A DNA stretch of 64,000 bases. Origin: Verrucomicrobiota bacterium (lineage in GTDB: Bacteria; Verrucomicrobiota; Verrucomicrobiia; Verrucomicrobiales; DEV007). A program made the position numbers and the translations under genes. Below, piece by piece: positions 1-64,000 of this stretch (positions are counted from its first letter, which is position 1; each line of letters begins with the position of its first letter). The notes under the pieces were generated by a model. That model was not told the DNA's origin. It did not search any database and saw nothing but the letters and a program-made list of their open reading frames with translations. Location of the stretch: contig JAJRVS010000001.1 in NCBI GenBank assembly GCA_024277195.1, positions 1 to 64,000 on the forward strand. Reading direction: 5' to 3'.

Positions 1-1280
1 CAGCCGATCGCTTGCATCGCAGAATTGGCCACCGCCACTCCGTCCGCACCCAAAGCGAGAGCTTTGACGAAGTCAGTGTGGGTGCGCAGGCCGCCGGTGA
101 TGATGAGGGTGACACGACCGCTGGCGCCGACTTTATCCAGATGGTGACGCGCGCGTGCCAGAGCGGGGATCGTTGGCACGGAGATATGATTGCGGAACAA
201 CAGGGGGGCGGCTCCGGTGCCGCCTCCGCGACCATCGAGGATGATGTAATCGGCTCCACCAGCGAGCGCGAAGTCGATGTCGCGTTCGATGTGTTGGGCG
301 CTGAGTTTGTAACCGATGGGAATGCCTCCGCTGATCTCACGAACGCGGTCAGCGAATTTTTTGAAATCATCGACTGTGTTCAGGTCTGCAAAGGTGGGCG
401 GGGATACGGCAGATTCACCCTCGGGGATGCCGCGCACCTCGGAAATGCGTCCGACGTTTTTATTGCCAGGCAGGTGCCCTCCGGTGCCGGTTTTGGCGCC
501 TTGTCCACATTTGAAATGGAAGGCTTGCACTCGGGTTAATAGCGATTCTTCATAACCAAATTTAGCCGAGGCGAGTTCGTAAAAATAACGACTGTTGGCC
601 TCTTGTTCGTCGGGCAGCATGCCTCCTTCCCCCGAACAGATTCCAGTTCCGGCGAGTTCTGCTCCTTTGGCCATGGCGGTTTTGGCCTCTTCGGAAAGTG
701 CGCCAAAGCTCATGTCACTGACAAACAGCGGGATGTCCAATTGCAGTGGTTTTTTGGCTTCGGGACCGATGATGAGTTCGGTGCCGACGCTGACGTCTTC
801 CATCAACGGTTTGCGCGCGAGTTGGGCAACCATCATTTGAATGCCGTCCCAATCGGGCAAATCAAAACGCGGCACGCCCATGGCATCCATGGGTCCGTGG
901 TGGCCCAATTTACTGAGGCCTTCCTTGGCGAGCTGGTGAATGAAAGCAACAGCAGGTTCTTCCGGGGTTGGCGTGGCCTCGGGCATGGCGTCAGGGTCAG
1001 CAGCGACTTCGAGGGCAAATTCCTTGCCTACCTGGTCGTCGGGGACTTTGGCATGGGCGCCGTCGCAGAAAGGCGCATTGGCGCTCTGTTTGCATTGGCA
1101 GAGGTAGGCTTCACCGTCTTCTTCGGCGACAAAGGCCTTGGGAACAAAATCCGTGCCCTTGTGAGAACCGTCGCAGAAAGGTTGATTGGCGGATTTGCCA
1201 CAGGTGCAGTAATAATATTCTTGCCCGGCTTTGAGCTCGACGGGGATGGGTTTGTTGTTGGCGATGGTTGGTTTGCTCAT
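1..1280 (-). CDS. CDGSH iron-sulfur / FMN-binding glutamate synthase-family protein (3' end cut by window edge)
   Basis: The minus strand is open from an ATG at 1280 to the left edge, about 426 codons, with the C-terminus missing. Residues 25-40 and 61-76 are two CDGSH-type 2Fe-2S motifs (C-x-C-x2-S-x3-P-x-C-D-G-S/A-H). From about residue 110 the chain matches the FMN-binding glutamate synthase domain (segments SDMSFGALS, CSGEGGM, GQGAKTGTGGHLPG, DGRGGGTGAAP, ITGGLRTHTDF). No glutamine amidotransferase domain precedes it, so ammonia may have to come from elsewhere; the true substrate is not certain. It lies 6 nt after a DoxX-like gene and 3' of pirin, so it is probably the last gene of a redox-linked operon. 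Plus-strand reading frames over it are shadows. Confidence 0.9.
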   Translation of the reverse strand, partial: MSKPTIANNKPIPVELKAGQEYYYCTCGKSANQPFCDGSHKGTDFVPKAFVAEEDGEAYLCQCKQSANAPFCDGAHAKVPDDQVGKEFALEVAADPDAMPEATPTPEEPAVAFIHQLAKEGLSKLGHHGPMDAMGVPRFDLPDWDGIQMMVAQLARKPLMEDVSVGTELIIGPEAKKPLQLDIPLFVSDMSFGALSEEAKTAMAKGAELAGTGICSGEGGMLPDEQEANSRYFYELASAKFGYEESLLTRVQAFHFKCGQGAKTGTGGHLPGNKNVGRISEVRGIPEGESAVSPPTFADLNTVDDFKKFADRVREISGGIPIGYKLSAQHIERDIDFALAGGADYIILDGRGGGTGAAPLLFRNHISVPTIPALARARHHLDKVGASGRVTLIITGGLRTHTDFVKALALGADGVAVANSAMQAIG

Positions 1281-1286
1281 GAGATT

Positions 1287-1673
1287 TTAGTTGGTGAGTT
1301 TAGCGAAGGATGAACGACCTGACCAGAGAAGGAAAGCAGAAAGTAGGGTGATGAGGATGACGGGCGGGTCGGTTAGTCCATGACCTCCAGTGAGGAAGAT
1401 ATGGAATGCCAGAATGTTGATCACGATGGGGCCGAGAAAGAGTAGTCCGAGGTTGCGGGTTTTCGGAATGGCGATCAGCAGGGCACCGATGATTTCGATC
1501 ACTTTGACAAAGGTCAGGTAACCCGCGCCATACATCGCGCCCATGAAAGCGGCGGCGGGCGTGCCTTCCGGCAGCGGAGGCATGGGGATGAAATGAAGGA
1601 AAAAATTCGCGGCAAATATGAGGAATAACAGACCCAGCAGGCCTCCGGCGATGTTGTCGATTTTGTTTTTCAT
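1287..1673 (-). CDS. DoxX-like small integral membrane protein
   Basis: A 128-residue protein with about four hydrophobic segments (roughly residues 8-28, 43-70, 73-95, 100-120), the size and topology of the DoxX/DoxX-like family. Glycine- and proline-rich loops and the small-residue-rich second helix fit that family. Members are often linked to quinone or thiosulfate redox chemistry or to oxidative stress, but the biochemical role of this one cannot be read from sequence. It sits 29 nt after pirin and 6 nt before the CDGSH/glutamate-synthase gene, so the three are probably co-transcribed. Confidence 0.7.
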   Translation of the reverse strand: MKNKIDNIAGGLLGLLFLIFAANFFLHFIPMPPLPEGTPAAAFMGAMYGAGYLTFVKVIEIIGALLIAIPKTRNLGLLFLGPIVINILAFHIFLTGGHGLTDPPVILITLLSAFLLWSGRSSFAKLTN

Positions 1674-1702
1674 AGAGTGTTTGTTAAAATGTAAATGTTG
1701 TT

Positions 1703-2428
1703 TTAGCTGAGGCGGAAGAGTAGTAATTTTGTATCCGCTGTTGTTTCGATTAGGAATTCGTCAGCGGTATTTTCGATGGCTAGGCCGTCACCAGTGCTGA
1801 GAGATTCGCCGAGCACTGAGATGCTGCCCGATATCACCTGAATCCAAACGTGCGGACTTGAGTTGGATGCGGGCATCATGACACTTTGATTTTGCTCGAG
1901 TTTGCCGAAATAGATTTCAGCGTCTTGGCGGATGGCGGTTGAGTTATCCCTACCATCAGCTGAAAAAAGTAGGGTCAACTGATTGTTCTTGACCAGTTCG
2001 CCGAGTGGTTTTTCAGCGTAGCGGGGTTCACCATCACGTTGATTGGGTTGCAGCCAGATTTGATAGAGGTGGGTGAGGTTTTCCTGTGAGGGATTGAACT
2101 CGCTGTGTTGGATACCACTGCCAGCGCTCATGTATTGCAGATCGCCGGCCTTGATGGTTGCGCCGTTACCCATGCTGTCAGTGTGCTGCATCTGACCCTC
2201 GATGATGTAAGTGAAGATTTCCATATTATCATGGGGATGATTTGGAAAACCTCCGCCCGGCTGGATGGTGTCGTTGTTCATCACCCGTAATGATTTGAAA
2301 CCCATCTGATCGGGGTCGAAGTATTCGGCGAAGGAAAAGGTGAAACGGGCCTGCAGCCAGTCGTGATTGGCTTGGCCTCGTTCAGCTGCGAGACGTTTGG
2401 TCAGAACGGGATGTGTTTGATTTTTCAT
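1703..2428 (-). CDS. Pirin family protein (YhhW-like bicupin)
   Basis: Start chosen at the ATG at 2428 (GAAG precedes it; the homology to E. coli YhhW begins just inside); longer starts at 2446 (ATG) and 2464 (TTG) are possible. The N-terminal cupin has the metal ligands expected for pirin: His64 and His66 in NHPHDNMEIFTY, His108 and Glu110 in SAGSGIQHSEFN. The C-terminal half is the second, degenerate cupin. Pirins bind Fe; some cleave quercetin, others act as redox-sensing regulators. It is the first gene of the minus-strand operon with DoxX and CDGSH/glutamate synthase and is divergent from a LysR regulator, the classic arrangement for LysR control. Confidence 0.88.
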   Translation of the reverse strand: MKNQTHPVLTKRLAAERGQANHDWLQARFTFSFAEYFDPDQMGFKSLRVMNNDTIQPGGGFPNHPHDNMEIFTYIIEGQMQHTDSMGNGATIKAGDLQYMSAGSGIQHSEFNPSQENLTHLYQIWLQPNQRDGEPRYAEKPLGELVKNNQLTLLFSADGRDNSTAIRQDAEIYFGKLEQNQSVMMPASNSSPHVWIQVISGSISVLGESLSTGDGLAIENTADEFLIETTADTKLLLFRLS

Positions 2429-2492
2429 GACTTCAGTCTGGGGCATTTGGCTTTTATTGACCAATACCTTGTTTTTGGGTCGGCTATGCCTT

Positions 2493-2506
2493 TTAGTTAT
2501 AGCTAA
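2493..2506. promoter_or_regulatory. Candidate LysR-type operator between pirin and lysR
   Basis: The intergenic region contains the inverted repeat TTAGttatagCTAA, which includes a T-N11-A core as expected for LysR-family boxes. It ends two bases before the LysR start codon, so binding there would fit autorepression. The site is seen in the sequence; its function is inferred. Confidence 0.4.
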
Positions 2507-2508
2507 TT

Positions 2509-3447
2509 ATGGAGTTGAGGCATTTGAGATATTTTGTGATGGTCGCTGAGGAGGAGAATATCAGTCGAGCGGCGGCGCGGCTTAATATCTCGCAACCGGC
2601 GGTATCGCGGCAGATTCACGATTTGGAGGATGAGTTGGGGGTTGCCCTGTTTGAGCGTGAGCGCAATGGCCTTAGCTTGACTGAAGCCGGGCACTCGGCG
2701 CTGACTCATGCACGGCAGGTTTTGCGTCAGGAAAAAAGCTTGTTGCAGGCGATGTCTCACTTTGCTGAGAGTGAAACCCTGTTGTCGCTGAAGGTGGGAT
2801 ACATCCCCACAGCCTTGACTGGTTTTTTGGCGGAAGCGATGCATCAATTTAATCTACAGCATAACCAGGTATGTGTGCAGATTTATGAGATGTCACCGCT
2901 CCAGCAGGAAAAGGCTTTGCGCAAGAGGGAAATCGATCTGGCTTTGCTGGGCAGTGCGTGTCCGGGTTTGAAGCGTGATTTCCGGGTGCAGGCGATTCGC
3001 AAGGTGGCGGTGGCAGTGGCCTTGCCGGAGGATCACCGGCTGGCCGGGCGCAAGTGGATTGACTTGGAGGAGTTGGCTGATGACGTTTTTTTGAGCCTGC
3101 ATGAAAATAACTTTCCGGGTCGGCGAGAGATGATGAAAGAAATGTGCCGACGGGTGGGTATCGACCCGAAGATCTCGATCCGAGCGGAAGGGTTGTCAGA
3201 GTTGCTGGCTTTGGTGGGGGCTGGATCAGGGGTGGCATTGGTGCCTGCGGATTTGGACGAACTGCAGCATGCGCGAATGGTGTTTGTTAAACTGAAACGG
3301 CCGAAGTTCACCTTGGTCTCCTCGGCGGTGTGGAGGAAAGAAATAGAGACGGAGGGTTTGTTGGACTTGGTGGCTTTGTTGCAGGGAGGGGGAGAACCGC
3401 GAACCGCCGCCGCTGAAGCTATGGCGCGTCAAGATGGACGCGAATAA
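2509..3447 (+). CDS. LysR family transcriptional regulator
   Basis: 312 residues, the normal length for the family. The N-terminal winged helix-turn-helix is clear (MELRHLRYFVMVAEE, then helix-turn-helix around residues 17-37 with AAARLNISQPAVSRQI). Residues about 90-290 are the periplasmic-binding-protein-like inducer domain (LKVGYIPTALTG). It is divergent from pirin, which is its most likely target. The last 18 residues, rich in Ala and Arg, come from DNA resembling a dispersed repeat that recurs at 61.5 kb, so the original C-terminus may have been replaced. Confidence 0.92.
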   Translation: MELRHLRYFVMVAEEENISRAAARLNISQPAVSRQIHDLEDELGVALFERERNGLSLTEAGHSALTHARQVLRQEKSLLQAMSHFAESETLLSLKVGYIPTALTGFLAEAMHQFNLQHNQVCVQIYEMSPLQQEKALRKREIDLALLGSACPGLKRDFRVQAIRKVAVAVALPEDHRLAGRKWIDLEELADDVFLSLHENNFPGRREMMKEMCRRVGIDPKISIRAEGLSELLALVGAGSGVALVPADLDELQHARMVFVKLKRPKFTLVSSAVWRKEIETEGLLDLVALLQGGGEPRTAAAEAMARQDGRE

Positions 3448-3455
3448 ACGCTAAT
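3391..3455. repeat. Possible degenerate dispersed repeat, copy 1
   Basis: This segment shares, in the same order, an AACCGCGAA block and a GTCAAGATGG block with 61483-61550. Between the blocks both carry a related AAGCTATGGCG / AAGGCTTCGGCG stretch. It overlaps the 3' end of the LysR gene and runs into the intergenic space. The match is by eye and spacing differs, so a common origin is only suggested. The rest of the 3448-3570 gap holds no gene. Confidence 0.3.
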
Positions 3456-3570
3456 AAGAGGAAGAAAAAGGTTTGAGAGTGTAAGGGGGGAATGAGAGTA
3501 GATGTGGACAGATGGGGCGAGCTACCTGATATATTGTCTCAAATATCTTGATGGAGGAGCAACAACAACA

Positions 3571-5016
3571 TTATTTTACTGAGGTTTCTTCACCAATGAA
3601 GAATTGTGATTTTTTTTCATTTTTGCCAAAGGGGGCGTAGAGGGGGTCGCCCCAGATGCTGCCGGTGATGTAGCCGCCGCGTTCGGTGCCGCCGCCGGAG
3701 ATCATGGCTTCGGCGACGGTGGCGCCGCCGATGATATGGCGGAAGACGTTGAACCATCCGTGCAGGCGTGAGTTTTGCGGATGGTGGAGGTTGACGATCA
3801 TGGTGGTGGCTCCCCGGCGTAGCAGGGATCCGGAAAAGGCTTTGCCGTTGCTGACTGAGGCGGTGGCGAGTAGGCCGGGTTGCACATCGAGGTTTTTTGG
3901 CCAGGGTTTGACTGCTTCGGTGATGTTGCCGATACCGCCGCCGGCGAAGATGAGCGGATTGATGGCGGGGCTGATGCTGCCTTGTTGGAACTGTTCGTTG
4001 CTGTAGTTCCACTTGGGTTCGGGCAGACAGCACTGGGGATCCCATGAGCCGCTGCGTGGAGAGATACGCACCATGCGGCTGGCATCGATGCCTTGTTGGA
4101 TGGCGTCTTGAGCCATGGCTTCGCAGAGGGCGGACTCGACGTCGATGAAGGAGGCGGTATTGTTTTCGCGTCCGTAAAAGAGCAGGCTGCGTTGCTGCTG
4201 TTGGTTGAAGGCGCGAATGGAAGTGGAGGCTGCCATGCCTTTAGTGACGAGTTTTTTGACAAAAGCGGAATTTTCCAGCGGGATGTCGAGGGAGGAGTTA
4301 TCCAGTCCGCTTACTTTTTTGCTAGGAAAGGCTTCGAGGTAATAGGGCAGGCCAATGCGGCCGAAGGGTCGCAGCGAGGGGTGGTTGCGTAGGTCTTTGC
4401 CCATGGCTTGATACCATTGGCGGTCACCGATGAGGGTGCCGCCGTCGGGGCACCAGCGACTGGCGTCTTTACTGCGGGAAATGAAGGGGCTGGCGCCGTC
4501 GCCCATGTCGAGGTAGGGGAAATAGAGGTTGGTATTTTCCGGCGCGATGGAACGAGCGTCCTGACAGGTGGGGGCTTCTTTTTTTATTTTGGCAAACCAC
4601 AAGGCGTGTCCGGCGAGGCTGTCGAGGGCGAGGTCGGTTTTGTTATTAATGTCGCGGATGATCAGCGGGGTGCCGGGTGCCATCAGCACGATTTGGATTT
4701 GATTTTTCTCGATGTAGTCAGCGACAGTTTGCAGGAAGTCGAAGGCGCCGGGATTATCCCAGCGGACCTTTTTTCCCATATCGTAGGGGAAGAGGTGTTT
4801 GGTCGGCATACCGTAGGCCTGCATGTACCATGCTCCGATGTCGCGACTGAAGCTGTCGGGCTCGGCAGGATCAACGCTGTCCATTTTGACCGTGTTGTGG
4901 ATCACCATGATGCGGGCCGGATCGATCCATGAGGAACTCAGGGTTTGGGCGGGTGCCTGGCAGGTGGAGGAGAGGAGAGTGGTCAAAGCGATCAGGTAGA
5001 GGATATTTTTGAGCAT
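3571..5016 (-). CDS. Exported TIGR03790-like protein of unknown function
   Basis: 481 residues with an N-terminal signal peptide (hydrophobic core LYLIALTTLLSS, cleavage probably after QAPA). Near the N-terminus it has the pattern seen in TIGR03790 proteins: a hydrophobic strand followed by HNT, PDS and an AWYMQAYGMP segment. Near the C-terminus a conserved GSIWGDPLYAPF ending recalls the GDPLY motif of the same family. The family is common in Planctomycetes and Verrucomicrobia and has no known activity. The gene is divergent from ilvA and has no obvious operon partner. Confidence 0.6.
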   Translation of the reverse strand: MLKNILYLIALTTLLSSTCQAPAQTLSSSWIDPARIMVIHNTVKMDSVDPAEPDSFSRDIGAWYMQAYGMPTKHLFPYDMGKKVRWDNPGAFDFLQTVADYIEKNQIQIVLMAPGTPLIIRDINNKTDLALDSLAGHALWFAKIKKEAPTCQDARSIAPENTNLYFPYLDMGDGASPFISRSKDASRWCPDGGTLIGDRQWYQAMGKDLRNHPSLRPFGRIGLPYYLEAFPSKKVSGLDNSSLDIPLENSAFVKKLVTKGMAASTSIRAFNQQQQRSLLFYGRENNTASFIDVESALCEAMAQDAIQQGIDASRMVRISPRSGSWDPQCCLPEPKWNYSNEQFQQGSISPAINPLIFAGGGIGNITEAVKPWPKNLDVQPGLLATASVSNGKAFSGSLLRRGATTMIVNLHHPQNSRLHGWFNVFRHIIGGATVAEAMISGGGTERGGYITGSIWGDPLYAPFGKNEKKSQFFIGEETSVK

Positions 5017-5123
5017 GGAGTAAATAGGGGGTAAGCGAGGCTTGGGTCAAGGGAGGAATGTAAGGCAGGTTTATGTTGCTTGCTCACTATAGGCTTGGTG
5101 TTAAAGTCAGTTAATTATCCATC

Positions 5124-6659
5124 ATGTCTGATTCTGATTCAATCATCCGCACTTTGCGCCGCGAAGTTCTTTTTGCCCGACGGCGGGTTTATGAAGTGGG
5201 GCAAGCCACGCCTTTGGATGAAATTGAACTGAGTGATCCTGAGCTGAGTATTCTGGTCAAACGTGAAGACCTCTCTGCGATCCATGCTTACAAATGGCGA
5301 GGAGCCTACAATTGCATGGCACAGTTGAGTGCAGAGCAACTGGCCTGCGGGGTGGTGACGGCTTCTGCGGGTAATCATGCGCAAGGGGTGGCTTTGGCGG
5401 CACGTAAACTTGGCACGCGGGCGATTATCTACATGCCGCTATCGACTCCACGAATGAAACAACTCGCGGTTGAACAACATGGCGGTAGTCATGTGGAAAT
5501 CTGTCTGCATGGGGATACTTACGATGCTGCGAGTAAAGCGGCACATGCTTGTGGCGTAGACAAACAGCTGACCTATATTCACGCCTACGACGATATAGCG
5601 GTGATGGCGGGGCAGGGAACCTTGGCGGATGAGATTGTGATGTCGGGACAGGGACCTTTTGATTGCGCCTTTCTCCAAGTGGGTGGAGGTGGTATGGCGG
5701 CGGGCACGGCGATTTGGTTGAAGATGCACTTTCCTGAGATTCGCATCATTGGAGTTGAGGGCGTTGGCCAAGCTTCGATGGCTGCGGCGGTGAGTGCGGG
5801 GCATCCGGTGGACTTGGAAAACATGGATCTTTTTTGTGATGGCACGGCGGTGCGTAAAGCGGGCACGCTTACTCACCAGGTGTGCGCGGAGGTGATCGAT
5901 GAGTGGATGACGGTGAGCAATGAAGAGGTTTCTTCTGCGATTCAGTTTTTGTGGGAAAAATTACGCTGTATTCCAGAGCCGTCGGGAGCAATGGGGGTGG
6001 CGGGGATTCTCCAGCGGCGTGAGGACCTGGCGGGCAAGAGGGTGTTGAGTGTGTTGTGCGGAGCGAACATGGATTTTGAAAAGCTGGCGCTGATTTCACG
6101 TGAGGCAGCGGCTGGTGATACTCGCCGTCGGTTGTTGAGGGTCGAGATTTCGGAAAAAGCGGGTTCGATGTTGGCGCTGTTAGAGTCTTTGCCGGAGGGG
6201 TTGAATATCGTTGATTTTCAATATGGTAAAACCCATGCAAGCTGTGCGCACCCGGTGGTCGGTTTTAATGCATCCCCGATGCAATACGAGCTGTTGATCC
6301 AGGCGCTGCGCTCACAGGATTATCATTTCAGCGAAGTGACGGCGGAAACGGATGTGGATTTTCGACTGATTCACTATGAGGCGAAATTGTTGCAGTCACC
6401 GTTTTTTATTAAGTTGGAATTTCATGAACGTCCCGGTGCTCTGGCGAGTTTTCTGAGCACGGTGAGTGCTCACGCCAACCTTTGTTATTTTAACTATGTT
6501 TATTCCGGTGAGCGGGTGGGCCATGCTCTGCTAGGTTTTGATTTTGACCGACCGGAAGGGAACGAGGCGTTTGTTAAGGTGCTAGAGGGTGCTGCGGATT
6601 CTTATCGAACTTATGAAAGGGTTTCTCCGGAGGTGACGGCGCGGATTTTGGGTGGGTGA
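5124..6659 (+). CDS. ilvA: Threonine ammonia-lyase (threonine deaminase), biosynthetic type
   Basis: Converts L-threonine to 2-oxobutanoate and ammonia, the first step to isoleucine. 511 residues, the length of biosynthetic IlvA. Residues 1-320 are the fold-type II PLP domain: Lys57 in [10 protein letters not shown] is the expected Schiff-base lysine, [11 protein letters not shown] the substrate-binding loop, GGGGMAAG the phosphate-binding glycine loop. The C-terminal ~180 residues form the ACT-like regulatory region through which isoleucine and valine normally act. The isoleucine-pathway neighbours are not in this window. The usual SFK around the lysine is AYK here, a mild variation. Confidence 0.93.
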
Positions 6660-6667
6660 TTTTACCC

Positions 6668-7219
6668 TTAACAAACGGGATCCGGGCAGACGTCGCGGCG
6701 TTGGCATTTGATGCAGCAGTCGCCGATCCAGAGGGAGTCGAGGAAATCCATCAGCTCGGTGATGGTGGTTTTGTCCCGGGTGATGAATCCTGCTTCGAAA
6801 TTTCTGCGCAGCGGGGATTTGGCCCCCATGCCGGCTCCGGTTAGATTGGCGGAGCCGATGTAAGCGAAGCTGCCGTCGATGATCACGCACTTCATGTGCA
6901 TGCGCGGGCAGAGCAGGCGTTCGAAGCGCTCGGATTCGATCAGTTCGGGGTAGCGGTCGAAGTCTTTACGGAAACGGGGCCCCGGTTCTTTGGCGTGGAT
7001 GAGGCGTACGTCCACGCCATCTCTGACGAGTCCTGCCAATACACCGATGAAGGGCACGTATTTTTTCCCAGTGCCCGCCACGTGCAGATCTTTCAAATCA
7101 GCGGTGGCGATCCAGAGGGATTTTTGTGCCAGCGGCACGGCAGTATTTAGAACTTGTTCGCAAGTTTGCTCATTCAGAACCAACGAAAACAGTTCGTCGG
7201 CTGGCGTTTTGTCCATCAT
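6668..7219 (-). CDS. Phospholipase D-like protein with one HKD motif and a cysteine-rich tail
   Basis: 183 residues. It has a single complete HKD motif: His108, Lys110, Asp115, then GSAN at 122-125, as in Nuc-type or FAM83-like PLD domains that must dimerise to form an active site. The C-terminus carries a compact cysteine cluster (CC-x2-C-x5-C-x3-C), possibly a metal or Fe-S site, which is not part of the standard PLD fold. Substrate (phospholipid or nucleic acid) cannot be told. It follows the nitrobindin-like gene by 17 nt, so the two are probably one transcript, and is convergent with ilvA 8 nt away. Confidence 0.75.
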   Translation of the reverse strand: MMDKTPADELFSLVLNEQTCEQVLNTAVPLAQKSLWIATADLKDLHVAGTGKKYVPFIGVLAGLVRDGVDVRLIHAKEPGPRFRKDFDRYPELIESERFERLLCPRMHMKCVIIDGSFAYIGSANLTGAGMGAKSPLRRNFEAGFITRDKTTITELMDFLDSLWIGDCCIKCQRRDVCPDPVC

Positions 7220-7236
7220 AAGCAGTGAAGCGGGAC

Positions 7237-7782
7237 TCAGGCTTTGTTGAGCACACTCTTGTCGGTGTGATCAAAGCGGCGTCCGTAAATATCGAGCAGG
7301 GTGAGCTGGTCGTAGCTCAGGCGATCCGGGCTGATGATTATTTTATGGGTGTAGGCGAGCGTGCTGGCGTTGTCGCGCATGAAGGGGGATTCAACGATGC
7401 CCCAGTCGGGATCGCCGAGTTTGGCGGCGACGGATAGAGTGACGGTGTCACCTTCGGTTGTGGCTTCCCCTCCGGCTACGAGGCAAACGCCACGCGGGAT
7501 GGAGAGGCTTTGCATCACGACTCCGGTTTTGCTGTCCCACATCCAGTGACCGACCTGGTCATGAAATACTTCGTCGTTTGATTTGCGTTGCACCACTTGG
7601 TGGTAGCGCACAACTATGAGCTTCTGGCTCTCGGCATTATCGACGTCGCCAGCGGCTTCAAAAGTGATCGTTTCGTAATAGGGGTTGATCTCGGTATCGT
7701 CAGGTTCGGGCGATACATCCAGTCCGCGTGAGCCTTTCCAAGTTCCGATTAATCCTGCGAGTGGGCCGTAGTCGATGTCCAT
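7237..7782 (-). CDS. Heme-binding beta-barrel (nitrobindin/FABP-like) domain protein
   Basis: 181 residues. The N-terminal pattern LAGLIGTWKGSRGLD with a following YYETITFE strand matches the nitrobindin/THAP4-like ten-stranded barrel family (formerly DUF1794), which binds heme in some members. Alternating hydrophobic residues continue through the chain (LIVVRYHQ, HWMWDS, GVVMQSLSIP), as expected for a barrel. A candidate heme ligand cannot be assigned with certainty. Likely co-transcribed with the PLD-like gene. The annotation of fold is fairly sure, heme binding is inferred. Confidence 0.65.
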   Translation of the reverse strand: MDIDYGPLAGLIGTWKGSRGLDVSPEPDDTEINPYYETITFEAAGDVDNAESQKLIVVRYHQVVQRKSNDEVFHDQVGHWMWDSKTGVVMQSLSIPRGVCLVAGGEATTEGDTVTLSVAAKLGDPDWGIVESPFMRDNASTLAYTHKIIISPDRLSYDQLTLLDIYGRRFDHTDKSVLNKA

Positions 7783-7939
7783 GATGTTTGTGGCTTGTGT
7801 TTTTGAAAGCTTTTGTAAGATGGAAGGGTATCATCCGTCTGCTGCTGCGACAATCAGAATCGTAGCTGAAGCTTGGTTGATTTTTTTTTTGGTAAAAGGG
7901 TAGGCGTTTTTGCCGGTATCGACTAATTTCGAGGTAATT

Positions 7940-8383
7940 ATGTTGAATGATGAAGAGCTAGCTCAGTTTTTGAAAGGCATCGAGGCCTTTGATGGGGTTT
8001 CGGATGGAACGATCGCCAAGTTGGTGGCGGCTTTCGAGGAACGCCCTTGCCATCCGGGAGAGGTGGTGATTTGCCAGGATGCCCGCGGCAAGGAGCTCTG
8101 TGTGGTTCTCGAAGGGGAGTTGCTTGTGACGATTGCGCAAAAATCTACGGATGAAGAAGGTGAGGTCACTCAGACAAGTCGCGAAGTGGCGACCTTGAAG
8201 AAGGGGAATTTGTTTGGTGAGATTGGGGTGATATCGGGGATGGAGTCATCGGCGACGGTGTCCGCATCGATGGAGGGTTGTCGCATCCTTGCTCTCGGCG
8301 AGCGTGCTTTGCATGACCAGGTGCTGCGCAATTCGCCGACTTTAGCCTCGGGCTTGTTACGCTCGATGAAGCGCTATCTGTGA
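7940..8383 (+). CDS. Cyclic-nucleotide-binding-fold protein (single domain)
   Basis: About 147 residues; ATG at 7940 is preceded by GAGGT at 7931-7935, preferred over the upstream TTG at 7910. It consists almost only of a cNMP-binding beta-roll: PGEVVICQDARGKELCVVLEG, then NLFGEIGVISG. The phosphate-binding cassette normally ends with an Arg (R-x-A-x-V); here the matching position is Ser (ESSATVSA), so classical cAMP/cGMP binding is doubtful. No DNA-binding domain. It lies 21 nt before a FIST sensor gene, suggesting a two-protein signalling unit. Confidence 0.8.
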   Translation: MLNDEELAQFLKGIEAFDGVSDGTIAKLVAAFEERPCHPGEVVICQDARGKELCVVLEGELLVTIAQKSTDEEGEVTQTSREVATLKKGNLFGEIGVISGMESSATVSASMEGCRILALGERALHDQVLRNSPTLASGLLRSMKRYL

Positions 8384-8404
8384 AAAAAACACGGAGAGTG
8401 AAGT

Positions 8405-9658
8405 GTGTGCGCTTTTTTGTGGGAAAACGAATTTGAGAACGCTGTAGGGGGAGAAACTTATAGCGATGATGGTGAAATGACGGTGGAATCCAACAGGGCC
8501 AGTTCAAGATTGTTCAGCGGGACTTTTGATGCGGATCGTGTCGAGAGTCTGGTGATCGAGTGCCGTGAAAACCTGGGAGCAGATCCTGCGGTGGTGTTTG
8601 CTTTTGTCAGTCCTGACTGGAAGCCGCACCTCAGTGAGTTGGGGGAAATTTTACAAATCCATGGGCACAGTTCTTTGGTAATAGGGAGCTCTACGGATGG
8701 TTTGGTGGGGGTGGGGGAGGAACGCGAGAATTCATCGGGCTTGTCGCTGTTGTTTTTGCATCTGCCGAACACGGATTTGCGGGCGAAAGTCATTCTGGAG
8801 GGTGAGGTGCAGAAAATGGAGGAGGCAAAAGGGACTCCGCAATCTCAGCAGGAGGGGGATGAGCAGGAGGGGGCGTGGATTGTGTTGGGGGATCCAGCCA
8901 ATTTGCCTGCCGAGAACTGGCTGCGGCAGTGGAACTCAGCGTGGCCGAATTCTCCTTGTTATGGAGGGCTTGCCAGTGGCAACCCACAAGAGGCAGGCTT
9001 TTTTCTTTTTCGCGAAACGGGATTGGTAGAGGATGCGGCAGCTTTGCTGCTGCATTTGGTGGGCGGGGTGCGGTTTGAAAGTGTGGTGAGTCAGGGCTGC
9101 CGACCGATTGGAGATCCTTATACGATCACCGAGGTGAATGAAAATGTGCTGGTGAAGGTCGGGCAGCGTCAGGCTTATGAGATTCTTGAGCAGGCCTATG
9201 AGGCGCTAGAAGATAGTGAGCAGGAATCTGCACGGGGTAATATTTTTGCCGGTTTGGCGGTGAATGAATATGTCGATGAATTCAAGCGTGGGGATTTTCT
9301 GGTGCGCAATATCATCGGTGGTGACCCAAGCGCAGGGGTGCTGGCTTTGGGCGCGTGGCCGCGAGTGGGACAGACGCTGCAGTTTCAGTTGCGCGACCGT
9401 GAGGCGGCGGATGAGGATTTTCGTTTGCAGTGTGAGCAGGCGCAGCAGGACGGTGGCCAACCTTTTGCGTCGTTGCTGTTCACTTGTGGCGGGCGGGGCT
9501 TGCACATGTTCAAGACTCCGCATCATGATGCGGGGATTTTGGAGGAAGTGTTTGGCAAAGTGCCGTCGTCAGGTTATTTCTGTAGTGGTGAAATAGGGCC
9601 GGTGGGCGGCACGTCCTTTGTGCATGGTTACACGGCGGTGGCACTTTTTCTGATTTAA
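8405..9658 (+). CDS. FIST N/C domain sensory protein
   Basis: 417 residues from a GTG at 8405 (GGAG eight bases upstream); an ATG at 8477 is an alternative start. Residues about 40-240 match FIST_N (a strand AVVFAFVSP, then VIGSSTDG), residues about 245-415 FIST_C (FAGLAVNEY, then FLVRNIIGGDP and a final SGEIGPVGG segment). FIST domains are soluble sensors thought to bind small ligands such as amino acids. No output domain is attached, so the signal probably passes through a partner, of which the cNMP-fold protein upstream is the obvious candidate. Only 10 nt separate it from the M32 peptidase. Confidence 0.8.
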   Translation: MCAFLWENEFENAVGGETYSDDGEMTVESNRASSRLFSGTFDADRVESLVIECRENLGADPAVVFAFVSPDWKPHLSELGEILQIHGHSSLVIGSSTDGLVGVGEERENSSGLSLLFLHLPNTDLRAKVILEGEVQKMEEAKGTPQSQQEGDEQEGAWIVLGDPANLPAENWLRQWNSAWPNSPCYGGLASGNPQEAGFFLFRETGLVEDAAALLLHLVGGVRFESVVSQGCRPIGDPYTITEVNENVLVKVGQRQAYEILEQAYEALEDSEQESARGNIFAGLAVNEYVDEFKRGDFLVRNIIGGDPSAGVLALGAWPRVGQTLQFQLRDREAADEDFRLQCEQAQQDGGQPFASLLFTCGGRGLHMFKTPHHDAGILEEVFGKVPSSGYFCSGEIGPVGGTSFVHGYTAVALFLI

Positions 9659-9668
9659 ATAGGAGCTG

Positions 9669-11156
9669 ATGGAAGAATATAAAAAATTAATTGAGTTGAG
9701 CGAGGAACTGACTTTGCTGGGAGATACCTCGGCTTTGCTTGGCTGGGATCAGGAAACGATGATGCCTGCCAGGGGGGTGGGGTATCGAGCGAAGCAGATG
9801 GCTTATTTAAGTGGGAAATCTCATGATTTATGGGTGCGCCCTGAGGTGGGTGAATGGATCGCGGCTTGTGAGGAAGAGGTGGAGTCACATGATGGAAATG
9901 AGGATCAGTGTGCCAATGTGCGTGACTGGCGTTTTGACTACGACCGGGCGACGGTTTTGCCGCGGGACTTGGTGGTGAAATTCCAGCAAATCTCGGCATT
10001 GGGAAAAGCAACCTGGGCGGAAGCCCGGGAGAAATCGGATTTCAGTATTTTTGCCCCTCACCTGGAGAAGCTGGTGGATTTGTCAAAACAGCAGGCTGAG
10101 TGTTATGGTTATGATGAGTGTGCTTATGACTCTTTGCTGGAGGGGTTTGAGCGAGGGGCTCGAGCGAGCGAATTGACAAAGGTGTTTGCTGAGTTGCGGC
10201 CTGAGTTGGTGGCTTTGGGAAAAGAGATCAGCGAACGTGGGCCGCGGGTGGCGGACGATTTGTTGGCGGGGGATTATCCCATTGAAAAACAGCAGGCTTT
10301 TAATCGAGAGGTAGCCACTGCGATCGGTTTTGACTTTGATTCGGGGCGCATCGATACCGCGGTGCATCCATTTTGCTCGGGGGTGGGGCCGCGGGACACT
10401 CGATTGACCACGCGTTACGATTTGCAGGATTTTACCAGCTCACTGTTTGGGGTGTTGCACGAAGCGGGGCATGGCATGTATGATCAGGGATTGCCGGCGG
10501 ACAGACACCATTTGCCGGTAGGGCGGGCGATTTCGCTGGGGATTCATGAATCGCAATCGCGATTGTGGGAGAATCATGTGGGTCGCAGTCGTGAGTTCTG
10601 GCAATACTGGCTGCCCAAGGCGGCAGGGTATTTCCCTCATCTGGCGACGCTGTCCTTGGATGACATGGTTTATGCGGTGAACAAAAGCGCACCGTCTTTT
10701 GTACGGGTGGAGGCTGATGAGGTGACTTATGATTTGCACATCATGTTGCGTTTCGAAGTGGAGCAGGCGATTTTTTCAGGAGAATTGGCGGTGGCTGATA
10801 TCCCAGCGGTATGGAATGAGCGCATGAAGGAAATGTTTGCTTTGCAGGTGCCTGATGATGCTCAGGGTTGTCTGCAGGACATTCACTGGAGCATGGGTAT
10901 GTTTGGTTATTTTCCGACTTACAGTCTGGGAAATTTGAATGCTTCGCAGCTAACTGCGGCAGCGAAAAGGGACTGCCCGGCGATAGAGGAACAGATTGCT
11001 GCAGGGGATTGCTCTGCTTTATTGAAATGGATGGGGGAAAAGATTCATCAGCCGGGCAGTCGTTATTTGCCGGGAGAATTGATTGAGCGGGCGACGGGTG
11101 AGACGACCAGCAGCGCGGCGCATTTGGAACATTTGAGAGATCGATATTTAGGTTAA
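9669..11156 (+). CDS. Carboxypeptidase M32 (thermostable carboxypeptidase 1 family)
   Basis: Zinc metallocarboxypeptidase that trims C-terminal residues of peptides in the cytoplasm. 495 residues, standard length. The zinc site is HEAGH at 264-268 with the third ligand Glu294 in GIHESQSRLWEN, both hallmark M32 motifs. A DTRLTTRY segment upstream of the HEXXH is the conserved substrate-binding region. No signal peptide. AGGAG lies just before the ATG. The gene follows the FIST gene and precedes a lipoprotein gene by 5 nt. Confidence 0.95.
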   Translation: MEEYKKLIELSEELTLLGDTSALLGWDQETMMPARGVGYRAKQMAYLSGKSHDLWVRPEVGEWIAACEEEVESHDGNEDQCANVRDWRFDYDRATVLPRDLVVKFQQISALGKATWAEAREKSDFSIFAPHLEKLVDLSKQQAECYGYDECAYDSLLEGFERGARASELTKVFAELRPELVALGKEISERGPRVADDLLAGDYPIEKQQAFNREVATAIGFDFDSGRIDTAVHPFCSGVGPRDTRLTTRYDLQDFTSSLFGVLHEAGHGMYDQGLPADRHHLPVGRAISLGIHESQSRLWENHVGRSREFWQYWLPKAAGYFPHLATLSLDDMVYAVNKSAPSFVRVEADEVTYDLHIMLRFEVEQAIFSGELAVADIPAVWNERMKEMFALQVPDDAQGCLQDIHWSMGMFGYFPTYSLGNLNASQLTAAAKRDCPAIEEQIAAGDCSALLKWMGEKIHQPGSRYLPGELIERATGETTSSAAHLEHLRDRYLG

Positions 11157-11161
11157 TCTGT

Positions 11162-13312
11162 ATGCAAAGAAAATATTTTAAATTCAGGAGTGGTAGCGTC
11201 GTAGTGAAGGTCTTGTTGTTGACGTTGTCATCCACAGCTTTGTTGCTTTCTGGTTGTGATCAGGGGGATAAACCGGGTAAGTCTGGCAAAAAAGAGGCGC
11301 AGCAGGACAAGGTGAAAAAAACGGAGCCTTCGGCACCCAAGGATGAAATGTCGAAAAAGATAGAGGCATTGACGGGGGATCATTCTCGTCTGCTGTGGTC
11401 CCGTTACCTGGGCAAGAGTGCGGATGTTTTTGTCAATGGCAAGCAGCACCAGTTGTGGGGAATCGATACTCGAGATGGTTTGGGGGTGAGGGCAATACTA
11501 GAGGATAAAGCGAATTATTCCCGACCGTTGATCAGTCCGGATGGAAAGTGGATTATTTATACCAACAAACATACCGAGCGTAAAGGCAGTGTGAAGTCGT
11601 TCAAGCCGGTGATGCACCTGGTGGATTGGAGTGGCGGGCAAGCCAAGGAATTGGGCAAGGGTTTTGCGGTGGATATCTGGCAGGATCCTGAGACCAGGAA
11701 GGTGTGGGTTTATACTGTGAATTTGCTTCCCACTGAGCGTTCCAGCATGTTTGCAGACAAGTTAGAGAGGTTTGCGCTCGATGCACCGGAGAAGCGAGAG
11801 TTGGTTTGGAAAAAGACCAAGATCAGTATCGATAATATTCAGTTGTCGTTGGACGGCAAGCGGGCCTCTTGTCTGTTTCCCTGGCCGTCGGTGGGGGTGA
11901 TTGATTTGGAGAAGAAGGAATATTGGCGCAATCAACATGGTTGTTGGCCGTCCTTGGCGCCGGATAATAGTTATGTGGCTTGGGTTTTTGATGGCTCGCA
12001 CAAGTCGGTGCATGTGTTTGCCGACCGGGGCAAAAAGCTTTCGGTGGTGCCTATCAACAAGGGGCCGGGCATGGAGGGAAAGGAGATGTATCATCCGCGT
12101 TGGAGCAATGATGCACGTTTTATGACTCTGACGGGTCCTTACAAGGGCGCTACGATCGGTAAGAGCGGCAAACATGCGGAGATTTATATCGGCAAGTTTG
12201 ATCCGCAAATGAAATCAGTCGAAGGCTGGGTGCGGGTGACGGATGATAAAAAAGCTGATCATTTTCCGGATTTGTGGATCAAGGGAGGTGAAAAATCGTC
12301 TTTGGGTAAAATAGGCGCAGGGGACGCAACTGCGGTGGCAGGCAATGATGCGGTGGCGGCAAAAAAATGGCCAAGTCAAACAGAGGCTTTGGTCTATTTG
12401 TGGAAGAATGCCGATGCTCAAAATCAGATAGATAGTGAGGGGGGCAAGCGTGCGTGTAAAGTTGAAGCGCGCCAACGGGCACGTTTTGGCCGGCATTTCG
12501 AGATGTTGACTGGGGGTGGATATTTTGAAGCGGATCCGGCGTCGGCCAAAGTTTTGGAAGGGTATAAGGTAGGAGCGGATTTGGGTATACAGCTGAATCT
12601 GGCAGTCGATGGGCTCAAACAGCAGGGTGTTATTTTATCAGGTGCAGGTTTCCAAATAGAGCAGAAATCCGAGGCTTTGTTTTTGGTGACCCAAGAAGGG
12701 AGCTTTTCTCTGGGGCAGTTAAAAGCCGGGATTGCAACTCACTTGGCACTATCGCTCAAGGGGGGGGAATGGGCTTTGTATCGTGACGGCAAAGTTTTGT
12801 CCAGAGACTTGCTGGAAAAAGAAGCAATAGGGAAAGCAGCAAGATCTGTTTTGCGAGTCGGGGATGGCACTTGGGATGGCAGGGTGGAAGGTTTGGCAGT
12901 TTACCAACGTGCTTTGGCACCGGGTGAGGTGGAGGAGGGGGCTGCATATTGGCTAGCACTGTGGAAAAAACGTCAACCTGTTGCGCGGGTGAAGTTGCAG
13001 GGTAAGCTGTTGGAAATGACTGAGATGCGCAGTGTGGAGGCGCTGGATACCTATCGTCGGGCGTTGTTGGCATACACTTATCAAGTGGAGCAGGTGATCG
13101 AAGGGAAATACGAGCAGAAAAAAGTGATTGTGAATCACTGGTCGATCATGGATCGCAAAGCTTTGTCTGGAATTCCGCGTAAAATAGGGCAATCCTATAA
13201 ACTTGAAATCGAGCCGCTGGATCAGCATCCTGAATTGACCAGCGAGCGCCGTTGGAACGATAGTTTTGAACTGATGGACGAGTATTTTGATGTAACAACT
13301 CCCGAAGCTTGA
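11162..13312 (+). CDS. Lipoprotein with TolB-like beta-propeller and LamG-like domain
   Basis: 716 residues. A signal peptide ends in the lipobox LLSG-Cys32, so it should be lipidated. A Lys/Glu-rich linker follows. Residues about 75-410 contain repeated S-P-D-G-K-type blades (ISPDGKWIIYTN, SLDGKRASCLF, APDNSYVAWVF) typical of TolB/WD40-like propellers. Residues about 440-610 resemble a LamG/concanavalin A-like domain (DGRVEGLAVYQRALAPGEV). The final ~100 residues are an uncharacterised domain. It is followed 41 nt later by an AlgX/AlgJ-like gene; together they may belong to an envelope polysaccharide or acetylation function, but no MBOAT acyltransferase is in the window. Confidence 0.72.
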   Translation: MQRKYFKFRSGSVVVKVLLLTLSSTALLLSGCDQGDKPGKSGKKEAQQDKVKKTEPSAPKDEMSKKIEALTGDHSRLLWSRYLGKSADVFVNGKQHQLWGIDTRDGLGVRAILEDKANYSRPLISPDGKWIIYTNKHTERKGSVKSFKPVMHLVDWSGGQAKELGKGFAVDIWQDPETRKVWVYTVNLLPTERSSMFADKLERFALDAPEKRELVWKKTKISIDNIQLSLDGKRASCLFPWPSVGVIDLEKKEYWRNQHGCWPSLAPDNSYVAWVFDGSHKSVHVFADRGKKLSVVPINKGPGMEGKEMYHPRWSNDARFMTLTGPYKGATIGKSGKHAEIYIGKFDPQMKSVEGWVRVTDDKKADHFPDLWIKGGEKSSLGKIGAGDATAVAGNDAVAAKKWPSQTEALVYLWKNADAQNQIDSEGGKRACKVEARQRARFGRHFEMLTGGGYFEADPASAKVLEGYKVGADLGIQLNLAVDGLKQQGVILSGAGFQIEQKSEALFLVTQEGSFSLGQLKAGIATHLALSLKGGEWALYRDGKVLSRDLLEKEAIGKAARSVLRVGDGTWDGRVEGLAVYQRALAPGEVEEGAAYWLALWKKRQPVARVKLQGKLLEMTEMRSVEALDTYRRALLAYTYQVEQVIEGKYEQKKVIVNHWSIMDRKALSGIPRKIGQSYKLEIEPLDQHPELTSERRWNDSFELMDEYFDVTTPEA

Positions 13313-13353
13313 TTTTTTATTTGCGCTTAACCTTTTAAAAAATAACAACTGAA

Positions 13354-14382
13354 ATGAAAACAGCTCTAATTATAGTTAGTTTGTTAGTCACTTTCAACTG
13401 GGAGGCTCAGGCTCAGGATTTTGAGCAGGAATGTGAGAGCCGGGCGAAAGTTGAGGGGGCGAATGTGCAAGGAGAGGATCCTGCCTGGTTCTTCATGAAA
13501 CGTGAATTGAATCACTTGGCTGCAGGTAAGTTCTGGGAGAAGGACTGGACAAAGGTGGCGGTCAATAAAACAGATCCGACTGAGCATTTGTTGATGTTCA
13601 ATGATTTGCTCAAGGCTAAAGGGGTGCAGTTGATTATGGTGCCGGTTCCGGCCAAGGCAGCGATTTATCCCGATAAGTTGGCGAAGAGCTTTTCCGCAGG
13701 TGCTGCGCAGCCTTTGAAGGGCTACATTGATAACTTGCAGGCCAAGGGGATTAAGGTATTGGACATTGAGCCTATCCTGAACGATTTGCGAGCAAAGAGC
13801 GGAGGTGAAGGGGTCGATAAACTTTATTGCGAACAGGATTCGCATTTCAGTCCACTGACCGCCGAGATCATCGCCGCTTTGGTGAAAAAAGAAGTGGAGA
13901 ATGAGAGTTGGTATCAGGCGCAGACAAAAGTGCCTTTTAAGCGTAGCGGCAAAGAAAAGCTGACGATCACTGGCGATCAGGTTGGTGGATTTAATCCGGC
14001 TCCTCAGGCAGAGGTTTTGACCCTGACTTATGCAGGCAAGGACGTGGGAGGAAAGATTGAGCCGGTTCCCGCTGATAAAAACAGTCCGGTGCTGTTATTG
14101 GGAGATAGTCATACGATGGTGTTCACCGTGTCGGATATGCACTGCCAGGCAGCCGGCTTGCAGGATCAGTTGCAGTATGAACTGGGTTTTGCTATCGACC
14201 GGGTGTCCAACAAGGGGTCAGGTATCATGCAAGCGAGGAAGAGCCTGGTGCTGTCCCGGGTTCGCAACGAGTCCGGTTTTTGGGATAAAAAGAAAGTGGT
14301 GATCTGGGTGTTCAGTGCACGGGAGTTCACTCAGTCCTCCGACCGGATGATCAAGCTGCCGATTGAAGTGCCTGGGAAATAA
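13354..14382 (+). CDS. AlgX/AlgJ-like SGNH-hydrolase-fold exported protein
   Basis: 342 residues with a signal peptide (hydrophobic stretch ALIIVSLLVTF, cleavage near AQAQ). It has the features of the AlgX/AlgJ family used in exopolysaccharide O-acetylation: a GDSHT block at 250-254 giving the nucleophile Ser252, and an Asp162-x-His164 pair in EQDSHFSP that corresponds to the D-x-H of the catalytic triad. Known members move acetyl groups to polysaccharide in the periplasm together with an MBOAT protein. Neither polysaccharide nor partner can be identified here. Confidence 0.75.
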   Translation: MKTALIIVSLLVTFNWEAQAQDFEQECESRAKVEGANVQGEDPAWFFMKRELNHLAAGKFWEKDWTKVAVNKTDPTEHLLMFNDLLKAKGVQLIMVPVPAKAAIYPDKLAKSFSAGAAQPLKGYIDNLQAKGIKVLDIEPILNDLRAKSGGEGVDKLYCEQDSHFSPLTAEIIAALVKKEVENESWYQAQTKVPFKRSGKEKLTITGDQVGGFNPAPQAEVLTLTYAGKDVGGKIEPVPADKNSPVLLLGDSHTMVFTVSDMHCQAAGLQDQLQYELGFAIDRVSNKGSGIMQARKSLVLSRVRNESGFWDKKKVVIWVFSAREFTQSSDRMIKLPIEVPGK

Positions 14383-14540
14383 TGTTTTTGAAAAGAAGAG
14401 AGCATTAGGGCTTTCATTTCACGTCACAAGCAGTGAGATGGAGGCGTCATCACATCATAATATTCCAGGTAGGGCGGGAAGGGGGACAAGTTTCCGTCAG
14501 TAAAAGGCAGATTGCGGGCAGTTGTAAAGGTTGACTCAAA

Positions 14541-15989
14541 GTGCGGATGATTTTAATCTCGCCCATGATTGAGTTTGATAACGCCACACCTGATAACGGT
14601 AGTCGTGAGCATCGCGTCACGACGTCTTTCTTAACCCGCCGTTCCTTTGGCTATTACGCGTTTGCCGGCGTGTCCTATCTTTCCGCAGGGCGGGTCTTTG
14701 CCCGGAATGATGGGGCAACGCAAATATCGCGCAAGGACCAAAAGGGAAGTCGCGATAGCACCATGGCGTTGTTGCGAGAAGGCTATCAGTTTATTCCAAA
14801 TCGCTGTAAATCCTTAAAGTCAGAAGTTTTTCAAGCTAAGATTTTATCCAAAGAGGTGATGTGCCTTAGTGGGCACAATGCGGCGAAATTATTTTATAAC
14901 AACGATCTTTTTGAGCGCAAGAACGCGGCTCCAGAACGGCTGCAGAAATCCTTAACCGGTAAAGGCGGGGTTCAATCCCTGGATGATGCCGCGCATAGAA
15001 ACCGCAAGGCAATGTTCTTGTCATTGATGTCACCAGGTAAGCTTGGTAAGTTTGTTAAAAATCTGAATGACGAGCAAAATAGGGCGGGTTTGCTATGGGC
15101 AGAAGAGAAGGAAGTCACCTTGTTTGATGAGGCTCAGGAAATTTATTTTAGAGCTGCCTGTACTTGGGCGGGCGTGCCTTTGAAAGATTCCGAAGCAAGG
15201 GAGCGCTCTAAAGATATGGGAAAAATGGTCGATGGCCTAGGGTCATTAGGTTATAGGAATTATCGCGGTAGGTTTGCCAGGAAACGTTCAGAAGCTTGGA
15301 TGGTGGAAATAATCAATCAAGTAAGGGGTGAGAAACTGGCCGCTCCGAAAGGCACAGCATTACACACTATGGCTTGGCATAAGGATCAGGATGGCCAACT
15401 TCTCAATACGGATACCGTGGCGGTAGAGTTGTTGAACATTGTTCGCCCGATTGCGGCGATTGCCACATACATTTCCTTCATGGCATTGGCGCTGCATAGT
15501 TACCCGCAATATGGCAAATCACTTCGTGGAGCTAGTGACGGAGACTACCAGGCTTTTGTCCAGGAGGTGAGACGGTTTTACCCGTTCACGCCATTTGTTC
15601 TCGCAAAAGTGCGTAAGGATTTCACCTGGCGGGGTTACGGTTTTCCCAAAGGGCGCACGGTAATGCTAAGCGCGTATGGTGTTGATCATGATCCGAAATT
15701 ATGGCATAAACCTGAACAGTTCAATCCTGGTCGATTTAAAAGCTGGGGAGGAGATAGGTTTGATTTCATCCCTCATGGTGGCGGGGATTACCTCAAGGGG
15801 CATAGGTGCGCTGGGGAGCAATTAACCATTCAGGCCATGAAAGCAACGCTTAGGTTTCTGGTGGCTGGTATTAGTTATGATGTGCCGTCTCAGGATTTGA
15901 GTTTTTCTCTATCAAGAATACCAGCTTTGCCCAAAAGCGGTTTTGTCATGGCGAATGTTAAGTTGCGCAAAAACGGAGCTAACAGTTGA
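14541..15989 (+). CDS. CYP152-family cytochrome P450 (fatty-acid peroxygenase type) with Tat-like leader
   Basis: 482 residues from a GTG at 14541; ATGs at 14547 and 14565 are alternatives. The heme ligand is Cys423 in HGGGDYLKGHRCAGE, and the I-helix carries Arg302-Pro303 (NIVRPIAAIA) instead of the usual acid-alcohol pair. This is the signature of CYP152 H2O2-dependent fatty-acid hydroxylases/decarboxylases, where the Arg binds the substrate carboxylate. Both residues are offset by exactly 60 from the recalled P450BSbeta positions (Arg242, Cys363). The extra N-terminus contains TRRSF, a hydrophobic segment and a VFA cleavage-like site near residue 54, i.e. a twin-arginine signal. No redox partner gene is nearby, as expected for a peroxygenase. 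Confidence 0.88.
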   Translation: MRMILISPMIEFDNATPDNGSREHRVTTSFLTRRSFGYYAFAGVSYLSAGRVFARNDGATQISRKDQKGSRDSTMALLREGYQFIPNRCKSLKSEVFQAKILSKEVMCLSGHNAAKLFYNNDLFERKNAAPERLQKSLTGKGGVQSLDDAAHRNRKAMFLSLMSPGKLGKFVKNLNDEQNRAGLLWAEEKEVTLFDEAQEIYFRAACTWAGVPLKDSEARERSKDMGKMVDGLGSLGYRNYRGRFARKRSEAWMVEIINQVRGEKLAAPKGTALHTMAWHKDQDGQLLNTDTVAVELLNIVRPIAAIATYISFMALALHSYPQYGKSLRGASDGDYQAFVQEVRRFYPFTPFVLAKVRKDFTWRGYGFPKGRTVMLSAYGVDHDPKLWHKPEQFNPGRFKSWGGDRFDFIPHGGGDYLKGHRCAGEQLTIQAMKATLRFLVAGISYDVPSQDLSFSLSRIPALPKSGFVMANVKLRKNGANS

Positions 15990-16061
15990 ACTTGTGGTGC
16001 CCTCCGATCATCCCACATATAAGAGGGGAATGAGAGCGGGCAATTTGAAAGCTAGGAAGCG

Positions 16062-17477
16062 TCATTTGTCTTTTTTGATGCCGAATTTCTCCCAGGGAAT
16101 GGGCAGGTCGAGCATGGGGCCCATGTTCTTCAGGATGGGTTGAGCTTTGCCGTTGACGGTGAGTTCTCCTCCGGCAAGGATGGCATCTCCTTTGTAGAAA
16201 TTGTTAACATCCATGATGAAACCCATGCTAATGGCAGGTTGGATTTTGGTTGCGGCTTCAGCGGGAAGCAGTTCCTTGGCGATGCGCAGGTTGAGGGCGA
16301 TTTCGACGGCCTCCAGCAGCTCACGGAAGCTGACGAGCTCGAGCAGGGGTTTTTCGCTGGTGTATTCGAGCCCTATGTCAAATTCGGATTTACCGGCGTT
16401 GGTGGTGAGGGCTATGTGATTTTTCAGTTGGTATCCGGGTTGCAGCATCGATACCGCAGCATTGAGGTATGCTCGATTGGATTTTTTGGCTGATGCGATG
16501 TCAGGGGCCTTGTCTTTGGATTCAGTGTCGGCCAGTGATTCCTGAGCTTCGCTCATTTTTTTGATAGATTTGATGTCCATGCCATTGGCTTCTAGCTTGA
16601 TGTCGAGTGAGCCGTTCATTTTAGTGAAAATCTCAGCGTAGGCGCCCTTGTCTGGTCCGGTGAAATTGCCAATGCTAATTTGGGAAACGCTGTTGAGTTT
16701 TCCGTCCGTTTGTTTGGAACTGCCTTCGAAATGTAAGTCGGTGAGACTGTAGTTACCGCTTTTGAAGGCGGCCTTGATTTCAGGGAAGCTGACGCTGGAG
16801 GTGCCGTCTCCAGTGAGCTGGCTAATGATGTTGGTGAAATCCACATCTACCTGCGCCGCGGCGATGGAGAGACTGCTTCCGGCCTTTTTGTCTTGGAAAG
16901 ACAGAGCACCAAATTTAATGAAACCTTGGGCAAAAGATTTGTTGTGATCGGTTTTTAGTTCGCTGGTCAAGCCTTCAAATTTGAATGAGGGTTCTCCTTC
17001 CTTACTGCTGTTAAAGGGGGAAATTTCCGCATCGACGGCGATTTTTCCGTCAAAGCCGTAGAGTAAGCTAATCTCAAAGGGCTCGGATTTTTTAAATCCC
17101 TCATCAATGATGGTAAGGGCTTTTTTTGGCAGGCGGTCTTTGGCGAGAGTGACCAGAACATATTCGGCTCCAATTTTCAGACCTTCAGGGGTCATCATCA
17201 GCGGGCCGTGCCAGACTTGGAATTTAAGGTAGACATCTTTTTGCTCTTTTTGTCTTTTTCCTTGGTAGGCAATTTTGGTGATCGCCATGCTGGATAGAAA
17301 CCCACGTGAGTAGGATTCTTCGGCAATGGAGGAGATCCCTATAGTTGGCCCGAACTTACTGCTGATTTCTTTGAGAGTGGTCGCAAAACCGCTTTGGGTC
17401 TGGCTACCAATGATCCAGGTGACACCGGCCCAAAGTGCTAACAAGACCAGCGGGATTAAGAGGAGAGATTTTTTCAT
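16062..17477 (-). CDS. DUF945 (YdgA-like) family protein
   Basis: 471 residues, close to the ~500 of E. coli YdgA. The N-terminus is an uncleaved signal anchor or signal peptide (KKSLLLIPLVLLALWAGVTW) followed by a short Gly/Gln segment, and the body shows the alternating beta-strand pattern of DUF945, with YSRGFLSS as the usual early motif. Members are periplasmic or membrane-anchored proteins without a proven function. The gene ends convergently with the P450 gene and is preceded 53 nt upstream by another minus-strand membrane-protein gene. Confidence 0.7.
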   Translation of the reverse strand: MKKSLLLIPLVLLALWAGVTWIIGSQTQSGFATTLKEISSKFGPTIGISSIAEESYSRGFLSSMAITKIAYQGKRQKEQKDVYLKFQVWHGPLMMTPEGLKIGAEYVLVTLAKDRLPKKALTIIDEGFKKSEPFEISLLYGFDGKIAVDAEISPFNSSKEGEPSFKFEGLTSELKTDHNKSFAQGFIKFGALSFQDKKAGSSLSIAAAQVDVDFTNIISQLTGDGTSSVSFPEIKAAFKSGNYSLTDLHFEGSSKQTDGKLNSVSQISIGNFTGPDKGAYAEIFTKMNGSLDIKLEANGMDIKSIKKMSEAQESLADTESKDKAPDIASAKKSNRAYLNAAVSMLQPGYQLKNHIALTTNAGKSEFDIGLEYTSEKPLLELVSFRELLEAVEIALNLRIAKELLPAEAATKIQPAISMGFIMDVNNFYKGDAILAGGELTVNGKAQPILKNMGPMLDLPIPWEKFGIKKDK

Positions 17478-17530
17478 AGTCTTTCCATTTCACCGTCAGA
17501 GAGGGGTCAATCAAGGAAAAATTTGATAAA

Positions 17531-18307
17531 TCAGACTAGATCAAAGGGTTTGAGGATCAGCAGAGTGAGTATTTCATCACCTACAGTGGCCCAATCTCCA
17601 CCGTTCCATTTCCATAACAACCAGGCGATGCCGCCGAGGATGAGGCTGAAAGCAACAAAATGAACCGCGACGGTAGTGACCGCGAGTTGTAGGGTTTCGC
17701 TATACTGATATTTGATCAGGGCGATGGTTCCGATGATAGCGAATAACAGGGCTAGGCCGTCTTCTGCGCGGAACAGGTGATAACCATTGGCAATGACGCC
17801 GATCCAAGAGATACCGCCAACAGCCAGAATGCGGATGACGGCGATGAGGGTGATGAGGGCCAGTATTTGCATCCATACTTTAAAATGAAGCCCCCGGTCC
17901 TCCTGGCCAGTGATCAAATAAGCTGAGGCGCGGAAAGTGGGGAAGCCGATGATGAAGGCCAGCGCTAGAAGAGCGAGAATCACAAATCCATAAAGCATAA
18001 GGTTTTTGCTCTTTAACTGGGCTTTCTGGTTCAGGATTCCCTCCATCTCGGCGGATCTCAGCACGGCGATTTTGCTGAAAAACTGTAGGTCGCCCAAAGC
18101 GTATTCGAAGTCCTTGCCGTCTTTTTCGATCAGTAATTCTTTCGAGTCCTGATCAAAACCCTTTAAGGTAACCGAGCTCTCCGAGCCTTCGATATTGGTT
18201 AAGTTTAAAGTGGTGGCGTTGATGTCTGTATTCACTGATATGAAAATCAGCGCCAGAATGAAAAACACAGCTAAAGGTCGCTTTTGGAATGTAGGGAGAT
18301 GGGTCAT
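17531..18307 (-). CDS. Membrane protein of unknown function
   Basis: 258 residues. An N-terminal signal-peptide-like segment (AVFFILALIFISVN) is followed by a ~75-residue exported soluble part with beta-strand character (VTLKGFDQDSKELLIEKDG), then about four membrane helices in residues 104-245. The protein ends with a short cytoplasmic or periplasmic tail. I do not recognise a family. It lies 53 nt before the DUF945 gene and about 70 nt after trpB on the same strand, so it could share a transcript with either. Confidence 0.55.
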   Translation of the reverse strand: MTHLPTFQKRPLAVFFILALIFISVNTDINATTLNLTNIEGSESSVTLKGFDQDSKELLIEKDGKDFEYALGDLQFFSKIAVLRSAEMEGILNQKAQLKSKNLMLYGFVILALLALAFIIGFPTFRASAYLITGQEDRGLHFKVWMQILALITLIAVIRILAVGGISWIGVIANGYHLFRAEDGLALLFAIIGTIALIKYQYSETLQLAVTTVAVHFVAFSLILGGIAWLLWKWNGGDWATVGDEILTLLILKPFDLV

Positions 18308-18378
18308 GTTTATCGACCGTAAGTAAGGTTAGTATTTTCGCAAGTCAAAAGCAGGACGCAAAATCCGCTGAGATTGAT

Positions 18379-19605
18379 CTACTGAGTCTGTTCCTCATCA
18401 CCGAAAATAAATTTTGCGGCTTGTTCGACATCCTTATCGCCCCGTCCGGAGAGATTACAGATGATGATTTGCTCTGAGTTCATCTCAGCTGCACTTTTCA
18501 AGGTTTGGGCGATGGCGTGTGAGCTTTCTAGTGCGGGAATGATGCCCTCGGTTTTGCAAAGAACCTGAAAAGCATCTAAAGCTTCGTCATCGGTGGCGTA
18601 GGTGTATTGTACGCGTCCGATATCTTGTAAGTAGGCATGCTCGGGGCCGACGGCGGCGTAATCCAATCCGGCAGAGACGGAGTGGGTCAGTTGGATCTGC
18701 CCGTCATCATCGGCGAGCAACCAGGTTTTGGTTCCTTGCAGGACACCCAGTTTGCCACCTTGAAATCTGGCGGCGTGCTGGCCTTCGCTGATGCCGTGTC
18801 CTCCGGCTTCGACACCGATCATGGCCACGGAGCTGTCATCGAGGAAAGGGTGAAACAATCCCATGGCGTTGCTGCCGCCACCTACGCAGGCGATCAGTAA
18901 GTCTGGCAGGCGTTGTTCGTGAGCGAGGATTTGTTTGCGTGCTTCGATTCCGATCACGCGGTGGAAGTCACGAACCATCATCGGGTAGGGGTGTGAACCG
19001 AGCGCACTGCCGAGGATGTAGTGGGTCGAGCGCACGTGGGTCACCCAATCGCGCATCGCTTCGTTGACCGCTTCCTTGAGAGTGGCTTGTCCGGCATGCA
19101 CGGCCCGGACTTCAGCTCCGAGCAGACGCATTCGCACCACGTTGAGGTGCTGGCGTTCCATATCGACGGCCCCCATGTAGACCACGCATTCCATTCCAAA
19201 TCGCGCGGCGACGGTGGCGGTGGCGACACCGTGCTGACCGGCTCCGGTTTCAGCGATGATACGTTTTTTGCCGAGTCGTTTGGCAAGTAGAATCTGACCG
19301 AGGGCGTTGTTGATTTTGTGCGCTCCGGTGTGCAGCAGATCCTCGCGTTTGAGGTAGATTTTTGCTCCGCCGAGTTTTTTGGTCAAGCCTTCGGCGAAGT
19401 AGAGAGGAGTTTCCCGGCCGACGTAGTCATGCAGCAGTTGTTTGAGTTCGGCTTGGAATTGCGGGTCCTTTTTGGCCTGTTCATATTCTGCGGTCAGCTC
19501 CTTAAGGGCTTCCATCAGGGTTTCTGGCACAAACATGCCGCCAAAAGTGCCAAAATGCCCGTGGGCATCGGGTAGTTGATCTGTAGGGATGGCTGTATCG
19601 CTCAT
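18379..19605 (-). CDS. trpB: Tryptophan synthase beta chain
   Basis: Joins indole and L-serine to give tryptophan. 408 residues from the ATG at 19605 (a TTG 24 nt upstream is in frame but less likely). Lys97 in [14 protein letters not shown] is the PLP lysine, and [12 protein letters not shown] is the phosphate-binding glycine loop. N-terminal [14 protein letters not shown] is the canonical TrpB start. It ends with TAG. trpA and other trp genes are not adjacent, so the beta subunit gene stands alone; the alpha subunit must be encoded elsewhere. Confidence 0.96.
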
Positions 19606-19684
19606 GGTCTTGATTTGAGCTAATCGCAAATGACGTCCGACGCAAATAGCTACTGGTTTTTGCGGTCACTACTTTGTAACGCGA

Positions 19685-20767
19685 TCAGTTCTTGATACGG
19701 ACAAATTTGAGCGGCCAGGTGGCGTTGGATGCAAATTGGGAGACATAAAGATTGCCTTGTCGGTCAAAACACAAACCATGCGGGTGGTAGAAGAGGTGAC
19801 TGGAGTGCTGCATTTTTTTCAACTGGTCATCAGGGTCATATTCGGGAGGGGAACCACCCAGGTTGGCGATGACTTTGAAATTTTTATCGAGCACAGAAAT
19901 ATAACCGGCGGCATTTTTGTCCTTGGGCCAGTTGTCACCAAGGTGGGGGACAAACAGATGATTGCGGTGAAAAACTACGTCGCGCGGGTTGCTGCCGGGC
20001 AGGGAAATGGTTTGTAGCCAGGTGCCGTCGAGGGTGAAGCGTTTCAGTTTGTTTTTATCACTGAGGGCTAGAATGAGAGTGGCTTGATTTGGATTGGAAA
20101 AATCCAGACCGCCTCCGTGTGGGCCGTAGTGCTCAAGCCGAGCTTCGTTTTCCCCAAGATCACCGCCGAAGGAGCGCAGGTATTTTCCCTTGGAGGTGAA
20201 GCGGTGAATGTAATCCTTGCCGTAACCGTCGATGACAAAAAAATCACCATTAGGAAGGTGCAGGGTTTTGGAGGGGCGGAATTCTTTTGGGCTTTTATAT
20301 AAACCGGATTCCATCGGGCAGGAGAGAGTCATGAGGATCTCGCCGTCGAGGGTGGTTTTGAAAACTTTGCCATCAGGGCTGTTGTCGGTGATGAACAGCA
20401 CTTCACTGCTGCTTTCTTTTACGACCATCAATCCGTGGGCGCTCGGCGCGAAGGTGCCCCAGGCATCGATGACTTCACCGGCAGGGTTCAGGGCAATCAG
20501 GCAGTGTTTTTTGCTGGCATTGAGCAGCAGGATTCGTCCTCGGCTGTCGCTGGCCATGGCGTGACCATGACCGAGCGGGTATTGTTTGGTATTTTGTGTG
20601 GCCCACCCGGGTATGAGCTGGTAGCGAAAGTCGCCCTGACCTATCGTGACGGCTTGAGTAGGTGGAGAATAGTTTTTTGCTTCGGAGTGAGCTTGATCGG
20701 GTTCGTGGGCGGGCAGGGGCAGGCAGCAGAGGGATGAAAATAGAGCGGTTAGGAAAGAGTGTTTCAT
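19685..20767 (-). CDS. Exported NHL-type six-bladed beta-propeller protein
   Basis: 360 residues with a signal peptide (FLTALFSSLCCLPLPA). The chain contains repeated NHL-like motifs (GHGHAMASDSRGRILLLN, HLPNGDFFVIDGYGKDYIHRF, YHPHGLCFDRQGNLYVSQ), a pattern also seen in peptidyl-alpha-hydroxyglycine amidating lyases. His and Asp residues at blade starts could bind metal, but an enzyme activity is not certain. It is divergent from the glycosyltransferase gene, and trpB lies downstream on the same strand. Confidence 0.7.
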   Translation of the reverse strand: MKHSFLTALFSSLCCLPLPAHEPDQAHSEAKNYSPPTQAVTIGQGDFRYQLIPGWATQNTKQYPLGHGHAMASDSRGRILLLNASKKHCLIALNPAGEVIDAWGTFAPSAHGLMVVKESSSEVLFITDNSPDGKVFKTTLDGEILMTLSCPMESGLYKSPKEFRPSKTLHLPNGDFFVIDGYGKDYIHRFTSKGKYLRSFGGDLGENEARLEHYGPHGGGLDFSNPNQATLILALSDKNKLKRFTLDGTWLQTISLPGSNPRDVVFHRNHLFVPHLGDNWPKDKNAAGYISVLDKNFKVIANLGGSPPEYDPDDQLKKMQHSSHLFYHPHGLCFDRQGNLYVSQFASNATWPLKFVRIKN

Positions 20768-20828
20768 GGGCTTGGTCTAGCTATGGGTCGACAATGGTTG
20801 AATTTCGTTGAATACTAACAAGAGGCAA

Positions 20829-22208
20829 ATGGAAGGTGAAGAGAACAATACCGATACAGGGATTTGTGTGCATGTGTATGCCTTGTGTTGGAATGAGGCG
20901 GTGATACTGCCGCATTTTTTGAAACACTACGCTTTTGCTGAAAAAATAGTGATACTTGATAATGGCTCTGATGATGGCAGCCAGGCTTTGGTGGAGGCGG
21001 CATCAAATGGGGAGGTTCGCAGTTACAATACGGATGGAGAGCTTAGTGATAAGCGCTATTTGCAGATCAAAAACTCGGTGTGGAAAGAGAGCCGGGGTGA
21101 GGCAGATTTTGTGATTGTTTGCGATGCGGATGAGTTTTTGTATCACCCTGATTTGCCCGGGGTGCTCAATGAGATGAAGCGCCGTGGGGCGAGCATTTTG
21201 ATGCCAAAAGGCTATGAAATGGTAGGGCAGCAAACACCGCGACCGGAGGATGATCTTTTAGCAATGATGCGTGAGGGGGTGCGGTTGCACACTTACGATA
21301 AATGTTTGTTGTTTGATCCGGAGGCAATTGAAGAGACTGATTTCGAGATGGGTTGTCATGTGGGCCATCCGCTGGGGAGGGTTCAGTATTTCAGGGTGCC
21401 GGGTTTGATGTTGCTGCATTACAAACATCTCAGTCCGGAATATGTTTGGGATCGTTATGAACTTTACCGCAAGCGAATGTCTGATGAGAGCATTCGGGCG
21501 GGGATTGCTCCGCATTATCAGATCACACGGGAGCGTTTTGATCATCGCTATGAAAAATTGCGGAGGGAGAAAACGGATGTCATCGCTTTGGCGGGAAAAA
21601 GTGCAGAGGGAGGGATATGGCAGCAGCAAGCGGATGACTTGAAGGGGATGTTAGAAGGGGCTATTGCAGCTTTGACTAAGCGCGATTTTGATCAAGCGTA
21701 TCGGTTGATCGAACGTTTTGCGGATTGGCGTTGTGAGCGTTTTTTTGTGCATACGGGGTTAGCGGTTATTTTTGCTCATCGAGAATTGGATCCGGCGTAT
21801 GATGCGGCGGTACAAAAGTCGATGAATGCTGCGGAAAGCAGTTTTTCTGTTCAGCGGGCGCTGATGTTGGCTGGGGAAGGTTCGTCTAGAATTGATGCTT
21901 TGCTTCAGATCGCGCGGGCTTTTAATCAGGCGGGGTATTTTGATCTGGGTTTGCCGTGCTTGGAAAACGCGAATCAATTAGCGCCGGAGCGGGCGGATGT
22001 TTTGATGCGTCTTGCGTATGTGAATCAAAAAAAAGGTCATTTTGATAAAGCACTAAAATATTGCGCGAGAGTGATTCAAAAACAGCCGAAGAACTTTTCT
22101 GCGTATCAATTGTCAGGTAAGTTGCTCGGTCAATTGGGCCGTAGCGCAGAGGCGGAGAGGATGTTTGCGGTGGCGCAAAGTTTGCAGGGTGAGGTGCCGC
22201 GCGCTTGA
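20829..22208 (+). CDS. Glycosyltransferase (GT2/GT92-like) fused to TPR repeats
   Basis: About 459 residues from the ATG at 20829 (AGAGG just upstream; a TTG at 20808 is also in frame). The first ~230 residues resemble glycosyl transferase family 2 proteins of the GT92-like group: ALCWNEAVILPHFLKHY, then ILDNGSDDGS and a CDADEF block giving the nucleotide-sugar/metal-binding acidic motif. Residues from about 270 to the end are helical TPR-like repeats (ADVLMRLAYVNQKKGHFDKALKYCARVI). No signal peptide or membrane helix. The acceptor is unknown. Confidence 0.75.
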   Translation: MEGEENNTDTGICVHVYALCWNEAVILPHFLKHYAFAEKIVILDNGSDDGSQALVEAASNGEVRSYNTDGELSDKRYLQIKNSVWKESRGEADFVIVCDADEFLYHPDLPGVLNEMKRRGASILMPKGYEMVGQQTPRPEDDLLAMMREGVRLHTYDKCLLFDPEAIEETDFEMGCHVGHPLGRVQYFRVPGLMLLHYKHLSPEYVWDRYELYRKRMSDESIRAGIAPHYQITRERFDHRYEKLRREKTDVIALAGKSAEGGIWQQQADDLKGMLEGAIAALTKRDFDQAYRLIERFADWRCERFFVHTGLAVIFAHRELDPAYDAAVQKSMNAAESSFSVQRALMLAGEGSSRIDALLQIARAFNQAGYFDLGLPCLENANQLAPERADVLMRLAYVNQKKGHFDKALKYCARVIQKQPKNFSAYQLSGKLLGQLGRSAEAERMFAVAQSLQGEVPRA

Positions 22209-22211
22209 GTT

Positions 22212-23078
22212 CTAGGGGGAGGATTTTTTGCGCAGTCGGGCACGCCCTATGGTGAAGGGCAGGCTGAGAATATACAGTCCGGCGGCGATTAATACAACGA
22301 CGGGGCCGGTGGGGGTTTGACTGGAGTAGCTGATAGCGAGGCCGCCGGTGGTGCAGAGCATGGACAGCGCAACGGCGATGACCATGACTTTGGATAATCG
22401 GCTGGTGAGGCGGCTGGCGGTGGCGGCGGGCAGCACAATGAGGGCGATGGCGAGAATGATGCCGGTGAGTTGGACCAGCAGGACGACGCAGATGCCTACC
22501 AGACAAAGTAATAGAAGGTAATAAAAGGAGGCGTTGACTCCACGCAGTCTGGCGAATTCTTCGTCAAAACAGACGGCCAGCAGTTTGTTGTAAAACAGTA
22601 GGCTGATGAGGATGACGGATAGGCCGAGTACAGCGGTGATGATGAGGTCGGCGCGGGTGGTGAAGAGGATGTTGCCGAAGATGTAACTTTCGAGATTGAC
22701 CGCGGGTCCCGGGGTGTAGTGGATGAATAACAGGCCGATTGCCATGCCGGCAGCCCAGATGGTGCCGATGATGGTATCTTCGCGTTCTTTGGCAGTGAGG
22801 CTAACGATGCCGATAATCAGGGCTGAGAGCAATGCGGCGGCGAGAGCTCCTATGGTGGGGGTGAGCCAGGGCAGATCGTAGCTGCGCTGGAAATAGATGG
22901 CAGCTCCGATGCCACCGAGAACGCTGTGGGCGATGGCGGCGGCGATGTAGCTGATGCGTCGGGCAACGACGTAAGAGCCGACGATGCCGAAGGTAAAGGA
23001 GGCGATCAAGCCTGCGAACAGGGCGTGGCGCAGGAAGGCGGCATCCGGGTCGAGCAGGGCTTGAAAAAAATCGGTCAT
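22212..23078 (-). CDS. Metal ABC transporter permease (zinc, ZnuB-like)
   Basis: 288 residues with about eight membrane helices, matching the ABC-3 permease family for zinc and manganese. The early GLIASFTFGIVGSYVVARR and the central SLTAKEREDTIIGTIWAAG are typical family segments. It follows the ATPase gene by 29 nt and is the third gene of a substrate-binding protein, ATPase, permease operon. Ends with TAG. Zinc rather than manganese is inferred from the His-rich partners. Confidence 0.88.
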   Translation of the reverse strand: MTDFFQALLDPDAAFLRHALFAGLIASFTFGIVGSYVVARRISYIAAAIAHSVLGGIGAAIYFQRSYDLPWLTPTIGALAAALLSALIIGIVSLTAKEREDTIIGTIWAAGMAIGLLFIHYTPGPAVNLESYIFGNILFTTRADLIITAVLGLSVILISLLFYNKLLAVCFDEEFARLRGVNASFYYLLLLCLVGICVVLLVQLTGIILAIALIVLPAATASRLTSRLSKVMVIAVALSMLCTTGGLAISYSSQTPTGPVVVLIAAGLYILSLPFTIGRARLRKKSSP

Positions 23079-23107
23079 GGTGGTGAGAGGAATACTTGGG
23101 AGGGGGG

Positions 23108-23881
23108 TTAAGAGTGGTCGCAGTGCGAGTGGTCTCCTTGTTTGTGGAGGGTTTTTTTCTCATGTTCGACACGCCGCTCGCTGCTGTAAATCTCCCGAAT
23201 GACATCGCCGGTGAGGTCGGCGACGGCGTGGCGGTGAACATGCTGGTTAACGCAGAGCACGTAATCACTGGTGATATGGGAAATGAGATCGAGGTCGTGT
23301 GAGACCATGATGATGCTCATTTTTCCGCGTAATTTTTCGAGGGTTTCGAGCAGGCGGGCTTCGACGGAAAGGTCGATATTGGCGGTGGGCTCGTCGAGCA
23401 GTAGCAATTCGGGTTTGCAAGCCAAGGCACGGGCGATGAGCACTCGTTGGCGCTGGCCGCCGGACAGATCGGCAAAAGAACGCTGGGCGACGTCGCTCAG
23501 GCCGACTTCGGCGAGGGCTTCCTGTGCGGTGTTTTTGCAGTCATCACAGTAGCGGCCGAATTTCAAATGGTCGAGGCGACCCATCAGCACGATGTCGAGA
23601 GCGTTGACAGGGAAAAGCGGGTCGAAGCGGATGTGCTGGGGCACGTAGGCGACGCGTTTGCGCACCCGTGAGGGGCGGGAGCCAAAAATTTGGATGGTGC
23701 CCTTGTTGGGGCGGATCAAACCCAGCATCAGGCGCAGCAGGGTGGTTTTGCCACCCCCGTTGGGGCCGATCAGGCAAGTGGACTGGCCGGCGGCAATTTC
23801 GAAAGAGACGTCTTCCAGTACCGGGCCGATGCCGAAACTGCGGGAAACGTTTTCAAATTTGATGACGGGTGTTTCAGCCAT
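23108..23881 (-). CDS. Metal ABC transporter ATP-binding protein (zinc, ZnuC-like)
   Basis: 257 residues. Walker A GPNGGGKTT, signature LSGGQRQR, Walker B LLLLDEPT and the switch His in IIMVSHD are all intact. The C-terminus is rich in His and Cys (HKQGDHSHCDHS), which could bind zinc and sense or buffer it. A conserved HIRFDPLFP Q-loop region matches manganese/zinc ATPases. It lies 10 nt after the substrate-binding protein gene. Energises import across the inner membrane. Confidence 0.9.
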   Translation of the reverse strand: MAETPVIKFENVSRSFGIGPVLEDVSFEIAAGQSTCLIGPNGGGKTTLLRLMLGLIRPNKGTIQIFGSRPSRVRKRVAYVPQHIRFDPLFPVNALDIVLMGRLDHLKFGRYCDDCKNTAQEALAEVGLSDVAQRSFADLSGGQRQRVLIARALACKPELLLLDEPTANIDLSVEARLLETLEKLRGKMSIIMVSHDLDLISHITSDYVLCVNQHVHRHAVADLTGDVIREIYSSERRVEHEKKTLHKQGDHSHCDHS

Positions 23882-23891
23882 GGATGCGGGT

Positions 23892-24812
23892 TCAAGGATT
23901 GGATTGGGAAAAATCGGAACTCAATGTGTCGGCAATATATTTCAAGTTGGCAAGCACATCTTCAGCGAGAGGGTCGATGATGACGATCCGGGCGCCAATT
24001 GCTTTGGCTACCATGTGGGCGCTTTGGCTGTCAAACTGGGGTTGGGTGATAATGACGGCGTTATGGTTTTGCCGCGCTTGTTTGATGATGCTCCGCAGGT
24101 GTTTGGGGTCAGGGGAGGCGTCGCCGGATTGGATCACTTGTTGAGAGAGGTGATAGTTGTCTGCGAAGTGGGTCAGAGCTTGGTGGAAGATCAAAAACGA
24201 GCGCTGCTGGTGAGGGGCGAGTTGCTGTGTGATCTGTTGATCCAGTGCGGTGATTTTTTTGATCAAAACAAGCGCCTGGTTTTGGTAGAACTGCTGGTGT
24301 TGTGGATCGAGTTGGCCGAGTTGTTCAGCGATGTCCTGTCCTTGTTGGATCAGTAAGGGAGGTGACAGCCAGGTGTGGGCGTCGTTGTGGTGCTTGTGAT
24401 CCAGGTGATTGTTAGAGTGCTGGGCAACTGGATGGGCACTGGGCAGGAAAATCTGCGGGCCATTGGCGGTTGCCTGAATTTTTGGCAGAAGATTTTGTTC
24501 GAAGGGGAGTCCGGCGGGCCACCAGGCGGCTCCTTTGTTGAGCGCCAACATTTGTTTGGGGCTGGGCATCCAATGGTGGGGGTCTTGACCCGGCGCGATC
24601 AGGGTATGCACCTTAAAATTATCTCCGGCGATGGCTTTTAGTAAAAAGGCCTGCGGGGGCACGGAGGCAAAGAGAACCGCTTGACCAGGCTGGGCGGGCT
24701 TGCTTTCCGGTTGGCAGGAAACACAAAACAAGGTCAAAACCAGCAATAGGCGTTGCAATTGCCGCGCCCCGGAGTGTCTGGAAGTTGGTAGAAATGAGCA
24801 ATTGGGCATCAT
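23892..24812 (-). CDS. Zinc ABC transporter substrate-binding lipoprotein (ZnuA-like)
   Basis: About 306 residues from the ATG at 24812; an upstream TTG at 24866 is less likely. The signal peptide ends in a lipobox-like LFCVS-Cys. The body is a cluster A-I metal-binding protein (FASVPPQAFLLKAIAG, then APGQDPHHWMPSP). Between the first metal ligands and the helix is a His/Asn-rich loop (HSNNHLDHKHHNDAHTW), a mark of zinc rather than manganese binders. First gene of the three-gene import operon. I see no convincing Zur box in the 176 bases to the divergent FKBP gene. Confidence 0.88.
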   Translation of the reverse strand: MMPNCSFLPTSRHSGARQLQRLLLVLTLFCVSCQPESKPAQPGQAVLFASVPPQAFLLKAIAGDNFKVHTLIAPGQDPHHWMPSPKQMLALNKGAAWWPAGLPFEQNLLPKIQATANGPQIFLPSAHPVAQHSNNHLDHKHHNDAHTWLSPPLLIQQGQDIAEQLGQLDPQHQQFYQNQALVLIKKITALDQQITQQLAPHQQRSFLIFHQALTHFADNYHLSQQVIQSGDASPDPKHLRSIIKQARQNHNAVIITQPQFDSQSAHMVAKAIGARIVIIDPLAEDVLANLKYIADTLSSDFSQSNP

Positions 24813-24988
24813 TTGCTTGATAGGCTGCGGGTGCGACTTCACTGGATATGAAAGGCAAAAAAGCAAGATAGGAGCATTGTGCGAGGGAGCAAGTTCGGAT
24901 CTGTGTGCAGAATTGCTTGCGCGGCTTGGAGAACTCGCTAGCTTGCGCGACTCATTAAATTAATAATTTAACTTAGAAAAACTGTGTT

Positions 24989-25657
24989 ATGCAAAAAATT
25001 ACATTATTCACCCTCGTCGGGAGCTTGCTGCTGATGTCGGGTTCTACTGAAGCTCAGGAATCGGCCAAACCGACCAGCCTGAAAGAACGTGCGGGTTACG
25101 CTTTTGGCGTGATGATTGGAACTCAAATGAAAAATTCTGGCTTGGAACTGGATGCAGATCAATTTGCTGCAGCCCTCGAGACGGTGATGAAAGGAGAAAA
25201 ACCTACTATGAGCGATGAAGAACTACAGAAAACATTGAAAGAGGCACAGGATGTCGCCACGGCGAAACAGGCTGAAGTTGGCACCAAATGGCTGGCTGAA
25301 AACGGCAAAAAAGAAGGGGTGAAAACCACCAAGAGCGGTTTGCAGTATTTGGTTTTGACCGAAGGTGACGGAAAAACCAAGCCCAAAGCAACGGACAAAG
25401 TGAATGTGCATTATCACGGCACTTTGACTGATGGCACGGTGTTTGACAGTTCGGTCGACCGTGGTGAGCCGATTTCTTTTGGATTAAACCAGGTGATCCC
25501 CGGTTGGACTGAAGGGGTTCAGTTGATGACCAAAGGCGCGAAGTACCGTTTTTTCATTCCTTTCAACCTGGCTTACGGCGAGAGAGGATCACCACCAAAA
25601 ATCCCACCATTCAGCACTTTGGTGTTTGAAGTGGAATTGTTGGGTATCGGCGAATAG
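24989..25657 (+). CDS. FKBP-type peptidyl-prolyl cis-trans isomerase (Mip/FkpA-like)
   Basis: 222 residues. A signal peptide ([17 protein letters not shown]) is followed by the helical dimerisation region found in FkpA/Mip proteins (residues about 30-105) and then an FKBP domain ([20 protein letters not shown], then [10 protein letters not shown] and a final [10 protein letters not shown]). It should act on proline-containing proteins in the periplasm. It ends with TAG and is followed by a terminator-like hairpin. Two GCTTGCGCG direct repeats, 26 bases apart (24915 and 24941), precede it, possibly a regulatory site. Confidence 0.92.
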
Positions 25658-25673
25658 TATTGGTACACTTTTG

Positions 25674-25713
25674 AGGCACCGCTGGGATTTACGTCCTGGG
25701 GGTGCCTTTTTTT
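25674..25713 (+). terminator. Rho-independent terminator after the FKBP gene
   Basis: AGGCACC at 25674-25680 pairs with GGTGCCT at 25701-25707, with a further GGGA/TCCT pairing inside, followed by a run of seven T. It begins 16 nt after the stop codon. Confidence 0.85.
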
Positions 25714-25776
25714 GTGGGGGTAAGGTGTGGTTTGGAGTTGACGGCGAGAGGGAGAATGAGTGTTGGTTGTTTGGGT

Positions 25777-25846
25777 GTCGATAGGGCTGCGTGGACAGAT
25801 TTGGAAATCTATCCTACGGGGGGCTCTTTTGTTTTTGTCTATCGAC
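25777..25846. repeat. Nested palindrome upstream of glycogen phosphorylase
   Basis: An outer perfect inverted repeat GTCGATAG (25777-25784) / CTATCGAC (25839-25846) encloses an inner imperfect palindrome at 25790-25818 (CGTGGACAGATTT-GG-AAATCTATCCTACG). It is either a leader RNA structure for the downstream gene or a dispersed palindromic element. The 270-base gap otherwise holds only the terminator. Confidence 0.5.
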
Positions 25847-25927
25847 TTAAAGAGTGCTAGGGAGGGGGAATAAGGGGAGGTGGCATGGAATGTGCTGAAC
25901 CTTGAGTTAACGGGGAGCATTTATTTA

Positions 25928-28411
25928 ATGAGCAAAGCAACAATTTCTAAAAAACAGGCAGACGAATTTAAAACAATCTGTTCGGTAGAGGATTTCAAAG
26001 TATCGGTGCGCAATCATTTGGTTCGTAGTTTGGCGCACAACCCAGCGGCGGCGACTCCTACTGATTGGTGGATCGCAGTCAGTCTAACGGTGAGAGATCA
26101 AATCTTGGAGCGCTCGAGTGAAACGATGGTGGAGCATTTTGAGCAGAATGTGCGGCGGGTTTATTATTTGTCACTGGAGTATTTGATGGGGCGTTTGCTG
26201 GAGAATAATTTGATCAGCACTGGCTTGATGGGCGTTGCAAAAGAGGCTTTGCAGGAATTGGATGAGGATCTTGACGGATTGTTGAAAGAGGGTCCGGATA
26301 TGGGCTTGGGCAATGGCGGCTTGGGGCGTTTGGCGGCGTGTTTCATGGATTCGCTTTCGACTCTGGATTATCCGGCGGTGGGATATGGGATTCATTATGA
26401 ATTTGGGTTGTTCCGTCAGGAATTTGTTAATGGGGAGCAGGTGGAAAAACCAGATGCGTGGCGGCGTTTTGGAAATCCTTGGGAAATCGTGCGACCGGAA
26501 TACGCGGTGAAGGTTAATTTGTATGGCAAGGTGGAAACGCAATTTGATGACATGGGGCAGGGGCGTCCGGTGTGGCATGATACGCGATCGATTGTCGGAG
26601 TGCCGTGGGATATTCCGGTGGCGGGTTACGGCTGCACGACGGTGAATTTTTTGCGTTTATGGGAATCCCGGGCTTCGCGGGATTTTGACCTGAAGGTTTT
26701 CAATGAGGGGGGCTATGTCGAGGCGGTTCAGGAGAAAGCTGAAAGCGAAAGTGTGTCGAAGGTGCTTTATCCTAACGACGAGACTGAAGCGGGAAAAGAG
26801 CTGCGCTTGGTGCAGCAATACTTTTTTGTGGCTTGTTCACTGAGCGATATCATCCGTCGTCACCGGCGCAGTGAAAATAATTGGGATAATTTCTCCAGTA
26901 AAGTGGCGATACAGCTCAATGATACTCACCCGGCGGTAGCGATTGCCGAGTTGATGCGACTGTTGCTCGATGAAGATGGCTTGGAGTGGAAAGAAGCCTG
27001 GGGTATTTGCCAGAAAACTTTCTCATATACTAATCATACCTTGCTGCCCGAAGCCTTGGAGCGTTGGAGTGTGCCTTTGTTCGAGAAAGTATTGCCGCGT
27101 CATTTGCAGATTATATTTGAGATTAACGAGCGTTTCCTGAATAACGAAGTTGAAGCAAAATGGCCGGGTGACAGTGATAAAAAACGAGCTTTGTCTGTGA
27201 TCGAGGAGGGGCGTCCGAGAATGATCCGCATGGCTCATCTGGCTTTGCTGGGTAGCCATAAAGTGAACGGGGTGGCGGCGATGCATACGGACTTGTTGAA
27301 GTCGTATTTGTTTCCTGATTTTGCGGAATTGTATCCGAACCGATTCATCAATATGACCAACGGAGTCACGCCGCGCCGCTGGTTGAAGGTTTGCAATCCT
27401 GATTTGGCGCAATTGATTGATCAGACGATTGGCGCGGATTGGCCGAAGGATTTGGATCGTTTGCGTGAATTGGAAGAATCATTGGATGACGAAAGTTTTT
27501 GCAAAAAATTTGCATGGATCAAGCGACAAAATAAAGAACGCTTGGCCGTTTTGATTGAGGAAAGATGTGGGATTCAGGTGAGTCCTGATGCGATCTTTGA
27601 TGTGCAGATCAAGCGTTTGCATGAGTATAAACGCCAGCACTTGAATCTGCTGTATATTTTGACTCTTTACCGGCGCCTCTTGCGGGAGCCTGACTTGGAT
27701 ATCGTCCCCCGGGTTTTTATCTTTGGAGCTAAAGCGGCTCCTGGGTACGTTTTGGCGAAAGAGATCATCCATGCGATCAATGCGGTGGCGGATAAGGTTA
27801 ATAATGATGAGCGCATCAAAGGCAAGTTGAAGATTGCTTTCATTCCTAACTATGGAGTGACGATTGCAGAAAAAATCATTCCTGCGGCTGATGTGAGCGA
27901 ACAGATCTCGACAGCAGGTAAAGAGGCGTCGGGTACGGGCAACATGAAGTTGGCTTTGAACGGCGCTTTGACCTTGGGAACTCTGGATGGAGCTAATGTG
28001 GAAATTCTCGAAGAGGTTGGCGATGATAATATTTTCATTTTTGGTTTAAAAGAAAAGGAAGTGGAGCAGTTGTGGAAAGATGGTTATTCTTCTTACGATT
28101 ATTATTGGGGCAATGAAGAATTACGTGGTGCGATAGACTGGCTGAGTTCGGATTATTTTACCGGCAACAGCAATGATTTTTCCTCGATCCGTCACAGTTT
28201 GTTGGATGGCGGAGATCCTTATCTGGTGCTCGCGGATTTTGCGGCTTATGTCAAAGCGCAGGGTGAAGTGGACGTCGCCTACCGAGATCAGAAAACCTGG
28301 GTGAAGAAGGCGATTTTGAATACTGCCCGCATGGGTAAATTTTCTTCCGACCGCACGATTAAGCAGTATGCCGAAAATATATGGGATCTATCCCCCGTGC
28401 ATGTGTCGTAG
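25928..28411 (+). CDS. glgP: Glycogen/maltodextrin phosphorylase
   Basis: Releases glucose-1-phosphate from alpha-1,4-glucans. 827 residues from the ATG at 25928, the family's normal length; the in-frame GTG at 25880 has its purine-rich stretch directly adjacent and is unlikely. The PLP lysine is Lys674 in [16 protein letters not shown]-terminal [12 protein letters not shown] and [17 protein letters not shown], and RIHEYKRQ-like [12 protein letters not shown], are family hallmarks. Stands alone, with a structured palindrome upstream. No other glycogen genes are in the window. Confidence 0.96.
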
Positions 28412-28458
28412 CAGCTATAAAAGAAAAGTTTAGCAGGCTTCGTTTTTTGGACATGGCG

Positions 28459-28491
28459 TGTTCACGTATAAAAGTAGGTTTGCCGTGAACA
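28459..28491. promoter_or_regulatory. Inverted repeat upstream of the FAD oxidoreductase
   Basis: TGTTCACG (28459-28466) and CGTGAACA (28484-28491) form a perfect 8-bp inverted repeat around a 17-base spacer, 21 nt before the next start codon. There is no T run, so an operator or leader hairpin is more likely than a terminator. Confidence 0.4.
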
Positions 28492-28512
28492 GGGGGGGAC
28501 GTAGCTTCCCGA

Positions 28513-29952
28513 ATGGGATCGAAATTCAAAAGACGCGCGTTTCTAGGAAGCGCAATTTCTGGTGCAGCGGGTGCGATGCAACTGGGGCAGACGGCGGCGT
28601 TTGCTGCAGAGGGCGCAGCGACATCCGTAGGTAAATTTAATGAACCAGCACGGCAACTGTCTTTGGTTGAAGATGTTGATGTGATTGTTTGCGGTGCAGG
28701 TCCGGCAGGGATTGCCGCGGCGATCACTGCTGCGCGAGCTGGAGCAAAAGTTCGTTTATTCGAGGTTCATGGTTGTCTGGGCGGAGTATGGACTGCAGGG
28801 TTGCTGACATGGATTTTTGATTTTGATAAGCCTGGTATGACTCGCGAAATCAGTGAAAAATTGGAAAAGCGGGGAGCTCGGCGTGGGGCAAGCAAGAATC
28901 GCTTCGTTTATGAGCCTGATGAGATGAAATTGTTGCTGGAGGATATCTGCGTGGAGGAGGGAGTGCAGTTCCGTCTACATACCCGGCTAGTGGACGCCTA
29001 TGTAGAGAGTGGGCGTTTGACTACGATTGTTACCGAATCGGTTTCAGGCCGTGAGGCATGGCGTGCGCCAGTGTTTATCGATACTACAGGAGACGGTGTG
29101 CTTGGGGCGATGGCGGGCTGTGCTTGGGATTTAGGGCAAATGGGGCAGAGCAAAAAAGTGGAGTGTTTGTGCCAACCGCTTACCATGAATGCCTTGGCGG
29201 CGGTGAAGGATGTGACTCAAATGCAGAAGTATATTTCGTTTTATAAAGGGGATTTAAAATGGCATGTGGAAGCGACCAAAAATCTAAAAACAGATATTAA
29301 TCGAGCGGGCATTGATCCTTCTTATGGCATGCCGACGATTTTTCATGTTCGCGATAATATTGTCCTGCTGATGGCTAACCATGAATATGGCGTGCGTCCG
29401 GATGATGCAGACGCGATCACGGCGGCGACGGTTCGTTCCCGTCATGAAATTTTTGACATAACCCGGGGGCTCAGGGCTTTGGGTGGAGTCTGGGATGGGT
29501 TTCAGGTTGTGGCAACCGCGGAGCAAATAGGAGTTCGTGATGGCAAACGTATTCGTGGGCGGTATGTGGTGAAAAAGAGTGATTTGGAAGAAGGTGCCCG
29601 GCATAAAGACGGGGTTGCCCGGGTGACGTTCGGGGTGGATATCCATGCCAAAAGCAAAAAAGACAACGATAAGGAGACGATTACCCGGGGTGGGATCAAA
29701 AAATTTACTCCTTATGACATTCCGCTTCGAGCATTGATCGCCAAGGATGTGGATGGCCTGATGATGGCCGGACGCTGCATCAGTGGGGATTTTGTTGCGC
29801 ACGCCAGCTACCGGGTGACGGGAAATGCCGTTGCTATGGGGGAAGCGGCGGGAGTGGTAGCGGCTATAGCGGCAAGCAGCAAGCGTTTGCCGCATGAAGT
29901 GGACTGGGCAGAGGGCTCGGAAAAACTTGCGCGTATCAGCTGGAAGGCATGA
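28513..29952 (+). CDS. Tat-exported FAD-dependent oxidoreductase
   Basis: 479 residues. The N-terminus is a twin-arginine signal (KFKRRAFLGSAISGAAGAM, cleavage near AFA). The dinucleotide-binding motif G61-x-G63-x2-G66 (VCGAGPAGIAAA) and the GGVWTAG segment match the FAD_oxidored family (PF12831) common in secreted oxidoreductases of Planctomycetes and Verrucomicrobia. The C-terminal GLMMAGRCISGDFVAHAS with a following GEAAG is the second conserved block. The substrate is unknown. It is convergent with the DUF4091 gene. Confidence 0.85.
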   Translation: MGSKFKRRAFLGSAISGAAGAMQLGQTAAFAAEGAATSVGKFNEPARQLSLVEDVDVIVCGAGPAGIAAAITAARAGAKVRLFEVHGCLGGVWTAGLLTWIFDFDKPGMTREISEKLEKRGARRGASKNRFVYEPDEMKLLLEDICVEEGVQFRLHTRLVDAYVESGRLTTIVTESVSGREAWRAPVFIDTTGDGVLGAMAGCAWDLGQMGQSKKVECLCQPLTMNALAAVKDVTQMQKYISFYKGDLKWHVEATKNLKTDINRAGIDPSYGMPTIFHVRDNIVLLMANHEYGVRPDDADAITAATVRSRHEIFDITRGLRALGGVWDGFQVVATAEQIGVRDGKRIRGRYVVKKSDLEEGARHKDGVARVTFGVDIHAKSKKDNDKETITRGGIKKFTPYDIPLRALIAKDVDGLMMAGRCISGDFVAHASYRVTGNAVAMGEAAGVVAAIAASSKRLPHEVDWAEGSEKLARISWKA

Positions 29953-30045
29953 TGGCACTGGCGAGGGGGATTATTTGATGAAACCTCACTTTTGATTCAT
30001 GTGATTTAGAGGGAAAGGTGTTGGATCCGTCATTGGCGGGGCGGG

Positions 30046-32859
30046 TTATTTTTCCTTTAAAAAGGGACCCGCTATGGCTTCTACCGTTTGGCTTGATTGT
30101 GAGCAAAGCTCGCCATCAGCGCTGGTGATCTGTGTGCTGAGGGTGTAGTTGCCGGGTGTGAGTTTGCTGGTATTCAGGACCAATTGGCTGCTATCGAGTA
30201 AACCTTGTTTTTGTGTGGCAAGGGTTTTTCCTTGTTTGTCCTTTAAGAGGCAAGTCACGGTATGGCTGCCTTTTTTGGTTGAGCTGAGACCGATGACATC
30301 AAAGCTGACGGTAAAATTTGCGGTGGGTAACAAGAGGATGCGTGAAGCTTCTACTCTGGAGATCAGGGGTTTTGAGGCGGCTAGCAATTTGGCTGAACCA
30401 ATTTCAAAAGTGATCGAGGTTTGATCCAGGTAATCAGCTTCGGCGATGAAGATCTGTAGGCTATTGATGTTTTTCCAAGGCTGGGAGCCCAAGGCGGTGG
30501 TGTCGATCAGTTCTTTGATGGAAAAACGTAGAGGAATCCAGACTCGTTGTTGGTCGCCGAGATCTTTTCTGATTTCGTAGAGCCGACCCGGTTCACCAAA
30601 ATTGCGAATACTGATACCTAACAGCGTTTTGTCATCGGCTACTTCGTCACGGTTGGAGTCGACGCGGATCATGAATTCGAGAAAGTCGTAAGTGCTCAGG
30701 TCCAGTTGGCCATCGGTAAAAATGCGACGAATCCTTGGCCAGCCAACCGGGTAGGCAGCGTCGCCACCTTCGCTGTGGTCAACTTTGATATTCCAGCGCA
30801 GGCCGGGTTTGTCGTCGGGGGAGGCGGCTTTTGATATTTCAGTTTTGCCCTCGATGGTTCCATTTTTCCACAGGGTGAAACCTTCGCCTATATCACGAGA
30901 AGTAACGATGCCTTTTTTGAACGCTTCATCGAGGATATTCTTGGTGGCAGCGATGGGTTTGGCCAGGGGTTTATTGATCAGAACAGAAGGAGCGTTGCCT
31001 TTTTTACTGACTGGGTAGGTGATGAGGTGTTGGATGGCGGTTGCCAGTTGCCAGCGACGGGCGGTGAATTCTTCTGAAGGCCACATGCCGTCGGATAGGT
31101 AACGTTGCTGCACTTGGATGGCGTCCCAGTTTTCCTGTAGGAGTTTTTTTGCATTGTTGACTTGTTTCAGGCATTCGGGGTCGCTTGAACCTTGGCGTTC
31201 GAATACGGCTTGCTGCAAAGTGTAAAGGTAACGTGCGTCGTCACGTCCTTCACGAAAGCACTCCCAGTAAATCGCTGGAATGATTTCCGCATTTTCGTCG
31301 ATGCGCATGCCGCAGCCTGATTGTTTGCTGCGCAGGTAATCAAAGGGGTCTGGAGCCATGGTCCACGACCAGTGCCAGGGAATGAGAGTGGTGTAACCGC
31401 TGCGCCAAAAGCCAAAACCGTAGGTCATGCGCCCGCCTTTGCACATCACCAAGCGATTTTTGCGTTCACCGGCATTGTGATTGGGGTAGCTCCAGTATTC
31501 GTGGCGCTTTTGCGCGATGATTCTTTCGTAAGGGATGGCGTAGGGCTGAGAGCACCAGACATCGACATAGGGGGCGTAGTCGAGGGCGTCGGGGGCGGTA
31601 GGGAATTTGGTGATGTAGGTGGGGATGCCTGCATCGTGAACGGCTTGATAGGTTTTGATGCCGAACTCCTTGTGGGAAGCTGCCACTTCATCGAGTGGGC
31701 AACAGATCATCGGAGGTAGGTCTCGGGCGATGCGGTCTTTTTCGAAATCCTTGAATAATCGAGTTAAGCGTTGGTAAAATTCTGGCGGTGGCATTTTATC
31801 AATTTTCCAGTGAGACTCTCTTTTTCCATCGGGGGTGGTGGCCCGGTAAATCTGGGCGATGGCATTGCCGCCTAGAACAGGGATGCGGCCTTTCATTCCA
31901 TTGGCGACCAAACGAGGAATTTCTTCTTCGTTTTGGATCAAGATTTTGCTGGCATCCTTGTTAGTGACCAGATAGAGCGTGGGGAATTGGTCGATGCCGT
32001 AGTCGCGCATCGCCTGGAATTCATTGGCGCTGGCTTTTTGGTAAAAAGCTTCGTCTTTGCCCAAATAGGTCGGGCGGTCGCGGGTTCGGTAATAAGCGGA
32101 ATAGTGTTTTCGAGGATCATTTTTCAAGGTGAATCCCAGCACGCGAAAATCCAGTGGGATGGTAGTTGTTTGGTCTGAGCGGTCGTCTTGAAGTGTTAAT
32201 TTGCCGCTGTAGATGCCGGCGGGGGTGTCGTCGGGGACGTGGACTTGAAGCCACCAGCGTTGGCTTTCGAAGGCGGGGGAACTGTGGGAGCTGACTTTTT
32301 CGAGCAGCTCGGGCACCCGGCGGTAGGTTTCGCGGGATGCGTAACGTGGGTAGCCTATATTCCAATAGGTCTACAATCTTACGGTGATTTGTGAGGATGT
32401 GATTTTGTTGCCATCCGGGCTAACAAGTTCGGAAACCTGTAAACGGAAGTTTTTAAGTTCACGCAGCGGGTATATGCTGAGTGTGACGGGTTCCCATTCT
32501 CCGGGCGTGGCGAATGCGCTTAGCTTGTCAGTGAGGCGTTCGCTGGGTAGAGGGTGGGTATTGGTGTGAACGGGCTCAGTGATCGGTCGGGTGAAGAGCA
32601 TGTAACCGCGTTTTTTTTCCTCTGCATTGGCGGTGGGTTTGGCAGCGGTTTCTACAAAAGGCATTTCAGTGTAGCCTGCTGGAACCGTTGTTTGTTTTCG
32701 CGCCAGGCGATTGGCTTGATCCGGGGAGGCGATGCTGGAGATGGTGATCAGTGTGACCGCGAGTAGTGAGAGATTGACACTGAAACGGCGAAAGTAGGGT
32801 TTGATGGAGAGGTTCACGCTTAATTCATAGCGCGGGGCTCTAGGATTACAAGAAGCCAT
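30046..32859 (-). pseudogene. DUF4091 glycoside-hydrolase-like exported protein, split by an in-frame TAG
   Basis: Two same-frame open stretches, 32859 to 32374 and 32370 to 30046, are separated only by a TAG at 32373-32371. Joined they give about 937 residues: a signal-peptide-like start (FSVNLSLLAVTLITISS), a beta-sandwich region (GEWEPVTLSIYPL) and the TIM-barrel-like DUF4091 domain (FTLKNDPRKHY, PFDYLRSKQSGCGMRIDENAE), then a C-terminal beta-rich part. Translation runs straight through the stop (TVRL, then TYWNIGYPRY and VPELLEKV), so a point mutation, sequence error or read-through is more likely than two genes. The family is linked to polysaccharide degradation. Confidence 0.8.
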
Positions 32860-32921
32860 TGGCGTAGGAAAGATGAATTGTCATTTGCTCGAAGGCGCGG
32901 GGCGTGGGAGACTCTGGCAGG

Positions 32922-33680
32922 ATGAAAATTGGACAGGTTCGTTACAGGAGAGAGTTTGGGGTGGGAACGCTGTGGGCGCTGGTCACGGTGTTGGGGCTGG
33001 CTTGTTTGCTTGCGCTACCAGCAGCAAGGGCGGCGGATGGAGATAAAAACAAAGGATCTTCGTTGGGCGGGCTTTTGGATAGCCTGAAAGATCTCAAGGT
33101 GCCGGATTCGGTGGCTAAATTTCCAGAGCAGTTAAAGGAGCTGAAAGATGCTTATCTGAAAACAGCAAAAACGGTCGAAGAGTTGCAGAAGGAAGTCGAA
33201 ATTTTGCGCCAGGAGGTGAAAGTTTTGCGAGAAGAACAGGCTCAGGTAAAAAAATCGCAGCTTTCGGAAATTAAAACCGGGACGTCGGCTTTGCAGGTGC
33301 AGGAGGTGACGGCAGAGCAGTTGGTGGCCGCTTTTGCGGAGGACAGTGTATCTGCCAAGCAGAATTTCAAGCAGCGTTATATCAAGGTGCAGGGTGCGAT
33401 ACAGAGTTTTGAAACCGGAGCCAAGGAGATTGTGATTTTTTTGCGAGCGGACAGTTCGGATTCCAGAGTGAAGTGCAGCTTTAAGCGTGATAATAATTTT
33501 CATGTGGAAGTGGTTGCCAGTCAGGGAAGGTTGGTGAGTCGCAATGACCGCACGACCTTATTGACCGTGGGACAGCCGGTGACTATCGTGGGAACCTGTA
33601 CGGGTAAGGATATCGATGTCACTCTAGTGAACTGCCACATGGAGGGACTCGATTCGAAAAGGGAAAAGGAGAGTGAGTGA
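32922..33680 (+). CDS. Exported coiled-coil protein with OB-fold (tRNA_anti-like) domain
   Basis: About 252 residues from the ATG at 32922 (a GTG at 32904 is also in frame). A signal peptide ends near PAARAAD. Residues about 50-105 are a heptad-rich coiled coil (VEELQKEVEILRQEVKVLREEQ). The C-terminal ~125 residues match the tRNA_anti-like OB-fold family (VTAEQLVAAFAEDS, YIKVQGAIQSF, GQPVTIVGTC), typical of putative lipoproteins of unknown ligand. The 3' end overlaps the start of the PAP2 gene by 8 nt, so translation is probably coupled. Confidence 0.65.
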   Translation: MKIGQVRYRREFGVGTLWALVTVLGLACLLALPAARAADGDKNKGSSLGGLLDSLKDLKVPDSVAKFPEQLKELKDAYLKTAKTVEELQKEVEILRQEVKVLREEQAQVKKSQLSEIKTGTSALQVQEVTAEQLVAAFAEDSVSAKQNFKQRYIKVQGAIQSFETGAKEIVIFLRADSSDSRVKCSFKRDNNFHVEVVASQGRLVSRNDRTTLLTVGQPVTIVGTCTGKDIDVTLVNCHMEGLDSKREKESE

Positions 33681-35100
33681 GCAGGTTGCTAATAAAAAGC
33701 AGCAGGCGTGCGGCTGTTGGTCACGGGCATTAGCTTGGGATTTCGTTTTGCCATTTGGGCTGGTGGTGGTTTTGACCTTGTTCATGGCCATGGGGGATCG
33801 CGAGTTGGCTTGGCACAAGACGCTTTATGACTTTGATCAACAAAGTTGGATTTATGGTGATGCGGGCTTTTGGAGATTTTTGTATCGAGTGTCCTCGATT
33901 CCTGCGCTAATAGTGGTGATCTTGGCAGCGGCGCTGTATGTTGGCAGTTTTAAGCTGAGGAGTTGGGGGCCTTATCGAAAGGTTTCGCTGTATTTGATTT
34001 TGTTGGTGGCAGTGGCTCCGGGTTTGCTGGTGAATTTGGTTTTTAAAGAGCACTGGGGACGTCCCCGGCCCAGGGAGATCACGGAATTTGGTGGCCGCTA
34101 CGCTTTTGAATCGGTGCTTGATCCGGATCCCGAAAGTGATGGAAAATCCTTTCCCTGCGGGCACGCGTCCATGGCTTTTTATTTTGTCGCCGGGTGGTTC
34201 ATTTTGAGAAGGCGGCGGCGTGGCGGGGCTTTCATTTTTCTTTAGGGGAGCTTGGTTTTTGGGGGAGTAGTGGGTTATGTGCGGATGCTACAGGGCGGGC
34301 ATTTTGCCACGGATGTGTTGTGGGCGGGGGCGGTGACTTATTTTACCGCAGCGGGCTTGTTTTACTTGATGGGGCTGAGTCAAGAATTGTTGCCTGACCC
34401 CTTTTTGGAGAAGGCGGGGGCGCGGCGTATTCCTTTGGGGGTTAAGTTGGGTGGGGGTTTTGTGATGTTGGGAATGGTGGCGGCGGTTTTGGTGGCGACG
34501 CCTTACGAAGCGGACCGGGATCGGGTGGCGCGTTATGATTCGGAGGGAGAGAAGAATCTGAGAGTGACTTTTTCGACTTATGCCGGGGATGTGCATTTTG
34601 TTACGGGGAATATTTTTTCGATCAAGGGCAAGGTTTTTGGACACGGAGTTCCGACTGCGGGTATAACCGAGAGTTGGCGGGAGGAAGATGACAGAGAGTT
34701 GTACGTGCTGCGCTACAAACAGCGTCTGAGCGGTTGGTTTTCTGAGATCGGTCAGCAGTTGAAGGTGACGGTGCCGTGGCGGCGGGTGGAGTCTTTTTTA
34801 CTTGAAGCGGGGTCGGGCAAGATGACTTTTGAATTGCCTCGTCCTGATCAAGCGCAGACGATTCGTCTGGTTGCGGGCGGACAATGTGAGCTTGAGCTGC
34901 GCTTGGCTGAGGATGTTGTTTTGTGGTTGCCGGATCCGCAATGGTTGGAAATTGATAGCAGCCTGATGAAAACAGCGGCGCTGCGTTTGGGAGGAGATCG
35001 TCCCCGGGTGAGCGGGTTGATTACTTTGAAAAAAAGTGAGAAACCCTCCGTCGAGGATGGGCAAAAGGTGCGGATTAAAATTGTGCCAGCTGGCAGGTGA
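33673..35100 (+). pseudogene. PAP2-family membrane phosphatase, split by an in-frame TAG between catalytic motifs
   Basis: From a GTG at 33673 (AAGGAG close upstream) the frame runs to a TAG at 34243-34245 and continues in the same frame to 35100, about 475 codons in all. The first part has phosphatase motif C1 (KEHWGRPRP) and C2 (FPCGHAS); motif C3 (VRMLQGGHFATD) lies only beyond the stop. A normal PAP2 enzyme needs all three, so the fragment before the stop cannot work alone. After the membrane domain come ~190 residues of a soluble exported region. Probably a phospholipid or undecaprenyl-pyrophosphate phosphatase in its intact state. Cause could be mutation, sequence error or read-through. 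Confidence 0.82.
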
Positions 35101-35289
35101 TTTTTGTCATCAGTGAGTTAGGGCCGCTACAAAAATAAAACACCCCAAATTACTTGCCTTTTTGATCTCCATCTGCATTTGAATTTTCTCAAATAGCTTG
35201 CTATTATCGAAAGTCTCGCCTTGATGAAAATCAAAAATTCTGCGCATTTTTGGGTATCTATTAATTGCCGCTACCCTTAGATTGCAAGC

Positions 35290-36243
35290 ATGTGGATGAC
35301 TATTGGATCGGTGAGATGCGGCGTGATGGGGATCATGTTGGCGGTAGTTTGTTGCCCGTGGGGGAAGGTTTGTCTGGCAGAGGAAACGACGGGTAAAAAA
35401 AAGGAGAAAACACCGCCGGCTTGGTTGAAGGCGGTCACTTTGTTGAAAGCGGGCAATGAACCGGCGCTGAAGCCCTGTCGTCTGGGCTATAGTTTGAGTT
35501 GGAATAATTTGATCAATGCCGGCGAAGTGACCATCGTGATGCGTGATGAAGATCCTTCAGGTAAGCCATCGAGCGAGATTTTAACGGGAGCGGCAAGTGC
35601 ACGCAGTTCGGGGGCTGTGCGTTTGTTGTGGGCTTATGACTGTGAGTTGAAATCCAAGGTGGACAGGGCGACGCTGCGTCCTCTGTGGTTCGAGCATTCT
35701 GAAACGGAGAATAAGGAAACGGTGTCTTATCGAACGGATTTCAAATCGGACCGAGTGGTGACGTTAAGTTATGAAACCGATGCAGAAACGGGGAAGTTAA
35801 AAACTAAAAAACGCACTTTTAAATACCCTCACGTATTTGATTTATTGTCTGCCATTTTGTGCTTACGCAGCTTGCCGTTAAAAAATGGAGAAACGTTGAC
35901 TGGCGTGGTGCAACCTTTTGATACGCCTTACCTAGTGAGCTTTGAAGTCCAGGGTAGAGAGAAACGGGACTATTTGGGAGAGAAAAAAAATACGATCAGA
36001 TTGGGGGTCAAGGTACAGAAGATCAACAAGGATTTGTCTTTGAAAAAATACAAAAAAATGAAAACTGCGACCTTGTGGGTGAGTGAGGATGAGTATCGCC
36101 TGCCTTTGGAACTGCGCGCCGACATCTTTGTGGGTTATGTCGCGGCGACTTTGATCGAGCGGAAATTTTTGTCCGGAACGAAGACGGAAAAAGCGGCCAA
36201 AGTGAAGCAGGCTCCGAAGGTGGAGGCTAAAAAGGTTGAGTAG
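35290..36243 (+). CDS. DUF3108 family exported protein
   Basis: 317 residues with a signal peptide (GIMLAVVCCPWGKVCLA). The body matches DUF3108: a beta-strand LGYSLSWNNLINAGEVTI start, then SYRTDFKSDRVVTLSYE, then HVFDLLSAILCLRSLPL and a lipid-carrier-like barrel pattern. The Lys-rich C-terminal tail is low complexity. Function unknown; the family is periplasmic. A 189-base AT-rich gap precedes it, in which I see no gene. Convergent with the acidic-tail gene downstream. Confidence 0.7.
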   Translation: MWMTIGSVRCGVMGIMLAVVCCPWGKVCLAEETTGKKKEKTPPAWLKAVTLLKAGNEPALKPCRLGYSLSWNNLINAGEVTIVMRDEDPSGKPSSEILTGAASARSSGAVRLLWAYDCELKSKVDRATLRPLWFEHSETENKETVSYRTDFKSDRVVTLSYETDAETGKLKTKKRTFKYPHVFDLLSAILCLRSLPLKNGETLTGVVQPFDTPYLVSFEVQGREKRDYLGEKKNTIRLGVKVQKINKDLSLKKYKKMKTATLWVSEDEYRLPLELRADIFVGYVAATLIERKFLSGTKTEKAAKVKQAPKVEAKKVE

Positions 36244-36267
36244 GGAGCTTGGGTATTTTTTGTTGAA

Positions 36268-36948
36268 TCAGCTGGAAGTGATTTCTTCATTTTCTGCTTC
36301 AACTTCGACTTCAATTTCTTCGGTATCAGATTCTGCTAAGTCACCGTCGGAAGCCTGGTCTCCTGTGGTTTCGGAGTCTGCAGCAGCGGCATCTTGCTCG
36401 CCAGCCTCTGGGTCGGAGGGGTTGTTTTCCTGTTGAGTATTGTTTTGGTCGAGTAAGAGGGACACCTCTTGCTGCACGGCCTCGACTTCGTCGAGTTTCA
36501 GTTGCGGGTCACGGACGACGAGCACGTCGCCGCTGGCGCGGTGTTCGTAGAGTAACAATCGGCTGGATTCGGTTTCTTTTACTCCCACGGGGATGAGGGC
36601 CTTTTTGCGCTCGAGCATGAGAGTGAGGATATAACGGGCGTTTTCTGTGCAGGCTTCGTCTTCTTCGATCATGCGGCGCAGCATGGTTTCAGCCGATTCA
36701 TTGCCAAGCACTTCGGGCGAGGTATCTTCTTTGGGGTATTTGCAGGTGGTTTTCCAGAAGGAGAAGGGCTCCAGGGTATCACTGAGGTCTTCCCAAGCGG
36801 CTTCGGAAAAGTCTTTTCTCAGGAAACCTTCATTTTCCGGATCGTCAAAAATACAGGTGTAGAAGGATTGGCCATCAGCAAACTTCTCCCCGCTGTGGGT
36901 GCATTTGCTGTGCCGGCGGCTGATTTTCCAGTCTTTTTGAATGGCCAT
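36268..36948 (-). CDS. Conserved hypothetical protein with a long acidic tail
   Basis: 226 residues from the ATG at 36948; the open frame extends to 37338 but that stretch is the shadow of the LptG-like gene. A basic start (MAIQKDWKISRRHSKC) precedes a folded part with two early Cys (C-x15-C), then a helical segment (ETMLRRMIEEDEACTENARY). The last ~60 residues are almost only Asp, Glu, Ser, Ala and Gln, so disordered. I do not recognise the family. It lies 56 nt after the LptG-like gene on the same strand. Confidence 0.55.
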   Translation of the reverse strand: MAIQKDWKISRRHSKCTHSGEKFADGQSFYTCIFDDPENEGFLRKDFSEAAWEDLSDTLEPFSFWKTTCKYPKEDTSPEVLGNESAETMLRRMIEEDEACTENARYILTLMLERKKALIPVGVKETESSRLLLYEHRASGDVLVVRDPQLKLDEVEAVQQEVSLLLDQNNTQQENNPSDPEAGEQDAAAADSETTGDQASDGDLAESDTEEIEVEVEAENEEITSS

Positions 36949-37004
36949 GGTGCAAGGTCTGAAATGAAAAAATATAAAGTAAGTGGCTTGGAAGAGCGGA
37001 ATTA

Positions 37005-38786
37005 CTAAGCTGAACTTAGATTGAAAAGTTTGCGAAAATAACTGCCGTTCAAAATGGACTTGATGGTGGGGGGTTGCCGGTTTTGTGATCGGTAGTAGAG
37101 CAGCATGGCTCCGATGATAGCAAAGATAAAGTTGGTGGCCCAAGCGGCGATGAAGGGGGGCAGTTGTCCGTTTTGGCCAAAGGCTAGAAAAGTGCCGCGC
37201 AGAAGATACATGCTGGCAAAAATAAAGATCGACGCAGCCACTCCTCCGAGCACTCCACGGCGGGAGTAAACGATGCCCAATGGCGCTGAGACTAGAACCA
37301 TCACCAGACAGCTCAGTGGCTCGGCCCAGCAATACCACCAGTTAGTTCGATAGGGCGCCAGCTGTTTGCGGTCATAATCAGCGTTGGTTCTTAGATAGGT
37401 GGTAAGTCCCGGTATGCCCATATGTTCGGGATTGAGGGAAGCGCTGACTACTTTCCACGGGGTTTCGCGCCAGCCGGGGATTTCCATCGATTCCCACGAT
37501 TGGATTTTAGGGATGCCGTCAGGACCGTAGGTGTAGGTCTTGCCTCGGTAGAGTTTCCAGGTGCGGTTGCCAAAAAACCAGGTGGCGGAGTTACCTCGCC
37601 AACTGGTGAGCAGGTTTTGCTCCTTGTCGAACTGCCAGATGGCTACAGAGCCCATGGTTTTCCGGGTGAAATCGAGCGGTACGCGACCGACAAACCAAGT
37701 GCGGCGATCCACTGGGTTGACATACATCCAGCCTAGCTTGGACCAGCGGGCAGATTTTTTCTTTTTTCTTTTTTTGCTATTGCCCTGATTGTCTTCTTGA
37801 AAGCTGCCATCACGGACGGCTTGTAGCAAAGCTACTTTGCTGCCTTCGGATCTGGGTGCCCAGTCGTATTTGAATACCAGACAGATCAGCGAGGCGTAGA
37901 GGCCGATGATGAAAAGAGGGCGTAATATACGCATCATGCTGCGCCCGGCTCCCAGCATCGAGATCAATTCGTTGGAGGCGGACATACGGCTGAGGGCGTA
38001 GAGTAGCGATAGCAGCAGCGTGACCGGCAAGACAAAAAGAATGACCTGGGGCAGTTGGATCAAATAAAATTCCAGGATGGTGCCGAGACTGGCTTTGGCT
38101 GAGACAAAATCGGGGCCGTTGTTGGTGAGATCGGAAATCAGCCAGATGGCAATAAAGCCGATGAGGGTGAAGGTGAAGGGCAGGAGAAAGGTTCGCACCA
38201 CATATTGATCCATGATGCTGGAGCGGAAGTGCAAACGGGCCATTAGTGGAAAACTGAGAATAAGAGTGGCGATCAAGAACAGTTTGCCGAGATAAGCGAC
38301 CACCGAAGGGTCCTCGCCGATGCGGCTGACCAATACAGAGCGAAAATTGGTGGTGTAATCTGTTGGCAGCCACGCGACCAGCACTCCGATGGCGGCGATC
38401 CAGAGAACCAGTTGGGTGCTTCGACTGCGACGAATGGATGACACTTTTCTTTTACGCTGATTATAGAGAGAGATGGACAGCCCTAGGGCGACGATGAGCG
38501 CACCCAGGGTTTGGGCAAGAGCTATGCTGATGGGAGGGGTGTCGCTGGGGTGGACTTGTCCTACTTTCAGTTTTTGCTGGTGTTCTTCGCACAGATCGGA
38601 ATAAATATTCCAGGAGTCGATGCTGAATGAGATCATCGCCAGCAGGATCACACTAAGGCTGAGTTGCAACCACAGGGCACGAAAATTCCATGTTTGCGTG
38701 CGTTGAGCCAAGCTGGAAGAGAGCTTGGTCAAGCGGGCAATAATAGGATGTTTTAGAATTTTCTTGATCATTGCGTGGTTAACCAT
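37005..38786 (-). CDS. LptF/LptG-family permease with an extra N-terminal four-helix region
   Basis: About 593 residues from the ATG at 38786 (ATG at 38771 also possible). From roughly residue 205 it reads as a standard LptG/LptF permease (MDQYVVRTFLLPFTFTLIGF, SASNELISMLGAG, then the periplasmic jellyroll and three C-terminal helices), the inner-membrane part of the LPS export machine. E. coli LptG has about 360 residues; the surplus ~200 at the N-terminus hold four more predicted helices (residues about 30-55, 80-105, 115-135, 160-185), which I cannot match to a family. No lptF or lptB is adjacent. Confidence 0.83.
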   Translation of the reverse strand: MVNHAMIKKILKHPIIARLTKLSSSLAQRTQTWNFRALWLQLSLSVILLAMISFSIDSWNIYSDLCEEHQQKLKVGQVHPSDTPPISIALAQTLGALIVALGLSISLYNQRKRKVSSIRRSRSTQLVLWIAAIGVLVAWLPTDYTTNFRSVLVSRIGEDPSVVAYLGKLFLIATLILSFPLMARLHFRSSIMDQYVVRTFLLPFTFTLIGFIAIWLISDLTNNGPDFVSAKASLGTILEFYLIQLPQVILFVLPVTLLLSLLYALSRMSASNELISMLGAGRSMMRILRPLFIIGLYASLICLVFKYDWAPRSEGSKVALLQAVRDGSFQEDNQGNSKKRKKKKSARWSKLGWMYVNPVDRRTWFVGRVPLDFTRKTMGSVAIWQFDKEQNLLTSWRGNSATWFFGNRTWKLYRGKTYTYGPDGIPKIQSWESMEIPGWRETPWKVVSASLNPEHMGIPGLTTYLRTNADYDRKQLAPYRTNWWYCWAEPLSCLVMVLVSAPLGIVYSRRGVLGGVAASIFIFASMYLLRGTFLAFGQNGQLPPFIAAWATNFIFAIIGAMLLYYRSQNRQPPTIKSILNGSYFRKLFNLSSA

Positions 38787-38943
38787 CGCATTCAACGAGC
38801 GGTGTAGCCGTTGTGCGGCTTGCGAGCACTGAATGAGATGGAATGGTGCGCGAGCGGGGGCATCGGGTCAAGTGCTTGTTGGAAAAAGCGCGAGGTCAGG
38901 TAAGGTTCTGCATGGCTCTCTGGAATCTCCAGGGTCGAGGCTC

Positions 38944-39477
38944 TTAGTTGGCGGTCATGTCGAGCAGCTCTTCACGTTGTTTGGGCAGATGGCCAAAAGT
39001 GTTGGAGATGCTGGTAGCGGGGGTGCAGGTGGGGTGGATGACGCCGAGGTGGCGGGCGAGTTCTTTTTCAAAATGCAGCACGGCACGTCGTGTGGGTTGG
39101 TTTTGATCGAGGTATTCGAGCGCGCGTTCGAGAAGATCTGCGAGATCCGGGATGGGGGTAGCGGATTCAGCTACGCGTTCGATCAATTTTACGAAATAAG
39201 AGGCTGCGAGGGTTTGTAGATAAGATCCGCGGATGCCGAGGCGGGTGCGCAAGACGGAAATATCTTTCAGAATGTGGAGGTCGCTCTTGCGGCTACGGAC
39301 AATTTCGATTTCGCAGTGGAAAAAAAGATCCAACTTGCCTGCAAAGCGGTTTTTGGGTCGCCGGGCACCCTTGGCGACGGTTTTGATCAAGCCCTGAGTG
39401 TCCGAGCACCAGTGAATGATCAGGCTGGTCTCGGTCAGCGGGAAACGGCGGATGAGATTGGCGGTGGTTTTTTCCAA
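38944..39477 (-). CDS. recO: DNA repair protein RecO (short form)
   Basis: 177 residues from a TTG; no ATG or GTG lies in frame upstream. The N-terminal OB-fold is recognisable (LIRRFPLTETSLIIHWCSD, GLIKTVAKGARRPKNRF), followed by the helical domain. E. coli RecO has 242 residues; this version is shorter and lacks a CxxC zinc motif. RecO loads RecA with RecR at single-strand gaps. Divergent from prfB. Confidence 0.8.
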   Translation of the reverse strand: MEKTTANLIRRFPLTETSLIIHWCSDTQGLIKTVAKGARRPKNRFAGKLDLFFHCEIEIVRSRKSDLHILKDISVLRTRLGIRGSYLQTLAASYFVKLIERVAESATPIPDLADLLERALEYLDQNQPTRRAVLHFEKELARHLGVIHPTCTPATSISNTFGHLPKQREELLDMTAN

Positions 39478-39608
39478 TGGTTTGTTCGGTTTAACGTCAG
39501 CTTGACAGGGGCTGGCAGTGAATACGATTTGCAGAATTTGATTCCGTGCCGAACAGTAGGGACGAATCGGCAGAGTGGGAACAATAACCTTCGTTTGGCT
39601 TTAAAAAA

Positions 39609-40703
39609 ATGGATTGGCAGGAAATAGATATCGACAAGTTGAAGGAGCGTCTCGACGGCTTGAAAAAATTCATGGATCTCCCTAAGTTGGAGACCCAGCT
39701 GTCTGGCTTGGAAGAAAAAATGACTGCCCAGGATTTTTGGGATGATAAGGATACTGCGCAGAAAACGGTGGCGGATGTTTCGCGAATCAAAGCGAGACTG
39801 ACTCCGATGCGGGCCTTGGATAGCCGCATGGGGGATCTGGAGGTATTGCTCGAGATGGCCGCGGATGATGAGGATAGTGCTGGCGAGGCGGCTACAGAAT
39901 ATGAGGTGTTGATGAGGGAATTGGATGCTTTTGAGTTGCAGACTTTGCTCAGTGGGCGCCATGACTCGGAGAATGCCTTTGTGACGATTCACTCGGGTGC
40001 CGGTGGCACGGAAGCTTGTGATTGGGCTGAGATGTTATTGCGCATGTATCAGCGCTGGGGCGAGCGTCGGGGATTTGGCGTGGAGATCGTGGATTTCCAA
40101 GGAGGTGAAGAAGTGGGGGTGCGTTCGGTGACTTTGAAGGTGGCTGGGGAAAATGCCTATGGCTATTTGAATAATGAAAACGGGGTGCATCGATTGGTGA
40201 GAATTTCCCCTTTTGATTCGCAAGCGCGCAGGCACACCTCGTTTGCCAGTCTGGATGTGGTTCCTGAGTTGGACGACGACGATGAGATTGAGGTTGAGGA
40301 CAAGGATTTGAGAATTGTTACCGCACGCAGTGGAGGCAAGGGCGGGCAGAATGTGAACAAGGTTGAGACGGCCGTTCACCTGACCCACATCCCTACAGGC
40401 ATCATTGTTCGTTGCAGTGCCGAGCGCAGTCAGCACAAAAACCGGGTATTGGCGATGAAATTGCTCAAAGCCAAGTTGTTCAAACTCGAGGAGGACAAAA
40501 AACGTTCAGAAATGGAACGTCAGTATGGGGAGAAAGGTGAGATCGCCTGGGGCAGTCAGATCCGGTCGTATGTTTTCCAGCCTTATCAAATGGCCAAGGA
40601 TCACCGCACCGGGCATGAAATGGGGAATATCCAGGATGTGATGGATGGCAATATCGACGGCTTTATTGAAGCGATGTTAAGAGGGCAAAAGCCGGAGAAA
40701 TAA
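39609..40703 (+). CDS. prfB: Peptide chain release factor 2
   Basis: 364 residues. GGQ at 245-247 ([12 protein letters not shown]) is the peptidyl-tRNA hydrolysis loop, and the anticodon-like tripeptide SPF ([14 protein letters not shown]) marks RF2, which reads UGA and UAA. The reading frame is continuous from ATG; the CUU-UGA programmed frameshift found in many prfB genes is absent at the matching position (AAA TTC ATG GAT). Starts downstream of a divergent recO. Confidence 0.96.
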
Positions 40704-40753
40704 GTGTAATTTCTGTTCGTTGTAGTTATCACTATAAGTTGAGGTTTTTCTAT

Positions 40754-41443
40754 ATGGGCGTTTACGAAGAAAAATATAAGCAGCTTTTCGATCTGGCACA
40801 GAGCCTTTGCAAAGACGAGTCTGACAGGATACATCGTATTGATGGTAAGGCTTCTCGATACATTTCAATATTAACGTTTTTTCTTGGCGTTTGCGTAATT
40901 TTTATTTGATTTGGCATTCCCGAAATTTGGCCATTGGATAATGTCTTGGACAAGAGCGTATTTGTCGTATTCAGCTTTGCCGTTTTCATATTACTTGTAG
41001 CTTGGTTCTTTTTGATTTTTGCTCTTCAGTTAGATGAGTTTGAATCAATTCAATTAGACATTCGAGCATTTGATGAAAATGACTTAGTGAATGTTCAATA
41101 CTCCTATACGCGCCATCTGGAGCACGCGATTGAGAACAATCGAGAAAAAGGAGGAAAGAAGGCTTGGAGGCTAGGGATTGGTTATAAGTTTATGGTGTTT
41201 GGGGTGCTTCTTTTGTTGATTTCTTCGGTTCTATTCCTTATCGTAACGTTACAAGGTATGTCAGAAGTAGAACAACAAACCCCACAAGTGCCAGCGTCCT
41301 CTGTTGAGAATGTCCAGATACCTAAGGTTGTGGATCTGAAGCCGAACGTAATTTTATCAGAAGGACATTCATTACACTTTTTTGCTAATGAACGTGAGGT
41401 GAAGCATCCAGAGCCTTCTGAAGCAAAGCCTGCGAGCGGTTGA
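40754..41443 (+). pseudogene. Small three-helix membrane protein, interrupted by an in-frame TGA
   Basis: ATG at 40754 has GAGG at 40741-40744. The frame gives 51 residues (MGVYEEKYKQLFDLAQS, then RIDGKASRYISIL and a first membrane helix), meets TGA at 40907-40909 and continues in the same frame to 41443. The rest has two more helices (VFVVFSFAVFILLVAWFF and FMVFGVLLLLISSVLFLIV) and a soluble tail. I do not recognise the family. The D-x-K-A-s-x helix start is seen in various small membrane proteins, including defence-linked ones, but evidence is weak. Base composition is more AT-rich than neighbours, which suggests acquisition. Confidence 0.6.
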
Positions 41444-41453
41444 TTTATTTTGC

Positions 41454-42713
41454 TTATTGGGGGTGCTCAAGTAAGCCATGATGCTGGTCGATGGGGCGTT
41501 GGTAGTCGCGCAGGTCGCCAGACAGGATTTCTTCGATGGTGACGGTGCGCCCGGCTTTGGCTGACTCGACAATGGCGTAAGCGCAGGCCAGATCGATGAG
41601 GCCCTCATGTCCTGAGGTTTCTGGTTGGCGTTTTTCGTGGATGGCTTGCAGCCAGTCGTATTGATTGAGAGCGAAGTCGTCATCCAAGCCGTGGGGAAAA
41701 TATTTTTCGGTCAGTTCGGCAGGGGCTCGTTTTTGATAGAGATCGGAGAGAGATTGCGCGCAGCTTTGTCCATCGAGGTGAATGTGGTCGCCGCTGATCC
41801 GGCCTTTGCTGCCGTAAAAAATCGGGCCATCGCCAACGACCGTATTGGTTCCGTGACCTGACCAACCGCCAAAGACGGTTCCGCTGGCTCCGGATTCGGT
41901 GGCAAAAGACGCGTAGAAAGTGTCGTCGGCGTCACAGTCGATGGGCTCGATGCGTTGGCCATCGCGCAGGATGTAGCGAGTGGGCTCGACCACCTCCGTG
42001 CGGGCGCTGACATCTTTGATGTCGCCTGAGATGTGGCGAATGAGGTTGAACATATGGGGGCCGAGATCGAGGGCGATGCCTCCGGCCTGGATCAGTTCAT
42101 GGCGCCATGGGGTTTCTGCGACGATGAGATCCGGTGCCCACCAAGTGCCGATATTGCCGAGCAAAGCCATTTGGAAATCGCCGGCGGGGCCGTCGGGAGA
42201 AAATGCCCAGTGAAGGTGGCGGGTGCTGGCACTGAAGCGCACATTCTCAAAAACACCAAAAGTCACTCCTGCCTGATCGGCTTGCTCGCACATCTGGCGG
42301 GCGGCTTGGATGGTGATGGCGAGCGGTTTCTGGCTCAATAGATGCTTGCCATGTTGGAAGCAGAGGCTGGCGATTTTGTGATGCAGGGAGTGGATGGTGA
42401 AGTCGTTGACCGCATCAATGTTCCCTTTGGAGATCATTTCTTCGTAGTCGGTGAAGACTTCGACTTCGACTCCGGCCTGGAAGTCGGATAAATATTCGTC
42501 GTCGATGGCGAGCGGGTCGCCGGGCATGTCGCTGACGGCTTTGCGTTGTGGCGGGCCTTCACCACGTTGGACATAACTTTGCGCGTCCTCTGCTTTGCGG
42601 GCGCAGAGGGCGGTGATTTCAAAGTTGTTGATACCGGCTTCGCGAAGAAGTCGATAACCCTGGAGATGGGCGGCCAAAATTCTGCCGCAGCCTACTATTC
42701 CGATACGAATCAT
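41454..42713 (-). CDS. Gfo/Idh/MocA family oxidoreductase
   Basis: 419 residues. The N-terminal Rossmann fold (IGIVGCGRILAAHLQGYR) binds NAD(P). The usual E-K-P catalytic-lysine motif appears as SQKPLAI, with the lysine kept. The C-terminal half is the family's alpha/beta dimerisation domain with a conserved GIALDLGPHMFNLIRH segment that carries the catalytic Asp/His. Members oxidise or dehydrate sugars and inositols, often in polysaccharide breakdown. Substrate unknown; no transporter or kinase nearby. Convergent with the interrupted membrane protein gene. Confidence 0.88.
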   Translation of the reverse strand: MIRIGIVGCGRILAAHLQGYRLLREAGINNFEITALCARKAEDAQSYVQRGEGPPQRKAVSDMPGDPLAIDDEYLSDFQAGVEVEVFTDYEEMISKGNIDAVNDFTIHSLHHKIASLCFQHGKHLLSQKPLAITIQAARQMCEQADQAGVTFGVFENVRFSASTRHLHWAFSPDGPAGDFQMALLGNIGTWWAPDLIVAETPWRHELIQAGGIALDLGPHMFNLIRHISGDIKDVSARTEVVEPTRYILRDGQRIEPIDCDADDTFYASFATESGASGTVFGGWSGHGTNTVVGDGPIFYGSKGRISGDHIHLDGQSCAQSLSDLYQKRAPAELTEKYFPHGLDDDFALNQYDWLQAIHEKRQPETSGHEGLIDLACAYAIVESAKAGRTVTIEEILSGDLRDYQRPIDQHHGLLEHPQ

Positions 42714-42863
42714 AGGGGTAAGCTAGACAGGAAAGCGGGGGCGCGGGCAAGTTTTTTTATAATAAAGAGCGGGAAAAACAGGCAGAGTGGGTGATTGTCT
42801 ACCGGAAGAGTTACGAATATTTCTTGTTGAGAGAATGGGAAGTAGGGGCAAGTTTTAAAAGCG

Positions 42864-43559
42864 ATGAAATATTATCTATTAGCTATGGTTTTGATTGCCC
42901 CTGTCCGGGCTGAGGACCTTTTGGAGCTTGAAAAACTGGATGATCTTTATAAGAAGGAGATTAAGCGAGTCACGGCCCCCGTTAATCAGAAGTATGAAAC
43001 GGCATTGGAGCGGTTGCAAAAATCATATGCAACTGCAAATTTGTTGGATGAGGCGCTGGCGGTTCGGACGGAGTTGAATACTTTTCTTGCAAAGAAAAAA
43101 TCTGCAAAGAAAGCGGATATTGAAACCACTAAAGAAGAGGATGGTAGCAATAACATTGAGGCGAAGAAGGCTTTGCGGCGTTGGAAGGGGGGCGGTCGAT
43201 TGATTGCAGTTGATGACGAATTTACGATTCAAATCAAGGCGAATTCAGGGAAATTAAAAATTGAAAATACATTTGAGGTCAAGGGGTATCCCGATGGGAT
43301 GGATTTGAAATTTAGTTATCGAACATCGGATTATGTAGGGGAAGGGTTGAAATTAAAGGGCTATTATACCAGATTGGGTTATCACCACAGAACGATAACT
43401 TTTAACGCAGACGGTAAATGGCATGAATACACATGGCCCTACCCTTCGGCTCAATATCTGAATGCAGCGCAGATCCGAATGGTGCTGGAGGTTCTTTCGG
43501 GCAAGGGTAGCGTCAATTTCAAAGGCTTCGAGCTTGTAAAGAGTATCAAAGGTGGCTGA
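42864..43559 (+). CDS. Exported coiled-coil/beta-sandwich protein, paralogue A
   Basis: 231 residues. A short signal peptide (YYLLAMVLIAPVRAE) leads to a helical segment (KRVTAPVNQKYETALERLQK) and, after a linker, a beta-sandwich-like domain (GKWHEYTWPYP) resembling carbohydrate-binding jelly rolls. It is a clear paralogue of the gene on the opposite strand just downstream, with many identical residues in the helical part (RVTxPV, ALERLQKSYA, LDEA). The two stop codons overlap tail to tail by 14 nt. The helical motif R-x-x-P-V-x-x-K-Y-x-x-A-L-x-x-L-x-x-x-x-x-x-x-x-x-L-x-x-A is frequent in PVC exported proteins. Function unknown. Confidence 0.65.
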   Translation: MKYYLLAMVLIAPVRAEDLLELEKLDDLYKKEIKRVTAPVNQKYETALERLQKSYATANLLDEALAVRTELNTFLAKKKSAKKADIETTKEEDGSNNIEAKKALRRWKGGGRLIAVDDEFTIQIKANSGKLKIENTFEVKGYPDGMDLKFSYRTSDYVGEGLKLKGYYTRLGYHHRTITFNADGKWHEYTWPYPSAQYLNAAQIRMVLEVLSGKGSVNFKGFELVKSIKGG

Positions 43560-44244
43560 TCGTCAGCCCCTTGAAATCGATTTCGCCTTTCCCTCCCAGC
43601 ACTTCGATTTGTAATCTAACATCGGCTGCGGTTCGGTAGTTGTCGGCATAATAATTCCAGACGTATTCATGCCATTTGCCATCGGTAATGAGTGCGACAG
43701 ATCTAAAAATATAGTCTCTGGAAGTGTAGTAGCTTTTTAGTTTTAATCCGGTGCCTGTATAATTATCGGATCGGTAATAAACGTGCAAACGAAACCCTTG
43801 AGGGTAATCTTTGACGTTAAAGATGTATTCTAATTTTTTTGAAAGGGTTAAGTCGGTTGAGATATGGAGTATTTCCTCGCCATCTTTGATTAACAGGTTG
43901 CCATCGCCTGTCCACTTTTTTAGAATTGGGCTTGGATCCTTTAGGCTAGGGGATTCCCCCAACTCAGTTGCTGGGGATGGAGATTTAAACAAGGCAATTT
44001 TTTTCCTAACAAGAATGGCCTCATCGAGCTTGTTTGCGGAAGCGTATGACTTTTGCAGTCTTTCAAGAGCTTTGAGATATTTTTCGTCAACAGGAGTGGT
44101 GACTCTTTCAATTTCCGAGCGATAGGCTTTTTTAAGCTTAGCTAATTTATCCAAGCTTTCATCGTTCGCTACACTGCCAGACAAAGTAATGATGCTGGTT
44201 ATGAGCAGGCTCAGGGTGGTGATGAGGAAGAATCGGTTTTTCAT
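43546..44244 (-). CDS. Exported coiled-coil/beta-sandwich protein, paralogue B
   Basis: 232 residues, starting with a signal peptide (FFLITTLSLLITSIITLSG). Same layout as paralogue A: helical RVTTPVDEKYLKALERLQK, a variable Ser/Pro linker, then the beta domain (GKWHEYVWNYYAD, RLQIEVLGGKGEIDFKGL). The beta domain of A has matching GKWHEY and VLEVLSGKGSVNFKGF segments, so whole genes were duplicated and inverted. Its 3' end overlaps A's by 14 nt. Base composition is somewhat AT-rich. Function unknown; a carbohydrate-binding role is a guess. Confidence 0.65.
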   Translation of the reverse strand: MKNRFFLITTLSLLITSIITLSGSVANDESLDKLAKLKKAYRSEIERVTTPVDEKYLKALERLQKSYASANKLDEAILVRKKIALFKSPSPATELGESPSLKDPSPILKKWTGDGNLLIKDGEEILHISTDLTLSKKLEYIFNVKDYPQGFRLHVYYRSDNYTGTGLKLKSYYTSRDYIFRSVALITDGKWHEYVWNYYADNYRTAADVRLQIEVLGGKGEIDFKGLTISHL

Positions 44245-44341
44245 GGCTTGGCTTGATAGATTCTAATGGCTGGGTAGAATTGTTAACAAGCTAGCGGATG
44301 ATGTGACTAATTTAAAAATTGTTTCACAAAGAAAAACTGTT

Positions 44342-46732
44342 TTACAAAGCATCCACTTGCACGGCGACCGAGATGCTGTATCCGCTGAGAATATCGGTGG
44401 CAATTATTTGATGAATGCCGGGTTTGAGGATAGCTGTGGGGGAGCCAGCTGCGGTGGTGTTTATTTTTAAGCTTGGCGAAGCCCAACGGAGTTTGGCTGC
44501 TGGGATGCTTGCTTTGAGTGAGAATATCGTGCCTCCATGCGGCAGATCCTGATCGAGATAGACCACCGTATTGGCGAGGGGGCTGATAATTTGAAAGGGC
44601 GGGTTGTTGCTGCTGTGTAGAGTAGGTTGTTGAGTCAGGTTGGCCTGGTTTTGAAGCTGGTGATTACTTTTAGCAAACCAAGCTCGATAGTGAGAGGGCA
44701 GCAGGGTGCGCCCACGTTGATCGTAGTCCGATTCAAGAGCGAGGGCAGGCAGGTTGTTCTGGCGAAAAATTTCCAAGCGGGTGTGACTGGGTCGTTGTGG
44801 AGACGGCGTGTCTCTGGACGGGGGTAAGCGTTTGCCGTTGAGGGGGTCGATGCGTGCGGTGACGATGTGGTCGGGTCGGGGGTACCACTCGGCTTTGTCC
44901 TCCGGTTTGGAGTAGAGGTGGGTGAAGATGTCGTGGAAAATGGGGCCGGCGCCGATGACTCCTGATATCTGTGGCAGGGCCTGGTTGTCAAAACAACCGA
45001 CCCAGACACCGACGGTGTAACGAGAGGTGAAGCCGACTGTCCAGTTGTCGCGGTAATCCGTGCTGGTGCCGGTTTTGCAGGCTACTTTAAAAGGTAGGTT
45101 GAGTGGAGAGTTCAAGCCGAAGGCTGAAGTGCGTGCTTGCTGGTCACTGAGAATGTCGGCGAGGATGTAACAGGCGTCGGGGGAGAACAGTTCGTGGGTG
45201 TCAAGAGACGGTTCTTTTGCGGATGTGATGAGACGGTAGTCGGCGTAGCGTCCGAGGCGAGCCAGGCAGGCGTAGGCATTGGTCAGTTCCAGCAGGCGCA
45301 CTTCGGCGCTGCCGATGGTTAGGCCGAGACCATAAAAACCGGGTTTTTTGTCTAAGCTGGTCAGGCCAAGATCAATCAGGGTCGCATGCAGTGGGGCGGG
45401 GCCGCCGAGTTCGTCGAGCAGGCGGATGGCGGGAACGTTGAGGGACGTCGCTAGGGATTCGCGTAGGGTTACAGGGCCACGGAAGCGACGGTCATAATTG
45501 ACTGGGCGGTAGGCTCCAGTGGGGGTCATGTATTCGAGCGGCAGATCATCCAGGCGGGAGGCGGCGGACTGGCCGCGTTCTAGCGCCAATAGGTAGGTGA
45601 AGGGTTTTAACGCCGAGCCGGGGGAGCGGGCGGTCCAGGCGCCGTTGATCTGGCCACTGGTGGAGTTGAAATAACTGCGTGATCCTACCAGGCAGCGGAC
45701 TTCACCACTGGCGTTGTCGATGATCACGGCGGCGGCTTGCAAGGCGGAAGAGTGGTGATTGTTTTGTTCCAGCTTTTGTAACTGCTTGTTGATGCTTTGT
45801 TCGACAAATTTTTGCAGGGGAAGGTCGAGGGTGGTCTTGATGGTGGTGGAGGGGGATGGGGCGACGGTCGAGGGCTGGGTTTTGTTTATAATCAGGTCAA
45901 CGAAGTGGGGGGCTTGAAAAGAAGAGCTGTGGGAGTTTTGTATTTGCAGCGTCTGGCCGAGTGCGTGTTGATATTCTTCGGGGGTGATCTTTCCTGTAAG
46001 GAGCATTCGTTTGAGCACCCAGCGTTGACGTTTCACTGCTTTGTCGAGATGGCGATGGGGATTGAGCTGACTGGGACGGTTGGGCAGTCCGGCCAATAGG
46101 GCACATTCGGCTAGCGAGAGATCGGATAGAGGTTTGTTGAAGTAGCCCCTTGCCGCGGCACGGCAACCGGTGAGCAGGTTGCCGTAGGGCAAACGATTGA
46201 GGTAGGCGACGAGGATTTGGTTTTTGCTCCATGACATTTCGAGTTTTCGAGCGCCCAGGCTTTCGATGATTTTATTGCGCACCGTGCGCGCTTTGGCCGG
46301 GGAGGTGATTTTGATCAATTGTTGGCTGATGGTGGAAGCTCCCGAAACTAGGCGGCGGGCGCGAAGCGAATCGTAGATGGCGCGGATGACTCCGATGGAG
46401 TCGATGCCGCCGTGTTGTCGAAAGCGGGCATCTTCAACGGCCAGGGTGGCTTCGATCAAGTGACTGGGGATTTCTTGCCAAGTGGCAGGAGCATCAATTG
46501 CCAGATCCGCTCTGAGCAGGCGGCGAAGTGGTGCACCGTGACGGTCGGTGAAATATTGACCGGGTTGCGGGTCTTTACCGAGCTTTTCCGGTAGGCTGAA
46601 AAACAGTGGTGCTATATAGAGGGCGATAAAAGCAGCGAGAACCAAGCTGAGGGCTGTCCTGAACAGCAAGGTGCGCCGCCGGATCAGTGTTTTCGGCGTA
46701 AACTTGAGTAAGGTGGTGAATACTTTTTTCAT
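44342..46732 (-). CDS. pbpC: Penicillin-binding protein 1C
   Basis: 796 residues. One N-terminal membrane helix, then a GT51 glycosyltransferase domain (VEDARFRQHGGID with the catalytic Glu, SGASTISQQLIK), a transpeptidase domain with S-x-x-K (GSALKPF), S-x-N (SLN) and K-T-G (CKTGTSTDYRDNW), and a C-terminal BiPBP_C-like beta domain. It makes or repairs peptidoglycan in the periplasm. It overlaps the alpha-2-macroglobulin gene by 4 nt; this gene pair is conserved in many Gram-negatives (pbpC-yfhM) and points to a shared envelope-protection role. Confidence 0.94.
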   Translation of the reverse strand: MKKVFTTLLKFTPKTLIRRRTLLFRTALSLVLAAFIALYIAPLFFSLPEKLGKDPQPGQYFTDRHGAPLRRLLRADLAIDAPATWQEIPSHLIEATLAVEDARFRQHGGIDSIGVIRAIYDSLRARRLVSGASTISQQLIKITSPAKARTVRNKIIESLGARKLEMSWSKNQILVAYLNRLPYGNLLTGCRAAARGYFNKPLSDLSLAECALLAGLPNRPSQLNPHRHLDKAVKRQRWVLKRMLLTGKITPEEYQHALGQTLQIQNSHSSSFQAPHFVDLIINKTQPSTVAPSPSTTIKTTLDLPLQKFVEQSINKQLQKLEQNNHHSSALQAAAVIIDNASGEVRCLVGSRSYFNSTSGQINGAWTARSPGSALKPFTYLLALERGQSAASRLDDLPLEYMTPTGAYRPVNYDRRFRGPVTLRESLATSLNVPAIRLLDELGGPAPLHATLIDLGLTSLDKKPGFYGLGLTIGSAEVRLLELTNAYACLARLGRYADYRLITSAKEPSLDTHELFSPDACYILADILSDQQARTSAFGLNSPLNLPFKVACKTGTSTDYRDNWTVGFTSRYTVGVWVGCFDNQALPQISGVIGAGPIFHDIFTHLYSKPEDKAEWYPRPDHIVTARIDPLNGKRLPPSRDTPSPQRPSHTRLEIFRQNNLPALALESDYDQRGRTLLPSHYRAWFAKSNHQLQNQANLTQQPTLHSSNNPPFQIISPLANTVVYLDQDLPHGGTIFSLKASIPAAKLRWASPSLKINTTAAGSPTAILKPGIHQIIATDILSGYSISVAVQVDAL

Positions 46733-49700
46733 CGGACGGCAATCGGGGATTTGGCTTCGTTGGGGGCGATGCTGGCAGAGGCTGACAGGCGTTCGGTAGC
46801 CGAGAGGCCGTAGCGTTGGGGTTCATACATGGCTTCGATTTTAGCCGGAGGAGCCGTGGCGGAACCGGGCGCGATGACACGGGCGAGGTATTGGATGGTG
46901 TAGTTGCCACCTTGATAGAGGTAGTCTTGAAAAAAGAGCACGCGGTCTTTTCTTATCTCGCTGTGATTGGGGTAGAGACGTTTCCATTTTACGTGTTGTG
47001 CGGATTGGGTGGTTTGGGATTTGAAGGAGGGATTGATGGCTTCAAAAATAGCAGGCAAGCGATCCTCGATGGCGAGGTAGTGTTGTTTGTCGTCGATGGT
47101 GGTATGCAGGGTGACTAGAATGAGGTCGCCCACACTGAGTTGTTTTGGCGGGCTGAGGGCGCCATTGTTTTGGATCCGCTGGTAGCTGCGGCGGATTGAG
47201 AAACCGTGATCCTGCGCAGCGAAGGGGATTAACGCGGGTTGGCTGGAGACTTCGACCTGGGCGTAGATGCGGCCTTTGTTTTGAGGCGTGACCAGCAAGG
47301 GCAGGCCGCTGTGTGCACTACTGAATGGAAATTGAAATTCCAGGCTGTTAGGACCTCCAGCAAATTTTGTATTTTGTTTTTTGTGATCGAATTGGATCTC
47401 GAAATTTTGCGGCTGATTGAGTTGGGGGTTGGCCAGACTGAGTTGAGCTATGGCGAGCATCGGCCAGGCGTTGTTGTAGGTGCTGCCCCAGACATGATGG
47501 CCTTGTTTTAGTTTTAACAATTGCCCGGCCAGTTGATCGGCCCGATCTCCTCCCGGCTGCAGTTTTGTCCAGGCGAGTAATTGGGTGGCCAGGGTATAAG
47601 GTTTGCCATACCAGACGACTTGGCTGTTGGGGGCATTTTCAGGATCACCGCCGAGCAGTTGCCGTGCTCGCGATTGGTTGTTAGCAGAGTTGTCAGATTC
47701 GAGCATGGTCAGTGCGAGTAAAGCACGGGCTTCGAGAGGCAATTGATGGCGGTTATTGAATAACAGATCGTGGTAAGCATTTTCCGGATGCCCTGCGAGG
47801 GTGAGGGTGTAGGCGGTCAGGCAACGTTGGGATAGAGAGTAAGGGCTAGTGATTTTGCCCGAGTTTCGCAGTTGGGAAGAAAGGTATTTCCATAGATCCT
47901 GCAGGCTGCTAGCCGGTAAGTCAGCGCCGTTTTTTTCAGCTAAAGCCAGCGCCATACCGCCGTAGGCGCTGCCCCAGAGAATCGAATCAGAGGATCCTGG
48001 CCAATAGGCGAGCCCTCCATCCTGGGTTTGCATCGATAAGAGTCGTTGGCAACCGTAGGCAATCGCTTCGGAAATTTCTTCGGGGCTGCGTTTGAGCGAG
48101 GGCAGAGCCTTGCGCAGATTCTGTGTGGACAGCCAGGGTAGGGTGCTGGAGGTGGTTTGCTCAACACAGCCGTAGGGGTACTTGAGCAGGTAATCCACGG
48201 CATCAAGGGCTTCGATCATACGTGAGTTGGAAAAAGAGACCCGGATGGAGCCGCTGCCTTTGAGCAGGGCGGGATCGACCCCTGCAAGCAGATCGAAGGA
48301 TTTATCTGGCTTAGATGATTTGGGGACAGACCCATTGAGTGTTTTGTTGTTGTGCAGGGTTAGTTGCTGGCTGTGGCGCAGCAGGGGAAGGGGGTAGGTC
48401 ACGGGGATCGTTGATTCGACGCGGTCGAGCAGTTGATCGTTGTTGAGGGCGCGGACGCTCCAGGTCCACCTGGCATCGCCGAGGGCGGTGAAGATAACGG
48501 GGAATTGCAGCGCGGAGGTTTTTCCTGCAGCGATGTGCAGTGAGCGTTTGGTGATTTGCTCGTTGTTGCTGTCGACAGCAGTGAGGGGGACTGCGGTGGG
48601 GATGATGTTCGGTTGTGCGGTGAGGAATTTGGCCCGCTGGTCGAGTTTGACATGGATTTCCAGATCCAGATCTTGTTTGCTATTGTTGTGCAGCACGGCG
48701 CGCAGATCGATTTGATCACCGACGTTGGCAAAAACCGGTAGTGAGGGTTCGATGATGAGCGGTTTTTGAATAATGACTTTGCCCGAGGTGGAAGCAAAAC
48801 GCTGCCCCTGATTGACCACGGCGATGACCCGGTATTCGGTGAGACTGTCCGGCGCGGGGAAGGAGGCGTGGATCTTGCCATCGGCATCGCTGATCAGGGA
48901 GCCGTTCCAGTAGGCCAGGGCTTTGAAATTTTTACGAACCATTGAAATGCCATTCTCTCCGCCAGGACCGCCGCCTCCGACGACGTAACCTTTGTTGGCA
49001 AAATCCAGGTCATTGGGGTTTTCGGGCAACAACGCGGAAACCGACTGACCGGTGAATACGGATAGCGGGTAAGGTGCGTTGAAAACGGATGAAGGGTCAG
49101 GGGTGGCATAACCGGTCAGGCTGAGCACGCCTTCATCGACGGCATAGAGCGTTACTTCCGCATTGCGCACAGGGTTATTCTGATGGTCGATGATTTGGGC
49201 GCTGAGCTCAATGTTTTGCCCAGGCTGCACGGTTCCACTGGGAGTTGCGAGATCGATGATGAGTCGAGAAGAGGGGTCATCCACTTTTAACTGGGCGTAA
49301 CCAAGCCGGTATTCGGTATCGGGGTGTTGATGGCTGCTGTTCTGGATGCCACGAATGATAAGCACGGATACAAATACGTTGGGTGCGTCCTTGTTTTCGA
49401 TGGGGATATCAATCACGCTTTGTTGGCTGGATATTTTTTGGGTGAAGCTGCGGCGCACGCCTTCACGCTCCACGGTGATCAAAGCGTGGCCGGTGATGGG
49501 ACTTTTGATCAGCAGCTTGGCGGTGTCTCCCGCACGGTAACTGGTTTTGTCTGCGATGACATCGATGCGAGTGCCGTCGTGACGGGACCAACTGGGGGAT
49601 TGCTCTTCGTCATAGATGTAGATTTTCCCTTTGCTGACGACGGGGCGGTGACTGGCATCCTCGGTGGTGAGGGTGAAAATGTAGTCGCCGGCTTGATCTA

Positions 49701-52239
49701 GTTGCAGTTCGGTGCTGCTTGGTAAAGCCGTGCCGGTTTCCGGATGTTCCGTCATTTGAATGTCGAGCTTTTGTTCCAGCACTGGTAAGGTGTGACTTTG
49801 ATTACGGTGGCTGATGGTGCCTCCGGCGCCACGGACTTTTACGGTGTTCCAAACCAGTCGTTCGATTTTGAGGTCGGCTTTAACTGTTGGCGAGTAGGGT
49901 TTTCCGTCCTGACCGATACTGGCCAGAGAGAGCAGGAAGGGTTGGTGACTGCGCAGGGTGTTTTCTGGAAATGACATACCCAGATAGAAGTCCGAGCTGT
50001 GGACGGTGAAGGAAGTGCTGGCGGCTACGGTCTGTTGATTGATGTCGGTGATCTCCGTATTGAGATATATACGTAGAGGCAAGGGCTGTTCGTTGTTACC
50101 GGGTAAGGCGAGTTGGATATCCCCATCCCCTTGTGGAGTGAGGTCGAGGCTTTCACTGAGGTTAATGCTTGCGCTGGATTTCAGGGTGCTGTCTCCAAAG
50201 ATATAATCTTCAAATTCTTTTGATCGGGGGTAGCTGGTATTTGCGCTGGCGTGCCATCTAAGCCGCGCTGATGACAGGGCTTTGCCCATGAAGTAGTGTG
50301 CGGAGACCGGAACGCTGATATCAGGGCTGTCCTGGGTGGGTAGTTGGTAGAGATTTTTGTTGGCCAGTTTGATCTCAAAAGTGTTTGGCCGGTAGTCGGC
50401 GACTTGGAAGGAGTGGCTGAAAACATTACGCCACTTGTGGCGTGAGGACGGACCGGCGGGATTGAAGTCGATCAGGACTTGGAAACGACCGAGAGTATTT
50501 TCGGGTAATTTGATTTCCTGATCGATGCTGCCGTGTGGGGAGACTTTGATCTGGCGGGTGAGAATAGTGCGGTGGCGGCTGTCAGTCACAGTGATTTTTG
50601 CAGCGGCCTGATCCGAGGCAGGATCGAGCAGTTGGGTTTGATCGGTGAGACGGGTCAGGCATTTCAGTTGCACCGTTTCTCCCGGTTTGTAAACGGGACG
50701 GTCGGTGAAGATGAGGGTGCGCCGTTGGGTTTTGTTATTTTTATCGAGATCATAATAGCGGTAGGGAACGTCGAAGCGCCAAAGGCTGATGGTATCCATA
50801 TCGTTGTCGATTTCGATGACGTGGCGGTCATCCTTAAAACGAACCTCGAGCCATTGGGCTTGGTCTTTTAATAGTGGGGCATCAAGATCGATGGAGGCGA
50901 GCCCCTCGAGGTTGGTTTGAATTTGTTGCAGGGCAATCGCATCGTTATCAAAGAGCGTGAGGCTAGCTTCGGGAAGGGGCTGACCGCTGAGATGGGAGAA
51001 GGCATAGAGTAGGACTTGCTGACCGGATTTTTTCCATGCCAAGCCGATGTCGGTGAGCTGGATCAAGGCTTGCGCGCCTACAGCTTGTTCGTTGCGGGTT
51101 TGCGCTTCGGCTTCGGCGCAGAGGTAGTAGGCCCCCGGATTTTTGTTTTTGAGCAAGGTGTTCCAGTTCAAATTGATGCTTTCACTGTCATCGAGCACTT
51201 TGTTCTGTAACCAGGTATGAGTGTAAATGGTGCGCCCTGGAACCATTTCGAAGGGGATGCCGTTGTTTCGTTGCGAATAAGCGCCGTAACCACGCAGGGC
51301 AAAGATCAAGTTGTCTCCATCGAGTTTTTTGATTCGCACGGCCGTGTTTTTGGTATTGCCGACGATGATGGAAAAGTCTTTTTTGCCGGAGAGATTCTGT
51401 GCGGTATTAAATGCGGGCAGGTGGACAAAAGGGGCGTTGGGTGTAAAACGCAGCGCGTTTTGAGCCGTTTGTTGGCAGAAGGTCTGATCGAAGGCCGGCA
51501 GGCCTGCGGTGACTGAAACTTTGTATTCGAGGCCATAGTGGAATTTACCACTGATGTTGATGCCCGAGTAGTTGCGGTGGAATTTGAGCTCGTCCGGTTG
51601 CGGTGAGATTTTCACATATTGAGCGATGGTATCTTCGGTGATGACGGGGTGAAGGCGTTTGTTGAAGTTCAACGCGATACTGCGAGTGCCATCGTAGGGG
51701 TTCTGAGCTACTGCACTACGCAGTTTGAAAGATTTGAGGTATCCGAGCCGGCTGACTAATTTGCTTGAGGTTTTGGTTTTTTTATCACTGCTGGTGAAAC
51801 CCTTGGGGATGACGAGGCTCCATTGATGGTCGACGGGGAGTTGGGTCAGGGCTTGAACCAGGATGAAGTGATCGGCGGCGAAGTTTTGTTGGTGCCCGGC
51901 TTGATCCGGGTAGGGTTGGAGTTTGAGCATTTTTTGCGCCGAGGGGCGACTGATTTTTGCTGAAATGGTGAGAGGTTTGGTGGCTTGATTGGAAAAATGT
52001 ATTTTTTGGGCTGCCTGGGTGATATCGATGGGCGCATTAAAACGCAGCAGGATCGAAGGTGTGGGGGTGAGCGGAGTTGAGTAGGAAGAAAAGTAGGAGG
52101 GGTGGCGTTCGAAATGGAGTCGGGGCTCGGCATTTTTTTCTGCTTTTGCCTGCTGTGGGGGAGAAAACAGCGAGACCAGAGCTGTGAGTATGAGCAGAGG
52201 TTTTCTGGAGGGGAGGTGGCAGATGGTGGCAAGGTTCAT
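46729..52239 (-). CDS. Bacterial alpha-2-macroglobulin family protein (thioester type)
   Basis: 1836 residues, with a signal peptide (LLILTALVSLFSPPQQAKA). MG-type beta domains fill the first ~1200 residues (for example TDRPVYKPGETVQLK, AYFYVDEGVLSL-like YAVDEGVLSLTGY). The thioester motif CVEQ is at 1358-1361 (YPYGCVEQTTS) in a helical domain, so it can trap proteases covalently. No lipobox is evident, unlike the lipoprotein E. coli YfhM. Paired with pbpC downstream by a 4-nt overlap. Likely a periplasmic protease trap that guards the envelope. Confidence 0.94.
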   Translation of the reverse strand: MNLATICHLPSRKPLLILTALVSLFSPPQQAKAEKNAEPRLHFERHPSYFSSYSTPLTPTPSILLRFNAPIDITQAAQKIHFSNQATKPLTISAKISRPSAQKMLKLQPYPDQAGHQQNFAADHFILVQALTQLPVDHQWSLVIPKGFTSSDKKTKTSSKLVSRLGYLKSFKLRSAVAQNPYDGTRSIALNFNKRLHPVITEDTIAQYVKISPQPDELKFHRNYSGINISGKFHYGLEYKVSVTAGLPAFDQTFCQQTAQNALRFTPNAPFVHLPAFNTAQNLSGKKDFSIIVGNTKNTAVRIKKLDGDNLIFALRGYGAYSQRNNGIPFEMVPGRTIYTHTWLQNKVLDDSESINLNWNTLLKNKNPGAYYLCAEAEAQTRNEQAVGAQALIQLTDIGLAWKKSGQQVLLYAFSHLSGQPLPEASLTLFDNDAIALQQIQTNLEGLASIDLDAPLLKDQAQWLEVRFKDDRHVIEIDNDMDTISLWRFDVPYRYYDLDKNNKTQRRTLIFTDRPVYKPGETVQLKCLTRLTDQTQLLDPASDQAAAKITVTDSRHRTILTRQIKVSPHGSIDQEIKLPENTLGRFQVLIDFNPAGPSSRHKWRNVFSHSFQVADYRPNTFEIKLANKNLYQLPTQDSPDISVPVSAHYFMGKALSSARLRWHASANTSYPRSKEFEDYIFGDSTLKSSASINLSESLDLTPQGDGDIQLALPGNNEQPLPLRIYLNTEITDINQQTVAASTSFTVHSSDFYLGMSFPENTLRSHQPFLLSLASIGQDGKPYSPTVKADLKIERLVWNTVKVRGAGGTISHRNQSHTLPVLEQKLDIQMTEHPETGTALPSSTELQLDQAGDYIFTLTTEDASHRPVVSKGKIYIYDEEQSPSWSRHDGTRIDVIADKTSYRAGDTAKLLIKSPITGHALITVEREGVRRSFTQKISSQQSVIDIPIENKDAPNVFVSVLIIRGIQNSSHQHPDTEYRLGYAQLKVDDPSSRLIIDLATPSGTVQPGQNIELSAQIIDHQNNPVRNAEVTLYAVDEGVLSLTGYATPDPSSVFNAPYPLSVFTGQSVSALLPENPNDLDFANKGYVVGGGGPGGENGISMVRKNFKALAYWNGSLISDADGKIHASFPAPDSLTEYRVIAVVNQGQRFASTSGKVIIQKPLIIEPSLPVFANVGDQIDLRAVLHNNSKQDLDLEIHVKLDQRAKFLTAQPNIIPTAVPLTAVDSNNEQITKRSLHIAAGKTSALQFPVIFTALGDARWTWSVRALNNDQLLDRVESTIPVTYPLPLLRHSQQLTLHNNKTLNGSVPKSSKPDKSFDLLAGVDPALLKGSGSIRVSFSNSRMIEALDAVDYLLKYPYGCVEQTTSSTLPWLSTQNLRKALPSLKRSPEEISEAIAYGCQRLLSMQTQDGGLAYWPGSSDSILWGSAYGGMALALAEKNGADLPASSLQDLWKYLSSQLRNSGKITSPYSLSQRCLTAYTLTLAGHPENAYHDLLFNNRHQLPLEARALLALTMLESDNSANNQSRARQLLGGDPENAPNSQVVWYGKPYTLATQLLAWTKLQPGGDRADQLAGQLLKLKQGHHVWGSTYNNAWPMLAIAQLSLANPQLNQPQNFEIQFDHKKQNTKFAGGPNSLEFQFPFSSAHSGLPLLVTPQNKGRIYAQVEVSSQPALIPFAAQDHGFSIRRSYQRIQNNGALSPPKQLSVGDLILVTLHTTIDDKQHYLAIEDRLPAIFEAINPSFKSQTTQSAQHVKWKRLYPNHSEIRKDRVLFFQDYLYQGGNYTIQYLARVIAPGSATAPPAKIEAMYEPQRYGLSATERLSASASIAPNEAKSPIAVR

Positions 52240-52311
52240 TGGATGTTTTTTTGCGGATGAAAATGATGGATGGGTCTTCTTGTGTGTGGAATACGGAAGG
52301 GTGGGCGGGGA

Positions 52312-52332
52312 TCTTTCAAAAAAGTTGAAAGA
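52312..52332. promoter_or_regulatory. Palindrome upstream of the ECF sigma factor gene
   Basis: TCTTTCAA (52312-52319) and TTGAAAGA (52325-52332) form a perfect 8-bp inverted repeat with a 5-base spacer, 40 nt before the sigma gene and 73 nt before the divergent macroglobulin gene. A second, shorter repeat CGAAT/ATTCG lies at 52338-52353. Operator, or leader hairpin; function inferred from position only. Confidence 0.35.
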
Positions 52333-52371
52333 GTTCCCGAATTTTGAGATTCGTGGTAGAGTGTGGACTAA

Positions 52372-53049
52372 ATGCCAGTAGAAGAGTCACAGCAGGAGCA
52401 AACATTGGAGGTCGGTTACGAGCGGACGCGCAAGAGTCTGATCGACCGGCTGGATGATTGGGAGGATCAAGGCGCCTGGAACGAGTTTTACCGGACTTAT
52501 TGGCGCTTGATCCATCGAGTGTCGATGAAAGCAGGTTTGCCGAATGACGAGGCTTTTGATGTGGTGCAGGAAACGATCTTGACGATCGCCAAGCAGTGGA
52601 AAAAGGGGAAGACTTACGACGCGGAGAAAGGATCGTTTAAAAACTGGTTGATGAACGTGGCTCGCTGGAGAATTGCGGATCAGTTCAGGAAGCGGGGAAA
52701 AAATCCAGCGGCGCAGGCGGTGGCTACCGGCTTTCGTTTTTCGGATGAAGAATCATCGGGTCGTGGCACCGCCACGATCGAGCGTTTTGCAGATCCTAAT
52801 GATGACCTTGAAAAGGTGTGGAATGTGGAGTGGAGCGAAAATCTAACGAGGGTGGCGCGGGCCAATGTGAAAGGAAAAGTATCGCCAAAACAGTTTCAGA
52901 TTTTCGATTGTTATGTCATAAAGGAGTGGTCGGCGGCAAAAGTCAGGGAGGAACTGGGAGTCAGTATGGCTCAAGTGTATCTGGCAAAACACCGGGTGGG
53001 GGCTCTGATGAAGAAGGCGCTCGAGTCATTGGACGAGCAGAAACTTTGA
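52372..53049 (+). CDS. ECF-type RNA polymerase sigma factor
   Basis: 225 residues. Region 2 is clear (WNEFYRTYWRLIHRVSMKAG, DVVQETILTIAKQW, FKNWLMNVARWRIADQFRKR) and region 4 follows at the C-terminus (QIFDCYVIKEWSAAKVREEL, then VYLAKHRVGALM). The two are separated by a ~40-residue linker. Directly downstream sits a membrane serine/threonine kinase, an arrangement typical of kinase-linked ECF groups of Planctomycetes and Verrucomicrobia, where phosphorylation replaces an anti-sigma factor. No anti-sigma gene is present. Confidence 0.85.
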   Translation: MPVEESQQEQTLEVGYERTRKSLIDRLDDWEDQGAWNEFYRTYWRLIHRVSMKAGLPNDEAFDVVQETILTIAKQWKKGKTYDAEKGSFKNWLMNVARWRIADQFRKRGKNPAAQAVATGFRFSDEESSGRGTATIERFADPNDDLEKVWNVEWSENLTRVARANVKGKVSPKQFQIFDCYVIKEWSAAKVREELGVSMAQVYLAKHRVGALMKKALESLDEQKL

Positions 53050-53073
53050 ACAATGTCGGGTGGAGAGGCAACG

Positions 53074-55856
53074 ATGAATAAAGCAGATGACTTGATCGTC
53101 TACAAAAGAAGAGTGGGTTCACTATAAACAGGCTTATCGAAGGAAAAGACAACAGACCGGAAATTCCGGATTATGAGATTCTGCGCAAAATAGGCGGAGG
53201 GTCATATGGCGAGGTGTGGATGGCTCGCAGCGTGACGGGGTCTTTGCGTGCAGTGAAGGTGGTGCAGCGTAAGGATTTTGATCTGGAGCGCACTTATGAG
53301 AGGGAGTTCGAGGGGATCAAGAAATATGAGAATGTTTCCAAGGATCATCCGGCCTTGGTGGATGTGCTGCATGTTGGCAGGAACCGTGCAAAGGAATTTT
53401 ATTTTTACGTGATGGAATTGGGTGATGACTGTTTTCACGGTCAGGAGATTGATCCGGATTCGTATGAACCACGCACCTTGAGTTCGGATTTGCGTGCGCG
53501 CCAGAGCACGGACGTGCAGAATGGGGTTACTTTGGGTATTCGCATTGCGGGTGCGCTGGGGCATTTGCATCAGAATGGCTTGACCCACCGGGATGTAAAA
53601 CCTTCCAATGTCATTTTTGTCAATGGCGAGGCCAAATTGGCGGATATAGGTTTGGTGGCTCACAGTGGGCAGCGTTCTTTTGTTGGCACCGAGGGGTATA
53701 TGCCGCCGGAAGGGCCCGGCACGGCTTCTGGGGATCTTTATAGTCTGGCGATGGTTCTTTATGAGGTGGCGACGGGAAAGGACCGTTTGGATTTTCCGGA
53801 ATTGCCGACCAATTTGGAGTTGTCACCAACGGTGAACCGGGACGAGTGGCGGATGTTGAATACGGTGATCTGCCGCGCGGGGGCGCCGAATGCCCGCAAG
53901 CGTTATTCGAGTGCCGAGTCGCTGGTGGTGGCTCTGGAAAACATTCGTGAGCAGGAGGAAAAATCTGAAGCGCGATGGCATGGCCGGGCGTGGATGGCCG
54001 TGGCGGCGATATTTGTTTTATTTTTGGCGGGAGCGATTGGCTTGGTTTATTACAGTATCCCTCCGGCAACGGCACCTCCCTTGGAGCTAAGTAGTGTGGA
54101 AGAGGGTAACAGGGAGGACGGTGAAAATGGAGATGCGATCGGGCGGGCCACGATGCCTGGAGGCGGGGGCACTCCTGTCATTGTGGATTCTTTTTTTCCG
54201 GAAGTGGGGGATTTGTCGACTTCCGTGATGTCCAAGGAAATGCAGGCAATGGCGGCGGCGGCAGCGGCGGCGGCCAATGAGAAAGAGCAGGAGATGGCCT
54301 CTGCGGATGGTGATGGAAGTGCGGATATGCCGTCGGATAAAATTGAAAAGGAAGTGGAGCTGGCTGAGTTCAAAGTGTTCAGTCACCCGATTGGGGCGGT
54401 GGTGATGCATGAGGGCAAGGAGCTTGGCAGAACCCCGACGCGCTTTTTGACCTTTCCTCCAGGTAAGGTGGAACTGGTATTGAAGCTTCCGGGCTATCAG
54501 GAAAAGGTATTGATACGGGAGCTGATTGCAGGGCGTCAGTACGATAATACGACTTTGATCCGTGACCGTCGCCCGAAGGATAGTTCGGCGTGGGTGAATT
54601 ATTTGGGGATTCGGTTTGAGGCGGGAGATGGTACGCATGTTTCGAGTGAAATCACCCGTGATCAATTCGGGATGTTTTTGGAAAAAACCCAGCGGCCATT
54701 TGCGGTGGCAGGTAAGCAGGGATTGGTTTTGGCGAATGAAGAGAGTCAGTGGGCCTTTTGCGATTGGATGACGGCTCAGGATCAGATGGAGGGGTATCTG
54801 GGAGAGAGCCAGTATCATCGGCCCCAGATCTCCGGCACACCGGGAAGGGACGGGACTTTTTTCTGTGTGATCGACAATGTGTTTGGTGGTGCTTTGGTGA
54901 GCAGTGATCCTTCCGGTGCCGGGGTGTATCGACGGGGGCATTTGATCGGCCGCACGCCGATGGAGCTGCGCGAGGTGCGTGCGGGACCATTCACGGTGAC
55001 TTTGAAAAAAGAGGGGCATGGGGAGCAAATCCGTAGTGGTATGATCCAGCAAGACCGTGAACTGCAGGTCGAGGTGGATTTACAAAGGGATGGCAGTGTG
55101 ATTTTCGGGGAGACTTGGAAAAACAGTCTGGGAATGAAATTTGTGCCAGTGGATAAGGATCTGATGGCATCTGCCTATGAAACCCGGGTTGTGGATTTTG
55201 ATGCTTACTTGCTTGATGCCCCTCCGGCGGGGGGAAAACCAGCGGTGGGGTTCACTCAGGACCCGGATCATCCGGTGGTGGGAGTGAGTCTGAAGGATGC
55301 TGAAAATTTCTGTCAGTGGTTGACGGAAGTTGAGCGGACTTCAGGAAAGATTGAATCAAATGAAGAGTACCGCTTGCCGACCGATTTGGAGTGGAGCCGG
55401 ATGGCGGAATTGGCTGGAGAGACTGGGGCGACCCCTGAGCGGCGGGACAGCAAAGTCCGTAAACATTTTCCCTGGGGAGCAGAGTGGCCACCACCACCGG
55501 GCAGTGGGAATTTTGCGGATAAAAGTGCCAAGGGGCGCTACGTGTTGAAAGGTTATGATGATGGTTTTGAAAAAACTTCACCAGTAGGCAATTACAAACC
55601 GAACCCGCTTGGTATTTACGATTTGGCGGGCAACGTGTGGGAATGGGTGAGTGATGCTTATAGTGGTGATACCGGTTTGCAAGTGGTGCGGGGCGGGGCG
55701 TGGAACGTGTCTGAGCGGGATTTGTTGCTGAGTTCTTACCGCAATGCCGTACCTCCAACGATCAGGGAAGGATTGTATGGTTTTCGTTGTGTGCTTTCGA
55801 AGGTGCAAGCGGAGGAAGGGCAAGTGGCAGTTTCTGTCGCGAAGCTTATGCAGTGA
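53074..55856 (+). CDS. Membrane serine/threonine kinase with PEGA-like and FGE-sulfatase domains; 5' end frameshifted
   Basis: The kinase frame starts properly with the Gly-rich loop (IGGGSYGEVW at 53190-53219) but has no ATG, GTG or TTG upstream before a stop at 53088; the first such codon, GTG 53214, would cut the loop. An ATG at 53074 with GGAGAG upstream lies in another frame and ends at 53127, so one base seems to be missing around 53100-53125. The rest is intact: VK lysine, HRDVKPSN, a DIG instead of DFG triplet, one membrane helix (AWMAVAAIFVLFLAGAIG), two PEGA-like domains and a C-terminal FGE-sulfatase domain (LAGNVWEWVSDAY, VVRGGAW). Follows the sigma factor gene by 24 nt and probably controls it. 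Confidence 0.85.
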
Positions 55857-55939
55857 TATGTTAAGAGATTTACAAAAAACGGTGAGAATACCAGGCTTAT
55901 CACTTGCGCGTTACACTCATTTGAAAAAGAGTAAAAGCT

Positions 55940-56545
55940 ATGGCGAATGAGCAGAACAAGGGGCGTGGTACCTGGATATTTCTTGGCATGGTGCTGGTCG
56001 TAGGACTGGTAGCAGTGGGTGTCCTCCTTGCTGCTTTGAGTAGTCATGAACTGGTGGAAGGTGGCTTGCATGTTTATGGCGTGGTGGCGACTCATCTGTG
56101 GTCACCATTCAGCGCCCCTCTTGCGGTTTTTTATCTCCTCTTGCTGGGAACACTTGGCCTGGTTTTTCTGTTCGGGCGATGTTTGTATCGTAAGTTTTTT
56201 GGCAAAAGCGAGGTTTGGCGTCAGTACCGAATCGACACCTTTTTTTGGGTAGAGTGGCAGTGGGACTACTCGTGGAAGGGCAAAGTGATTAATTTGTGGT
56301 GCGAATGTGATAAGTGTGCGGAAGTGATGAAACCCAAAGTAGTTCCCGATGGGGACAGTGGGCTGGGGGTTCGTTTTATATGTAACCTGTGTGGTAAGCA
56401 GAGTACGACGATACGTTCGGCGGAGAGTGAGCGGGAGGCTCTTGACCGGGTGGAGAAAAAAATCGCTCGTAAGATCAGGGTGGGGAAATACCGAGGGGAA
56501 ATAGATGGACGGGTATTGGACGGCGGGAATAAGGGGTGTTTTTAG
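55940..56545 (+). CDS. Two-helix membrane protein with a zinc-ribbon-like cysteine cluster
   Basis: 201 residues. Two membrane helices (about 13-35 and 58-82) flank a short loop. The C-terminal soluble half has five Cys in two clusters, C-x-C-x2-C (WCECDKC) and, 36 residues on, C-x2-C (ICNLCG), the spacing of a zinc ribbon. A basic helical tail follows. I do not recognise the family. It starts 83 nt after the kinase gene and ends just before yjbQ. Confidence 0.6.
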   Translation: MANEQNKGRGTWIFLGMVLVVGLVAVGVLLAALSSHELVEGGLHVYGVVATHLWSPFSAPLAVFYLLLLGTLGLVFLFGRCLYRKFFGKSEVWRQYRIDTFFWVEWQWDYSWKGKVINLWCECDKCAEVMKPKVVPDGDSGLGVRFICNLCGKQSTTIRSAESEREALDRVEKKIARKIRVGKYRGEIDGRVLDGGNKGCF

Positions 56546-56588
56546 TCGGTTGTTGGAGAATTTTGATGCGAGGTTGCTTGCAGGAATT

Positions 56589-57008
56589 ATGAAAGTTTTC
56601 AGCGATAGTTTTTCTGTTTCCACCAGTGGAAAAGGAACTTATGAGATAAGTGATGAGATTGCCCGGGTGGTTGATGAGAGCGGGGTGGAAAGTGGAGTGG
56701 CGACGGTTTTTGTCTGTCATACAAGTTGTAGTTTGGTGATCATGGAGAATGCGGATCCGTCTGCGCGTACGGATTTGCATGCTTTTTTTGATCATTTGGT
56801 GCCGGAAGACACCCCTTACTTTGTCCACACTTATGAAGGGCCTGACGATATGCCGTCACACATCCGCATGTGCCTGACCGACGTTGATAAAAATATCCCA
56901 GTGCTGCAAGGGGAGCTGGCCCTAGGCACGTGGCAGGGTTTGTTTTTGTTTGAACATCGCCGCGCACCACACACCCGCCGGATTGCGGTCACGGTGATGG
57001 GAGAATGA
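56589..57008 (+). CDS. YjbQ family protein
   Basis: 139 residues from the ATG at 56589 (AGGA four bases upstream); longer starts run into the preceding gene. It matches the UPF0047/YjbQ family: CHTSCSLVIMENADPS, then RTDLHAFFDHLVPED, then the DDMPSHIRMCLTDV segment and GTWQGLFLFEHR. Conserved His and Asp residues suggest a metal-dependent or acid-base active site. E. coli YjbQ is reported to have weak thiamine-phosphate synthase activity, but the true role is unsettled. Confidence 0.9.
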   Translation: MKVFSDSFSVSTSGKGTYEISDEIARVVDESGVESGVATVFVCHTSCSLVIMENADPSARTDLHAFFDHLVPEDTPYFVHTYEGPDDMPSHIRMCLTDVDKNIPVLQGELALGTWQGLFLFEHRRAPHTRRIAVTVMGE

Positions 57009-57070
57009 TCAAGGGTTAGCTATTTCTGCGATGATTGCAATTGAGGTGCTTGGATGGTATATTATTTGCT

Positions 57071-57448
57071 ATGGACAGCGGGAAAGGAAAAAATCGTATC
57101 GCCAGGGGCTTGTTATTAGCGGGTTTGCTGTATGTGGGGTGCGTGGTTTTGCCGCTATCTGGTAAAGCCGAGATCGTCACTCGCGAGCTGGGTAAAAACA
57201 GCAAAGGGCAAACCGTCAGCGGTTATGTTTTCCAGCCGGGGCGTTCTTATCAGCGCCGCCCGCGCAGATCAAATTCAGTTTTTGGAGGACGCAGGGATTA
57301 TGGGCGCCGCGGTCGTGGCATTGATTATGGCTATCGCTACCCACTCTATGCGCCGGCTTTTTATTATTATGTGCCGCACAGCTATTCCTACCCGATCCAC
57401 CGATACCATCATGGAGGGGGGAGTATATCGGTGCATGTGAGCTTTTGA
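57071..57448 (+). CDS. Small secreted Arg/Tyr/Gly-rich protein
   Basis: 125 residues from the ATG at 57071; a TTG at 57035 is in frame but less likely. A signal peptide (GLLLAGLLYVGCVVLPLSGKA) precedes a basic low-complexity region (RRPRRS, GGRRDYGRRGRG) and then a tyrosine- and histidine-rich tail (YYYVPHSYSYPIHRYHHGGG). Such tails can bind metals, but nothing specific is shown. I do not recognise the family. Convergent with the gene on the other strand, 7 nt apart. Confidence 0.5.
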   Translation: MDSGKGKNRIARGLLLAGLLYVGCVVLPLSGKAEIVTRELGKNSKGQTVSGYVFQPGRSYQRRPRRSNSVFGGRRDYGRRGRGIDYGYRYPLYAPAFYYYVPHSYSYPIHRYHHGGGSISVHVSF

Positions 57449-57455
57449 AGGGAGG

Positions 57456-58340
57456 CTAGCGCACCATGATGCTCACCGCATGGTTCAATGGAACTTTGGC
57501 GAGATCGGGGGCGTAGTGAAATACACGCTTGGCAGGCTTGCCTGCAGATTCGGCCGCATAGATGCCGACTTCGAGTCGTTTGGGCAGGGTGCTCTCAGTG
57601 TCTACTGGAGTGATGGAAAGGCTGATAGTATTTTTCCCTTTGATCAGTCCACCGATGATAAGGTCACGCCCGTCATCGTTTTTGAGACGGCTTATGTGGT
57701 TACCCCGATTGACGTTGACGGTGACGTCGAAGCCATTGGCTGCAATCCATAACTCAGCTAAGTAAGCCGGGGGGGCGACAGGTTTGGCGACGAGGGGAGC
57801 CAGACCGATGGGTTGGAAAGCGGGATTTTTCAGGAAAGAGAAATCAGCGTTGCGGATTTTTAGTAACAGATCGGGATCATTGCCGAATTTGATAATGCGC
57901 AGGTTGTCGAATTTCCACTGATTGGATTCACGCACATATTTGAGCACCATGAAATTGTCGCTGATAATTTGATTGCCGCCGAGGCCGAAGTCGGCTTTAC
58001 CAAAATAGACAGCATTGGCGGTGTCACCTTTGACTAGAATATCCAGCAGGGTGAGCTGGGTTAGGGCGGGAGCTTGGAGAGGAACGGCAAACATGGCATC
58101 GGGGAAACGCAAGCGCTGCGAGATGATACGGTTGCGGGTATCCATCTGGCGGTAAGCGGCCGTGCTTGTTTGCCAGCTTTTGTAATCTTTATTGATCATG
58201 GCCGTGCGCCAGGCGGCGTAGGCGGTCTCAAGAGTGGCTTGCAGCTCGGGACTGGATTTGCTGGTTGCATCAGCGGCTGGAGCTAGTCTGGGCAGCAGGC
58301 AGCAGAGGGCAAGAAGAGTGAGTGTGATTCGAGGCTTCAT
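57456..58340 (-). CDS. Exported protein of unknown function
   Basis: 294 residues with a signal peptide (LTLLALCCLLPRLAPAAD). Residues about 30-160 look like an NTF2-like fold (TLETAYAAWRTAMINKDYKSW, AVYFGKADFGLG, WKFDNLRIIKFG), a pattern of many PVC exported proteins. Residues about 190-290 form a second beta-rich domain. Nothing catalytic is visible. It stands alone on the minus strand, divergent from the hydrolase-like gene. Confidence 0.6.
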   Translation of the reverse strand: MKPRITLTLLALCCLLPRLAPAADATSKSSPELQATLETAYAAWRTAMINKDYKSWQTSTAAYRQMDTRNRIISQRLRFPDAMFAVPLQAPALTQLTLLDILVKGDTANAVYFGKADFGLGGNQIISDNFMVLKYVRESNQWKFDNLRIIKFGNDPDLLLKIRNADFSFLKNPAFQPIGLAPLVAKPVAPPAYLAELWIAANGFDVTVNVNRGNHISRLKNDDGRDLIIGGLIKGKNTISLSITPVDTESTLPKRLEVGIYAAESAGKPAKRVFHYAPDLAKVPLNHAVSIMVR

Positions 58341-58497
58341 GATCAGAGTTGTCTGGATACCATGGCACAGTTTTTTGCATTGTGCTCAATAGAGTATATA
58401 GGAATTACGAAAACCTTTCGCCCTTGGCTTGAATTTTGCTTTGATCTGATTGATATAGACCTTTTTAAACTTTGCTTATTTTGTTCCAGAAAATTAT

Positions 58498-59373
58498 ATG
58501 AGACCGGCGATCAACGCAGTTGTAGACCGGCAAAACGAACTGCTCTCCCAAGCGGAGAGTTTCGTTTATAAGAAGATCGAGAACGGTCAGGATCTTCACG
58601 CCCACGTTTATTACCCAAAAGGGGAAAGGCGCGGAACGGATCGCCCGGTGGTGATGTTTTTTTATAGCAGCTCTTGGGATCAGGGGGAGGTCACACAGTT
58701 CGGCCCGCATTGTTTGTATTTTGCCGATCGGGGTGCGATCACCATGCTGATTGAATACCGGGTGAGTTCTACTCACGGTACCGGGCCGATGGAGGCGATG
58801 GCGGATGCCCGAACGGCGATTCGCTGGGTGCGCTACAACAAGGAGCATTTTGGCGCTGACGAGTTTAAAATCGTGGGAGCAGGTGGTATGGCAGGTGCCC
58901 ATCTGGTGTTGACCGCAGCGATGATCAAGGATTTTTCAGATGACGAGACGGATGTGCAGCTCAGTTGTGTACCAAATGCAATGATTCTGTTCAGTCCAAT
59001 AGTGGATATTTCAAAGAAGGGCTATGGCTTGGATCATTTCAAGGACACCAAGGAGGCTCGCAAGGCGAGTCCCATTCGTCACATGCAAAAAAAACTACCG
59101 CCGTGTATTTTGTTTCATGGCACGGCTGACCGGATGGTGCCGTTCAGTGGGGTGAAAAAATTTGTCAGCAAGATGAAGTGGCGGCGCAATGTCTGCGAGC
59201 TAGTGGATTTCGAGGGTCACGATCACAGTTTTTATAATATGAATGTCGATGTGGTGGCTTATGAAGGAACCATCAGCGCCGCAGATCGTTTTTTAGTGGA
59301 GCAGGGGTTTTTGGATTCCAATGAGGAAGACGATGGTACACCGAGGTTGCTGTCGTGGCGTGAGAGGGAGTAG
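58498..59373 (+). CDS. Alpha/beta-hydrolase-fold protein without a serine nucleophile
   Basis: 291 residues. The fold and order are those of the BD-FAE/esterase group: a YEYR-like strand, ADARTAIRWVRYNKEHFGAD, a nucleophile-elbow strand, then FHGTADRMVPF (Asp) and GHDHSFYN (His). The nucleophile turn G-x-S-A-G-G-H-L is replaced by a Gly/Met-rich turn (VGAGGMAGAHLVL) and the oxyanion H-G-G-G-W by YSSSW. No signal peptide. So it is probably a non-catalytic or altered-mechanism relative. AT-rich leader with no gene in the 157 bases before it. Confidence 0.75.
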   Translation: MRPAINAVVDRQNELLSQAESFVYKKIENGQDLHAHVYYPKGERRGTDRPVVMFFYSSSWDQGEVTQFGPHCLYFADRGAITMLIEYRVSSTHGTGPMEAMADARTAIRWVRYNKEHFGADEFKIVGAGGMAGAHLVLTAAMIKDFSDDETDVQLSCVPNAMILFSPIVDISKKGYGLDHFKDTKEARKASPIRHMQKKLPPCILFHGTADRMVPFSGVKKFVSKMKWRRNVCELVDFEGHDHSFYNMNVDVVAYEGTISAADRFLVEQGFLDSNEEDDGTPRLLSWRERE

Positions 59374-59422
59374 TTTTTTTAGCTTGCCTAGTTGGACAAG
59401 AAGATGGCAAAGTGTTCGAACT

Positions 59423-59827
59423 ATGAATCAAGAAGTCGAAAAAAAATCTCCTGTTTTGAAATATATTGGTTGTGGCTGCCTGAGCTTGGTGGTGCTGGGA
59501 GTGATAGGGGTTGTGGTGGTGGGTTTGGGTATAGGAAAAGCGCTGAAGAGTAATGCTCCTTACAAAGATTCCATCGTTGCCGTTCAGGCGAATCAGGTGG
59601 CGATTGAAGCTCTGGGCGAACCGATCAAACCTGGGTTCATGCCATCGGGCAGCATTAATATTGAAAATGACGGTGGAAACGTGACTTTCTCAATTCCGGT
59701 GTCAGGCCCAAAAGGCAGCGGAACCATTACCGTCAAAGGCACCAAAGCTGGGGGAGTTTGGAGCTACGACACCTGGCAGCTCAAAGTGGATGGGAAGGAA
59801 GAGGTGATCGAGTTGGGCAAAAAATAG
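59423..59827 (+). CDS. Coa1-like (cytochrome c oxidase assembly factor 1 family) membrane protein
   Basis: 134 residues from the ATG at 59423; the longer open frame overlaps the upstream gene. A hydrophilic start is followed by a Cys/Gly-containing membrane helix (LSLVVLGVIGVVVVGLGIG) and then the Coa1/Tim21-like domain (NAPYKDSIVAVQANQVAIEALG, GPKGSGTITVKGT, YDTWQLKVDG). Bacterial members are small membrane-anchored proteins without proven roles. It begins 49 nt after the hydrolase-like gene. Confidence 0.72.
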   Translation: MNQEVEKKSPVLKYIGCGCLSLVVLGVIGVVVVGLGIGKALKSNAPYKDSIVAVQANQVAIEALGEPIKPGFMPSGSINIENDGGNVTFSIPVSGPKGSGTITVKGTKAGGVWSYDTWQLKVDGKEEVIELGKK

Positions 59828-59867
59828 CGCAGTTGGGAAAGAGAGGGCGGGCAGAATAAGGTGCCGT

Positions 59868-59888
59868 GGGCAAGCGGAGCGCTTGCCC
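59868..59888. repeat. Perfect 9-bp palindrome between convergent genes
   Basis: GGGCAAGCG-GAG-CGCTTGCCC, a 9-bp stem with a 3-base loop, lies between the Coa1-like and sulfatase genes. It has no T run on either strand, so it may be a dispersed palindromic element rather than a classical terminator. Confidence 0.6.
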
Positions 59889-59900
59889 TACAATGGGGGC

Positions 59901-61403
59901 TTATTTTTTGTTGGGTTTGCCTTTGTTATTGCCTTTTTTCTTCCTGGGAGCGGGGATTTTCCATTTGGGGTCGGGTTGATGACCTTCTTCCATATACTTT
60001 ACCGCCCGTTTGACGATGGCGGGGTGTTCGCTGGCGATGTTTTGGTCTTCGCTGAGGTCACTGGAGAGGTCGTAGAGTTCTACTTTTCCAGTTAACATGG
60101 GCTTGCGGATGGCTTTCCATTTACCGAATTGCACCGCTTGTTTGCTGCCTTGTTCGTAGAATTCCCAATACAGGTAGGGGTGTTTTTTTTGTTGACCGTT
60201 TTCGCCTAAGAGGGTGGGCACGAGGCTGATGGATTGAATATTGCCGGGGGCTTTGCCGCCAGACAGCTCTGCGGCGGTGGCCATGAAGTCACCAAAATAA
60301 GCGGGGTGCTGGGAAATCCGGCCGGGGGCGATTTTACTGGGCCACCAAGCGATGGTAGGGACGCGGGTGCCGCCTTCATAGAGCGCGCGTTTGATGCCGC
60401 GCAGGGGGCCGCTGGCTTGAAAAAACTCGGGGTGATTGCCGCCTTCTTGGTGCGGGCCGTTGTCGGAGGTGAAGATCACCAGGGTATTGTCAGCGATTTT
60501 TTTCTGCTCCAGTAAAGTGACGATGCGGCCGATGTCACGATCCATCAGAGTGATCATGGCTGCCTGCCCCTTGTCGGGATCAGGCCAGTCTTTGTCGGAA
60601 TAAATGCCATGGTCGGGTACGTCCTGACCGTTGCCGGTGCCACGAGTGCCTTCGTTGTTGGCGTGTGGCACGTTGAATGCGAGATATAAAAAGAAAGGTT
60701 CGTCGTTTTTTGCTTTGCCGATGTAGTCCAGGGCTTCCTGGGCAAAAAGTCCGTGAGCGTAGTCGATGCGACCTTCGGGCGTGGCCCAACCGGCACCGTC
60801 ATCGGGCAGGCCTTTTTCCTTGCGTAAAGCAGTGTAAGCCGGGTCGGTGATGTTGCGCAGCTTGACGATCTCCGAGTTGCGGATCAGGAATTCCGGGTAG
60901 TGGTTGTGGGCGTGGCGTTGGTTGAGGTAACCAAAAAAGTAATCAAACCCTTGTTTGTTGGGATGGCCTGATGAGTTCAACTCGCCGAGCCCCCATTTGC
61001 CAATCAGCGCGGTTTTGTATCCAGCGCCTTTCAGGACTTCGGCGACGGTGACATCTTGATCGCGCAGGGTTTGTGCTTGCATGTCTTTGCGTCCAGCGTT
61101 GCCGCGCACCCACGTGCGCCCGGTGTGCTGTCCGGTCATCAGGACGGATCGTGAAGGGGCGCAAACGGTCGATCCGGCATAGAAGTTGGTGAGCTTGAGC
61201 CCTTCTTTGGCCATGCGGTCGAGATTGGGGGTTTTGATCAGCTTCTGGCCAAAACAACCAATGTCGCCATAACCCAGGTCATCAGCCAGGATGAAGATGA
61301 TGTTGGGTTTTTTTTGGTTCTGTGCGGTGGCAGGTGTGGGGGCGAGATAGAATGCTGCCGATAAGAGCAGCAGGGCGAAAAAGGAAAAATTCGAGATTTT
61401 CAT
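59901..61403 (-). CDS. Secreted type I sulfatase (arylsulfatase family)
   Basis: 500 residues. A signal peptide ([19 protein letters not shown]) leads to the alkaline-phosphatase-like sulfatase domain: [20 protein letters not shown] with the metal-binding Asp pair, then Cys81 in V-C-A-P-S-R, the C-x-P-S-R sequence that a formylglycine-generating enzyme matures, and GKWGLGE. Its C-terminus is a Lys/Gly-rich tail ([13 protein letters not shown]). It cleaves sulfate esters, probably on algal or host glycans. The maturing enzyme must be elsewhere; the FGE-like domain on the kinase is not expected to do it. Confidence 0.92.
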
Positions 61404-61482
61404 ATAGTGATGATTGAAAGGGATGGACGGCGCTTTAACAAGCTACGTGATGACGCTATGGATACGGGTAAGGGGGAAGAAT

Positions 61483-61596
61483 GGGGAACCGCGAATGGAC
61501 ACTAGGGAACACGAACCTCCTGCGCCAAGGCTTCGGCGGTCAAGATGGCAAGAATGTTGAGGCGGGCAGGCAAACCCGCATCCCAGCAGGTTTGCC
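61483..61596. repeat. Possible dispersed repeat copy 2 plus a hairpin
   Basis: 61483-61550 shares AACCGCGAA and GTCAAGATGG blocks with 3391-3455. Just after it, GGCAAACC (61569-61576) pairs with GGTTTGCC (61589-61596), a hairpin that lacks a T run. Both sit in the 211-base gap between the sulfatase and dapL genes, where no gene is seen. Confidence 0.35.
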
Positions 61597-61614
61597 GGTA
61601 GTGAAAACAGGCCT

Positions 61615-62859
61615 TTAGTTTGCTTGGCTCAGGTTTTCGCTGATGCGGCGGCAGACTTCTTCGACGTTTTCTTTCGAGTTGAAGGCCGAGATACGGAAGT
61701 AACCTTCGCCGGCGGCGCCAAAGCCGGATCCGGGGGTGACGACTACGTTGAGCTCGTTAAGCATTTTGTCGAACATGCCCCATGAATCGACTCCGTCAGG
61801 ACAGGCGACCCACACGTAAGGTGAGTTGATACCTCCATAAACGGTGAGTCCGGCAGTCACGCAGGTATCGCGGATGAGGTCAGCGTTGCCCATGTAGTGG
61901 TCGACTAGATTTTTTACCTGCTGCTTGCCCGCATCGCTAAACACCGCTTCGGCTCCGCGTTGGATGGGGTAACTGGCTCCATTGAATTTGGTGCTTTGGC
62001 GTCTCGACCACAAAGGGTGGATCGCTTGCTCTTTGCCGTCGCTGGTTTTGCCCATCAGGCTTTTGGGGATAATGGTGTAGGCACAACGCACTCCAGTGAA
62101 ACCAGCATTTTTTGAAAAGGAACGGAATTCGATGGCACAGTCACGCGCGCCGTCGATTTCGAAAATGGAATGGGGAACGTCGTCTTCGCGGATGAAGGCC
62201 TCGTAGGCTGCGTCGTAGAGGATGATGGCGTCGTTCTCTTTGGCAAAAGCAACCCAGGCGGCGAGTTGTTCCCGACTGATCGTCGTGCCGGTAGGATTGT
62301 TGGGGTAACAAAGATAGATCAGATCGACTTTTTCTTCGTTTGGGATAGTTGGCACAAAATTATTCTCTGCGGTGCAAGGCAGATAGAGAAGGCCGCTGTA
62401 ATTGCCGGCTTCATCGGAATCCCCGGTATTGCCGGCCATCACATTGGTATCGACATAAACTGGATAGACGGGATCGGTGATGACGATGCGGTTGCCTGAT
62501 CCAAAGATATCAAGAATGTTACCGGTATCGCATTTGGCCCCGTCGGAAATAAAGATCTCATCGGCACTGATGTCGATTCCTTGGAATTGGTTGTCAGCGA
62601 TGGCTTCGCGCAAAAAAGCGTAACCTTGTTCTGGTCCGTAACCGTGGAAATCCTTGTGGCTTCCCAAGTCATCGATGGCGGCATGCATGGCTTCGCGGCA
62701 GGCTTCGGGTAGTGGTTCGGTCACGTCACCGATGCCACAACGAATCAGGGTTTTGGCGGCTTCGGGATTGGCTTCAGTGAAAGCTGTGACACGGCGGCCG
62801 ATTTCGGGAAAAAGGTAGCCGGCTTTGAGTTTCAGGTAGTTGTCGTTGATTTGTGGCAT
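61615..62859 (-). CDS. dapL: LL-diaminopimelate aminotransferase
   Basis: Converts tetrahydrodipicolinate directly to LL-diaminopimelate in lysine and peptidoglycan synthesis. 414 residues. It is a class I/II PLP aminotransferase: the PLP lysine lies near residue 250 in [13 protein letters not shown], and [24 protein letters not shown], and [10 protein letters not shown] are DapL hallmarks. The pathway is typical of Chlamydiae, Verrucomicrobia, plants and some others. No other lysine-pathway gene is next to it. The 143 bases upstream hold no gene. Confidence 0.96.
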
Positions 62860-63002
62860 GAGAAGAAGGCGGTAGGTGTTTAGGCTATAGGGTGAGCATG
62901 GGAAAAGGCGCTTTCCGTGGGTTACGGAGTGCCTTTATAGTCAGGCGATTTTCTTGTAGATCAAGTAATCGCTGCGGTAAAGTTACTCAGCGTCGGCGGC
63001 GA

Positions 63003-63686
63003 TCAATTTCGCTGGTGATTCCGCTCTTTCAAATACTGTGTTCCGCCAATGGCAAATGAATAAAGGTAAGTGGCGAAGAAGGGTGCTGCGATCAATGGGG
63101 CAAGCTTTGGCACGAGCCATGCCGCTATCAATACGACGTTGACCAGAGCAATGGCTGTGGCGCTGTTTGCGCGTCCCCGGATGAGGAAGGTGAATTTGAA
63201 TGGCGCCAACATCGTCATGGTGTGGAAAATAAATATCAGCACCAGATAAGGCTGGGGATCCACTTGATACAATCCTGCCAGCAGCAGAACGAAGATCATG
63301 TGGCGCATAAGTTCGTTGGTCGGAGTGCCATTGCCTGATACTTCGTCAGGGTTTAATCGACCTGTTAGACGGATAATGATGGCGGTCGCAGGGATCATGC
63401 CGATGAGCAACATCCCTATTCCATAATGAGCGCTGATTATCAGGACTAAGCTTACATGGACAACGGTGTCGCAGACATTGTCGAGGTGGGCTCCCAGTAG
63501 GCTGCCAATTTTCAACTTTCTCGCCAGCACGCCATCGAGGTCGTCCATAAAATTGTTGAAAATCAAAAAGGGAATTAGATAAACATAGCCTTCGTCTAAG
63601 AACAGCAAGCCAATCGGCAATACGCCGAGGATCGATGCGGCATTCGCCAGATTTCGATAGACAAAGTTTCCCTGGGCTTTCTCCAT
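63003..63686 (-). CDS. CDP-alcohol phosphatidyltransferase family protein
   Basis: 227 residues from the ATG at 63686; the open frame to 63812 is rejected because it overlaps the upstream gene. The catalytic signature is complete: D48-x2-D51-G52-x2-A55-R56-x8-G65-x3-D69-x3-D73. About six membrane helices. It transfers a phospho-alcohol from a CDP-alcohol to another alcohol, for example in phospholipid or polyol-phosphate synthesis. It starts 16 nt after a nucleotidyltransferase gene that could make its CDP substrate. The acceptor is not identifiable. Confidence 0.9.
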   Translation of the reverse strand: MEKAQGNFVYRNLANAASILGVLPIGLLFLDEGYVYLIPFLIFNNFMDDLDGVLARKLKIGSLLGAHLDNVCDTVVHVSLVLIISAHYGIGMLLIGMIPATAIIIRLTGRLNPDEVSGNGTPTNELMRHMIFVLLLAGLYQVDPQPYLVLIFIFHTMTMLAPFKFTFLIRGRANSATAIALVNVVLIAAWLVPKLAPLIAAPFFATYLYSFAIGGTQYLKERNHQRN

Positions 63687-63702
63687 GTAACTGGCTGGTT
63701 TT

Positions 63703-64000
63703 TTACCTAGGTAACAATTGGTCCAATGCGGCGTCGCTTGCTGAGCGGTGGGGAATGGATGGGGTATTGGCGAACAAAATTTCGGCGGCGAGCAGATCCT
63801 TTCCGGTATCAACTTCGTACCATAGGTCAGCTTCGAAAAAGACGGCTTCGAAAGAAAGTGTGCCGTCGGCGATCAATTCGGCGAATACGATTTCGTAATA
63901 GTCACCCAATTCCTTATTGGTTACGTAGCGACTTAATCGGGCTTCGACTTTTTTCCACGAAGCAAGGGACAAGCTATAGACATTAACGGTCTTATACTGG
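63703..64000 (-). CDS. Nucleotidyltransferase (phosphocholine cytidylyltransferase-like), C-terminal part; 5' end beyond window
   Basis: The minus strand stays open to the right edge, so about 98 C-terminal residues are present. KTVNVYSLSLASW and the later NKELGDYYEIVFAEL, then FEADLWYEVDTGKDL, match the end of LicC/phosphocholine cytidylyltransferase-like NTP transferases. The N-terminal nucleotide-binding signature is not in the window. The gene ends with TAG 16 nt before the CDP-alcohol phosphatidyltransferase, so the two likely make and use one CDP-activated alcohol. Confidence 0.75.
   Translation of the reverse strand, partial: QYKTVNVYSLSLASWKKVEARLSRYVTNKELGDYYEIVFAELIADGTLSFEAVFFEADLWYEVDTGKDLLAAEILFANTPSIPHRSASDAALDQLLPR

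Follow-up and report, generated by a model that had tools for sequence, protein, structure and literature searches.

A CYP152 peroxygenase with a conserved Tat-type leader as a candidate periplasmic cytochrome P450 in Verrucomicrobiota

Because most cytochromes P450 need redox partners fed by NAD(P)H, these enzymes are normally tied to the cytoplasm or to membranes facing it. The CYP152 family is likewise thought to work inside the cell. The fungal unspecific peroxygenases are heme-thiolate peroxygenases that do work outside the cytoplasm, but they have an unrelated fold and use eukaryotic secretion, so that their analogy with the P450 described here is one of function only. The bacterial DyP-type enzymes DtpA and EfeB are, like the proposed enzyme, H2O2-using heme proteins sent outside the cytoplasm (PMC4736821, PMC3577903), and DtpA, a heme peroxidase, is a shown Tat substrate (PMC4736821); however, their fold is again unrelated, and they are neither heme-thiolate enzymes nor fatty-acid peroxygenases. 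CYP152 enzymes use H2O2 and need no redox partner (PMC5818669), so that the usual tie of P450s to cytoplasmic NAD(P)H falls away. Relocation out of the cytoplasm is thus conceivable for a peroxygenase P450, and the gene described here looks like a natural case. A search of the open-access literature found no bacterial P450 that is natively periplasmic or secreted. Both the CYP152 family and Tat export were already known; what is new here is a CYP152 carrying a conserved Tat leader.

The gene lies in a 64,000-nucleotide stretch of verrucomicrobial DNA, referred to below as the window. Its reading frame (14541-15989, + strand) is open throughout and encodes, in its longest form, 482 amino acids counted from the GTG at 14541. 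It is matched by the Pfam p450 model (E 2.6e-24) and by the NCBIfam CYP152 CypC model NF053744 (569 bits, E 3.6e-171); since this score falls just below the equivalog cut-off of 600 bits, we claim membership in the CYP152 family and not CypC orthology. The best-matching structures are CYP152K6 (6fyj, 448 bits) and P450BSbeta/CypC (CYP152A1; 1izo, 441 bits). Query residues 70 to 475 align without gaps on residues 10 to 415 of the 1izo chain, placing the peroxygenase domain at 14751-15986 and bearing out an earlier sequence-only reading, which had given a shift of 60 for the key residues: the offset is exactly 60. R302, P303, C423, and Q145 thereby align with R242, P243, C363, and Q85 of P450BSbeta. 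The Arg302-Pro303 pair (15444-15449, + strand), which binds the substrate carboxylate and replaces the acid-Thr pair of the I-helix, is invariant across 18 aligned sequences, and this replacement is a described CYP152 feature (PMC5818669). The heme thiolate ligand, Cys423 (15807-15809, + strand), sits within GHRCAGE. Family and key residues, both named in the same reading, can thus be read directly from the alignments to P450BSbeta and the homologues. Judged by these matches, the frame is an intact CYP152 P450 peroxygenase, for which H2O2-driven fatty-acid oxidation is predicted. A single-sequence structure prediction reached a mean pLDDT of 33 and was kept out of all readings.

The window P450 shares with both P450BSbeta and CYP152K6 the whole gapless domain and the Arg-Pro, Gln85, and Cys equivalents, and it shares family and carboxylate-binding Arg with the decarboxylase OleT (CYP152L1). 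OleT, however, has His85, while the window P450 has Gln at this position, as in the hydroxylases. Two pocket positions differ from P450BSbeta in both members of the genus known to carry the gene, with Thr replacing Phe79 and Thr replacing Gly290. Position 79 is variable among homologues (F, L, Q, or T), and Thr is unusual there, not unique. In P450BSbeta, the F79L substitution moves the product spectrum toward alpha-hydroxylation, and Leu is also the residue of SPalpha at this position (PMC5377825). By analogy, the window P450 is probably alpha-selective, and Gln at position 85 together with the smaller Thr for Phe79 would make alpha-hydroxylation likelier than decarboxylation.

Unlike the solved chains of P450BSbeta and CYP152K6, which have no N-terminal leader, the window P450 carries one in frame ahead of its domain: FLTRRSFGYYAFAGVSYLSAGRVFA. 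The TRRSF motif, the hydrophobic stretch, and the VFA of this extra N terminus, as noted earlier from the sequence alone, are all present at residues 32 to 54. The putative Tat-type signal peptide spans residues 29 to 55 (14625-14705, + strand; SFLTRRSFGYYAFAGVSYLSAGRVFA, followed by R). Its twin-arginine motif TRRSF (residues 32 to 36, 14634-14648, + strand), contained in FLTRRSF, conforms to the S/T-R-R-x-F Tat pattern; next come a moderately hydrophobic stretch free of charged residues and VFA at residues 52 to 54 (14694-14702, + strand), a putative signal peptidase I site, with cleavage after residue 54, that was recognized by inspection and not by a predictor. A hydrophobic residue at +4, usually Leu, is a preference of the Tat motif rather than an absolute requirement. 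The window leader has Gly at this position, while the Tat leaders of its own genome have L, F, I, M, or A.

A second genome of the same genus (G001) encodes an orthologue with 64 to 65% identity, and the alignment extends through the leader. All seven residues of FLTRRSF are identical, with synonymous changes in three codons, whereas identity over residues 29 to 55 is 14/27 and over the nonconserved linker (residues 56 to 70, 14706-14750, + strand) 2/15. At +4, the orthologue has Val; the counterpart of VFA is AFG, and by eye both VFA-R and AFG-Q are compatible with the -3/-1 rule. Over residues 29 to 55 we obtained a dN of 0.31 and a dS of 1.38, while the flanks evolve faster (dN of 1.13 in the n-region, residues 4 to 28, and 0.97 in the linker); as the stretches are short and dS is near saturation, these values are to be read as a contrast between segments and not as exact rates. 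This contrast, drawn from the window gene and its single known close orthologue, shows that the putative signal is translated and under purifying selection; no such selection is seen in the n-region and the linker.

Upstream of both genes lies a conserved block of 47 nucleotides (14521-14567, + strand), identical at 39/47 positions, compared to 26 for the best of 20 shuffles. It contains TTGACT and TTTAAT at a noncanonical spacing and may be a promoter or control region. Its 22-nucleotide core, used to seek a regulon, occurs at a single site genome-wide, and an Rfam search for an RNA element upstream of the P450 gave no match. Because the GTG at 14541 and the first ATG at 14547 both fall inside this block, the ATG at 14565, 24 residues ahead of the twin arginine, is the more likely start. 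If the block is a promoter, the two earlier codons would be unused, and the ATG at 14565 would lie at or near the transcript start. The choice of start leaves the leader unaffected, since every NTG codon 5' of the motif retains the twin arginine, and the reading of the leader is therefore independent of the promoter. Past the motif, NTG codons are limited to a GTG at residue 44 and then ATG or TTG codons from residue 75, the latter too late, as they would cut off the beginning of the CYP152 domain. A leaderless cytosolic form is thus not available.

The machinery for such a leader is present in the host genome, which encodes TatC on contig 121 (a 444-codon frame) and TatA/E on contig 154. In the TatC frame (L012), a long insert separates the two segments matched by Pfam TatC, and the C-terminal tail is charged. 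DUF1501 proteins are classic Tat clients, and we counted 68 DUF1501 matches in the window's own genome (5.5 Mb), a heavy load of a single Tat-exported family. The N termini that were read among them directly show Tat leaders, 44 of which were used to train a position model. In this model, the P450 leader scored +1.5 and the orthologue +7.8, while 106 background RR sites, taken from long open frames in the window, elsewhere on its contig, and around the orthologue, had a mean of -29.7 (sd 10.9). True leaders scored between -14 and +42 when left out, only 2/44 falling below the P450 leader, and 0.5% of shuffles reached its score. The mean of the hydrophobic region (0.68 for the P450 and 0.83 for the orthologue) lies within the range of the 44 leaders (0.36 to 1.48). 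The Pfam and NCBIfam Tat-signal models gave no match to the leader alone in scans that were run without a known Tat leader as control, and such searches drop short weak matches. On these scores, the P450 leader appears to be a weak but real-looking Tat leader, its weak point being the Gly at +4. The twin-arginine leader proposed earlier is thus borne out by the conservation of FLTRRSF and by a host with TatA, TatC, and many Tat clients. A single background RR site outscored the P450 leader; it belongs to a FAD-dependent oxidoreductase of the window (PF12831, 28513-29952, + strand) with a Tat-like leader of its own, MGSKFKRRAFLGSAISGAAG.

From these data we infer export, cleavage, location, substrate, and regiochemistry, and consider it likely that the gene encodes a Tat-exported, H2O2-driven periplasmic fatty-acid hydroxylase. 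The peroxygenase would fold and bind heme in the cytoplasm, and the folded, heme-loaded P450 would be exported by the TatA-TatC translocon, with cleavage of the leader near VFA-R. The mature P450 would then act outside the cytoplasmic membrane, in the periplasm, using H2O2 as oxidant without a redox partner and hydroxylating free fatty acids bound via Arg302. If Tat recognized the leader but the leader stayed uncleaved, the P450 would instead be anchored in the inner membrane, facing the periplasm. Such an anchor would be in line with a cleavage site placed by eye, with Arg at positions 51 and 55 of the c-region, and with an orthologue ending in AFG-Q and not in AxA. Both copies nevertheless have a small residue at -1 and V or A at -3, and the linker after the site varies freely, as for a cleaved signal, which makes retention of the leader unlikely.

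Export itself would be mistaken if the leader were an N-terminal extension that has decayed or arose by chance, with the P450 cytosolic as other CYP152s are. We judge this improbable, given that conservation within the N terminus is highest around RR, that purifying selection acts on the leader and not on its flanks, and that the gene offers no start codon for a normal cytosolic form, even though all examined CYP152s outside the genus are leaderless and the window leader scores near the weak end. Finally, a positive charge precedes the hydrophobic stretch, as would also suit a Sec signal or simple membrane anchoring. Sec transports proteins unfolded and without heme, and it would carry the P450 in that state. 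Moreover, the stretch is only mildly hydrophobic, with two His in the orthologue, like the Tat leaders of this genome, and RR and S-F are identical in both copies; a Sec signal or plain anchor is very improbable.

If the preferred reading, Tat export followed by cleavage, is true, the extracytoplasmic lipids of this P450 and its source of H2O2 become testable, and the natural Tat-P450 fusion could be used for periplasmic or secreted biocatalysis. Its physiological role is not read from gene context, as the neighbors are not conserved: apart from the P450, the window and the 20 kb around the orthologue share no genes, and the AlgX-like, DUF945, and other neighbors were accordingly dropped as functional partners. 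The roles put forward in the earlier reading (lipid damage repair, H2O2 disposal, and secreted signals made from fatty acids) are neither favored nor contradicted by the present results.

The leader-bearing form is known from two species of one genus in an uncultured lineage. It was found in none of the other genomes among the 75 of the family that were searched, nor in the sets drawn from the order, class, and phylum (387, 384, and 388 genomes, partly overlapping), in which CYP152 is rare, nor in viral contigs. A scan of genome contigs with a few short query patterns recovered the same orthologue and says little about other phyla. Among 111 plasmid records with a CYP152 match, the 15 that were read, from Bacillota, alpha- and gammaproteobacteria, a cyanobacterium, an actinomycete, and a planctomycete, all lacked the leader. 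The comparison of homologues suggested earlier as a check on the twin arginine thus divided by distance: these 15 and another verrucomicrobial homologue (G505), with 2 to 18 residues before the position of D72, begin at the P450 domain, and only the close orthologue keeps FLTRRSF. The leader therefore looks like a lineage-specific gain. The tree groups the two genus members in a single clade (100/100), which is nearest by path to Bacillota enzymes, a placement with weak support around it. These data fit an originally cytosolic CYP152 to which a Tat signal was added later. On a broader proposal, which we regard as evenly balanced, a lineage of uncultured Verrucomicrobiota in this way made a peroxygenase of the extracytoplasmic space out of a cytosolic P450. 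The enzyme would then work on H2O2 and lipids in the periplasm or outside the cell, as a bacterial functional counterpart of the secreted fungal peroxygenases, and would be the first P450 known to be exported natively.

A further homologue of the same order (G037, L010/L004) is split between frames, by gene decay or an assembly error, and says nothing about the leader, having no recognizable N-terminal part. The plasmid CYP152 genes (L016, L077, L078, and L083; also L019, L079, and L081) often lie within metal-resistance islands. In several alphaproteobacteria and Paenibacillus they adjoin lspA and a cation transporter, in a planctomycete plasmid cadA/czcD, and peroxiredoxin or MAPEG genes lie near some of them. 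One possible reading is that, under metal exposure, ordinary CYP152s have a role in peroxide or lipid stress.

Follow-up and report, generated by a model that had tools for sequence, protein, structure and literature searches.

Why should three genes within 11 kb of one bacterial contig each be broken by a single in-frame stop codon? The window, the whole stretch of DNA analysed here, comprises bases 1-64000 of a 97.5-kb contig (C32) of G000, a draft metagenome-assembled genome (MAG) of 5.49 Mb in 422 contigs with an estimated completeness of 95.55%. Comparisons were made chiefly with two genomes of the same genus (the sisters G001 and G002), and with two further sources of relatives of the first interrupted gene (L205, in which the gene runs to the contig end, and L206). 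Three mid-gene stops so close together are striking, yet the same genome carries others, and draft assemblies can produce such stops; the comparisons rule out recoding here. The best reading is that nonsense mutations arose recently and independently in genes that can be dispensed with, and we give it an even chance. The phenomenon looks ordinary, whether the genes were broken recently in the usual way or the bases were miscalled.

Three genes interrupted once

The three in-frame stops that an earlier note described in this DNA are present in the assembled sequence, and each time the reading frame carries on beyond the stop within one gene (Table 1). No frameshift was found within any of the three interrupted genes, and each locus looks like one gene interrupted once rather than a chance pair of ORFs.

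Table 1. Interrupted genes, their in-frame stops and intact neighbours in the window.
Feature	Coordinates	Strand	Remarks
GH123-like gene (DUF4091 in the earlier note), interrupted	30046..32859	-	one internal stop; uninterrupted orthologues in G001, G002
In-frame TAG of GH123-like gene	32371..32373	-	codon 163 of 938 (terminal stop included); inside GH123 N-terminal domain
OB-fold (tRNA_anti-like) gene, intact	32904..33680	+	overlaps PAP2 start
PAP2-superfamily phosphatase gene, interrupted	33673..35100	+	best NCBIfam model LpxF, below its cut-off
In-frame TAG of PAP2 gene	34243..34245	+	between PCGHAS and RMLQGGHFATD stretches
DUF3108 gene, intact	35290..36243	+	directly adjoins OB-fold gene in sister genomes
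LptF/LptG gene, intact	37005..38795	-	control for relative rates
prfB (RF2), intact	39609..40703	+	one uninterrupted frame
Small membrane-protein gene, AT-rich, interrupted	40754..41443	+	remote relative of phrog_23273
In-frame TGA of membrane-protein gene	40907..40909	+	residue 52; first hydrophobic stretch (judged by eye)

In the GH123-like protein, the GH123 N-terminal domain (PF22680) spans the stop when the frame is read through (residues 116-224, 37 bits against a cut-off of 27), and the two halves taken separately score below the cut-off, such that the domain passes only in the read-through translation. The profile searches returned no model named DUF4091, and the label of the earlier note is not confirmed. 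The orthologues in G001 and G002 are whole, with open frames 922 and 927 residues long, and share about 75% identity with the window's protein; the frame is also open over the aligned part in L205 and L206. Apparent internal stops in the G001 and G002 matches lie outside their open frames, and a TGA in the match from a more distant genome, G003, apparently terminates an adjacent ORF. The named relatives of the protein belong to MAGs that carry the label Verrucomicrobiota or Verrucomicrobiales and, in one case, Poribacteria. Under the standard code only the first 162 residues of the protein would be kept.

The PAP2 gene is likewise recognizable on both sides of its stop. Positions 2-75 of PF01569 match before the stop (46.3 bits, cut-off 27.2), and positions 86-126 match after it with a score that on its own lies below the cut-off. 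The score against the LpxF lipid A 4'-phosphatase model (NF045633) is 105.5 bits, short of the cut-off of 400. PAP2 matches occur in 24 of 57 genomes, G000 included, and among the matches listed only the window's copy has an internal stop. Of the near-invariant columns, the window's copy departs from 2 of 27 before the stop and from none of 13 after it. The truncated product would lose the third PAP2 motif, with the catalytic histidine. Neither sister genome has a PAP2 match; in both, the DUF3108 gene comes straight after the OB-fold gene, across a gap of about 25 bp in G001 (between mechanically set ORF ends) and of 88 bp in G002 (between match edges), and the PAP2 gene therefore appears dispensable.

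Over residues 5-164 the read-through translation of the small membrane-protein gene matches phrog_23273 (E 1.2e-10), thus on both sides of the stop, and the standard code would end the protein within its first hydrophobic stretch. The gene sits in a dip of GC content (0.38 against 0.52). Its protein found matches in its own genome only, both among 57 genomes and among 387 genomes of the phylum, and the phrog_23273 profile, run against 190 relatives and the 387 phylum genomes, confirmed no homologue outside that genome. No homologue was confirmed in genome contigs, phages, plasmids or viral contigs, and the fetched G001 contig holds no match, though prfB and its flank are conserved there. On these searches the membrane gene is lineage-specific.

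In the window prfB forms a single frame without the programmed frameshift that is known in this gene from many bacteria.

Earlier codons and rates of change

The earlier note held all three stops to be compatible with a common origin, a single G-to-A change of a tryptophan codon (TGG). The codons aligned to the GH123-like TAG are CAA in G001, CAG in G002, CAG in L205 and GCT in L206, and the distant G003 homologue, left out of the codon comparison at 37% identity, has valine at this position. Because the relatives have glutamine three times, alanine and valine, the tryptophan origin fails at this site; the aligned codons point to glutamine as the likely earlier residue. The PAP2 stop falls in a variable, mostly hydrophobic column, occupied in 19 aligned homologues by V, A, I, L, M, W, F, T or S, with tryptophan in two of the 19, so a TGG origin is possible there and not favoured. 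For the membrane protein, which has no alignable homologue among those searched, the proposal is unsupported. The earlier note also took a sense codon in relatives to indicate a consensus error. Relatives do have sense codons at the GH123-like and PAP2 sites, but this result is expected of a recent mutation as much as of an error.

Several comparisons bear on relaxed selection in the GH123-like gene. With L205 used to polarise the changes, 45 protein changes fall on the G000 branch and 21 and 26 on those of the sisters; with the changes of the inner branch counted among those of the sisters, 45 is no longer unusual (p 0.26 and 0.59). Lineage-only changes in G000, G001 and G002 number 92, 59 and 60 in the GH123-like protein; for five intact neighbours the counts are 95, 93 and 184. 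The overall contrast with the neighbours (p 9e-6) comes mostly from fast neighbours in G002, and against G001 alone it has p 0.06. Downstream of the stop, pairwise dN/dS is 0.152/1.66 and 0.152/2.38 in the pairs that include G000 and 0.11/1.26 between the sisters, with dS near saturation, and is not raised in the G000 pairs relative to the sister pair. Taken together, these sequence comparisons are inconclusive, and the signs of faster evolution would lend decay weak support.

In-frame stops elsewhere in the genome

The earlier note named local gene decay as one option and proposed a search of the genome for further in-frame stops. For such a scan, 1205 kb of G000, 1112 kb of G001 and 10.8 kb of G002 were fetched, and a site was counted where a stop lies in a coding-like frame that aligns on both sides to another protein. 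Most of the raw tblastn stop hits (42 in G000, 14 in G001) proved to be antisense shadows, and this filtered scan took their place. It returned 6 interrupted genes in about 489 kb of G000 coding sequence (C13:7012 TAG, C159:753 TAA, C282:7010 TAA, C288:5916 TAA, C32:32371 TAG and C372:30379 TAG) and 2 sites in about 481 kb of G001. The C282 and C288 sites are weaker, resting on paralogues of less than 40% identity with gaps near the site. In G001, g1_L124:6769 (TAG) is convincing, and the second site, g1C131, resembles the ordinary terminus of a gene. The difference between the genomes is not significant, whether counted as 6 against 1 (p 0.125), as 6 against 2 (p 0.29) or, without the two weak G000 sites, as 4 against 1 (p 0.38). 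Similar interruptions lie on other contigs of G000, and decay confined to this locality does not fit. Frameshift candidates number 3 in G000 and 0 in G001, fewer in G000 than the stops. Where genes have close orthologues, interruptions are about as dense (3 in 219 kb) as in the remaining genes (3 in 269 kb). Near-identical duplicates, sought as a gauge of error, yielded none of use.

A coding-potential scan gave 26 candidates in 509 kb of G000 and 15 in 328 kb of G001, of which 15 and 6, respectively, were translated. It added three G000 sites that are convincing by eye (C372:18236, C41:30114 and C68:7126). At least one G001 candidate, g1_L103:4581, could be real, and the scan therefore allows no comparison between the two genomes. 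A database check identified the C372:18236 gene as a cyanophycinase of the peptidase S51 family; for the other by-eye sites we assume Rhs-like and alcohol-dehydrogenase labels.

The homology scan recovered only one of the three stops in the window (C32:32371), and true interruption rates are for that reason probably higher than those scanned. This recovery gives the factor of three between the homology-detected rate of 1.2 per 100 kb and a rate of 3.6 per 100 kb. The probability of at least three stops in 64 kb is 0.045 at the lower rate and 0.41 at the higher. For three stops within 8.54 kb, it is 0.004 and 0.066 per 64-kb window, with about 0.3 and 5.7 windows that tight expected per genome, respectively. 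These count and spacing probabilities are to be read with the fact that the window was picked as odd-looking. Should 3.6 per 100 kb be the true rate of the genome, three stops in one window are not exceptional.

Combining the scan, the by-eye sites and the window's other two stops gives 11 G000 sites, of which 6 are TAG, 4 TAA and 1 TGA. TAG is more frequent here than among normal terminators (p 0.004), which is the wrong null for mutation; the codon-usage expectation for random single substitutions is 0.41 TAG, 0.39 TAA and 0.19 TGA, and the 11 sites fit it. A specific excess or tolerance of amber codons, suggested by a majority of TAG among the earliest additional sites, was rejected, as TAA sites appeared with more sequence and 6 of 11 fits 0.41.

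At about 7012 of C13 (L157), a gene with a match to the hydrazine synthase alpha middle domain (PF18582) is broken by TAG, and its product shares 85% identity over 818 residues with a G001 protein. On the minus strand of C68 (L068, 7126-8026), a gene for what we take to be an alcohol dehydrogenase is divided over two frames and contains an in-frame TAA in addition.

Nonsense mutation, base-call error and read-through

Several observations bear on how the stops arose. Under recent nonsense mutation, each gene would independently have acquired one nonsense substitution, the organism would be able to do without the gene, and translation by the standard code would end at each stop. The three genes would then be young pseudogenes and part of a thin scatter across the genome. 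The absence of PAP2 from the sister genomes and the lineage-specific membrane gene count for such decay. The loci resemble recent bacterial pseudogenes with a single nonsense change, having one in-frame stop, an otherwise intact frame and dispensable genes, and, for two of the three (the GH123-like and PAP2 genes), uninterrupted orthologues or homologues in relatives. We saw no feature that differs from such pseudogenes. The stops are seen in the assembly; that they are also present in living cells of the population and inactivate the genes is inferred.

Alternatively, the stops could be consensus base-call errors of the draft MAG, with the genes intact in the organism, a reading that we judge somewhat short of an even chance. 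The larger number of interrupted genes in G000 than in G001 (one of the two G001 sites being convincing) agrees with this alternative, though not significantly, as does the preponderance of stops over frameshift candidates (6 to 3). If all 6 scan sites were errors, about 3e-4 wrong bases per base would be implied. Error would also make stops equally dense whether or not a gene has close orthologues. It fits with a PAP2 sequence that is undecayed past its stop (13 of 13 near-invariant columns kept), and the unraised dN/dS after the GH123-like stop suits error or a very recent change alike. According to Cooley and Wright (2024; PMC11017572), the main effect of low-quality reads is to introduce internal stops, and low coverage raises the number of spurious pseudogenes; their report counts in favour of error. 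As in that account of draft assemblies, internal stops exceed frameshift candidates in this 422-contig MAG, and sites are more numerous than in a related assembly, here not significantly. Against error stands the choice of genes, as the broken genes of the window are patchy or lineage-specific and the core genes prfB and LptF/LptG are intact, in what is a small sample.

The stops might instead be leaky or regulated, kept as a brake on expression that lets some full-length protein through, to which we assign a small chance. A more specific form, a low-efficiency brake on accessory surface and membrane genes of this lineage that would still yield a little full-length protein, has a marginally smaller one. 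The frames past the GH123-like and PAP2 stops do stay conserved, but a recent mutation or an error gives the same downstream conservation. Belinky et al. (2021; PMC7918605) argue that many bacterial in-frame stops are under purifying selection, and they infer read-through from such selection around the stops, with a focus on stops shared between species. Their argument counts in favour of read-through, and the present stops resemble theirs in that the sequence downstream is conserved and the GH123-like TAG stands where relatives have CAG or CAA. Unlike the species-shared stops on which they focused, the GH123-like and PAP2 stops occur in no relative examined. The stop codons and following bases also differ across the three sites. 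Nor did the search for suppressor tRNAs proposed in the earlier note supply a decoder, as none of 51 Rfam tRNA matches, with anticodons assigned by ARAGORN, has a stop anticodon (CTA, TCA or TTA); this survey scored 150 of 237 first-look candidates.

A genome-wide reassignment of TAG, TGA or both as sense codons, already thought unlikely in the earlier note, is scarcely credible and was rejected: nothing beyond the stops themselves speaks for it, and against it stand intact prfA (463 bits) and prfB genes, the use of TAG and TGA as terminators of 135 and 379, respectively, of 815 long coding-like segments, the lack of stop-anticodon tRNAs among the matches, the absence of internal stops from the best-ranked sulfatase matches listed for 13 genomes, and the occurrence of TAA interruptions as well.

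The tRNA survey also brought up a tRNA-like array on the minus strand of C68 (L068, 13308-16020), in which 11 elements score above the Rfam gathering threshold and several have unusual sequences. The array adjoins a below-threshold match to YrlA-like RNA and an ORF, whose product we take to be a TROVE/Ro60 protein.
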